A stretch of 34,822 nt of DNA. Origin: a bacterium (GTDB lineage Bacteria; Elusimicrobiota; Elusimicrobia; UBA1565; UBA9628). Of the stretch, positions 1-34,822 are shown piece after piece. The stretch's first letter is position 1. The number at the start of each line of letters is the position of its first letter. The stretch spans positions 1 through 34,822 of the forward strand of contig JAJXTZ010000007.1 of assembly GCA_021783355.1 (NCBI GenBank). Direction: 5' to 3'. Both the position numbers and the translations under genes were made by a program. The notes under the pieces were generated by a model. That model was not told the DNA's origin and did no database searches. It saw only the letters and a program-made list of their open reading frames with translations.

Positions 1-363
1 CGCCGCCGCCGTGAGCGCGAGCTTGCCCGCCAGCGTGGCCGTCAGGCCGGAGATGAACTCGGAAATGGAGCCCCAAACGCCTCCGGCGCCGGTCTCCGCC
101 GCGCCCAGCATCCCGGCGCCGCCGGAATCCGCCGCGCCCAAAAGCCCCGCCTCGCCGGCCTCCGCGGCGCTGCCGGCCGCGCTGGCGGCCGCGCGCGCCA
201 CCGTGCCGCCCGTCGCGCCGGAGAAGGACCCGGCGCCGCCGCGGGCGCCGCTCCACGCCGCGCCGCCCTTCTTGCGCTCCTTGTCCTTCTTCTTCAAATC
301 CGGGATGTCCGCCGCCGGAGCGCCCTGGTTGGCTTTCAAGACGTCGTCGTTTTCATTAGCCAT
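1..363 (-). CDS. Partial Gly/Ala-rich membrane-associated protein (N-terminus only), probable member of the neighbouring array
   Basis: Minus-strand ATG at 363 reads MANENDDVLKANQGAPAADIPDLKKKDKERKKGGAAWSGARGGAGSFSGATGG...KLALTAAA. It is open to the window edge, with the same layout as the 379-1914 and 2112-3755 products (charged N-terminus, Gly/Ala/Ser-rich stretch, hydrophobic segment). Confidence 0.6.
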   Translation of the reverse strand, partial: MANENDDVLKANQGAPAADIPDLKKKDKERKKGGAAWSGARGGAGSFSGATGGTVARAAASAAGSAAEAGEAGLLGAADSGGAGMLGAAETGAGGVWGSISEFISGLTATLAGKLALTAAA

Positions 364-378
364 TGTCGGTCTCCCGCG

Positions 379-1914
379 TCAATTCATCGCCGCCGCGCCG
401 CCGGTCACCGCGCTCGACAGAAGGAAATTAGTCGCCGTCTCGACGCTGTTCCCCGCCGCGAATTGAGTGATCGTCTGCTCGCTGAAACTCCCGTTCGCCG
501 CATATGCGAACACGGCGAGGGCGGCGCCCACCGCGGTCAGGATGCCGCCTTGCAGCTTCTGGCCGTACTTGGTCATGATCGTCACGCCGATGCCGGCGAC
601 GATCGCGCCGATGGCCATCAGGGCCATCATCAACGCGTAGACCAAGCCGGCGCCGACGAACGACCACTGGAAATACTTCGCGGCCGCCAAGAACAGCGAG
701 ATGGCCGAGGCCGCCATCAGCAGCATCTTCGCGGTGTCCAGCAGGCCCTGCCACGGGGTGGCATTGTGCCCGTTGTTGTTGGCGGTGTTCTGGCAGGAGC
801 CGTTGGCGTCCATGTACTGGCCCGTGCCGCAGGTCTGCGCGGCGCCGCCGCCGCTGAGAGGGCCGCCGGTGGCGCCGGGGTTGTTCGGCGTGGTCCCGTC
901 CGTCGCGCCGACGCCGGCGCCGCTGGCCACGCCGGGGCCCGCGATGACGCTGCCCTGGCCGGGGTTGTTGTCGAAGGCCGCGCCCGCGGTCTCCGCGGCG
1001 TTCTCCGCCTGGCCGGGGGCCGTCGCCTGATGGGAGAGCGCCGCCGCGTTGTCCAGCTGGCGCCGCGCGAAGCCGCGCGCGTTGGAATGGCCCGCGTTGC
1101 GGGGGGACGCGCGGGACATGGCCGGGTGGGCGTTGCGGCGGAAGGACGCGATGGAGCCGCTCTGGGCCTTGGGCAGGTCCGCGCCCAGGTTGGACATGCC
1201 CGCGAAATTGCGATTGATGCCCCCGGAGAGCCCGGAGCCGCCGCTCAGTCCCGAGCCGCCGAAGGCGGAGCTCATCGAGCCGAACTTGCCCGGCTTGAGC
1301 CCCTTCTTAAGCAGGCCCTCGCCGCCGTTGAGGGCGGTGTCGCCCGGCTGCGCCTTATTATCGGAGGCCTTGGACGCGGCCGCCTCCTTGGCGGCCTCCT
1401 CCTGCTGGGCCTTCGCGTCGGCCGCCTCCTGCGCCTTGCGCGCGGCCTCAGCCTCGGCCAGTTTCTTGGCGCGCTCCGCGGGAGTCAGCCCGTCCAGGCT
1501 GCCCTCCACGTAGCCCAGAGAGTTGGGCATGGCGTTGCTGCCCTTGATGACGCTGGAGGTGTCGGAATAGGACTTCGGAGCGGAATCGAAGAGCTTCTTG
1601 GCCGCGGGCTTGGCAACGGCGGCGGCGCCGCCGCCCGAGACAATCTGGCCGTACTGCCAGGCCCCGGCGCTCACGCCGGCGGTGACCAGGACGGCGATCA
1701 GGACCTTGCTCAGTGACATCCCCACGCCGACGGCCGCCCCGCCGCCCGTGCCGGCGGCCGAGCCGCCCAGCAGGTTCAGGCCGGAGCCGCCGCCGCTCCC
1801 TGAACCGCCGAGCCAGCCGCCCGCTCCGCCGCGACGGCGCTTGTTCCGCTCCTTGCCGACTTTCGCCAGCTTGAAGGTGGGGACCTCGGCCGTCGCGGAA
1901 TTCTGAGTGTCCAT
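379..1914 (-). CDS. Gly/Ala-rich multi-TM protein of unknown family (array member)
   Basis: ORF 379-1992. ATG at 1914 (MDTQNSATAEV...) is preferred because AGCGGAG lies just upstream; the longer ORF start falls inside the promoter. C-terminus has ATPWQGLLDTAKMLLMAAS...MTKYGQKLQGGILTAVGAALAVFAYA. Confidence 0.8.
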   Translation of the reverse strand: MDTQNSATAEVPTFKLAKVGKERNKRRRGGAGGWLGGSGSGGGSGLNLLGGSAAGTGGGAAVGVGMSLSKVLIAVLVTAGVSAGAWQYGQIVSGGGAAAVAKPAAKKLFDSAPKSYSDTSSVIKGSNAMPNSLGYVEGSLDGLTPAERAKKLAEAEAARKAQEAADAKAQQEEAAKEAAASKASDNKAQPGDTALNGGEGLLKKGLKPGKFGSMSSAFGGSGLSGGSGLSGGINRNFAGMSNLGADLPKAQSGSIASFRRNAHPAMSRASPRNAGHSNARGFARRQLDNAAALSHQATAPGQAENAAETAGAAFDNNPGQGSVIAGPGVASGAGVGATDGTTPNNPGATGGPLSGGGAAQTCGTGQYMDANGSCQNTANNNGHNATPWQGLLDTAKMLLMAASAISLFLAAAKYFQWSFVGAGLVYALMMALMAIGAIVAGIGVTIMTKYGQKLQGGILTAVGAALAVFAYAANGSFSEQTITQFAAGNSVETATNFLLSSAVTGGAAAMN

Positions 1915-1979
1915 GGATCGCTCCGCTGTTTCGTTTGTCCGAAAATCGTCGAGGAAAGCCGTCTTTCCCCGCCTTCGGG

Positions 1980-2008
1980 AGTTTAGCCCCACCCCCGTCC
2001 TTTGTCAA
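1980..2008 (-). promoter_or_regulatory. Sigma70-like promoter for the 379-1914 gene
   Basis: Minus strand: TTGACA (2008-2003), 17-nt spacer, TAAACT (1985-1980). Confidence 0.7.
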
Positions 2009-2023
2009 GAAAACGGGGTGCAA

Positions 2024-2039
2024 TTACCGTTTTTTTACC
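2024..2039 (-). promoter_or_regulatory. Putative regulator-binding direct repeat GGTAA-N6-GGTAA
   Basis: Plus strand ttacc at 2024-2028 and 2035-2039 (11-bp period), 15 nt upstream of TTGACA. Same geometry at 4964-4979. Confidence 0.5.
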
Positions 2040-2064
2040 GGACCGGCTCCGCCCCCCGAAAACG

Positions 2065-2095
2065 GGCGTCGCCGCTCGCAAGGAGCGGCGACGCC
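2065..2095 (-). terminator. Intrinsic terminator-like hairpin downstream of the 2112-3755 gene
   Basis: Perfect 13-bp inverted repeat GGCGTCGCCGCTC / GAGCGGCGACGCC with a 5-nt loop, followed on the minus strand by CCGTTTTCGG; 17 nt past the stop codon. Confidence 0.7.
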
Positions 2096-2111
2096 ATGGG
2101 GTCCGGCCCGG

Positions 2112-3755
2112 TCAAGCGGCCGGATCGACCGCCGTCTTCTTCAAGGCCACCATCGTCTTCAGCGCCGTCTGGGACGGGAACTCCCGGTAGCCGAACCAAT
2201 TCGCGTCCGGCGGCTTGCCGTTGTTGAACTGGGTGGACGGATAGGATTTCGGCGGCTTGAGCATGGTCCCGGCAAGGCCCACCAAGGCCGCGCCGCCGCC
2301 CAAAAGGACGTAAGGGTTCATCCCAAACATATCGGCACTCTCACCGCCCACCGCCGTCCCGTTGGCTCCGCCTCCGGTATAGCTCGCCGGCGCCATCTCC
2401 GTCCCCGTCGAACTCGCGGCGAATTGGCCGTTTGTGGTAGTACCCATAATCACCTTCCCGTCCTTGGCGGCATGCGTATTGTCGCTCGCCGACATCATGG
2501 ACAAGACCGCAGCGGCGATGATGCCGATGCCCGCCGCCGCCAGGACCCCGCCCTGGAGCTTCTGGCCGTAGGGCCCCGAGGTGATCTTCTGGCCCAGCGC
2601 GACGATGGCCGCGCCCATGGCCATGACAATCGCGCCGAGGGCGTAGCGGGCCCACGGGATGGTGACCTTGCCCATCAGCATCATGATCAAGGTCGCGGCC
2701 ATCATCAACCCCTGGGCGGTGTTGATCGCGTTCTGCCACGGGGTCACGTTCTTCATCGGCGGCGTGGGCGGGGCCTTGATGTCGGTCTTGTCGTTGGCGC
2801 CGTTGGGCAGGCTGGTGGGCTGGGCCGCGCCGGTCGCGGCGCCGGGGCCGCCCATGCCGGGGGCGCCGGCCTGGGGACCGGTGATGCCCGCGTCGATCGG
2901 AGCGGACCCGTCGTAGGTGCGCCCGGCCGAGAACGACGACAGCGCTCCGTGCTGGTCGCCCAACGCGCCGAAGGCCTGCGCCCTCGCGCCGTTGAAGCGC
3001 CGGGCGGCGATGCCGCGGCCGTGGGCCAAGCTGGCCCGGCCGTGGCGGTTCATCGCGGACAGAGAGCCGCGAGTCCCGTTCTCGGCCGCGGCGCCGCCGG
3101 GGGAGAAGCCATTGGAAGGCGCCACCGAGGCCGTCGCGCCACCGCCCCCGCCGCCGCCTTCGCCCACGCCGGAGGTCAGGGTCCCGATCTTGCGCACGTG
3201 TAGGAGGCCCTTAGGCATGGTCCGCTCGGCGCCGTTGGACGCGTTGATCTGGCCGCTGGAGGCGTTCTCCGCGACACGAGCAGCGTCGGCCGCGGTCCGG
3301 TCCGTGAGAGCCGCCGCGCCGGCGCCACCGGCCGGGACGGCCGCGAGGGACGCGTTGCCCTGCGCCAGCATGTTGAGCGACTTGGAGGTCCCGTCGGCCG
3401 GAGCGGGCGCCGCGGAGGACGCGCCGGAGGCGCTCTTGGGACGGGGCGCGAAGAGCGAGAGATTGCCCGCGCCGGAATTGTCGGCCGACGGGCCGAAGAG
3501 GCGATAGCCGACCACCCCGACGCCGCCCGCCACGGTGGTCCCCGCCACGATCAAGGCCAGGAGACCGGCCTTGGTCGCCAAAAGGCCGCCGCTGGCCGCG
3601 GCGCCGCCCAGGCCGCCGCCGCCCAGGCCGCCCGCGCCGATCCCGCCGGCTCCGCCCCCGCCGCCGAACAGGCGGGCGAGAAGGCCGCCGGCGGCCTTCT
3701 TGTCCCGGCCGGGCTCTTTGTTGACCTCGGGCTTGATGTCGGGCATCTGAGACAT
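2112..3755 (-). CDS. Gly/Ala-rich multi-TM protein of unknown family (array member)
   Basis: 547-aa ORF; KNVTPWQNAINTAQGLMMAATL...GPYGQKLQGGVLAAAGIGIIAAAVLSM parallels the 379-1914 protein; poly-Gly N-terminal region followed by a hydrophobic segment. Confidence 0.8.
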   Translation of the reverse strand: MSQMPDIKPEVNKEPGRDKKAAGGLLARLFGGGGGAGGIGAGGLGGGGLGGAAASGGLLATKAGLLALIVAGTTVAGGVGVVGYRLFGPSADNSGAGNLSLFAPRPKSASGASSAAPAPADGTSKSLNMLAQGNASLAAVPAGGAGAAALTDRTAADAARVAENASSGQINASNGAERTMPKGLLHVRKIGTLTSGVGEGGGGGGGATASVAPSNGFSPGGAAAENGTRGSLSAMNRHGRASLAHGRGIAARRFNGARAQAFGALGDQHGALSSFSAGRTYDGSAPIDAGITGPQAGAPGMGGPGAATGAAQPTSLPNGANDKTDIKAPPTPPMKNVTPWQNAINTAQGLMMAATLIMMLMGKVTIPWARYALGAIVMAMGAAIVALGQKITSGPYGQKLQGGVLAAAGIGIIAAAVLSMMSASDNTHAAKDGKVIMGTTTNGQFAASSTGTEMAPASYTGGGANGTAVGGESADMFGMNPYVLLGGGAALVGLAGTMLKPPKSYPSTQFNNGKPPDANWFGYREFPSQTALKTMVALKKTAVDPAA

Positions 3756-3786
3756 AAGTCCTCCTGCGCTAAATCCCGTTCCCGTC

Positions 3787-4905
3787 TCAGCGGACGATGC
3801 TGTTGTTCAAATTCTGCATGTACTGCTGCTGCTGCTGCGACTGCTGCTGCTGCTGTTGCTGCTGCTGCGAGTACATCTGCCCCGCCTGGGAGGCCGCCAT
3901 CATGATCGCCATGCCCGCCGGCCCGCCCACCACGCCGCCGACGATGGTCCCCACCATGGTCAGGCCCATCTGCACCATCGCCGCGTTGTTGTTGGACGAA
4001 GTCGGGACCGGGGTGGCGGGCGGCGCCTTCAGCTTCTTGGCGTCGATCGCGGGGTCGCCGAGCTTGAGATTCTTGGGCGCGGAGGTGTCCATGGCCGCGT
4101 ACGCGCCGCCCAGGGCCTGGCCGCCGGGGCCGATGGAGTTGCTGCGGCCCTTGGAGCCGTCGAACAGGCGGTTGAGTTGACTGGCGGCGGCGTCGGCGCT
4201 GAGCGAGCGCGCGGCCGCCTGGGAGGCCTTGTCCGCATGCTTGAGCGCGCTCAGGCCGCCGTTGCCCGCCAGGGGGCCGCCTCCGTCGTCGTGAAGACCC
4301 TGCGTGGCGGCCGAGCCCACCTGGGCGTTGTGCGCGCCGAAAGCCCCCACGCCGCCCACGGACGCGGACGCGCTGAAGCCGCCGGACGCGGCGCCCAGGC
4401 CCGAGAGGCCGTTGCCGGACAGGTGCGGCATGGTGAAGCCGCGCACGGCCTTCTCGCCGCCCCACCCCGAGGCGTCCTTGCGCGCCACGGCCTTCAGCTG
4501 CTGAGCCAGGCTGGCGGACGCCGAACCGGACGCGGAGCCGGCCGCGCGCCCGGCGAGGGCGCCGTCCTTGACTCCGCCCGCGGCGTCCGGCGGTTGGTAC
4601 AGCATGGACGGAGAGAACGCGTCGGCGCCGGTCTTTTTCGCCGCGCCCATCGAGAGGTCCAAGGCCCCTCCCGGCGCGCCGTTGGGATTGTACGGGGAGT
4701 CCAGGCTCTGCTCGGCGCTGGAATCGGTGGCGGGTCCGCCCACGCTCACGTGGGTGGAGCCGATTTGGGTGTCCATCGTGGGGACGAGCAGCCACACGGC
4801 GGTCAGGCCGAACCCGCCCAGGATGGCCAACCAATATTTCTTATACGGGTCCTCCGCGTTGCCCACGGACAATTGCGGCGCCAGCGGAGTCAAAGTGACG
4901 CTCAT
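3787..4905 (-). CDS. Gly/Ala/Ser-rich protein with N-terminal TM and C-terminal poly-Gln
   Basis: 372-aa ORF MSVTLTPLAPQLSVGNAEDPYKKYWLAILGGFGLTAVWLLVP... ending QMYSQQQQQQQQQSQQQQQYMQNLNNSIVR; promoter upstream. Confidence 0.8.
   Translation of the reverse strand: MSVTLTPLAPQLSVGNAEDPYKKYWLAILGGFGLTAVWLLVPTMDTQIGSTHVSVGGPATDSSAEQSLDSPYNPNGAPGGALDLSMGAAKKTGADAFSPSMLYQPPDAAGGVKDGALAGRAAGSASGSASASLAQQLKAVARKDASGWGGEKAVRGFTMPHLSGNGLSGLGAASGGFSASASVGGVGAFGAHNAQVGSAATQGLHDDGGGPLAGNGGLSALKHADKASQAAARSLSADAAASQLNRLFDGSKGRSNSIGPGGQALGGAYAAMDTSAPKNLKLGDPAIDAKKLKAPPATPVPTSSNNNAAMVQMGLTMVGTIVGGVVGGPAGMAIMMAASQAGQMYSQQQQQQQQQSQQQQQYMQNLNNSIVR
3823..3869. repeat. CTG/CAG trinucleotide microsatellite encoding poly-Gln
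   Basis: (CTG)5 CGA (CTG)5 TTG (CTG)3 CGA on the plus strand; CAG (Gln) runs with one Ser interruption on the coding strand. Confidence 0.9.
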
Positions 4906-4918
4906 AGGCCTCGGACGA

Positions 4919-4948
4919 AGTGTAGCCCCCGCCTCCGAAATCTGTCAA
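4919..4948 (-). promoter_or_regulatory. Sigma70-like promoter for the 3787-4905 gene
   Basis: Minus strand: TTGACA (4948-4943), 18-nt spacer, TACACT (4924-4919), ATG 13 nt downstream. Confidence 0.7.
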
Positions 4949-4963
4949 GAGAAGGCCCCCTCT

Positions 4964-4979
4964 TTACCATGTTTTTACC
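4964..4979 (-). promoter_or_regulatory. Putative regulator-binding direct repeat GGTAA-N6-GGTAA
   Basis: ttacc at 4964-4968 and 4975-4979 (11-bp period), 15 nt upstream of TTGACA, as at 2024-2039. Confidence 0.5.
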
Positions 4980-5003
4980 GATGGCCGGCTCCAGCGCCCC
5001 CGA

Positions 5004-7229
5004 TCAAGACCGGGCGGGGGTCGCGCGGCCGTCCAAGGCCTCGGCCGCGGCCGCGTGAAGCTCCAGGCAGGAGTGGTAGCGCTCCTCCGCCCGAGCCGCC
5101 AGCGCCTTGGCCAGCACGGCGTCCACGGACGGGGGCAGGCCGGGCAGGAGTCGGGACGGGGCCAGGAACCGCGCGTCCAGCTTCTCGTGCATCTCGTCGG
5201 GTCCCTTGAACGGGAGCCCTCCGGTCAGCATCTCGTAGAAGCTGACGCCCAGCGCGTACACGTCGGACTCCCGGACGACGGCGCCCAAGGCCTGCTCGGG
5301 GGCCATGTAGGTGGGCGTGCCGACGATGGTGTTGGTGGTGGTCAGCAGGGAGTCCTGCACTTGCCGCGCGATGCCGAAATCCATGACCTTGACCCACCCG
5401 CCGTCGGCGATCATCACGTTGGCGGGCTTGAGATCCCGGTGGATGACGCGGCGGGAATGGGCGTGGTCCACGGCCTCGGCCACCTGCCGCAGGATCTCCA
5501 AGGCGCGTTTCGGCTCCAGGTGGCGGCCGCGGCTTTCGTTGAGGAGCTCGTGCAGGGTGCGTCCGACGATGAACTCGAAGACCAGGTGGGTGTCGTCGTC
5601 GTCGCGGAGGATGGTGTAGATCTCGACGATGTGCGGATGCCGAAGGGACGCGACCATCTCGGCTTCCTTGATGAAGCGCTCCCGCTCGCGGGGATTTCCC
5701 TGCAGTTCGGGACGCAGGCGCTTGATCGCGACGGGACGCTTCAGGGCCTTGTCCCAGCCGCGGTAGACCGCGCCCATGCCGCCCTCGCCGATCTTCTCGA
5801 CCATGTCGTACTGGGAGTCCAGCGCGCGGCGCTCGCCGTCGCCGGCCGCGCCGATCTGCGGACCGCCCGGGCCGGACCAAGAGGCGCGCCCGGGACGCGC
5901 CCCGCGCCGCGCCAGCCAGGCGGCCACGCCCAGCAGGACCGCCAGCAGGTACGCCGCGACGGACAGGACCGCGCGCCACGGACCGCCCCCCCACGCGCCC
6001 GCCGCCGCCGCCGCCGCGGCGCCGGTCGCCGGCGCTCCGGACAGATGGTCGGCCGCCGTCTCATAGGCGGCCTGATAGTCGGCGGGGCTCAGGTCCGCGG
6101 CGCGTTTGTAGGCGGCCAGCACCTCGGTCTGCTTGCGGCCCAGGGCCTGGAGCGCGCGGCCCCGCTGGAAATACGCGGACGCCAGCGACGGGTCGATGGA
6201 CAGAGCCTTGTCGGCGTCCCGGGCCGCCGCGTCCGGGTTGCCGAGGCCGTTCTGGAACGAGGCGCGCAGGCTGTACGCCGCCGGAAGGTTGGCGGTCTTG
6301 CCCTGCTGGGCCCAGACCCCGATGGCCTTGGTGACCTCCACCAGCGCCTGCGCCATGTCCTTGAGCACCGCCCAAGCCAGCGCCTGCTGCATGTACGCGT
6401 CGCCGAGAGAAGGGTCCAGGGCCTGCGCCCGCTGAGACGCCTGCAGCGCCCCGCCCGCGTCGTTGAGGCCCAGCAGCCGCATCGCCTGGTCCAGCTGCTT
6501 GAGCGCCGCCAGGTGGTCCTCGGCCCGGCGCCCCGCCAGCTTGACCCGCGGATCGTCCAGCGGCGACGACTCCACCAGGATGTCTCCCAAAGGCCGCTCC
6601 GACGCCGCGGCCGTCGCGGACGCCGGCGCCGCGGTCCGGTCCTTGGCCCACATGTAGATGCGCAGCGCGTGGACGTCGCGCGGCTTGAGCGTCAGCGCGC
6701 GCTTGGCGTCCGCCGCCGCCTTCGGGAAGTCCCCCGCCCAGAGCTCCCCCGCCGCCCGCACCCGCAGCGCGGTCTCGAGCTCGCCGGGATCTCCGCCCCC
6801 CTCGGCCAGCCCCACCGCCCGGTCCGCCAGCGCGAGGCCCTCCTCATAATCCCCGCTCTGCAGGAAAACAGAGGCTGCCGCGCGCTGCACTCTTGCGCTG
6901 CGCGGGAACTGCGCCGCCGCGGCGCCCGCCTGCCCCGAATAACTCTCCGTCTGCGCAGCTAAATTCTCAAGCTTCTTCTCCGTCGCGGGATCCGGCGCCT
7001 TCTGCTCCGTAGCCGTCAGCGCTGCCGCCTGAGCCTGTATCGCGGAGACCTTATCGCCGATTCCCAAGACCGCTAGATAAGCACTTTCTGCATCTATGGC
7101 CTGAAGAGGCTGGGGAGATGGTGAGGAGCCATTCACAACGCTGGAATGGGCAGTGACCTCCAGCACTAGAAGACACAAAACGACCAAGACGTGTCCCACC
7201 CCGGGCTGGCCCTTGACGATGGACTTCAT
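5004..7229 (-). CDS. TPR-TM-Ser/Thr protein kinase (N-terminal TPR sensor, C-terminal Hanks-type kinase)
   Basis: IGEGGMGAVYRGWD (Gly loop), VAIKRL (Lys), VIHRDLKPANVM (catalytic loop), VMDFGIA (DFG), GTPTYMAPEQ; TM WRAVLSVAAYLLAVLLGVAAWLA; TPR-like repeats upstream. Start chosen at ATG 7229 (MKSIVKGQ...); the ORF extends to 7412. Confidence 0.85.
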   Translation of the reverse strand: MKSIVKGQPGVGHVLVVLCLLVLEVTAHSSVVNGSSPSPQPLQAIDAESAYLAVLGIGDKVSAIQAQAAALTATEQKAPDPATEKKLENLAAQTESYSGQAGAAAAQFPRSARVQRAAASVFLQSGDYEEGLALADRAVGLAEGGGDPGELETALRVRAAGELWAGDFPKAAADAKRALTLKPRDVHALRIYMWAKDRTAAPASATAAASERPLGDILVESSPLDDPRVKLAGRRAEDHLAALKQLDQAMRLLGLNDAGGALQASQRAQALDPSLGDAYMQQALAWAVLKDMAQALVEVTKAIGVWAQQGKTANLPAAYSLRASFQNGLGNPDAAARDADKALSIDPSLASAYFQRGRALQALGRKQTEVLAAYKRAADLSPADYQAAYETAADHLSGAPATGAAAAAAAGAWGGGPWRAVLSVAAYLLAVLLGVAAWLARRGARPGRASWSGPGGPQIGAAGDGERRALDSQYDMVEKIGEGGMGAVYRGWDKALKRPVAIKRLRPELQGNPRERERFIKEAEMVASLRHPHIVEIYTILRDDDDTHLVFEFIVGRTLHELLNESRGRHLEPKRALEILRQVAEAVDHAHSRRVIHRDLKPANVMIADGGWVKVMDFGIARQVQDSLLTTTNTIVGTPTYMAPEQALGAVVRESDVYALGVSFYEMLTGGLPFKGPDEMHEKLDARFLAPSRLLPGLPPSVDAVLAKALAARAEERYHSCLELHAAAAEALDGRATPARS

Positions 7230-7240
7230 CGTGTTACAAT
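7213..7240 (+). promoter_or_regulatory. Sigma70-like promoter for the plus-strand three-gene cluster
   Basis: TTGACG (7213-7218), 16-nt spacer, TACAAT (7235-7240); ATG at 7252. Confidence 0.55.
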
Positions 7241-7251
7241 GTTTGAAGATC

Positions 7252-7986
7252 ATGAGGTTCCAACTTACTCTGCCAGATGCTCCGGCGAAAGCGCTGTTTT
7301 GTCTTGCGCTAAGTATTGCGGCCGCGCCAATCGCTGTCAATGCCAGTGGCGAGACCTTATCATCCTTTAACAAAGACAAATTTGACAATGCTTCACGGCA
7401 AGCGAAACGCAATCATGACTCACTGGTCGATTTCTCAAAGCTGATTAAATTGGTTATCGACAGAGGCCAGGAGCACATCATCCCTGCGAATCTCGCCTCG
7501 GCAATCGGCTCCCCCACAGGAGTTCCCATCCTCACGAAGGACGTGCAGATCGAAGATCGGATATGCACAATCGCCTACTCGAGCGAAACCACCACGACGG
7601 ACCTCGAGAAACACCCGATTCCTGACTGCGTGTACCTAAGCTCGCGCCGCAAATCGGGGCGATCTCTCGTTTCCAGATATCTCCGTATTGATCTTAATGG
7701 GAAGCTGCAAAAGGTATTCGTTCTCAATGGAACATCCGATGCGCAAGGAAGACCGCTATCGGCCACAAAATCCTATCCCGACGTTGACTCGCCGGAAGTC
7801 CGCAAGGAGTTCCAGGCGGAGATGGACTTCTGGCTGAAGGAGTGGCTGCCGAAGCAGGATGGACTCAAGGCCAAGCCGATCCGCACGGGATCGACAACGA
7901 AAGCTTCGACCGGGAAGGCGCGCCGGACCGCATCGGACAATCACATGAAACCACGCATTTTCGCGGCGAACGAGGACAGACCATGA
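7252..7986 (+). CDS. Secreted hypothetical protein, paralogue of the 8896-9456 product
   Basis: MRFQLTLPDAPAKALFCLALSIAAAPIAVNAS signal-like N-terminus; C-terminal SRYLRIDLNGKLQKVFVLNGTSDAQGR...SPEVRKEFQAEMDFWLKEWLPKQ matches the downstream paralogue. Confidence 0.7.
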   Translation: MRFQLTLPDAPAKALFCLALSIAAAPIAVNASGETLSSFNKDKFDNASRQAKRNHDSLVDFSKLIKLVIDRGQEHIIPANLASAIGSPTGVPILTKDVQIEDRICTIAYSSETTTTDLEKHPIPDCVYLSSRRKSGRSLVSRYLRIDLNGKLQKVFVLNGTSDAQGRPLSATKSYPDVDSPEVRKEFQAEMDFWLKEWLPKQDGLKAKPIRTGSTTKASTGKARRTASDNHMKPRIFAANEDRP

Positions 7987-8885
7987 AATCATCCCTTGCG
8001 TGCTTGCCGGCCGTCTTCTTCGGCGCCATCGCCTTTATGCAGCTCGCGGGATGCGCCGCCGCCCCCGTGAAGTTGCACGCCGACGAGTCCCTGCAATACG
8101 GCAATCCCATGAAAGACATCGCCATCGTCGGAGGGGCGCAGGTCTTCCTGCCTGGGATGAGCAGCAGAACCGAATCCGTCCTTTCCCTGGAAGACAGCAA
8201 GCAGGCCGACGAGAATCAGGTGCCGGGCATTAAAATTGCGCTCGAGCAGTTGGGCTACAAGGTCGTCTATGCCGAACCGACGGGAGTCGGGTACGATCAT
8301 TGGACCTCCGATCAGGAACGCTGGGTTTATGCCGCGAGCGCCGGCTCCGCCTCGACCCGCAAATACCAGATCGTCGGCAGCTCCCCGGCGTTCGAATATC
8401 CGCCGATGGCCGCGAATCCGGAATATCGAGACGCGGTACGGCAGGAGTTCTCGAAAATGAATGCCGCGCCCTCCTGGAGCCAGTACGCGCCGCAAGAGGC
8501 CGACCTCAGGATCATTCAACGAGCGACCGGCGGCGATACGATCTGTTTCATGCTCGTGGCGGGGTCCAAATCTTCGTCGGCGGAAAAGTCGGCCAGCACC
8601 GCTGAGAACGTGGGCGGGTTCCTATTCGGACTTATCAGTCCGGTGACCGTCAGCAGCAATCTTCCTGCCGACTCCGTTCATACCGCCCTCGTTTGCAGCC
8701 AAGTGAGCACGGGCAAGGTCCTGTGGCAGAGCACCGACGGCCTCGAGATCGATCCCGCCGCGAAACCTCCCGCGGACTACTACAAGGGATTCCTGAGCAA
8801 CTTTCCCAAAGCCGGCGCCGCGATGACCAAGAATTGCGTGTTCGCGGACAAGGCGGCGTCGCTATACGACTGCACGACGCCGTGA
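7983..8885 (+). CDS. Putative lipoprotein of unknown function
   Basis: ATGA overlap with the upstream gene; signal with lipobox MKSSLACLPAVFFGAIAFMQLAGC. Confidence 0.7.
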   Translation: MKSSLACLPAVFFGAIAFMQLAGCAAAPVKLHADESLQYGNPMKDIAIVGGAQVFLPGMSSRTESVLSLEDSKQADENQVPGIKIALEQLGYKVVYAEPTGVGYDHWTSDQERWVYAASAGSASTRKYQIVGSSPAFEYPPMAANPEYRDAVRQEFSKMNAAPSWSQYAPQEADLRIIQRATGGDTICFMLVAGSKSSSAEKSASTAENVGGFLFGLISPVTVSSNLPADSVHTALVCSQVSTGKVLWQSTDGLEIDPAAKPPADYYKGFLSNFPKAGAAMTKNCVFADKAASLYDCTTP

Positions 8886-8895
8886 CCGCATTCTC

Positions 8896-9456
8896 GTGAA
8901 AGGACCGAGGAACGGAGCCGGACGCGCGACGGTCGCGGCCCTCGTCGCGGCCTTCGTCGCGGCATCGTGTCTGGACTCCCGCGCGGCCGACGCCGGAACG
9001 AACGCCGATTTCTCGCGGCTGGTGGCCGTGGCCATCAGCACCGGGCGAGCCGGCGAGTTCCCGCCCCTGTTCGCGTCCTCGATCGGTCCGGAGACCAAGA
9101 CGCCGGTTCAGGTCAAGGAGGTCGCCGGCGACGGGTTCCGCCACATCCTGACCGTGGCTTTCGCGAAGTCCGCCCGGGGGAAGAAGGAGGCGCGGCCCGA
9201 GTGGGTGTACCTGCGCTGGCGGTCGCGGACGAAGCACGCCGTGGAGACCAAGTATTTCCGCGCGGACCTGCACGGGCGCCTGAGGAAGGCGTACTACCTC
9301 CACGGGGTGCTGGACGACTCCGGGCGGGTGGTCTCCGGCTCGCAGTCGGACCCCCGCGTGCAAGACCCCGAGATCCGGCAGGCCTATCAAGCCGAGCTGG
9401 ACTACTGGCTCAAGGACTGGCTGCCCCGGCGGGCGGCCGCCGCGGCCAAGCCTTAA
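8896..9456 (+). CDS. Secreted hypothetical protein, paralogue of the 7252-7986 product
   Basis: GTG start; TKYFRADLHGRLRKAYYLHGVLDDSGR...DPEIRQAYQAELDYWLKDWLPRR aligns by eye with the 7252-7986 product. Confidence 0.7.
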   Translation: MKGPRNGAGRATVAALVAAFVAASCLDSRAADAGTNADFSRLVAVAISTGRAGEFPPLFASSIGPETKTPVQVKEVAGDGFRHILTVAFAKSARGKKEARPEWVYLRWRSRTKHAVETKYFRADLHGRLRKAYYLHGVLDDSGRVVSGSQSDPRVQDPEIRQAYQAELDYWLKDWLPRRAAAAAKP

Positions 9457-9466
9457 AGCCCCGGAC

Positions 9467-11227
9467 TCAGATCGTCGGGCCCGGGGGCGGGGTCTGCGGA
9501 CCCGCCGCCGGCGGCGCGGGCGGCGGCGGCGCCGGCGGATGAGCCTTGGACGCGGCGGCCGGGATCGGCAGGGGGTCCGGAGGCGTCAGGGACTGCGCCA
9601 GCGGGCCGGTGGCCAGCGCGCGCGGGGCCTTGCCGTACTCGGCGAAGATCGCGACGATCTCGTCGTAGTCCAGCTCCTCGCGCTTGAGGAGCTCCGCCGC
9701 GAAACGGTCCAGGATCTCCTCCTCGGAGCGCAGGGTCTCCTCCACTTCCTTCATGGCGCGCATCAGGATCCGCTGCGTGTCGTCGTTGAGCTTCTTCTTG
9801 AGCTCGTCGGAGAGCTGCGTGGCCGGGATCTGCGTGAAGTCGCCGACCAGGCCGCTGTCGCCCATCCCCAAGCGCCAGACCATGTCATGCGCGCGCGTCA
9901 TCGCCACCGCGAAGTCCGAGCTGACCCCCACGGTCGTGGAGCCGATCTTGACCTTCTCGCCGCAGTAGCCGCCGAGGAACATCTTGATCGTCGCGAAGAC
10001 CGACTCGCGGTCGATCACGTGGAACTCCTCGCGCGAGACCGGGTGCACGACGCCCAGCGTGTCTCCGCGCTCGATGATCGAGGCCTTGAACACATCGTAG
10101 AGCGGATGACAGAGGTAGGTGATGATCAGATGGCCCGCCTCGTGATAGGCCTTCATCTGCCGTTCCTTCGGCGTCATCGAGACCCGGTGCGCGACCCCCA
10201 ACTCGATGCGCTCGATGGCCGCGGAGACGTCCTTGTAGGTGATCATCTCCCGGCTGTCGCGCGCGGCGATCAGCGCCGCCTCCTTGAGGATGTTCTCGAT
10301 CTGCGCCGGGGACTTATAGATGGCTTTGCGCGCCAGGCGGCCCATGTCCACGGCCGGGTCCATCTTGATCTTCTTCGCGTAGTACTCGAAGATGCGCTGG
10401 CGCTCGGGCAGGTTGGGCAGGTCGATGCGGATCTTGCGGTCGAAGCGGCCGGGGCGCGTCAGCGCCGGGTCCAGCACGCTTTCCTCCATGTTCATCGCCC
10501 CGATGACCACGACCGGCACGTCGGAGTCCGTCAGGCCGTCCATCTCCACGAGCAATTGGTTCAGCGTGGAGTTTCCCTCCTGCCCGCCGCCGAACGCGTC
10601 GTAGACCACCCGCGTGCGGCCCAAGACCTCGATCTCGTCGATGAAGATGATGCAGGCCCCGTAGGCGCGCGCGTACTGCCGCGCCTGACTGAACAGCTTG
10701 CGCACGCGGCTGGCCCCGACCCCGACGAAGATCTCCACGAATTCCGAGCCCGACGTGGACAGGAACGGCACTCCCGCCTCGGTCGCGATCGCCTTGGCCA
10801 GCATCGTCTTGCCGCAGCCGGGAGGGCCGATCATCAGCAGGCCGTGCAGGATCTTGCCGCCCACGCGCTTGAGCATGGCGCGGTCCTTCAGGAGCTGGAC
10901 CACCTCCCAGGCCTCGTGCTTGGCCTCCTCGTTGCCGATCACATCCGTGAAGCGGACGTTGACCGCGGCGTTGTCAATCTTGGACTTGCGGAACATCGCG
11001 AAGCCCCCGCCGTACTGCAGCAGATACAGGAAACCGACGAAGACCAGCGTCTGCAGGATCCCCCACGGCAGCGAGGCCACGTTGATCCCAATGATGTAGT
11101 TGCGGACGCTGGCCTCCATCCCGGACATGTACCAGATCGGGATGAGGATGGCGACGGCCATCCCCACGACCACGACGATGGGCAGCCACCAGCGCTGCCA
11201 GAAAAGCCTCAGTTTAGCCCAGAACAT
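9467..11227 (-). CDS. FtsH-like membrane AAA+ zinc metalloprotease with Pro-rich C-terminal tail
   Basis: N-terminal TMs; GPPGCGKT Walker [13 protein letters not shown] Walker [21 protein letters not shown] zinc motif; downstream Asp in [13 protein letters not shown]; tail [21 protein letters not shown]. Confidence 0.9.
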
Positions 11228-11290
11228 GATGAACCTCGATGTGCGTCGGTGAAGAGGGGGTCAGCTTATGATACCGCATTTGCATCCTCA

Positions 11291-11851
11291 TTACCCCCCG
11301 CATGGGTCCGGCGCCGACCCGGACGAATCCTGCAGACCGGGGAGGACGAAGGCGATCGGCCGGTCGCGGTTGGGGACGTACTTGGTGGAGCAGAAGACGA
11401 AGCCGGTGGTCTTGTAGAACGGCATGTTCAAGGGCTTGGTGCAGGCGGTCACCGTCACCACGTTCCACACCTGGGTGCGCTGGACCGAGACCCCGGGCTT
11501 GCCCTCCGTGCACTCGGAGGTCACCTTGCACGAGTCGGTCAGGTCCAGGAACTTCTCGGTGGCCGTCCCGTAGCCCAGGTACGAGAGCGTCTTATCGTTG
11601 ATGTCCTTCTCCAGCGTGCCGGTGTCCCAGCTCTCGCAGCCGGCCGCGCGATGCGACTCCAGCTGCCAGCGCCGCGCCGCGTAGTACGAGGCGATCTCCA
11701 GCTTCTGCACCAGGATCAGCAGGGCGAAGAGCTTGGCGAAGGCGAAGAGGAAGAACATGAACAACGGAAAGAGCAGGACCACCTCGGTGGTCGCCTGCCC
11801 CTCCTCCGGGCGCGCCGCGCCGGGACGGTGCGACCAGGACTTGCGGAGCAT
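11291..11851 (-). CDS. TadE-like minor pilin
   Basis: MLRKSWSHRPGAARPEEG^QATTEVVLLFPLFMFFLFAFAKLFALLILVQ class III signal. An alternative TTG start at 11863 overlaps the upstream stop. Confidence 0.7.
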   Translation of the reverse strand: MLRKSWSHRPGAARPEEGQATTEVVLLFPLFMFFLFAFAKLFALLILVQKLEIASYYAARRWQLESHRAAGCESWDTGTLEKDINDKTLSYLGYGTATEKFLDLTDSCKVTSECTEGKPGVSVQRTQVWNVVTVTACTKPLNMPFYKTTGFVFCSTKYVPNRDRPIAFVLPGLQDSSGSAPDPCGG

Positions 11852-11859
11852 GCGCCCGA

Positions 11860-12984
11860 TCAAGGGAACTGCCTCACCTGGAATTTCGGCGTGGGGTCCG
11901 GCCACACCGACGGGTGCGTCGCGGGATCGCCGATGAGCGAGATCGTCGTGTGCAGGTCTCCGCGCGGGTACTTCTGCGAGAGCAGGGCCGGGAAATCCAC
12001 GTTCCAGTAGTTCTTCTGCGGCACCGCCCAGTTCATGGTCAAGGACAGCCCCGGGTACCCGTCGGAATTGGTCTGGCGGAACACGTCGATGGCGCTGGGG
12101 TCCACCCACTCCAACTGGAAGAGGCCCCCCCCGTCGTCCTCGCAGCCCGGGAGGTTCATGCTGTCCAGGTCGATGCCCTCGTCGGGCGAGCTGCAGACCG
12201 CCTGCATGATCTGCAGGCCGCTGGTGAGCTTGTTGCCGCAGTATTTGATCCGGTGCAGGCACTTCGGGTGCAGCGCCGCCGAGAAGTCCCCCACGGCGTT
12301 GGAGTAATTGGCGACCAGCTGCCCGGCGTCGGCGGCGTCCCCGGTGTTGAGCCAATAGGATTTGCTCAGGAAGGTGTGCCCTTGCGTCAGCTTCAAGAGC
12401 ACCGTCTTCTGGCCGGCCTCCACCGAGCCCAGCAGGGAGTAGATCTGCACGTAGAACTTGTAGATCTCGCTGGCGACCTCGTACTGCTGGTAGTAATCCT
12501 CGGCGTTCTTCAGCGTCAGCAGCTCGAAGGGCTCGGGCAGGGTCGGCGGAGCGCCGTTCTTGCTCTCTCCGGCCGCGACGCCGGGGTTGTAGGCGATGTC
12601 CCAGGACGGCTCGTCGGAATAGCTGGTCTTGCCGCTCTGGCTGCGCGGGAAGGCGCCGTTGTCGTACAGCACGTCGCGGTAGGGCTTCTCCTGGCAGTTC
12701 TGGGTGGTCTTGCCCTCGCAGATGGCGGTGAACTGGTCGGAGTAGGCCTCGGCGAAGATCCGCATCGGGAAAGCGCCGTTGATGTACGCGGTGCGGTTGA
12801 GGAAGTCCGAGTACTGCACCGTCTCCACGAAGACCGCCGCGTCCATCGCGAACTGATGGCGGATCTTCTCGCGCGAGAGCTTCGCCGTCTCGTAAATCAG
12901 GTAGACGAACAGGAAGAGCGTCGGGAAGATCAGCATCGCGGGGATCACGATCTGACCGGCGCGCGAGCGCAGGAGACGCCTCAC
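11860..12984 (-). CDS. TadG-like minor pilin / pilus-associated protein
   Basis: GTG start; MRRLLRSRAG^QIVIPAMLIFPTLFLFVYLIYETAKLSREKIRHQFAMDAA; large Cys-containing C-terminal domain; adjacent to a TadE-like gene. Confidence 0.65.
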   Translation of the reverse strand: MRRLLRSRAGQIVIPAMLIFPTLFLFVYLIYETAKLSREKIRHQFAMDAAVFVETVQYSDFLNRTAYINGAFPMRIFAEAYSDQFTAICEGKTTQNCQEKPYRDVLYDNGAFPRSQSGKTSYSDEPSWDIAYNPGVAAGESKNGAPPTLPEPFELLTLKNAEDYYQQYEVASEIYKFYVQIYSLLGSVEAGQKTVLLKLTQGHTFLSKSYWLNTGDAADAGQLVANYSNAVGDFSAALHPKCLHRIKYCGNKLTSGLQIMQAVCSSPDEGIDLDSMNLPGCEDDGGGLFQLEWVDPSAIDVFRQTNSDGYPGLSLTMNWAVPQKNYWNVDFPALLSQKYPRGDLHTTISLIGDPATHPSVWPDPTPKFQVRQFP

Positions 12985-13028
12985 GCGGCGCTCACGGGCG
13001 CGCGCGGACTCATCGTCGGCATACCCGA

Positions 13029-13073
13029 ATTATAGCCCTCGCCGATGAAAAATCAAGGTCGCGGCGGTTAAAA
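13029..13073 (-). promoter_or_regulatory. Sigma70-like promoter plus upstream TTTTAA element, tadG-like operon
   Basis: Minus strand: TTTTAA (13073-13068), 33 nt, TATAAT (13034-13029); -35 TTGATT (13056-13051) with 16-nt spacer. Confidence 0.65.
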
Positions 13074-13102
13074 TTCGGTGATATATGAAAGGAAGCCGGC
13101 CG

Positions 13103-14149
13103 CTACTGGACGGCGAGGAAGGTCTCGCTCGCCTCGCTATAGGCGTGCTTGGCCGTCCCCAGGTCGAAGCTGGCCATCACCAGGCTGCGCGGGACGCCCC
13201 CGACCAGGCGGTTGACCCGCAATTGATAGGTGGTGGAGAAGGTCTCGCCGCGGACGTTCTCGACCTCCACCCAGAGCCCGCGGTCGCCCCAGGCCTTGAG
13301 CACGCCGGCGATGCCCTGCGCGTAGGCCGCGTACTCCTCGTCGGACATGCGCACCGTCGTGCCCATGTTGAAGAGGAGCAGGCCCACGTCGGGGTCGTCG
13401 GCCGGGATGTTCTTGGCGACGAACGCCGCGGCCTTCTCCGGCGGACACGCGGCGAGCTGGAGGAAGGTCGCCTCGCTCTTGGACCGCTCCTGGACGGCGT
13501 CAATCGCCCGGTCGAGCTCCCCGATGGCCGCGAGGTTGTCCGGCCACACGCCCGCCGTCAGCCAGCGCCGGTGGCCGATGTCGCTCATGTCCAGCGGCTC
13601 GGGGTCCAGGCCGATGCGCGCCGCGATCAGCTCCGAGTCGAAGCCCTTCTGCGGGCGGATTGCGTCGGCGGCCATGTTCAGTCCCGCGCCGGCGTTGACC
13701 TCCACCAGGTAGAACGGCAGGCCGCGCTTGCGCTGGAAGAAGAGCTGGGCCGGGGCGATCCACAGCGGCGCCCGGGCCGCGACGAAGGTGCGCCGGTGCC
13801 GCGTGCGCAGATTCTCGTGGAACGAAGGCGGCGGCGCCGCCAGGAAGCGCGCCAGCCCCGGCGACGGGTCCGCCTCCGCGGTGCCCCCGCAGGACGGGAA
13901 GTACGGGACCAGCGGGCAGTTCGCGTCGTTGAGGGCCTCGAAATGGAGCGCGGTCAGGTACAGGCCCCACGCGTCGCTCCACGCCACGAAGCGACGCTTC
14001 TCCCAGGCCTTGGACATGGCCTTCCACCACGCCGGTTCGCCGCGCTTGAGCTGCTCGGCGGTCCAGCGCAGCAGGGTGGAGGTGACCGGCAGGGACGGCG
14101 CCTGCGCGGCCCCGCGCTCCAGCTGGGCGACGAATTCCTCTCGGGTCAT
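13103..14149 (-). CDS. DUF2332-like protein of unknown function
   Basis: 348-aa ORF; layout and motifs such as LVEVNAGAGLNM and LVPYFPSCGG recall DUF2332; recognised by eye only. Confidence 0.5.
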   Translation of the reverse strand: MTREEFVAQLERGAAQAPSLPVTSTLLRWTAEQLKRGEPAWWKAMSKAWEKRRFVAWSDAWGLYLTALHFEALNDANCPLVPYFPSCGGTAEADPSPGLARFLAAPPPSFHENLRTRHRRTFVAARAPLWIAPAQLFFQRKRGLPFYLVEVNAGAGLNMAADAIRPQKGFDSELIAARIGLDPEPLDMSDIGHRRWLTAGVWPDNLAAIGELDRAIDAVQERSKSEATFLQLAACPPEKAAAFVAKNIPADDPDVGLLLFNMGTTVRMSDEEYAAYAQGIAGVLKAWGDRGLWVEVENVRGETFSTTYQLRVNRLVGGVPRSLVMASFDLGTAKHAYSEASETFLAVQ

Positions 14150-14198
14150 GCGCCGCCCCGCCCCGCCGCAGCCGTCGCCGGCCCCGGCGGGAGGGGAA

Positions 14199-14888
14199 TC
14201 AGTTCGGCTCTTCCGGCGAGATCAGCCCCATCTCGATGCCCTTGACGACGGCCTCGGTGCGGTTGCTGACCTCGAGCTTTTGGAAGATCGCGTTCAAGTG
14301 GTTCTTGATTGTCTTGACGGAGCAGTCCATCTTGGCGGCGATCTCCTTGTTCGAGAGGCCGGAGCCCAGGAGGACCAGCACGCGGATCTCGGTCTTGGTG
14401 AGGGCCACGGGCGAGGTGCCCTCGCCCGAGGACATCTGACGCAGCCCCTGAAGGAGCTTTCCCATCACCTGCTGCGGGATCATCACGCCGTCGTTGGCGA
14501 AGGCCTTCAGGGCGTTGACCAGCTCGGCCGCCGGGAGCATCTTGGACAGGTAGCCGTTGGCGCCGGCCTGGATGGACTCCATCACGTGCGCCTCGTCCTC
14601 GTAGCTGGACAGGATGAGGACGTTGGTGTTCGGCAGCTCCTTGCGGATCTGGCGCGTCGCGGAGACGCCGTCCAGGTGCGGGAGCTTGATGTCCATCAAG
14701 ATCACGTCGGGCCGGAGCTTCTTGGCCATGCGGATGACTTCCTGGCCGTCCGCGGCCTCCCCGATGACCTCCACGGACTTCTCGTTCTCCAGCAGATCCT
14801 TGATGCCTTCCCGGAACAGGGTCTGGTCGTCGGCGATGAGGACCTTTACCCTCTTCTTCGGCTTCGGCGCAGCCTTGGTCGCAGCCAT
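14199..14888 (-). CDS. NarL/FixJ-type response regulator (REC-LuxR HTH)
   Basis: VLIADDQTLFREGI...DVILMDIKLPHLDG; HTH TKTEIRVLVLLGSGLSNKEIAAKMDCSVKTIKNHLNAIFQKLEVSNRTEAV. Confidence 0.95.
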   Translation of the reverse strand: MAATKAAPKPKKRVKVLIADDQTLFREGIKDLLENEKSVEVIGEAADGQEVIRMAKKLRPDVILMDIKLPHLDGVSATRQIRKELPNTNVLILSSYEDEAHVMESIQAGANGYLSKMLPAAELVNALKAFANDGVMIPQQVMGKLLQGLRQMSSGEGTSPVALTKTEIRVLVLLGSGLSNKEIAAKMDCSVKTIKNHLNAIFQKLEVSNRTEAVVKGIEMGLISPEEPN

Positions 14889-14956
14889 GCGATTCCTCCT
14901 CGGAGTCAGCCGAGTCTAGCAAATCTCGGCATAAATAACGGGTTTTCCGGAATTTG

Positions 14957-16069
14957 TCAAGAGGAGACCGGGATCGTAAAGAGGAAAGTCGCCCCCTTGC
15001 CCTGCCCCGCGCTCTCCACCCAGATGCGGCCCTTGTGACTATGCACGATCTCGCGCGAGATGGACAGCCCCAGGCCGAGCCGGCCGCCGGAGCTGGTGCC
15101 GGCGCCCTGATAGAAGCTCTCGAAGATCTTGCTCAGTTCGCCGGCCGCGATGCCGTCCCCGTTGTCGGCCACCGCGAAGCGCACCGCGCCCCCGTCCCGC
15201 GCCACGCGCACCAAGACGGTCCCGCCCCGCGGGGTGTGGCGCACCGCGTTCTCCAGCAGGTTGTTGAGCACCTGCGCGAGGCGCTTCTTGTCGGCGCTGA
15301 TCGTCGGCAGCCCCGCCGCGATCTCGGTCCTCAGCGTCAGGCCGCGCGACTGCGCGCGCGCCTGCGGCCCGATCACCACTTCCTCCACCATCGTCCCGGG
15401 GTCGAACAGGTTGGTCTCGAGACGGAATTTGCCCTGCTCGATGGAGGCCCAGTCCACGAGGTCCTCGATCAGGCGCGAGATCTGCCCGATCCCGTTGGAG
15501 ATGTAGTGCATCCGCTTCTTCTGATCCTCGTCGGGCTTGATCGTCTGCGCGAGCATCTCGAAGCTCACCTGCAGGGTCATCAGCGAGTTGGACAGGTCGT
15601 GGCTGGCCATCGACATGAACTTGGACTTCATCGCGGAGAGCCGCGACAGTTGGTCGTTGACCTTCTTCAAGTCCTCGATCAGCCGCCGGTTCTCCTGCTT
15701 GAGCCGCATCTTCTCCAGCGACTTCTCGATCGCGCGCTTGAGCAGGTCCGGCTGGACGGGCTTGGTGAGGAAATCGTCGACCGACTCCTGGATGGCCTTG
15801 ACCGCGGTGTCGAGCGAGGCGTTGCCGGTGATCATCAGGATCTGGCTGTCGGCGTTCAAGGCCCGGATCTGCTTGATCGCGTCGATGCCCGTGCCGTCGG
15901 TCAGATTGTAATCCATGAGGATCACGTCGAAGGAGGTCTTCTTGACCTGCGCCACGGCCTCGCCGCCGCTGCCGGCCTGGGCGATCGCGTAACCTTCGGC
16001 GTCCAGGATGTCGCCGACGCCCTCCCGGATGTTCGCGTCGTCGTCCACGATCAAGATCTTGCCTTTCAT
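14957..16069 (-). CDS. Receiver-histidine kinase hybrid (N-terminal REC, HisKA, HATPase_c)
   Basis: KILIVDDDANIREGV...ILMDYNL; SHDLSNSLMTL H-box; NNLLENAVRHTP N-box; GDGIAAGELSKIFESFYQG; GLGLSISREIV. Confidence 0.93.
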   Translation of the reverse strand: MKGKILIVDDDANIREGVGDILDAEGYAIAQAGSGGEAVAQVKKTSFDVILMDYNLTDGTGIDAIKQIRALNADSQILMITGNASLDTAVKAIQESVDDFLTKPVQPDLLKRAIEKSLEKMRLKQENRRLIEDLKKVNDQLSRLSAMKSKFMSMASHDLSNSLMTLQVSFEMLAQTIKPDEDQKKRMHYISNGIGQISRLIEDLVDWASIEQGKFRLETNLFDPGTMVEEVVIGPQARAQSRGLTLRTEIAAGLPTISADKKRLAQVLNNLLENAVRHTPRGGTVLVRVARDGGAVRFAVADNGDGIAAGELSKIFESFYQGAGTSSGGRLGLGLSISREIVHSHKGRIWVESAGQGKGATFLFTIPVSS

Positions 16070-16076
16070 GCTCTCC

Positions 16077-17954
16077 TCACGCCGCCGTCGGCAGGAACAG
16101 CTTGAAGGTCGTGCCGACGCCGACCTGGCTCTCCACGTCGACGCGCCCCTTGTGGCGGTCGATCACCTTGCGCACGACCGCCAGCCCCAGGCCGGTGCCG
16201 CGCGCCTTCGTGGTGAAGAACGGCGCGAAGATCTTGTCGAGGACGTCCTGCGGGATGCCCGCGCCGGTGTCTCCGACGTCGATCTCCACCCAGCCCGGCT
16301 CGGCGACCGCCGTGCGCACGATCACCCTGCCGCCCTTCGGCGGCGGCATCACCTCGATGCCGTTGCCGATCAGGTTCCGGATCGCCTGCTGCATCTCGGT
16401 CGCGTCGATGTCGAGCGTCGCGTCCCGCGGGTCGAAGGACTTGTCCACCACGATGTGCGCGGGGAAAGGATACACCGAAAGCAGCTCCTCAAGCCAGTGG
16501 TTCAGCTTGACCCGCTCCACCTGCATCTCGCGCTGGCGCGAGTAGGTGAGGATCTCGTTGATGATGCCGTTGGCCTGCTGGATCTCGGACTCGATGATCT
16601 TGATGTGCTTGGCGATCTTCGGGTCCGGCTCCTGCCCGGTCGAGAGCTTCGTCTTGATGAAGTAGATCGAGTTGTTGATGACGGCCAAGGGGTTGCGGAT
16701 CTCGTGGCCGACGACGGAGGCCATCTGGCCGATGGCGGCCAGGCGCTCCTTCTTGATCAGCTCGTCCTGCGCGGCCTTCAGCTCGCGCGTGCGCGCGTCC
16801 ACGCGCTTCTCCAGGAACTTGGTGAACTTCTCCAGTTCCTGCTTGGCGTGGATCAACTCTCCCGTCTTCTCCTTGAGGGACTCGCTCATCCCCAGGAAGG
16901 TCTGCGCCAGGTCGCCGATCTCGTCGTTGGTGGTGACCAGTTCCGGCAGGTCCTCGAACTGCCCCTTGCCGAGCCGGTCGGCGGCGTCCTTGAGCATGCG
17001 GATGGGCTGCGTGATGTGGCCGGCCACCGCCAGCGAGAGGAGGATCGTGGCCAGCACCACCCAGACCAGCACCTTGGCGATCTGGGACTTCATCTCCTCG
17101 GAGGACTGGTACGCGGCTTCGATCGGCTGCTGGACGTAGACGATCCAGCCCAGGTCGCGCGTCTGCGCGTAGGCCGCCAGCAGGCGCTTGCCGTCGGCCA
17201 GCGGGAGCTCCCCGCCGCCCCGGTCGGAGGACTGCGTGGTGATCACCTTGAGCACCCCGTCGGGCATGCGCGCGTCGGGGCGATAGATCTGCTTGGGGTC
17301 GGAGTGCGCGATCAGGAAGCCGTCCGCGGAAACGACGGCGGCCTGGCTGTTGCCCGTGGCCGGGAACTCCATCGCGAGCATCGTCGACAGCGGATTAAGG
17401 CTGATGCGCGCCGCCAGCACGCCGACCGGCTTGGCCGGCTGCGCGCGGGTGTCCAGGATGGGGACCGAGACCGTGACCGTCGGGTAGAGGCCCTGGAAAC
17501 GCTCCAAGCGGCCGATGTACTGGCCCCGCGGGCCCATCGCCACCTGGAACAGGTCCTCCTGATGAAGGTCGCGCATCTCGGGGTTGGGGCCGAGGAAGCG
17601 GCCGACGCGCAGGACCTCCACGCCCTTGTCGTTGAGGACGGAGAGCTCCAGCACGGCCAGATGGATCTGCAGGATCCGGTTCAAGTACTGCTGCTGCTTG
17701 ATCGGATTCATCGAGACGAAGTCCTCAAGGCTCGCCGTCTCGGTGAGGACGTTGCGGAAGGTGGTCACGTACTTCTGCGCGGTGTCCGCGAAGCCGACGG
17801 CCAGGGACTCCTGCATGGCCAGGGTCTCCTTGCGCAGGGACTGCTGGGAGATCGTGACCAGGTGCCAGCCGACGAAGCCCATCGGCGCCAGCGAGATGAG
17901 CAGGAACCAGAAGAGGATTTTATAGGCGAGCTTGCCGCGTCTCTTCGTGGGCAT
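16077..17954 (-). CDS. Cache-HAMP sensor histidine kinase
   Basis: TM, extracellular Cache-like domain (GVLAARISLNPLSTM), HAMP (ITQPIRMLKDAADRLGKG), GHEIRNPLAVINNSIYFI, NLIGNGIEVM, GDTGAGIP, GTGLGLAVVRKVI. Confidence 0.95.
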   Translation of the reverse strand: MPTKRRGKLAYKILFWFLLISLAPMGFVGWHLVTISQQSLRKETLAMQESLAVGFADTAQKYVTTFRNVLTETASLEDFVSMNPIKQQQYLNRILQIHLAVLELSVLNDKGVEVLRVGRFLGPNPEMRDLHQEDLFQVAMGPRGQYIGRLERFQGLYPTVTVSVPILDTRAQPAKPVGVLAARISLNPLSTMLAMEFPATGNSQAAVVSADGFLIAHSDPKQIYRPDARMPDGVLKVITTQSSDRGGGELPLADGKRLLAAYAQTRDLGWIVYVQQPIEAAYQSSEEMKSQIAKVLVWVVLATILLSLAVAGHITQPIRMLKDAADRLGKGQFEDLPELVTTNDEIGDLAQTFLGMSESLKEKTGELIHAKQELEKFTKFLEKRVDARTRELKAAQDELIKKERLAAIGQMASVVGHEIRNPLAVINNSIYFIKTKLSTGQEPDPKIAKHIKIIESEIQQANGIINEILTYSRQREMQVERVKLNHWLEELLSVYPFPAHIVVDKSFDPRDATLDIDATEMQQAIRNLIGNGIEVMPPPKGGRVIVRTAVAEPGWVEIDVGDTGAGIPQDVLDKIFAPFFTTKARGTGLGLAVVRKVIDRHKGRVDVESQVGVGTTFKLFLPTAA

Positions 17955-18032
17955 GTTGGGATTGTCCCCCGGGATTATGGCTGATCCGAGGGCACGGATT
18001 TGTTTCGGCGGGCCGGCGCGGGCCCGGCCCCG

Positions 18033-18419
18033 TCAGCCGCGGGGCGCGTTGCGCGAGAGGAGCTGCTTGATGCGCGCCGACAGCTCGGCCAGGTCGAAGG
18101 GCTTGGTGATGTACTCGTCGGCGCCGAGCTCGAAGCCCTGCTTCTTCTCCTCCGACGAGAGGAAGCGGCCGGTCATCATGATCAGGATGACCGTCTTCGA
18201 GCGCTTGCGCAGCTCCTGGCAGATCTGGAAGCCGGAGGAGTCCGGCAGCTGGATGTCCATGATCACGACCTGCGGCTCGAGGGCCTGGGCGGCGGCGATG
18301 CCGTCCTTGGCGTCGCCCGCCTGGTGGCACTCGAACCCGTCCAGGTCCAAGACCTCGGCCAGGCTCTCGCGCAGGTGCGCGTCGTCGTCGATGATCAGCA
18401 GCTTCGGCAGATTCGTCAT
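18033..18419 (-). CDS. Single-domain response regulator (CheY-like receiver)
   Basis: LLIIDDDAHLRESL...VVIMDIQLPDSSGF...MMTG...GADEYITKPFD; no output domain. Confidence 0.93.
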   Translation of the reverse strand: MTNLPKLLIIDDDAHLRESLAEVLDLDGFECHQAGDAKDGIAAAQALEPQVVIMDIQLPDSSGFQICQELRKRSKTVILIMMTGRFLSSEEKKQGFELGADEYITKPFDLAELSARIKQLLSRNAPRG

Positions 18420-18420
18420 G

Positions 18421-19221
18421 TCATCTCCTCAGTTCCCCGCCGGGCGGGACCAGCTTGTAGCCGACGCAGGGGATCGTCGTGATGAAGCGCGCCGCGCCGC
18501 CGAGCTTCTCGCGCAGGCGCCGCACGTGGACGTCCACGGTTCGCGGCGAGCCGAAATAGTTGTAGCCCCAGACGCGCTCGATCAGATAGGGGCGGGACAG
18601 CACGCGGTTGGCGGAGCTCAGGAACACGTACAGGAGGTCCAGCTCCTTGGAGGTCAGAGGAACGCGCTTGCCGCTGACGTGCAGCGTGTAGCTGGTGAGA
18701 TTGAGCTCGATCTCCCCCATCTTGATCAGCTCCTCGGGGGCGCTGGCCTGCGTGCGGCGCAGGACGGCCTTGACGCGCGCCAGGCACTCGGCGGCGTCCC
18801 AGTTCATCGACAGGCACTCGTCGGCGCCGGCCTGAAAGAACGCCAGGCGCAGGGACACGCGGTCCTTGGCGGGCGCGGGCGCGGTCGCGGCCTGCGCCGG
18901 GCCGCCGCGCCCGAAGAGCGCGTACGCGTGCTTGGACGGGGCCGCCGCCGCCGCGGGCTGGTCGGCGTGCTCCACGAGGGCCACGATCGGCAGCTGCTTG
19001 GCCGGCCCCTTGGTGCGCAGCGCCTTCACGAACTCGACGCCGTCCTCGTCGACGAGCTTCTGCCCGACGAGGAGGAGGTCGCAGCCCCGATGCGCCAGGA
19101 GCCCGTGGACCTCCTTGGCGCGCTGGGCCACGGTGACCGACATCCCGGCGCCCTGCAGGGCCTCCAGGATGACGGCCGCGCGATTGGGCTCGCGCGAGGC
19201 GTAGACGACGTTGACGCGCAT
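18421..19221 (-). CDS. OmpR/PhoB-type winged-helix regulator with degenerate receiver
   Basis: C-terminus VPLTSKELDLLYVFLSSANRVLSRPYLIERVWGYNYFGSPRTVDVHVRRLREKLGGAARFITTIPCVGYKLV; receiver has DLLLVGQKLVDEDG in place of the usual phospho-Asp motif. Confidence 0.92.
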   Translation of the reverse strand: MRVNVVYASREPNRAAVILEALQGAGMSVTVAQRAKEVHGLLAHRGCDLLLVGQKLVDEDGVEFVKALRTKGPAKQLPIVALVEHADQPAAAAAPSKHAYALFGRGGPAQAATAPAPAKDRVSLRLAFFQAGADECLSMNWDAAECLARVKAVLRRTQASAPEELIKMGEIELNLTSYTLHVSGKRVPLTSKELDLLYVFLSSANRVLSRPYLIERVWGYNYFGSPRTVDVHVRRLREKLGGAARFITTIPCVGYKLVPPGGELRR

Positions 19222-19228
19222 CCGGGCC

Positions 19229-19666
19229 TTAGGCCTCGGCCTCGGACCCGCCGCCGTCCTCCTCCAGGTCCAAGCTCACGCCGCCCAGGCCGATCGCCCC
19301 CGCGAAGAGGTTGTAGAGGACCGCGACGAGCAGGACGACCCCGTCCATCAGCACCGTGTAGAACAGGGTGAAGAGGATCGAGGAGAGCAGGCGCAGGGGC
19401 AGCGACATCCCCGCGTTCTGCGTGCTGGGCACGATGAGGAAGGTGGTCAAGCCCCCGAGCAGGCCCAGCGTGCCCAGAACCGCGGACACGGCCGGCTGCG
19501 TCGAGAAGAAGACCGCGAGACCGCCGACGACGGCGGCGACGACGGCGGGCACGACCATCCCGCGGCCGATCAACAGCAGAGCCGCGACGACGCCGGCGAT
19601 TGCGACGACGGGAAGGATCGGGTTCTTGATCCAGTACGGATCCATCCGCTTCACTCGATAGCTCAT
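19229..19666 (-). CDS. Small multi-TM membrane protein
   Basis: ATG 19666 (MSYRVKRMDPYWIKN...) preceded by AAGGAGA; several hydrophobic helices; acidic C-terminus. Confidence 0.75.
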   Translation of the reverse strand: MSYRVKRMDPYWIKNPILPVVAIAGVVAALLLIGRGMVVPAVVAAVVGGLAVFFSTQPAVSAVLGTLGLLGGLTTFLIVPSTQNAGMSLPLRLLSSILFTLFYTVLMDGVVLLVAVLYNLFAGAIGLGGVSLDLEEDGGGSEAEA

Positions 19667-19745
19667 GCCTGTCTCCTTATAGCGATTGAGGCTAGACAAG
19701 ATTAACAGAACTGCGCACCGAGCGCAAGGGCCGCGGAGGCGGCCG

Positions 19746-20867
19746 TCAGATGCGCGCGCTCGCGGTCTTGGGCTCGAGGACGATCAGGGTGCGCTTCGTC
19801 TCGCCGTCCTCGTCGAGGTGGATCGCCTTGACGTGGCAGGGCTCGGAGCGGAACATCGTGTCCGCCTCCTTGACCTGGTTCGGGTTGTCGAGCGCGACGC
19901 TGACCAGGCGCAGGACGTCCTGCTGCTGGCTGTCAATCACGTCGAGCAGGTGGAGCTTGCCGTCGGCGGTGACGGTGCCGGTGACGGAGAAGTTCGTGTA
20001 GAGGACGGTGTTGTCCTCGTCGACGACGATCGCGCGGTGGTTCTTGGTCACGACCGCCTTCAGGATGGACTCCCACCACCGCGCCTCCGCGACGCCGCGC
20101 TGCTTCTCCTTGACCATCGAATTGGCGATCTCCGCCTTCACCTTGGACAGGAAGATGCGCAGGACGGCGGCCAGGTCGCCGATCTCGTCGCTGCCCGCGG
20201 AGAACTTCAGGTCCAGGTTCTTGAACGAGATCGCCTCCACGGAGTCGCGCAGGTTCAGCAGGGGGTTGATCACGAAATGGTGCAGGAAGAAATAGAGCGG
20301 GATGCCCAGCAGCAGCAGCACGCCGACCGCCCCGATCGCGTACTTGTGCATCGCCTTGTCGATGACCTTGACCACGCCCTCGCGGCTCACCTGCATGTCC
20401 AGGATGCCGAGGACGTCGCCGCGCAGGGCCAGCGGGATCGCGATGTCGTAGAGGGGCATGTTCGGCACCGCGCGCACGATCGGGGTCTTCGCGAGCCAGG
20501 CCTGCTCGATCGCGTCCGTCGGCAGGCTCACCTGCTTGGTGAAGTCGTCGAAGGACTTGGTCATCATCGTCGGGTCCTTGAACCAGCGGACCTCGCCGTA
20601 CTTGTTCAGGTAGAGGAGCGACGCGACGCGGTCGTCCTTGGAGAAGCGGGTGACCGTGTCCAGCTCCGGCATCGTGATGGCGCCCTGGCTGCGCGCCAGA
20701 CCGTCGATCATCGTCGGCGCGTACAGGCGGACCATGTCGATCGACTCCTGCTTGAGCTTCTCGTCGAAGGTCCACTTGAACAGGTTGTAGTAGAAGATGC
20801 CGCCGAGGAACATCACGTACACGCCGATCGCCGCGAACCACATGAACCATTTCGCGGAGAGGCGCAT
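19746..20867 (-). CDS. Membrane sensor protein (extracytoplasmic sensor, HAMP, PAS-like; no kinase domain)
   Basis: Two TMs flanking an extracytoplasmic region; HAMP-like VINPLLNLRDSVEAISFKNLDLKFSAGSDEIGDLAAVLRIF; C-terminal PAS-like segment; no H-box or ATPase motifs. Confidence 0.75.
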   Translation of the reverse strand: MRLSAKWFMWFAAIGVYVMFLGGIFYYNLFKWTFDEKLKQESIDMVRLYAPTMIDGLARSQGAITMPELDTVTRFSKDDRVASLLYLNKYGEVRWFKDPTMMTKSFDDFTKQVSLPTDAIEQAWLAKTPIVRAVPNMPLYDIAIPLALRGDVLGILDMQVSREGVVKVIDKAMHKYAIGAVGVLLLLGIPLYFFLHHFVINPLLNLRDSVEAISFKNLDLKFSAGSDEIGDLAAVLRIFLSKVKAEIANSMVKEKQRGVAEARWWESILKAVVTKNHRAIVVDEDNTVLYTNFSVTGTVTADGKLHLLDVIDSQQQDVLRLVSVALDNPNQVKEADTMFRSEPCHVKAIHLDEDGETKRTLIVLEPKTASARI

Positions 20868-20868
20868 G

Positions 20869-22230
20869 CTACTGCCCCGCGCCGTAGAGCTGTTCGATCC
20901 GCGCCAGGCCCGCGACCGCGTCGGTGTTGCTCGGGTCCAGCTGCTTGGCGAGCAGCCACTTCTCGCGGGCCTTCTCGTAGTTGTTCTGCTGGAAGAAGAT
21001 CACGCCCTCGAGGTAGGCCTGCTGGGACTGCTTCCTGGCGCTGTCGCTGGTCCCGGCCGGGACCGCGGGGGCGGCCGGCCCGCCGGGCGCCTCGGCCTGC
21101 GAGGCCGCCTGAGCGTCCGCGGCCTTCTTGGCGTCGGCGGCCTTCTGCTGGGCCTGCGCGTCCGCCTTGGCCTGATCCTCCTGGCGCTTCTTCGTCTCTG
21201 CCTCCTGCTTCTTGGCGGCGTCCGCGGCGCGGCGGCGCGCGTCCGCCTCGCGCAGCTTCTGCTCCTTGGCGCGCGCGATCAACTGGTCGGCGGCCTTCGG
21301 GTCGTAGCCGTAGTCGGTCGCCGCCTTCCACTCGGAGACGGCTTGATCGTACTGCCGGGACTCGTACAGGCGCCGCCCCTCGGCGACGTGCTGGTTGGCG
21401 ACCTCGGCGCGGATCTCGGCCTGGAGCTTCTGCGCCTTCACGTTGCCCGGGCCGTCCTGCAGGACCTTGTCCAGCATCTTGAGCGACTCGAGGACCAGGC
21501 CTTGGCTGTAGAGGTTCAGAGCCGCCTGGAGCTTCTCGTTGGCGTCCTCCTCGCGCGCCTCGGCCTCGACCTTGGCGATCGCGCGGGTCAGGTGCGGGTA
21601 GCGGGGATTAAGGACGAGAGCCGCGTACCACTGGTCGAGAGTCTCGTGCAGGCGGTGCTGGCGGTAGGCGCGCTGACCGCGGCGGAAGTGCTCGTCGGCC
21701 ATCTCGGTGTTGGCCTTCCTCAGCCAGTAGCGCGCCTTAAGGTTGCCCGGGGAGAGCTTGACCACCTCGTCCCATTTTTCGGACGCCTCGGCCAAGCGCC
21801 CCTGGCGGTACAACGACATCCCCTCCTCGAACCGGTCGTCGAGCAGACGCCGTTCCGAGGCCCGCGGCGCCACGGACCCCTTGAGGTCCATCGTCGCGCG
21901 GTTCAGGATCGAGGCATCCTCGTAGCCGGGGTCGATGGCCAGGATCTTGCGGGTCAGCTCGTTGGCGGCCTCGAACTGGCCTTGCCGGTAGAGGTCGAAG
22001 GCGTTCTCATAGACGATCTTCAGCGTGGAGCGGGTGATGCGCGCCTTCTCCAGCTGGATGGTGTAGATGTACTTCTTCTTGTCGTCGTCGGAGCTGATCG
22101 TTCCGAGCTTCAGCTTCGACATGTCCAGGAACAGGCCCTCGGTGTCCTTGACCTTGGGCATGTCCTGGGCGCGCGCCGCCGCCGCCGCGGCGGCCAGGGC
22201 GAGCAGGGCGACGAGGGCGCTCGTGCGCAT
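20869..22230 (-). CDS. Secreted TPR-repeat protein (TadD-like position)
   Basis: MRTSALVALLALAAAAAAARAQ signal peptide; multiple TPR-like units (AFDLYRQGQFEAANELTRKILAIDPGY...; AYLEGVIFFQQNNYEKAREKWLLAKQLDPSN); start overlaps the tadC stop (TGATG). Confidence 0.85.
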   Translation of the reverse strand: MRTSALVALLALAAAAAAARAQDMPKVKDTEGLFLDMSKLKLGTISSDDDKKKYIYTIQLEKARITRSTLKIVYENAFDLYRQGQFEAANELTRKILAIDPGYEDASILNRATMDLKGSVAPRASERRLLDDRFEEGMSLYRQGRLAEASEKWDEVVKLSPGNLKARYWLRKANTEMADEHFRRGQRAYRQHRLHETLDQWYAALVLNPRYPHLTRAIAKVEAEAREEDANEKLQAALNLYSQGLVLESLKMLDKVLQDGPGNVKAQKLQAEIRAEVANQHVAEGRRLYESRQYDQAVSEWKAATDYGYDPKAADQLIARAKEQKLREADARRRAADAAKKQEAETKKRQEDQAKADAQAQQKAADAKKAADAQAASQAEAPGGPAAPAVPAGTSDSARKQSQQAYLEGVIFFQQNNYEKAREKWLLAKQLDPSNTDAVAGLARIEQLYGAGQ

Positions 22231-23147
22231 CAGAATCCGAGGCCTCCCTGGACCAGGCTCTTCATCATCGGAGCCAGCATCATGATGAACACGGTCGGGA
22301 AGATGAAGATGAAGAGCGGGATCAGCATCTTGGTCGCGGCCTGCGCGGCCAGCTTCTCGGCCTTGTTCAGGCGGCGGAAGCGCATGTCGGCCGCGTAGTT
22401 GCGCAGCAGCTCCACCAGGCTGGTCCCGAGCTCGTCGGACTGGATGATCAGGCCCACGAAAGAGCGGATCTCGGGGACGCCGGTGCGCATCGCCAGGCGC
22501 TGGAGGGCGTCGCGGCGCGAGTAGCCGAGCTGGACCTCGTTGATGACCTTCTCCAGCTCCTTTTCCAGCTCGGTGCGCTGGTCGGGCCGGATGTTCTTGA
22601 GGATCCGCTCGATCGCGGACATGTAGTCGAGACCGGCCTCGATGGTCAGCGCCATCAGGTCCACCATCGTCGGGAAGTTGCGCATGATCGCCTGCTGGCG
22701 GGTGCGGATGCGGCCGTTGAAGATGGAATCCGGGACGAAAAACCCGACCACGCCGAAAAGGAGCAGGGGCCAGGAACCGGTTCCCAGGAAGGCCAGGCCG
22801 CCGAAGGCCGCGGCGAAGAACTCCTTGAGGTGCAGCATGTCGAGCGGCGACGGCTTCTCCGGCCGCCCCATCATCATGTGGAGCTCCTCGAGCTTCACGT
22901 CGAGGTGCAGGACGCGCAGCAGGAGGAGGTCCAGGCGGTCGATCAGGCTGCCGTGCGGGTTCAGGCTGGAGAACGCCGACGAGGTGCCGACCTCCTTCTT
23001 GGCCAACTTCCCGAGGTCGCTCTCGTCGCCCTCGCCTGGAGGCGCGAAGAGGCGGCTGCACGCCGTGTAGCACGCGACCGAGCCGACGAGGCCGACCCCG
23101 AGCAGAAGGTAGCGCGTCAGGCTGTCGATGGGGCCCGGATCAGACAT
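22230..23147 (-). CDS. tadC: TadC-like pilus assembly membrane protein (T2SSF domain)
   Basis: NFPTMVDLMALTIEAGLDYMSAIERI...GVPEIRSFVGLIIQSDELGTSLVELLRNYAADMRFRRLNKAEKLAAQAATKMLIPLFIFIFPTVFIMML. Confidence 0.9.
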   Translation of the reverse strand: MSDPGPIDSLTRYLLLGVGLVGSVACYTACSRLFAPPGEGDESDLGKLAKKEVGTSSAFSSLNPHGSLIDRLDLLLLRVLHLDVKLEELHMMMGRPEKPSPLDMLHLKEFFAAAFGGLAFLGTGSWPLLLFGVVGFFVPDSIFNGRIRTRQQAIMRNFPTMVDLMALTIEAGLDYMSAIERILKNIRPDQRTELEKELEKVINEVQLGYSRRDALQRLAMRTGVPEIRSFVGLIIQSDELGTSLVELLRNYAADMRFRRLNKAEKLAAQAATKMLIPLFIFIFPTVFIMMLAPMMKSLVQGGLGF

Positions 23148-24651
23148 TGATGTCCCCCAGCTTGTTCACGATCTTCATCCCGATCGAGATCCAGACCGTG
23201 CAGAACAGCAGCGTGAACACCCCGAGCGGCGAGAAGTAGTACTCGCTCATCGGGCCCGGCTGGAACGCGAACATGATGATCAGCATGATCCACGGCATCA
23301 CGCCGACGACGATCGCCTGGATGCGCTGCTGGGCGGTCATCGCCGCGGTCTTCTCGACCAGCTTGGACTCCTCGCGGATGTTCTCCACGATGCGATCGAA
23401 GATCTTGGTCAGGTTGCCGCCGACCGAGCGCTGGATCACGATGGCCTTGATCATGTAGGACAGCAGACGGCTCTGGACGCGCTCCTCGACGCCGACCAGG
23501 GCCTTCTCGATGCTGGTGCCGAGGTGATAGTTCTTCAGGCACAGGCCGAACTCCTCCGAGATCGGCGGCTGGCAGTCGCGCGTCACCATCTCGATGCAGC
23601 CGATCAGGTCGATCCCAGACTTCAGCCCGTTGGACATCAGGATCATCGTGTCCATCAGCTGGCCCTCGCACTTCATGCCGCGCCGGAAGCGGATGTTGCG
23701 CAGGAGCCAGCCGGGAAGGATCAGGCCCGCGTAGACGCCGAAGCCCCCGAAGATCAGGAGGCCGAAGATGTTGAAGGTCAGCGCGCCGAAGAGCAGTCCG
23801 AGGGCGGCGGGGATCCCGACGAGGTAGTGCACCTTGATGACGATGAATTGCCGCTCGTACTCGTGCGCCCACTCCTTCGCCTTCGCCTTGTAGCGGTCGA
23901 CGCCGTCCCGGATCTTCGCCTCGTTGAGCGTCCCCACGCTGAAGGCCGCAAAGAACGCGCAGGAGATGCCGAGCAGGAAGAAGACCAGCGCCAGCAGGCG
24001 CGCGTTCGCGTCCGGATGGGACGGGGGGGCGTAGCCGCGCGGCGGGTCCTGCAGGACCTCGAAGGCCCCGTTGCTCAGCGCCCCGATCGCGATCACCGCG
24101 TTGCGGTAGCGGTCGGTCTTGCCGTTGATCAGGCCGTCCATCACGCTGTCCATCTGCTGGTTGATCAGCGTGAAGTAGGCGATGACCGCGCGGCCGCGCC
24201 CGCCCAGCGAGTCGCCCAGCCGCGCGCGGACGATCCGGTCCAGGGACATCTGGAAGCGGATCCGGTTGTCCGCGTAGTCGTGGATCAGGGAGCCGGGCTG
24301 GACATACTGGCCGCCGTCGGAAGGCGGGTAGCTCTTGCGCACCAGCTCGAAGAACTCGTACAGGACGGAGACGGGCGCCTGCCAGAGCTGCGCCTCGTTG
24401 AGAATGCCCTCGTCGGGATCCTGCCAGACCGGGTGCTTGAGCATGGGCCCGAGGGTCTGGTCCACCCACTTCGGAACTTGGAGCCCGGGGTCGCGGTCGG
24501 GCTTGAAGTAATGATAGAAGATCTGGACGTGGGTCTCCGCGCCGCTGCTCTTGCCGCCCAGGAACTGCCGCTGCTGGCGGTTGAAGAGCTGCTGCGCGCA
24601 AGCAGGCGACGCCGCGGCGGCCAGCAGGACGGCGAGGAGGGCGCCGCGCAT
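23140..24651 (-). CDS. tadB: TadB-like pilus assembly membrane protein with extra secreted N-terminal domain
   Basis: T2SSF-like C-terminal half (QLMDTMILMSNGLKSGIDLIGCIEMVTRDCQPPISEEFGLCLKNYHLGTSIEKAL...KAIVIQRSVGGNLTKIFDRI) after a signal peptide (MRGALLAVLLAAAASPACAQQ) and about 200 residues before the first later TM. Confidence 0.88.
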   Translation of the reverse strand: MRGALLAVLLAAAASPACAQQLFNRQQRQFLGGKSSGAETHVQIFYHYFKPDRDPGLQVPKWVDQTLGPMLKHPVWQDPDEGILNEAQLWQAPVSVLYEFFELVRKSYPPSDGGQYVQPGSLIHDYADNRIRFQMSLDRIVRARLGDSLGGRGRAVIAYFTLINQQMDSVMDGLINGKTDRYRNAVIAIGALSNGAFEVLQDPPRGYAPPSHPDANARLLALVFFLLGISCAFFAAFSVGTLNEAKIRDGVDRYKAKAKEWAHEYERQFIVIKVHYLVGIPAALGLLFGALTFNIFGLLIFGGFGVYAGLILPGWLLRNIRFRRGMKCEGQLMDTMILMSNGLKSGIDLIGCIEMVTRDCQPPISEEFGLCLKNYHLGTSIEKALVGVEERVQSRLLSYMIKAIVIQRSVGGNLTKIFDRIVENIREESKLVEKTAAMTAQQRIQAIVVGVMPWIMLIIMFAFQPGPMSEYYFSPLGVFTLLFCTVWISIGMKIVNKLGDINV

Positions 24652-26978
24652 CAGTGCGCGCCTCCCTGGGCCTCGGCGACGGCCTCCGCGTCCTCGGAGC
24701 AGGGGATGCCCTGCTTGATCAGCTCGTCGATCGCGTTGGGCAGGCCCTTCTTCTTCTTCGTCCGCTCGCTCATGAAGACTTCGGTCGGGATCTCCAGCCC
24801 CTTCAGCTTGAACTCCTCATAGAAGCGCGGGATGTAGTCGCAGGCCGTGAAGTAGCCGTAGCTGTTGCCCTTCTCGTCGACGTGCGTCTGGATGAAGCGG
24901 AAGATGTTCTTGCGCAGGATCTGGATGCCGTCGCGACCGACGCACTCGGTGACCCAGGTGGTGCGGCGCTTGCCGTCCGGGAAGCGCGTGATCTGGACGA
25001 AGAGGTTGACGGCCGAGGAGATCATCTCGATGAGCACGTTCATCGGCAGGTCCGTGCCGGCCATCAGGCACATGGCCGACAGGCGCGAGATCGCGTCTCC
25101 CGGGGTGTTGGCGTGCAGGGTGGCCAGCGACCCCTCGTGGCCCGTGTTCATCGCCTGGAGCATGTCCAAGGACTCGCCGCCGCGGCACTCGCCGACGACG
25201 ATGCGGTCGGGGCGCATGCGCAGGCAGTTCTTGATCAGATCGCGGATGGTGATCTCGCCTTTGCCCTCGATGTTCGGCGGGCGCGACTCCAGGCGGATCC
25301 AATGCTCGGCCAGCAGGCGGAGCTCGGCCGTGTCCTCGACGGTGATGATGCGCTCCCCGCCCGGGATGTAGTTGGAGAGCATATTGAGGAAGGTCGTCTT
25401 TCCGGTGCCGGTGCCGCCGGAGATCAGGATGTTCTTCTTCGAGATGACCGAGGCGCGCAGGAACTCCACGATCGTCGGCGTCGTCGAGCCGAACTTGATC
25501 AGCTGGTCGGCGGTGAAGGGCTTGGCGGAGAAGCGCCGGATCGTCAGCGTCGGGCCCGAGACCGCCAGCGGCGCGATGATCGCGTTGACGCGCGAGCCGT
25601 CCTTCAAACGGGCGTCCACCAGCGGGACCGATTCGTCGATGCGGCGGCCGACGGGAGCGACGATGCGCTTGATGACCTGGACCACCTGTTCGTCGTTGCG
25701 GAAGCGCATCGGCAGCAGCACCAGCTGCCCCTTCTGCTCGATGTAGATCTTGTCGAACGCGTTGACCATGATCTCGTTGATGGTCGGGTCGCGCAGCAGC
25801 TGCTGCAGCGGGCCCAGGCCCAGGATCTCGTCGACGAGCTCCACGACGAACTGCTCGCGCTGCGCGCGCGACAGCGCGAGGCCCTGCTCGCGCTGAAGCA
25901 GGTTGTCGATGATCTGGCCGACCTTGGAGCGGTTGTCCTCGTTCTGCTTGGGGTCGTCCGAGATGCGGATGTGCTCGGTCTCCATCGCCCCGACCACCAG
26001 GCGGTGCATCTTGGACTTCAGGTCGTCCCAGAAATCGGGGACGTTCCCGGCCGCCGCGGCCGTCGTCGCGGCGGCCTTGGGCGCCTCGGAGGCCTCGACC
26101 GGGGCGGTCGGCTTCCACAGGAGGTCCGCGGAGGCGGCGAACTCCTCCGCCCCCAGGAAGCTCTCCCAGGACTTGACCGAGGACTTGACCTCCATCGTCC
26201 GGCCCAGCAGGACGCGCAGGGACTTCACCCAGTCGCTCTGCATCTGCTCGACGACCAGGATTTTCTGCGTGTTCGCGTACTCGGGGATCAGGTCCTCCCA
26301 GGGCATGTACGCGAGCACGTTCTTCTGCATCGCGCTGAAGAAGCGCGCGACCTCCTTCGGGGCGAGCGCGCCGGGGAGGTTGGCCTGGTTGACGATGACC
26401 TCGAACTTGTCCAGCGGGAAATGGAGGGCCTTGATCTCGTTGAAGAGCGCGTAGGTCGCCTCGAAGTGCGAGCGCTGGGGCAGGCAGATCCAATAGATCA
26501 GGTCCGCCATGTCGAAGGAGAAAATCTGCATCGGGAAGAACGGGTCCACGTCCAAGAAGAGGTCGTAGCTCTCCGCCAGGGCCCCGAGGATCTTGACGAC
26601 GACGTTCGGCGACAGGCGCAGGAACTCCTGGCGCGACGAGGCCAGGGGCAGCAGACCCACGCCCCACTGCGAGATCGGGATGCGGCCCTTGAGCAGGCGG
26701 CCGAGGCCGCCGGTCGGGTTCTCGCCGACCAACTGGCTCATGCTGGCCAAGGACGGGGGGTTGAGCCCCAGCACGAAGCTCAGGTCATTGCGGCACAGCG
26801 GGTCCATGTGCACGACGACGACCTTGCGGTTCTGGCTGCCGGCCCAGGCCAGGGCCAGGTTCAGGCACGCGGTGGTCTTGCCGACGCCCTCCTTGGGCCC
26901 CGTAAAGACGACGACCCGCCCCGGCTCCTTGATGGAGGTGGGGACGACGGTCTCGGCGCCTGCGGGCGACTCTGCCAT
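24651..26978 (-). CDS. Fused CpaE-like ParA/MinD ATPase and CpaF/TadA secretion ATPase
   Basis: N-terminus VVVFTGPKEGVGKTTACLNLALAWA (deviant Walker A), then CpaF core ISGGTGTGKTTFLNMLSNYIPGGERIITVEDTAEL...GECRGGESLDMLQAMNTGHEGSLATLHANT. Confidence 0.95.
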   Translation of the reverse strand: MAESPAGAETVVPTSIKEPGRVVVFTGPKEGVGKTTACLNLALAWAGSQNRKVVVVHMDPLCRNDLSFVLGLNPPSLASMSQLVGENPTGGLGRLLKGRIPISQWGVGLLPLASSRQEFLRLSPNVVVKILGALAESYDLFLDVDPFFPMQIFSFDMADLIYWICLPQRSHFEATYALFNEIKALHFPLDKFEVIVNQANLPGALAPKEVARFFSAMQKNVLAYMPWEDLIPEYANTQKILVVEQMQSDWVKSLRVLLGRTMEVKSSVKSWESFLGAEEFAASADLLWKPTAPVEASEAPKAAATTAAAAGNVPDFWDDLKSKMHRLVVGAMETEHIRISDDPKQNEDNRSKVGQIIDNLLQREQGLALSRAQREQFVVELVDEILGLGPLQQLLRDPTINEIMVNAFDKIYIEQKGQLVLLPMRFRNDEQVVQVIKRIVAPVGRRIDESVPLVDARLKDGSRVNAIIAPLAVSGPTLTIRRFSAKPFTADQLIKFGSTTPTIVEFLRASVISKKNILISGGTGTGKTTFLNMLSNYIPGGERIITVEDTAELRLLAEHWIRLESRPPNIEGKGEITIRDLIKNCLRMRPDRIVVGECRGGESLDMLQAMNTGHEGSLATLHANTPGDAISRLSAMCLMAGTDLPMNVLIEMISSAVNLFVQITRFPDGKRRTTWVTECVGRDGIQILRKNIFRFIQTHVDEKGNSYGYFTACDYIPRFYEEFKLKGLEIPTEVFMSERTKKKKGLPNAIDELIKQGIPCSEDAEAVAEAQGGAH

Positions 26979-26982
26979 GTCG

Positions 26983-27732
26983 TTACTTGACGATTTCCAT
27001 CGTGATGAACAGGAACAGCGACTCCTGCGTCTCAGTCACCGTCTTGGTGGTGAATAGGAGCCCGATCAGCGGGATGTGCCCGATGAAGGGGATGCGGGTG
27101 GTCGAGATGTTCTTCGTGCTGGACTTCAGGCCGCCGATCACGAGCGTGTCGCCGCTCTTGACCTCCACCGCGGTCTGGATCTGCCGGGTGACGACCGAAG
27201 GCACCGAGGTGTTGCCGACCTGGACGGTTTTGGAGAAGTCCACGTTCGACACCTCGAGCTGGAGCTCGGCGCGGATGGTGTCCTTCTTGTTCGGGTTGAT
27301 CACCGGCACCACGTTGAGGATCACGCCGAACTTCTTGAAATCGGTGGTCACCGTGCCGTTGCCGTTGGCGGTGGGATACGGCTGCTCGCCGCCGACCACG
27401 AAATTGGCCTGCGACTGCGCCTGAACGATCACCTTGGGATTCGACAGCAATTGGGCCTTGCCCTCGGTCTCCAGCATCTTCAAGGAGGTCTGCAGCTGAG
27501 TCTGACGCGCGAAATCGCCGACCTTGATGATCGCTCCGGTCGGGATCGCCTTCTCCGCGAAGTTCACTCCGGCCTGAAACGGCGTCCAGGAGAAGCCCAA
27601 GTCCTTCTCATAGGATCCCGAGATCTCGACGATGTCCGCGGAGACCGCGATCAGGGAATCCTGCGGCTGGGCCGCGGCCTTGACCGCGAGAGTCGCGAGG
27701 AGCGCCAACGCCAGCCAGAGATGTCGTTTCAT
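26983..27732 (-). CDS. Short secretin-domain protein (CpaC/RcpA-like)
   Basis: Signal peptide then ISADIVEISGSYEKDLGFSW-type secretin start; QLLSNPKVIVQAQSQANFVVGGEQPYP; VEVKSGDTLVIGGLKSS...RIPFIGHIPLIGLLFTTKTVTETQESLFLFITMEIV. Confidence 0.9.
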   Translation of the reverse strand: MKRHLWLALALLATLAVKAAAQPQDSLIAVSADIVEISGSYEKDLGFSWTPFQAGVNFAEKAIPTGAIIKVGDFARQTQLQTSLKMLETEGKAQLLSNPKVIVQAQSQANFVVGGEQPYPTANGNGTVTTDFKKFGVILNVVPVINPNKKDTIRAELQLEVSNVDFSKTVQVGNTSVPSVVTRQIQTAVEVKSGDTLVIGGLKSSTKNISTTRIPFIGHIPLIGLLFTTKTVTETQESLFLFITMEIVK

Positions 27733-27776
27733 GATGTCGGGTCTTCCTGGGTCCAGAGGCGGCTCTTCACGGCCGA

Positions 27777-28532
27777 TCAGCGGAACAGCTTCCTGAAGCT
27801 GGCCATCTCCATCGGATGCATCTCCACGTCCCCGAGGCCGCGCAGGATGACCGTGGGCGTGCCTTGGTTGAGCGACAAAGCCAGGTACTGGGCCTCGGTC
27901 GGGTTCAGGGCCAGGCTCAGCGTCGCCTTCTCCGAGAACGCCGCCGTCTTGGCCTCCGATTTTGCCAATCCCTTGAACTCAGCCGCGCTCATGCCCTGTC
28001 CCAGGTTCGTGCCCACGGCGATGACCAGCACGTTCTGCAGGATCGTCGCGGTGACCTTCTCCTTGCGGCCGTCGTTCATCATCGCGTCGAAAGTGACCAG
28101 CACGTCCACCCGGTCGCCGGGCTTGATCAGGGCCTTCATCTCCGGGTCGATGGGCACCATCGCGCCGCGGTAGCCCGGAGGGATCTTCACGCTCAGGCCG
28201 GACTCCGGGGACAGCGAGACCAGGGAGGACTGCGTGAGCTGGTCGCCCTTGGGGATGCGGGTGCGGGTCACCAGATTCATGACCAGCTTCATGTCCGACT
28301 CGGTCTTGATCTCGAAGGAATCCTGCTGCATGTACTTGCGCGGGATGTCCATCGTGGTGACCATGTCCGGGCGCAGGACGGTGCGCTCCGGGATGTCGAC
28401 GGTCGCCACCAGGACCTTGGCTTTCTGGTAGTCGCTCTCCAAGGCGCGCTGCTTGCTCGACAGGACCATCAGATAGAAGACGGCCGCGAGCATCGCGAGC
28501 ACCATCGGGATCATCACGCCTTTTTTTTCCAT
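27777..28532 (-). CDS. cpaB: CpaB/RcpC-like Flp pilus assembly protein (SAF domain)
   Basis: N-terminal TM; KVLVATVDIPERTVLRPDMVTTMDIPRKYM; VPIDPEMKALIKPGDRVDVLVTFD; LALNPTEAQYLALSLNQGTPTVILRGLGD. Confidence 0.92.
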   Translation of the reverse strand: MEKKGVMIPMVLAMLAAVFYLMVLSSKQRALESDYQKAKVLVATVDIPERTVLRPDMVTTMDIPRKYMQQDSFEIKTESDMKLVMNLVTRTRIPKGDQLTQSSLVSLSPESGLSVKIPPGYRGAMVPIDPEMKALIKPGDRVDVLVTFDAMMNDGRKEKVTATILQNVLVIAVGTNLGQGMSAAEFKGLAKSEAKTAAFSEKATLSLALNPTEAQYLALSLNQGTPTVILRGLGDVEMHPMEMASFRKLFR

Positions 28533-28560
28533 TGTCTCTTCCTGGTTGAGTGTCCCGTCG

Positions 28561-28998
28561 TCACTTCCGCAACGGCTGTTCGATCGGCATGCGCACCGTC
28601 GCCATCAGCAGCCGCGTCCCGGTCCCCCGGGGCTTGGCGAGGATGATGCTGCTGATGGGAAAGATCAGCTTGACCTGTTCCCGCGAGGTGCAGACCAGGT
28701 CGTAGTTCGGCTGGCCCGCCTGCGGGTCCGAAGGAGTCGGCTCCTGCACGCAATCGACCGTCGCCGCCGGAAGGATGCGCTTCATCACGTCGTTCATCCC
28801 CCCGTTTCCGCCCGTCGACGCAAGCCACGTCATGCCGCCGATCCGCGCGACCTCGTAGGTCGCGTGGTTGAGGACGATGAGCTGGAACGAGACATAACCG
28901 ATCTCCATGATCGTGAAGACGATGCCCAGGAAGATCGGGAGGATGAGCAGCATCTCCACGACGACCTGCCCCGACTCCCGCCGCCTCGGACTTCTCAC
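28561..28998 (-). CDS. tadE: TadE-like minor pilin
   Basis: MRSPRRRESG^QVVVEMLLILPIFLGIVFTIMEIGYVSFQLIVLNHATYEVARI. Confidence 0.88.
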   Translation of the reverse strand: MRSPRRRESGQVVVEMLLILPIFLGIVFTIMEIGYVSFQLIVLNHATYEVARIGGMTWLASTGGNGGMNDVMKRILPAATVDCVQEPTPSDPQAGQPNYDLVCTSREQVKLIFPISSIILAKPRGTGTRLLMATVRMPIEQPLRK

Positions 28999-29020
28999 GT
29001 CTCCTCCTCGCGCCGGCCCC

Positions 29021-29050
29021 CCGTCCCGGCCCCGCGCGGGGCCGGGACGG
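29021..29050. promoter_or_regulatory. Perfect 30-bp palindrome (RNA hairpin) between flp and tadE
   Basis: CCGTCCCGGCCCCGC|GCGGGGCCGGGACGG, exact inverted repeat, no U-tract downstream on the minus strand. Confidence 0.8.
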
Positions 29051-29059
29051 ACGCCGCCG

Positions 29060-29257
29060 TCAGTTGCCGCCCGAGCCCATCTGGCTCGCCGCGCCCGTGA
29101 TCATCTGCTGGATGTTGTTGAACAGCGTCGGCATGAACTTCTTGAGCGCCACGCCGGCCACCAGCACCACGCCGACGACCACCGTGAGCATCAACAGATA
29201 CTCGACGGTGTTCTGGCCGCGCCGATTCGCGAGCCGCCCGGCGATCCTCGTCTTCAT
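29060..29257 (-). CDS. flp: Flp/Fap-type pilin
   Basis: MKTRIAGRLANRRG^QNTVEYLLMLTVVVGVVLVAGVALKKFMPTLFNNIQQMI; longer start options exist upstream (up to 29314). Confidence 0.9.
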   Translation of the reverse strand: MKTRIAGRLANRRGQNTVEYLLMLTVVVGVVLVAGVALKKFMPTLFNNIQQMITGAASQMGSGGN

Positions 29258-29315
29258 CCACGCCCCCACCTGGTACAATTCCATGGTCGAAGTTTCTCCT
29301 TCTCTCGAGTTCACG

Positions 29316-29495
29316 TCAGAAGTACGGCGTCAGGATCTTCATGCCGGCGATCTGGAAGAGGTTGCGCAGCTGCCCCTGGAGGAAACCGAACATCCCCGCG
29401 AAGACCGTGACCAACGTCAGGGTCGTCAGGAGATACTCCACCACGGTTTGCCCCCTCTTTCCTCTTAGTCTCCGGCGTTCTGATCGTGTCCGCAT
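29316..29495 (-). CDS. Second Flp-type pilin
   Basis: MRTRSERRRLRGKRG^QTVVEYLLTTLTLVTVFAGMFGFLQGQLRNLFQIAGMKILTPYF. Confidence 0.88.
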   Translation of the reverse strand: MRTRSERRRLRGKRGQTVVEYLLTTLTLVTVFAGMFGFLQGQLRNLFQIAGMKILTPYF

Positions 29496-29502
29496 GCGGG
29501 TG

Positions 29503-29547
29503 AGTGTAACAGCCGTAAAAATTCGTGTCAAGACGCCGTCATTAAAA
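29503..29547 (-). promoter_or_regulatory. Sigma70-like promoter plus TTTTAA element for the pilin operon
   Basis: Minus strand: TTTTAA (29547-29542), 33 nt, TACACT (29508-29503); -35 TTGACA (29531-29526), 17-nt spacer; a second TTTTAA 11 bp further up (29558-29553). Confidence 0.75.
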
Positions 29548-29552
29548 AGCCG

Positions 29553-30527
29553 TTAAAATTTCAGCTTGAAGGAAATCTGGTCCACGGTCCCCAGCGCGCC
29601 ATAAGGAACGAACGCGTAATCCAAGGACACCCCGTAGCCGAAAGCCTGCGAGGTGTAGACGCCAAAGCCGAAGCTCAGCCCGCTGGTTTGGTCGAGCTTC
29701 AGGTCCTTGAGCTGGGAATCGAAACTCTGGCCGTAGCTGTCCACGCTGCGGTAGCCGACGCGCATCGTCAGCTGGCCGACGTCCAGGTACTCCTCGGGGA
29801 GCTGGAACTCGCCGCCCAGGGCGATCTGCGCCCCGGTGTCCGAGGCCTTGCTCAGTTCCGCCGAGGCGGTCAGGAAATCGTTGAAGCGCAGCGCCGCCCC
29901 GCCGCGGGTCACCCGCGCCACGTCCGCGGGGTTGGCCCCGAAGTTCTGCACGGCAAAGCCCAGGGACAGCATCCCCGTGGGCTTCAGGATCGCGCCGAAG
30001 TCGCCGGCCAGGGTGTTGTGCGCGGACCCGGCGATGTCCTCGTGGATCTCCCGCACCGAGACGCCGAGGAAGAGCTTCTCGTACCAGAACGAGCGGGCCA
30101 AGCCCACGGCCCCGTAAGCGTCGCGGACGTTGACGTTCGCGTTCTGCTGAGGCACGCCCTGGGCGTCGCGCACGTCGAAGCCGTTGTCGCTCATGTAGCC
30201 GAAGTTCGCGCCCCAAGTGGTGCGTCCCATGGGTTGGGCGTAGCCCAGGTACAGCGGGGAGTCCAAGCCCTGCACGTAGCGCAAGTATGAGAAGGCGAAC
30301 TCGCGCTGCTGGGTCTGGGCCAGCCCCGCGGGGTTCCAGGTCATCGCGTCGGACCCTTCGGCCAGCGCCACGTAAGCCCCGCCCAAGGCCATCGCGCGCG
30401 CCGAGCCTTGGCCGAGCTTCAGGAACGAGGCGGCGCTGGTGCCCGCGCCCGAATCCTGGGCGCGCGCCGGCGCGGCCCCCAGTCCCAGCCCCAACGCGAT
30501 CAGGACGGCGCTCGCCCGGGTCCTCAC
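29553..30527 (-). CDS. PorV/PorQ-like outer membrane beta-barrel protein
   Basis: Signal peptide; FLKLGQGSARAMALGGAYVALAEGSDAMTWNPAGLAQ motif; alternating amphipathic strands; terminal ISFKLKF; GTGA overlap with the upstream gene. Confidence 0.85.
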   Translation of the reverse strand: MRTRASAVLIALGLGLGAAPARAQDSGAGTSAASFLKLGQGSARAMALGGAYVALAEGSDAMTWNPAGLAQTQQREFAFSYLRYVQGLDSPLYLGYAQPMGRTTWGANFGYMSDNGFDVRDAQGVPQQNANVNVRDAYGAVGLARSFWYEKLFLGVSVREIHEDIAGSAHNTLAGDFGAILKPTGMLSLGFAVQNFGANPADVARVTRGGAALRFNDFLTASAELSKASDTGAQIALGGEFQLPEEYLDVGQLTMRVGYRSVDSYGQSFDSQLKDLKLDQTSGLSFGFGVYTSQAFGYGVSLDYAFVPYGALGTVDQISFKLKF

Positions 30528-33500
30528 GGGATCAGCACCTTCTTGACGGTCTGGAGGACGTTGGCCCCGCCCTCCGTCTCCTCGACGCGGATGACCGCGT
30601 AATAGAGGCCGCGCGCGACCGTGCGCCCGCTGCCGTTCGTCTTGGGCCAGACGTAGGTGACGGGCCCCGCCTGGTAGCTGGCCGCCTGGTCGCCGAAGTC
30701 CTTGTCGAGCACCAGATCGCCGGCCAGATCATAGAGCTTCAGGACGACGCGCGCGTGGAACGGCGTGTAGATCTCGAAGGTCCCCGTCGGTCCGGTGATC
30801 GGGTTCGGATAGACGAAGGTGTTGTTCTTGAAATCCCCCACGGGATCGGCGGAGCCGTTGAGCGCCACCGGGATGTCGTCGATCAGGCGGTCCTCGGCCA
30901 GGACCGACGGGTTGAGGATGTCCCCGGTGATGTCGTCGATGGCGGTCGGATCGGTGGACGCCACGATCTTGAACTTGTAGTTCCCGTCCGGGACTTGGGC
31001 CAGCTGGAAGTTCCGGCCGTCCCACACGTCCTGGATCGGCGTGCGCGCGGGCCGGATGCCGACGATGCGGCGCACCAGGGACACCGAATCCGGCGGCGAG
31101 GGATTGCCCGACAGGTCGAAGGCCGTGCCGGGCTTGTAGATCTTGATGGCGACCTTCATCGGCTCCGAGACCTGGTAGGAGAGGACCGCCCCGCCGGTGC
31201 CCGGCTGCAAGGGGGTGATCGCCAGGTCGTAGATGCGCAGCGGGTCGTAGGAGACCGTCAGCTGCGCCGTCGAGCCGGAGGTCAGCACCGAGGCCACGTC
31301 CTGGGCCACGGCGCGCACCAGGTAGAAGCCGGACGGAGGGAAGTTGCCCTTGTCGTCGCGTCCGTCCCAGACGTCGGTCTGCAGGATGCCGCCGGGACGC
31401 ACGGAGCCGGAGACCAGCGTGCGCACCACCTGCGGCGGCAGCGCCGTGTTGAGGATCTGGACGGTGACCGACGATTGCCGCGAGAGGCCGTAGGTGACCG
31501 TGTATGGATCCAGCGTGATCGTGTTGCTGGAGTTGACCAGTTGAGGCACGTCCGGCGTCACGTTGAAGCTGGTGAAGATGATCGAGCCGCGCGCGACCGT
31601 CACGTTGCCGTAGACGCGGTCTGAGGCGAAGGTCGGCGGCGTGGTCGTGGATTGTGCGACGAGGGTGTAGACGTAGCTCCCGTCGGGCACGAACAGCCCG
31701 TTGGTGTCGCGTCCGTCCCAATACTCGGAGATCTTGAGGCGTCCCGGACGCAGGCCGTGGAAGCTCACCACCGGAGCGATCTGCGCGCCGCTCGGAGACA
31801 GCACCGACGCGCTGGTGCAGGCCGCCGGGGGGCTCTGCGACGCGCACGGGGGCCACGCCCCGGTGCTGTCCGTGACGACCGACCCTGCGGGGTAGATGTT
31901 CCACGACACGAACATCGGCTGCGACAGCTGGTAGCTCAGCGTCACCTGGTCCGAGGTCCCCGACAGCAGGGGCGACACGGAGAGGTCGGTGATGCGGAAG
32001 AGGTTCACCGGGAACAGGGCCGTCGTCGTCGAGACCTTCGCCGGGAAGCTGGGGTCCACGGCCGTCATCTGAGCCAGGTAGGTGCCGGAGGCCACCGTCA
32101 GGCCGGAGTCGTCCGTGCCGTCCCAGGACTCGGAGTTGTTGAACAGGCCCGGGCGGGTCTCGTTGTTGACCACGGTCTTGACCAGTTTCAGGCCCGAGGA
32201 GTCGTAGATCTTCAGCGAGACGCTGGCGTCGCGCGAGAGCTGGTAGCGGAAGGTGAACGGACTCAGGCCCGCGATCGCCGGACTGGAGCCGATCACCGTG
32301 GAGTTCGGCGTGACCTGCGTGATCCCCACCAGGCCGCGCAGGACCGAGAAGAAGCCCTGCTTGGCGACCGAGGTCCAGATCCGCCGGTCGGGGGAGCCCG
32401 GGGTCAGGTACGCGTTGCCGGCCTGCGAGGGCAGGGACGCGTACATCACGAACACGTAGTCGCCGTCGTCCATCAGGGTACCGTTGGAGTCGCGCCCGTC
32501 CCAGAAGGAGATCACCGACTGCCGCGAGGCCTGCTGCTGCGCGATCTCGCGCAGGGGCTGGACCGCCGCGTTGGGGCCGCCGCTGGCGCTGCAGCCGGTC
32601 AGGCTGGCGCCGAAGTTCTTGGCCGGGAAGACGGAGTCGTGCGCGGGGTTGTTGACGTCGTTGAGGCCCTGGTCGCTCGCGCCGGGGCAGAACTGGGTCC
32701 CCGGCGGATAGACGTCCACGTAGACGGTGGCCGGCTCGGTCAACTGATAGGAGAGGACCGCCAGCGAGGTGGAGCCGCCCAGAAGGGGCTGCACGCGGAT
32801 GTCGGTGATCTGCAGGGGGTCGATGGCGATCTGGCGGGTGGTCGCGAAGGACAGGTCGGTGAAGCTCGGGTAATTCGTGTACTGGTCGTTCGAGTCGGAC
32901 TGGAAGACCGCCAGGTAGTTGCCGGGCAGGAGGAAGTTGCCGTTGTTGTCGCGCCCGTCCCAGGAGTCGCCGTTGAGGAGCGGCGGCGTGCTCTGGCTGG
33001 AGAGATTGCCCTCGCCCGTGCGCTGCAGGCCCGGGACCACGCCGCGGATGGTCTGGTACGGCGGCGTGGAGGACTCCACCGTCAGGAACATCTGCGCGTC
33101 CTTAGACAGCCGGTAGGTGAAGTTGTAGGGCTCGGCCGAGACGCCGGTGATCTGGCCGACGACGGTCGGCGTGGAGCGGATCACGTGCACGTCGGTCACG
33201 TCCACCGTGAGCGGCTTCTGCGAGACCGAGGTCGCGTTGGAGTCGAGCGTGGCGCCCGCGGGGTAGGCGCGGGTCTGGGAGATGGTGATGTTGCCGCTGG
33301 CGCCGACCTGGTTGGTCTGCACGGTGGCGCGGAAGCCGTACTGGCCGTTGATCTTGCCGAACTCGCCCTGGATCGCCTGCGAGCCGTCCCATAGGACGCA
33401 GTACGCGTGCGTGGAGTCCGGCAGGGTGCAGGCGCTCCCGGAGCAATAAGGCGCGGTGTTGTAGGTCGCGGTGCCGGGCGCGTCGATCGCGAAGGTCCTC

Positions 33501-34030
33501 AGCGGCGGCGTCGAGGCGGGGTCCAGGGGGTTGGACCCGTCGATGTAGCGGAAGACCTCGAACTCCACCTTGTCGATGGCGACCTGGGGGTTGGGATCGG
33601 TGCTGGTCGCGGGCGGCGGGATCGTCAGACCCACCTGCGTGCACAGGTAGACCTGGTCGTTGCAGACGTTGTAGCCCACCGTCCCGGGGATCAGGCTCGC
33701 GTTGCTGTCGGTGCCGGCGGGGTAGATGCAGCGGTTCGCGCCGTCGGTCTCGAACTGGATCTCCGGGTCGTTGGAGATGTTGCCGTAGGTGCTGGGCCAG
33801 TCGACGCTGCCGGCGCTGGTCGGGCACTGGAACTGGACCACGCCGTTGACGGTCACGCGCGTGCACAGGCCCAGGCTGCTGAGCCCCGTCTCCACGAACA
33901 GTGTGTTCAGGTAGACCTGGACCGACTGCGCGTCCGCGGCGGTCGGCCGGGACCAGGAGGCGAACAGCGCGCCCGCCGCGAGGAGAGCGGCGGCGATGGC
34001 GCGCGTCGGACGGCACCGGTGTCGGGTCAT
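30524..34030 (-). CDS. Large secreted protein with six FlgD-like Ig repeats and a T9SS-like C-terminal domain
   Basis: Signal peptide; repeated WDGRD/TxxG motifs (SWDGRDNNGNF, SFWDGRDSNGTL, SWDGTDDSGL, EYWDGRDTNGLF, DVWDGRDDKGNF, DVWDGRN); C-terminal VYPNPITGPTG...LKLYDLAGDLV...GLYYAVIRVEE...KKVLIP. Confidence 0.88.
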   Translation of the reverse strand: MTRHRCRPTRAIAAALLAAGALFASWSRPTAADAQSVQVYLNTLFVETGLSSLGLCTRVTVNGVVQFQCPTSAGSVDWPSTYGNISNDPEIQFETDGANRCIYPAGTDSNASLIPGTVGYNVCNDQVYLCTQVGLTIPPPATSTDPNPQVAIDKVEFEVFRYIDGSNPLDPASTPPLRTFAIDAPGTATYNTAPYCSGSACTLPDSTHAYCVLWDGSQAIQGEFGKINGQYGFRATVQTNQVGASGNITISQTRAYPAGATLDSNATSVSQKPLTVDVTDVHVIRSTPTVVGQITGVSAEPYNFTYRLSKDAQMFLTVESSTPPYQTIRGVVPGLQRTGEGNLSSQSTPPLLNGDSWDGRDNNGNFLLPGNYLAVFQSDSNDQYTNYPSFTDLSFATTRQIAIDPLQITDIRVQPLLGGSTSLAVLSYQLTEPATVYVDVYPPGTQFCPGASDQGLNDVNNPAHDSVFPAKNFGASLTGCSASGGPNAAVQPLREIAQQQASRQSVISFWDGRDSNGTLMDDGDYVFVMYASLPSQAGNAYLTPGSPDRRIWTSVAKQGFFSVLRGLVGITQVTPNSTVIGSSPAIAGLSPFTFRYQLSRDASVSLKIYDSSGLKLVKTVVNNETRPGLFNNSESWDGTDDSGLTVASGTYLAQMTAVDPSFPAKVSTTTALFPVNLFRITDLSVSPLLSGTSDQVTLSYQLSQPMFVSWNIYPAGSVVTDSTGAWPPCASQSPPAACTSASVLSPSGAQIAPVVSFHGLRPGRLKISEYWDGRDTNGLFVPDGSYVYTLVAQSTTTPPTFASDRVYGNVTVARGSIIFTSFNVTPDVPQLVNSSNTITLDPYTVTYGLSRQSSVTVQILNTALPPQVVRTLVSGSVRPGGILQTDVWDGRDDKGNFPPSGFYLVRAVAQDVASVLTSGSTAQLTVSYDPLRIYDLAITPLQPGTGGAVLSYQVSEPMKVAIKIYKPGTAFDLSGNPSPPDSVSLVRRIVGIRPARTPIQDVWDGRNFQLAQVPDGNYKFKIVASTDPTAIDDITGDILNPSVLAEDRLIDDIPVALNGSADPVGDFKNNTFVYPNPITGPTGTFEIYTPFHARVVLKLYDLAGDLVLDKDFGDQAASYQAGPVTYVWPKTNGSGRTVARGLYYAVIRVEETEGGANVLQTVKKVLIP

Positions 34031-34059
34031 GTTGAGCGGTCTCTGGCGCGTCTTGTGCG

Positions 34060-34104
34060 ATTGTACCTTACTGGCGTTTCAGACGGATTAAGAGATTGTT
34101 AAAA
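34060..34104 (-). promoter_or_regulatory. Putative -10 with TTTTAA upstream element for the 30524-34030 gene
   Basis: Minus strand: TTTTAA (34104-34099), 33 nt, TACAAT (34065-34060); no good -35 hexamer seen. Confidence 0.45.
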
Positions 34105-34822
34105 AGGGGCAAAGGGCAGCAGACTGCGCACGCGATAGCTGACGATCTCCGGCCGGGCGCGCCCGCCCTCGGCGCCGTACAGGACGAACAGGCGGCGCGC
34201 GGCGCCGGTCCCGGAGACCGCGAGGCCCAGCACGCCCGGGCCCGGGTCGGGCTCGGACGCCACGCGCGTGAGGGCGTTGCCGCCGACCGAGTAGATCAGG
34301 ATGCGGCGGAACTTCGCGTCGTGGACCCACAGGCGCCCGTCCGCCCAGGTCATCGCGTTGGGCACGGCCTCGTCGGGCAGGGAGAAGGACTTCTCGGGCG
34401 CGTCGTCCCCCCCGTGGCGCGTGACCGTGCGGTCCACGGCGTCGTAGGACCACACCGTTCCGCCGTCGAAGGCCAGCGCGGTCGGCGCGGGGCCGGGGCT
34501 CGGCCGCATCCCCAGGATGCGGTCCGGGTCCCGCGCGGACTCGCGCAGCAGCCGGGCCTGCGCCGCGTCCAGCGTCCAGAGGGCGCCGCCGCCGACGGCG
34601 ATCGCGGTCGGGTGGTAGGAGCCGCCGGGAGCCGGCGCGGCGCGCAGGACCGCGCGGCGCGGGTCCGACGCGTCCACCGCGACGACACTGCCGCCCCAAT
34701 CCGCCACCCACAGCCGCCCGTCGTCCTGGCCCAGCGCGGTCGGGTTCGGCGTCGGCGCGGGCGCGGCCGCGGTCCGCTCGTAGCGCCACACCGTCGCGGC
34801 CCGCCACGCGGGCCGCGCGACG
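34099..34822 (-). CDS. Partial beta-propeller/NHL-like repeat protein
   Basis: Repeats such as DDGRLWVADWGGSVVAVDASDPRR, GGALWTLDAAQARLLRES, DGGTVWSYDAVDRTVTRH, DGRLWVHDAKFRRILIYS; frame open to the window end. Confidence 0.75.
   Translation of the reverse strand, partial: VARPAWRAATVWRYERTAAAPAPTPNPTALGQDDGRLWVADWGGSVVAVDASDPRRAVLRAAPAPGGSYHPTAIAVGGGALWTLDAAQARLLRESARDPDRILGMRPSPGPAPTALAFDGGTVWSYDAVDRTVTRHGGDDAPEKSFSLPDEAVPNAMTWADGRLWVHDAKFRRILIYSVGGNALTRVASEPDPGPGVLGLAVSGTGAARRLFVLYGAEGGRARPEIVSYRVRSLLPFAPF

Follow-up and report, generated by a model that had tools for sequence, protein, structure and literature searches.

The window, by which we mean the whole stretch of 34,822 nucleotides analysed here, carries two promoters on its minus strand that are preceded by the same direct repeat. 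We call these site A and site B, and the genes behind them gene A and gene B. The relevant features are:

4975-4979, minus strand: distal half-site GGTAA of site A, followed by AAA; GTAAAAA varies little or not at all among 25 aligned promoters
4964-4968, minus strand: proximal half-site GGTAA of site A, with a period of 11 bp from the distal one
4943-4948, minus strand: -35 hexamer TTGACA of promoter A, 15 nt past the proximal half-site
4919-4924, minus strand: -10 hexamer TACACT of promoter A, with a spacer of 18 and GGGGC just before it
3787-4905, minus strand: gene A, putatively controlled, coding for a membrane-anchored, Ala/Gly/Ser-rich protein of 372 aa with a C-terminal Gln tract
2112-3755, minus strand: second gene after promoter A, 31 bp downstream of gene A in the same cluster
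2024-2039, minus strand: sister element GGTAAAAAAACGGTAA (site B), profile E-value 8.7e-15
1980-2008, minus strand: promoter B, TTGACA-N17-TAAACT
379-1914, minus strand: gene B (MDTQNSATAEVPTFKLAKVGKE..), a putatively controlled membrane protein
7311-7372, minus strand: tentative weak site before the adjoining TPR-Ser/Thr kinase gene, TGTTAAAGGATGATAA-N16-TTGACA-N17-AATACT, score 27.1
18421-19221, minus strand: candidate regulator, an OmpR/PhoB-family response regulator with Gly replacing the phospho-acceptor Asp

Read on the minus strand from 4979 to 4919, site A is GGTAAAAACATGGTAAAGAGGGGGCCTTCTCTTGACA-N18-TACACT, that is, GGTAA-N6-GGTAA-N15-TTGACA-N18-TACACT. The preliminary description had proposed this promoter architecture and was exact in every detail. 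It had also called this a second copy of the architecture seen at 1980-2039. Site B reads GGTAA-N6-GGTAA-N15-TTGACA-N17-TAAACT there, so the 11-bp period and the 15-nt distance are identical, while the spacer (17 and 18) and the -10 hexamer (TAAACT and TACACT) differ between the two.

The ATG of gene A (4903-4905) begins 13 nt after the -10 hexamer, which means that the transcript would be nearly leaderless, with a 5' leader of about 5-7 nt. This 13-nt gap (4903-4924) is kept across the genus. The second gene of the unit (2112-3755) has no element of its own. Neither gene A nor gene B matched a Pfam family, and the Gln tract that gave gene A the name polyQ gene is incidental, as it is missing from most orthologues. 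The gene block upstream of gene A includes an FtsH-like AAA/M41 protease (9467-11227), which lies directly upstream in several relatives.

The repeat is rare. With at most one mismatch, GGTAA-N6-GGTAA was found three times in the window against an expected 0.16, and the two matches without any mismatch are sites A and B. These are also the only exact pairs in the 2.7 Mb genome, where the reversed-pattern control gave one match, and again the only ones when TTGACA is required at 15 nt. Near-matches at C138, C157 and C136 were set aside, since they resemble chance or coding sequence. For the weak site at 7311-7372, the reversed pattern returned 0 and 1 matches scoring at least 24 per 400 kb.

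Orthologues of gene A were found in 25 of 38 related genomes, with 42-53% identity over most of the genus. All 19 same-family orthologues with enough upstream DNA carry the element, and so do 10 more from further genera. In the 19 same-family sequences its conserved columns spell GTAAAAA and rGTAA on either side of two unconstrained bases, and nothing comparably conserved follows until the T and C right before TTGACA. Pairwise identity is mostly 0.8-1.0 in the element columns compared with about 0.25-0.5 in the upstream flank. In other species of the genus, sites A and B are each matched by a separate orthologous site, and the site of the polyQ gene turns up again in about ten genera of the family. 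The two sites therefore diverged long ago, and we rejected a recent duplication. The preliminary description had argued for functional constraint over recent duplication and had proposed an alignment of orthologous upstream regions as a check; the alignment supports it, with the element conserved while the flank diverges.

It had also named orthologues that keep the promoter and lose the repeats as evidence against the idea. We observed such promoters only outside the family: three orthologues in the neighbouring family f2 (L029, L031 and L033) lack the element and keep both TTGACA and TACACT. This means that the element was either gained in the source genome's family or lost outside it. The f2 promoters thus date the element and leave its function within the family unrefuted. 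An exact pattern search across 56 genomes of the order gave hits in 36 of 44 genomes of the source family and in 2 of 12 from other families, while the reversed pattern gave none. No promoter-linked site was found in about 780 kb from other families. Two related f2 genomes (L237 in G034 and L238 in G023) carry GTAAATnTnTCGTAAAT-N15-TTGACA-N17-AATACT before apparently exported genes, possibly an outlying form of the same box.

The geometry of the element is strict. A consensus of rGTAAAAAnnCGGTAA describes the 78 distinct sites, and in a scan that permitted 12-18 nt to the -35 hexamer the distance was 15 or 16 nt in 76 of them (39 and 37, respectively), and 14 and 17 nt once each. An independent plain-pattern scan permitting 10-22 nt found 58 sites in gene orientation, all at 14-16 nt, and no site in the inverted orientation. 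The two half-sites are direct and head-to-tail, GTAA-N7-GTAA, with a period of 11 bp. The distal half is GTAAA, and the base following the proximal GTAA varies. In genus g19, which has at most nine exact sites per genome, both halves read GGTAAAAA.

The preliminary description did not include the larger regulon that lies behind the element. We built a model from the sequences of the 25 aligned promoters alone and searched the genome with it. Both window sites were recovered with E-values of about 1e-14, and a third site with 3e-7. The genome's complete set of 25 TTGACA-N17/18-TANACT promoters, picked blind to their upstream sequence, served as an independent sample (the reversed control for this pattern gave 0 matches). 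Six of these strong promoters have the element 15-17 nt upstream, with scores of 16-30; for the remaining 19 the score is at most -3. The distribution is bimodal, and 2000 shuffles gave a mean count of 0.001. The following units of the genome carry the element:

units A and B: the genes described above
unit C: L089, MDQAKIPTLKD..
unit D: L099, MTSKFLKRNKD..
L085: an exported TPR-Ser/Thr kinase (Pfam)
L094: a small exported Cys/Gly-rich protein

In an f2 genome (L126), relatives of A, B, D and C lie side by side in a single contiguous cluster, so the source family has the box at several promoters of one cluster. In other genera the element precedes the same classes of genes, namely A, B, C, D, TPR-kinases and small lipoproteins. 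Outside the cluster, sites occur about once per 200 kb or more rarely (800 kb sampled in two relatives). Judged from these sequences, the sites mark a predicted regulon of four units of one cluster, exported TPR-Ser/Thr kinases and small Cys-rich lipoproteins. The gene truncated at the left end of the window (1-363; L120) appears to run on into contig C45 of the same assembly, and this contig holds unit C. A separate observation concerns the promoter L090 (G000:C49:16123-16152), TTGACA-GTTGACCGTACGGTCAAC-TATACT, where a perfect palindrome fills the spacer. The gene behind it looks TetR-type by eye, which suggests a self-repressing operator.

The element is quite probably a tandem 11-bp box for a dimeric winged-helix activator of the OmpR/PhoB type. 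This reading rests on the strict 11-bp head-to-tail repeat on one helix face, the fixed placement and the intact core promoter. A dimer would bind head-to-tail to the two GGTAA(AAA) half-sites, which are 11 bp, or one helical turn, apart, and would be centred about 58-60 bp upstream of the predicted transcription start. The fixed distance and orientation would place it upstream of a good sigma70-type promoter, where it may contact RNA polymerase in much the manner of a class I activator. Binding and activation at the box would then turn on the regulon, comprising one cluster of membrane-protein genes along with those for exported TPR-Ser/Thr kinases and small lipoproteins; together the products may form an envelope system of the family.

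The same A-rich sequence could be read as an UP element, that is, phased A-tracts (GGTAAAAA) to which the alpha subunits of RNA polymerase bind with their C-terminal domains, which would strengthen the promoter constitutively with no dedicated regulator. The A-tracts, phased by roughly one helical turn and located between about -52 and -66, are plausible alpha-CTD targets, and genus g19 even has the tract in both halves. However, the G and T of GGTAA are conserved equally with the As, and the proximal half is often without an A-tract. The element is also rare among the sampled promoters of two relatives, and the genes it serves are a coherent set. Since 19 of the 25 strong promoters are clearly without it and the scores fall into two groups, we rejected a general UP element as the main reading and consider it unlikely.

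A regulator of another class, or another local one, might instead bind the repeat. The example at hand is the NarL/VraR-type response regulator at 14199-14888, which adjoins the cluster, is encoded in the same signalling block, and keeps the phospho-acceptor motif DVILMDIKLP in a sequence related to VraR/NarL. NarL-type sites are mostly short heptamers in an inverted arrangement, whereas OmpR/PhoB proteins typically use strict head-to-tail repeats of 11 bp, so this assignment is quite improbable. The bound protein might also limit expression and not activate it, as OmpR-type regulators can repress and the core promoter is near enough to consensus to work unaided. However, the box lies wholly upstream of the -35 hexamer and never on the core promoter, and its fixed distance and orientation are those of an activator position, which makes a repressor box very unlikely. 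An OmpR/PhoB class for the binding protein is the probable one.

Which protein of this class would bind the box is a question of its own. The OmpR-type DNA-binding domain has 17 matches in the genome, and we tentatively put forward the 18421-19221 protein as the leading candidate, with the chances somewhat against it. It is the only OmpR-type regulator of the genome with its exact recognition helix. Its best PDB match over the DNA-binding half is 8hih, with the recognition helices aligned, so the helix is GlnR-like; the chain label of this entry says only 'transcriptional regulatory protein', and we take it to be GlnR. The candidate is an atypical response regulator that lacks the phospho-acceptor Asp: the position is G, A or S throughout the order, and it is Gly (position 53) in 18 of 18 sequences of a phylum-wide alignment, in which a 28-residue stretch of the DNA-binding domain is invariant. 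The named relatives of the candidate all come from metagenome-assembled genomes of Elusimicrobia/Elusimicrobiota or from bins labelled only as bacterial, which places the window in this phylum. Of the family genomes searched, only G001 and G002 yielded no copy of the gene. Its absence from G002 is probably due to the assembly edge, since the neighbouring kinase gene begins at contig base 16.

Some observations complicate this assignment. The candidate occurs phylum-wide, whereas the element was not found on that scale and is nearly confined to one family of uncultured Elusimicrobiota, so either its set of target genes has changed or the box belongs to a different regulator. Other OmpR-type regulators are common to the source genome and to G048, which has at least seven sites and only six such regulators. 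Moreover, this recognition-helix motif is shared by regulators whose half-sites differ to some extent, which means that the helix does not identify the box. Autoregulation failed as a route to naming the regulator, because no element was found upstream of the response-regulator genes examined in the source genome and in g19. A wider reading, which we hold to be rather doubtful, is that one family co-opted a phylum-wide Elusimicrobiota regulator, not open to phosphorylation by the usual route, for the control of an undescribed envelope system via the fixed tandem box. The system would comprise the Ala/Gly-rich membrane proteins beside the Tad-like and FtsH-like gene block, together with exported Ser/Thr kinases and lipoproteins.

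To our knowledge, gene regulation in Elusimicrobiota is barely known except in a few host-associated members, and a literature search of limited scope found no description of such a motif in this phylum. The conserved regulatory element is real and, as far as this search shows, new for Elusimicrobiota, although its kind is already known. The motif is sharply defined, allows the regulon to be predicted throughout the family's genomes and comes with a few regulators to test. It also ties unannotated membrane proteins, kinases and lipoproteins into one co-regulated system, a first step towards the function of that system.

Several published boxes of OmpR-family regulators resemble the element in form, which speaks for the OmpR/PhoB reading. 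A pho box usually replaces the -35 hexamer, whereas the Elusimicrobiota box lies upstream of an intact TTGACA at a fixed distance of 15-16 nt. The 11-bp direct repeat and the GTnA core are shared with both pho and WalR boxes: the E. coli phoE pho box TGTAATAAAAGCGTAAAC is GTAA-N7-GTAA (PMC10294691), and the WalR box is TGTWAH-N5-TGTWAH (PMC9210968). The GlnR box of actinomycetes, gTnAc-n6-GaAAc, has the same 5+6+5 direct repeat, and its M. smegmatis form, t/gTAAC-n6-Gc/aAAC, is close to ours (PMC10704036). GlnR is not phosphorylated at its Asp (PMC10704036) and, like the 8hih protein matched by our candidate, belongs to the OmpR family. However, GlnR half-sites end in C and ours in A, and GlnR promoters often have at least two boxes and serve nitrogen genes. 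Since our sites precede membrane, kinase and lipoprotein genes and not those of nitrogen assimilation, we do not class the element as a GlnR box. ChxR and HP1043 are OmpR/PhoB-family proteins without the phospho-acceptor Asp that are active without phosphorylation (PMC3960148); they are comparable to the 18421-19221 candidate only, whose link to the box is putative. By eye, regulators L064 and L069 of the source genome have CpxR-like helices. The CpxR box, GTAAA-N4-8-GTAAA, is a direct repeat like ours and has a half-site that matches our distal GTAAA, the P. aeruginosa mexA site GTAAACCTAATGTAAA also has N6, and CpxR likewise controls envelope genes (PMC5063474). CpxR boxes reportedly work in both orientations and at variable spacing, whereas the orientation and distance of the Elusimicrobiota box are fixed.
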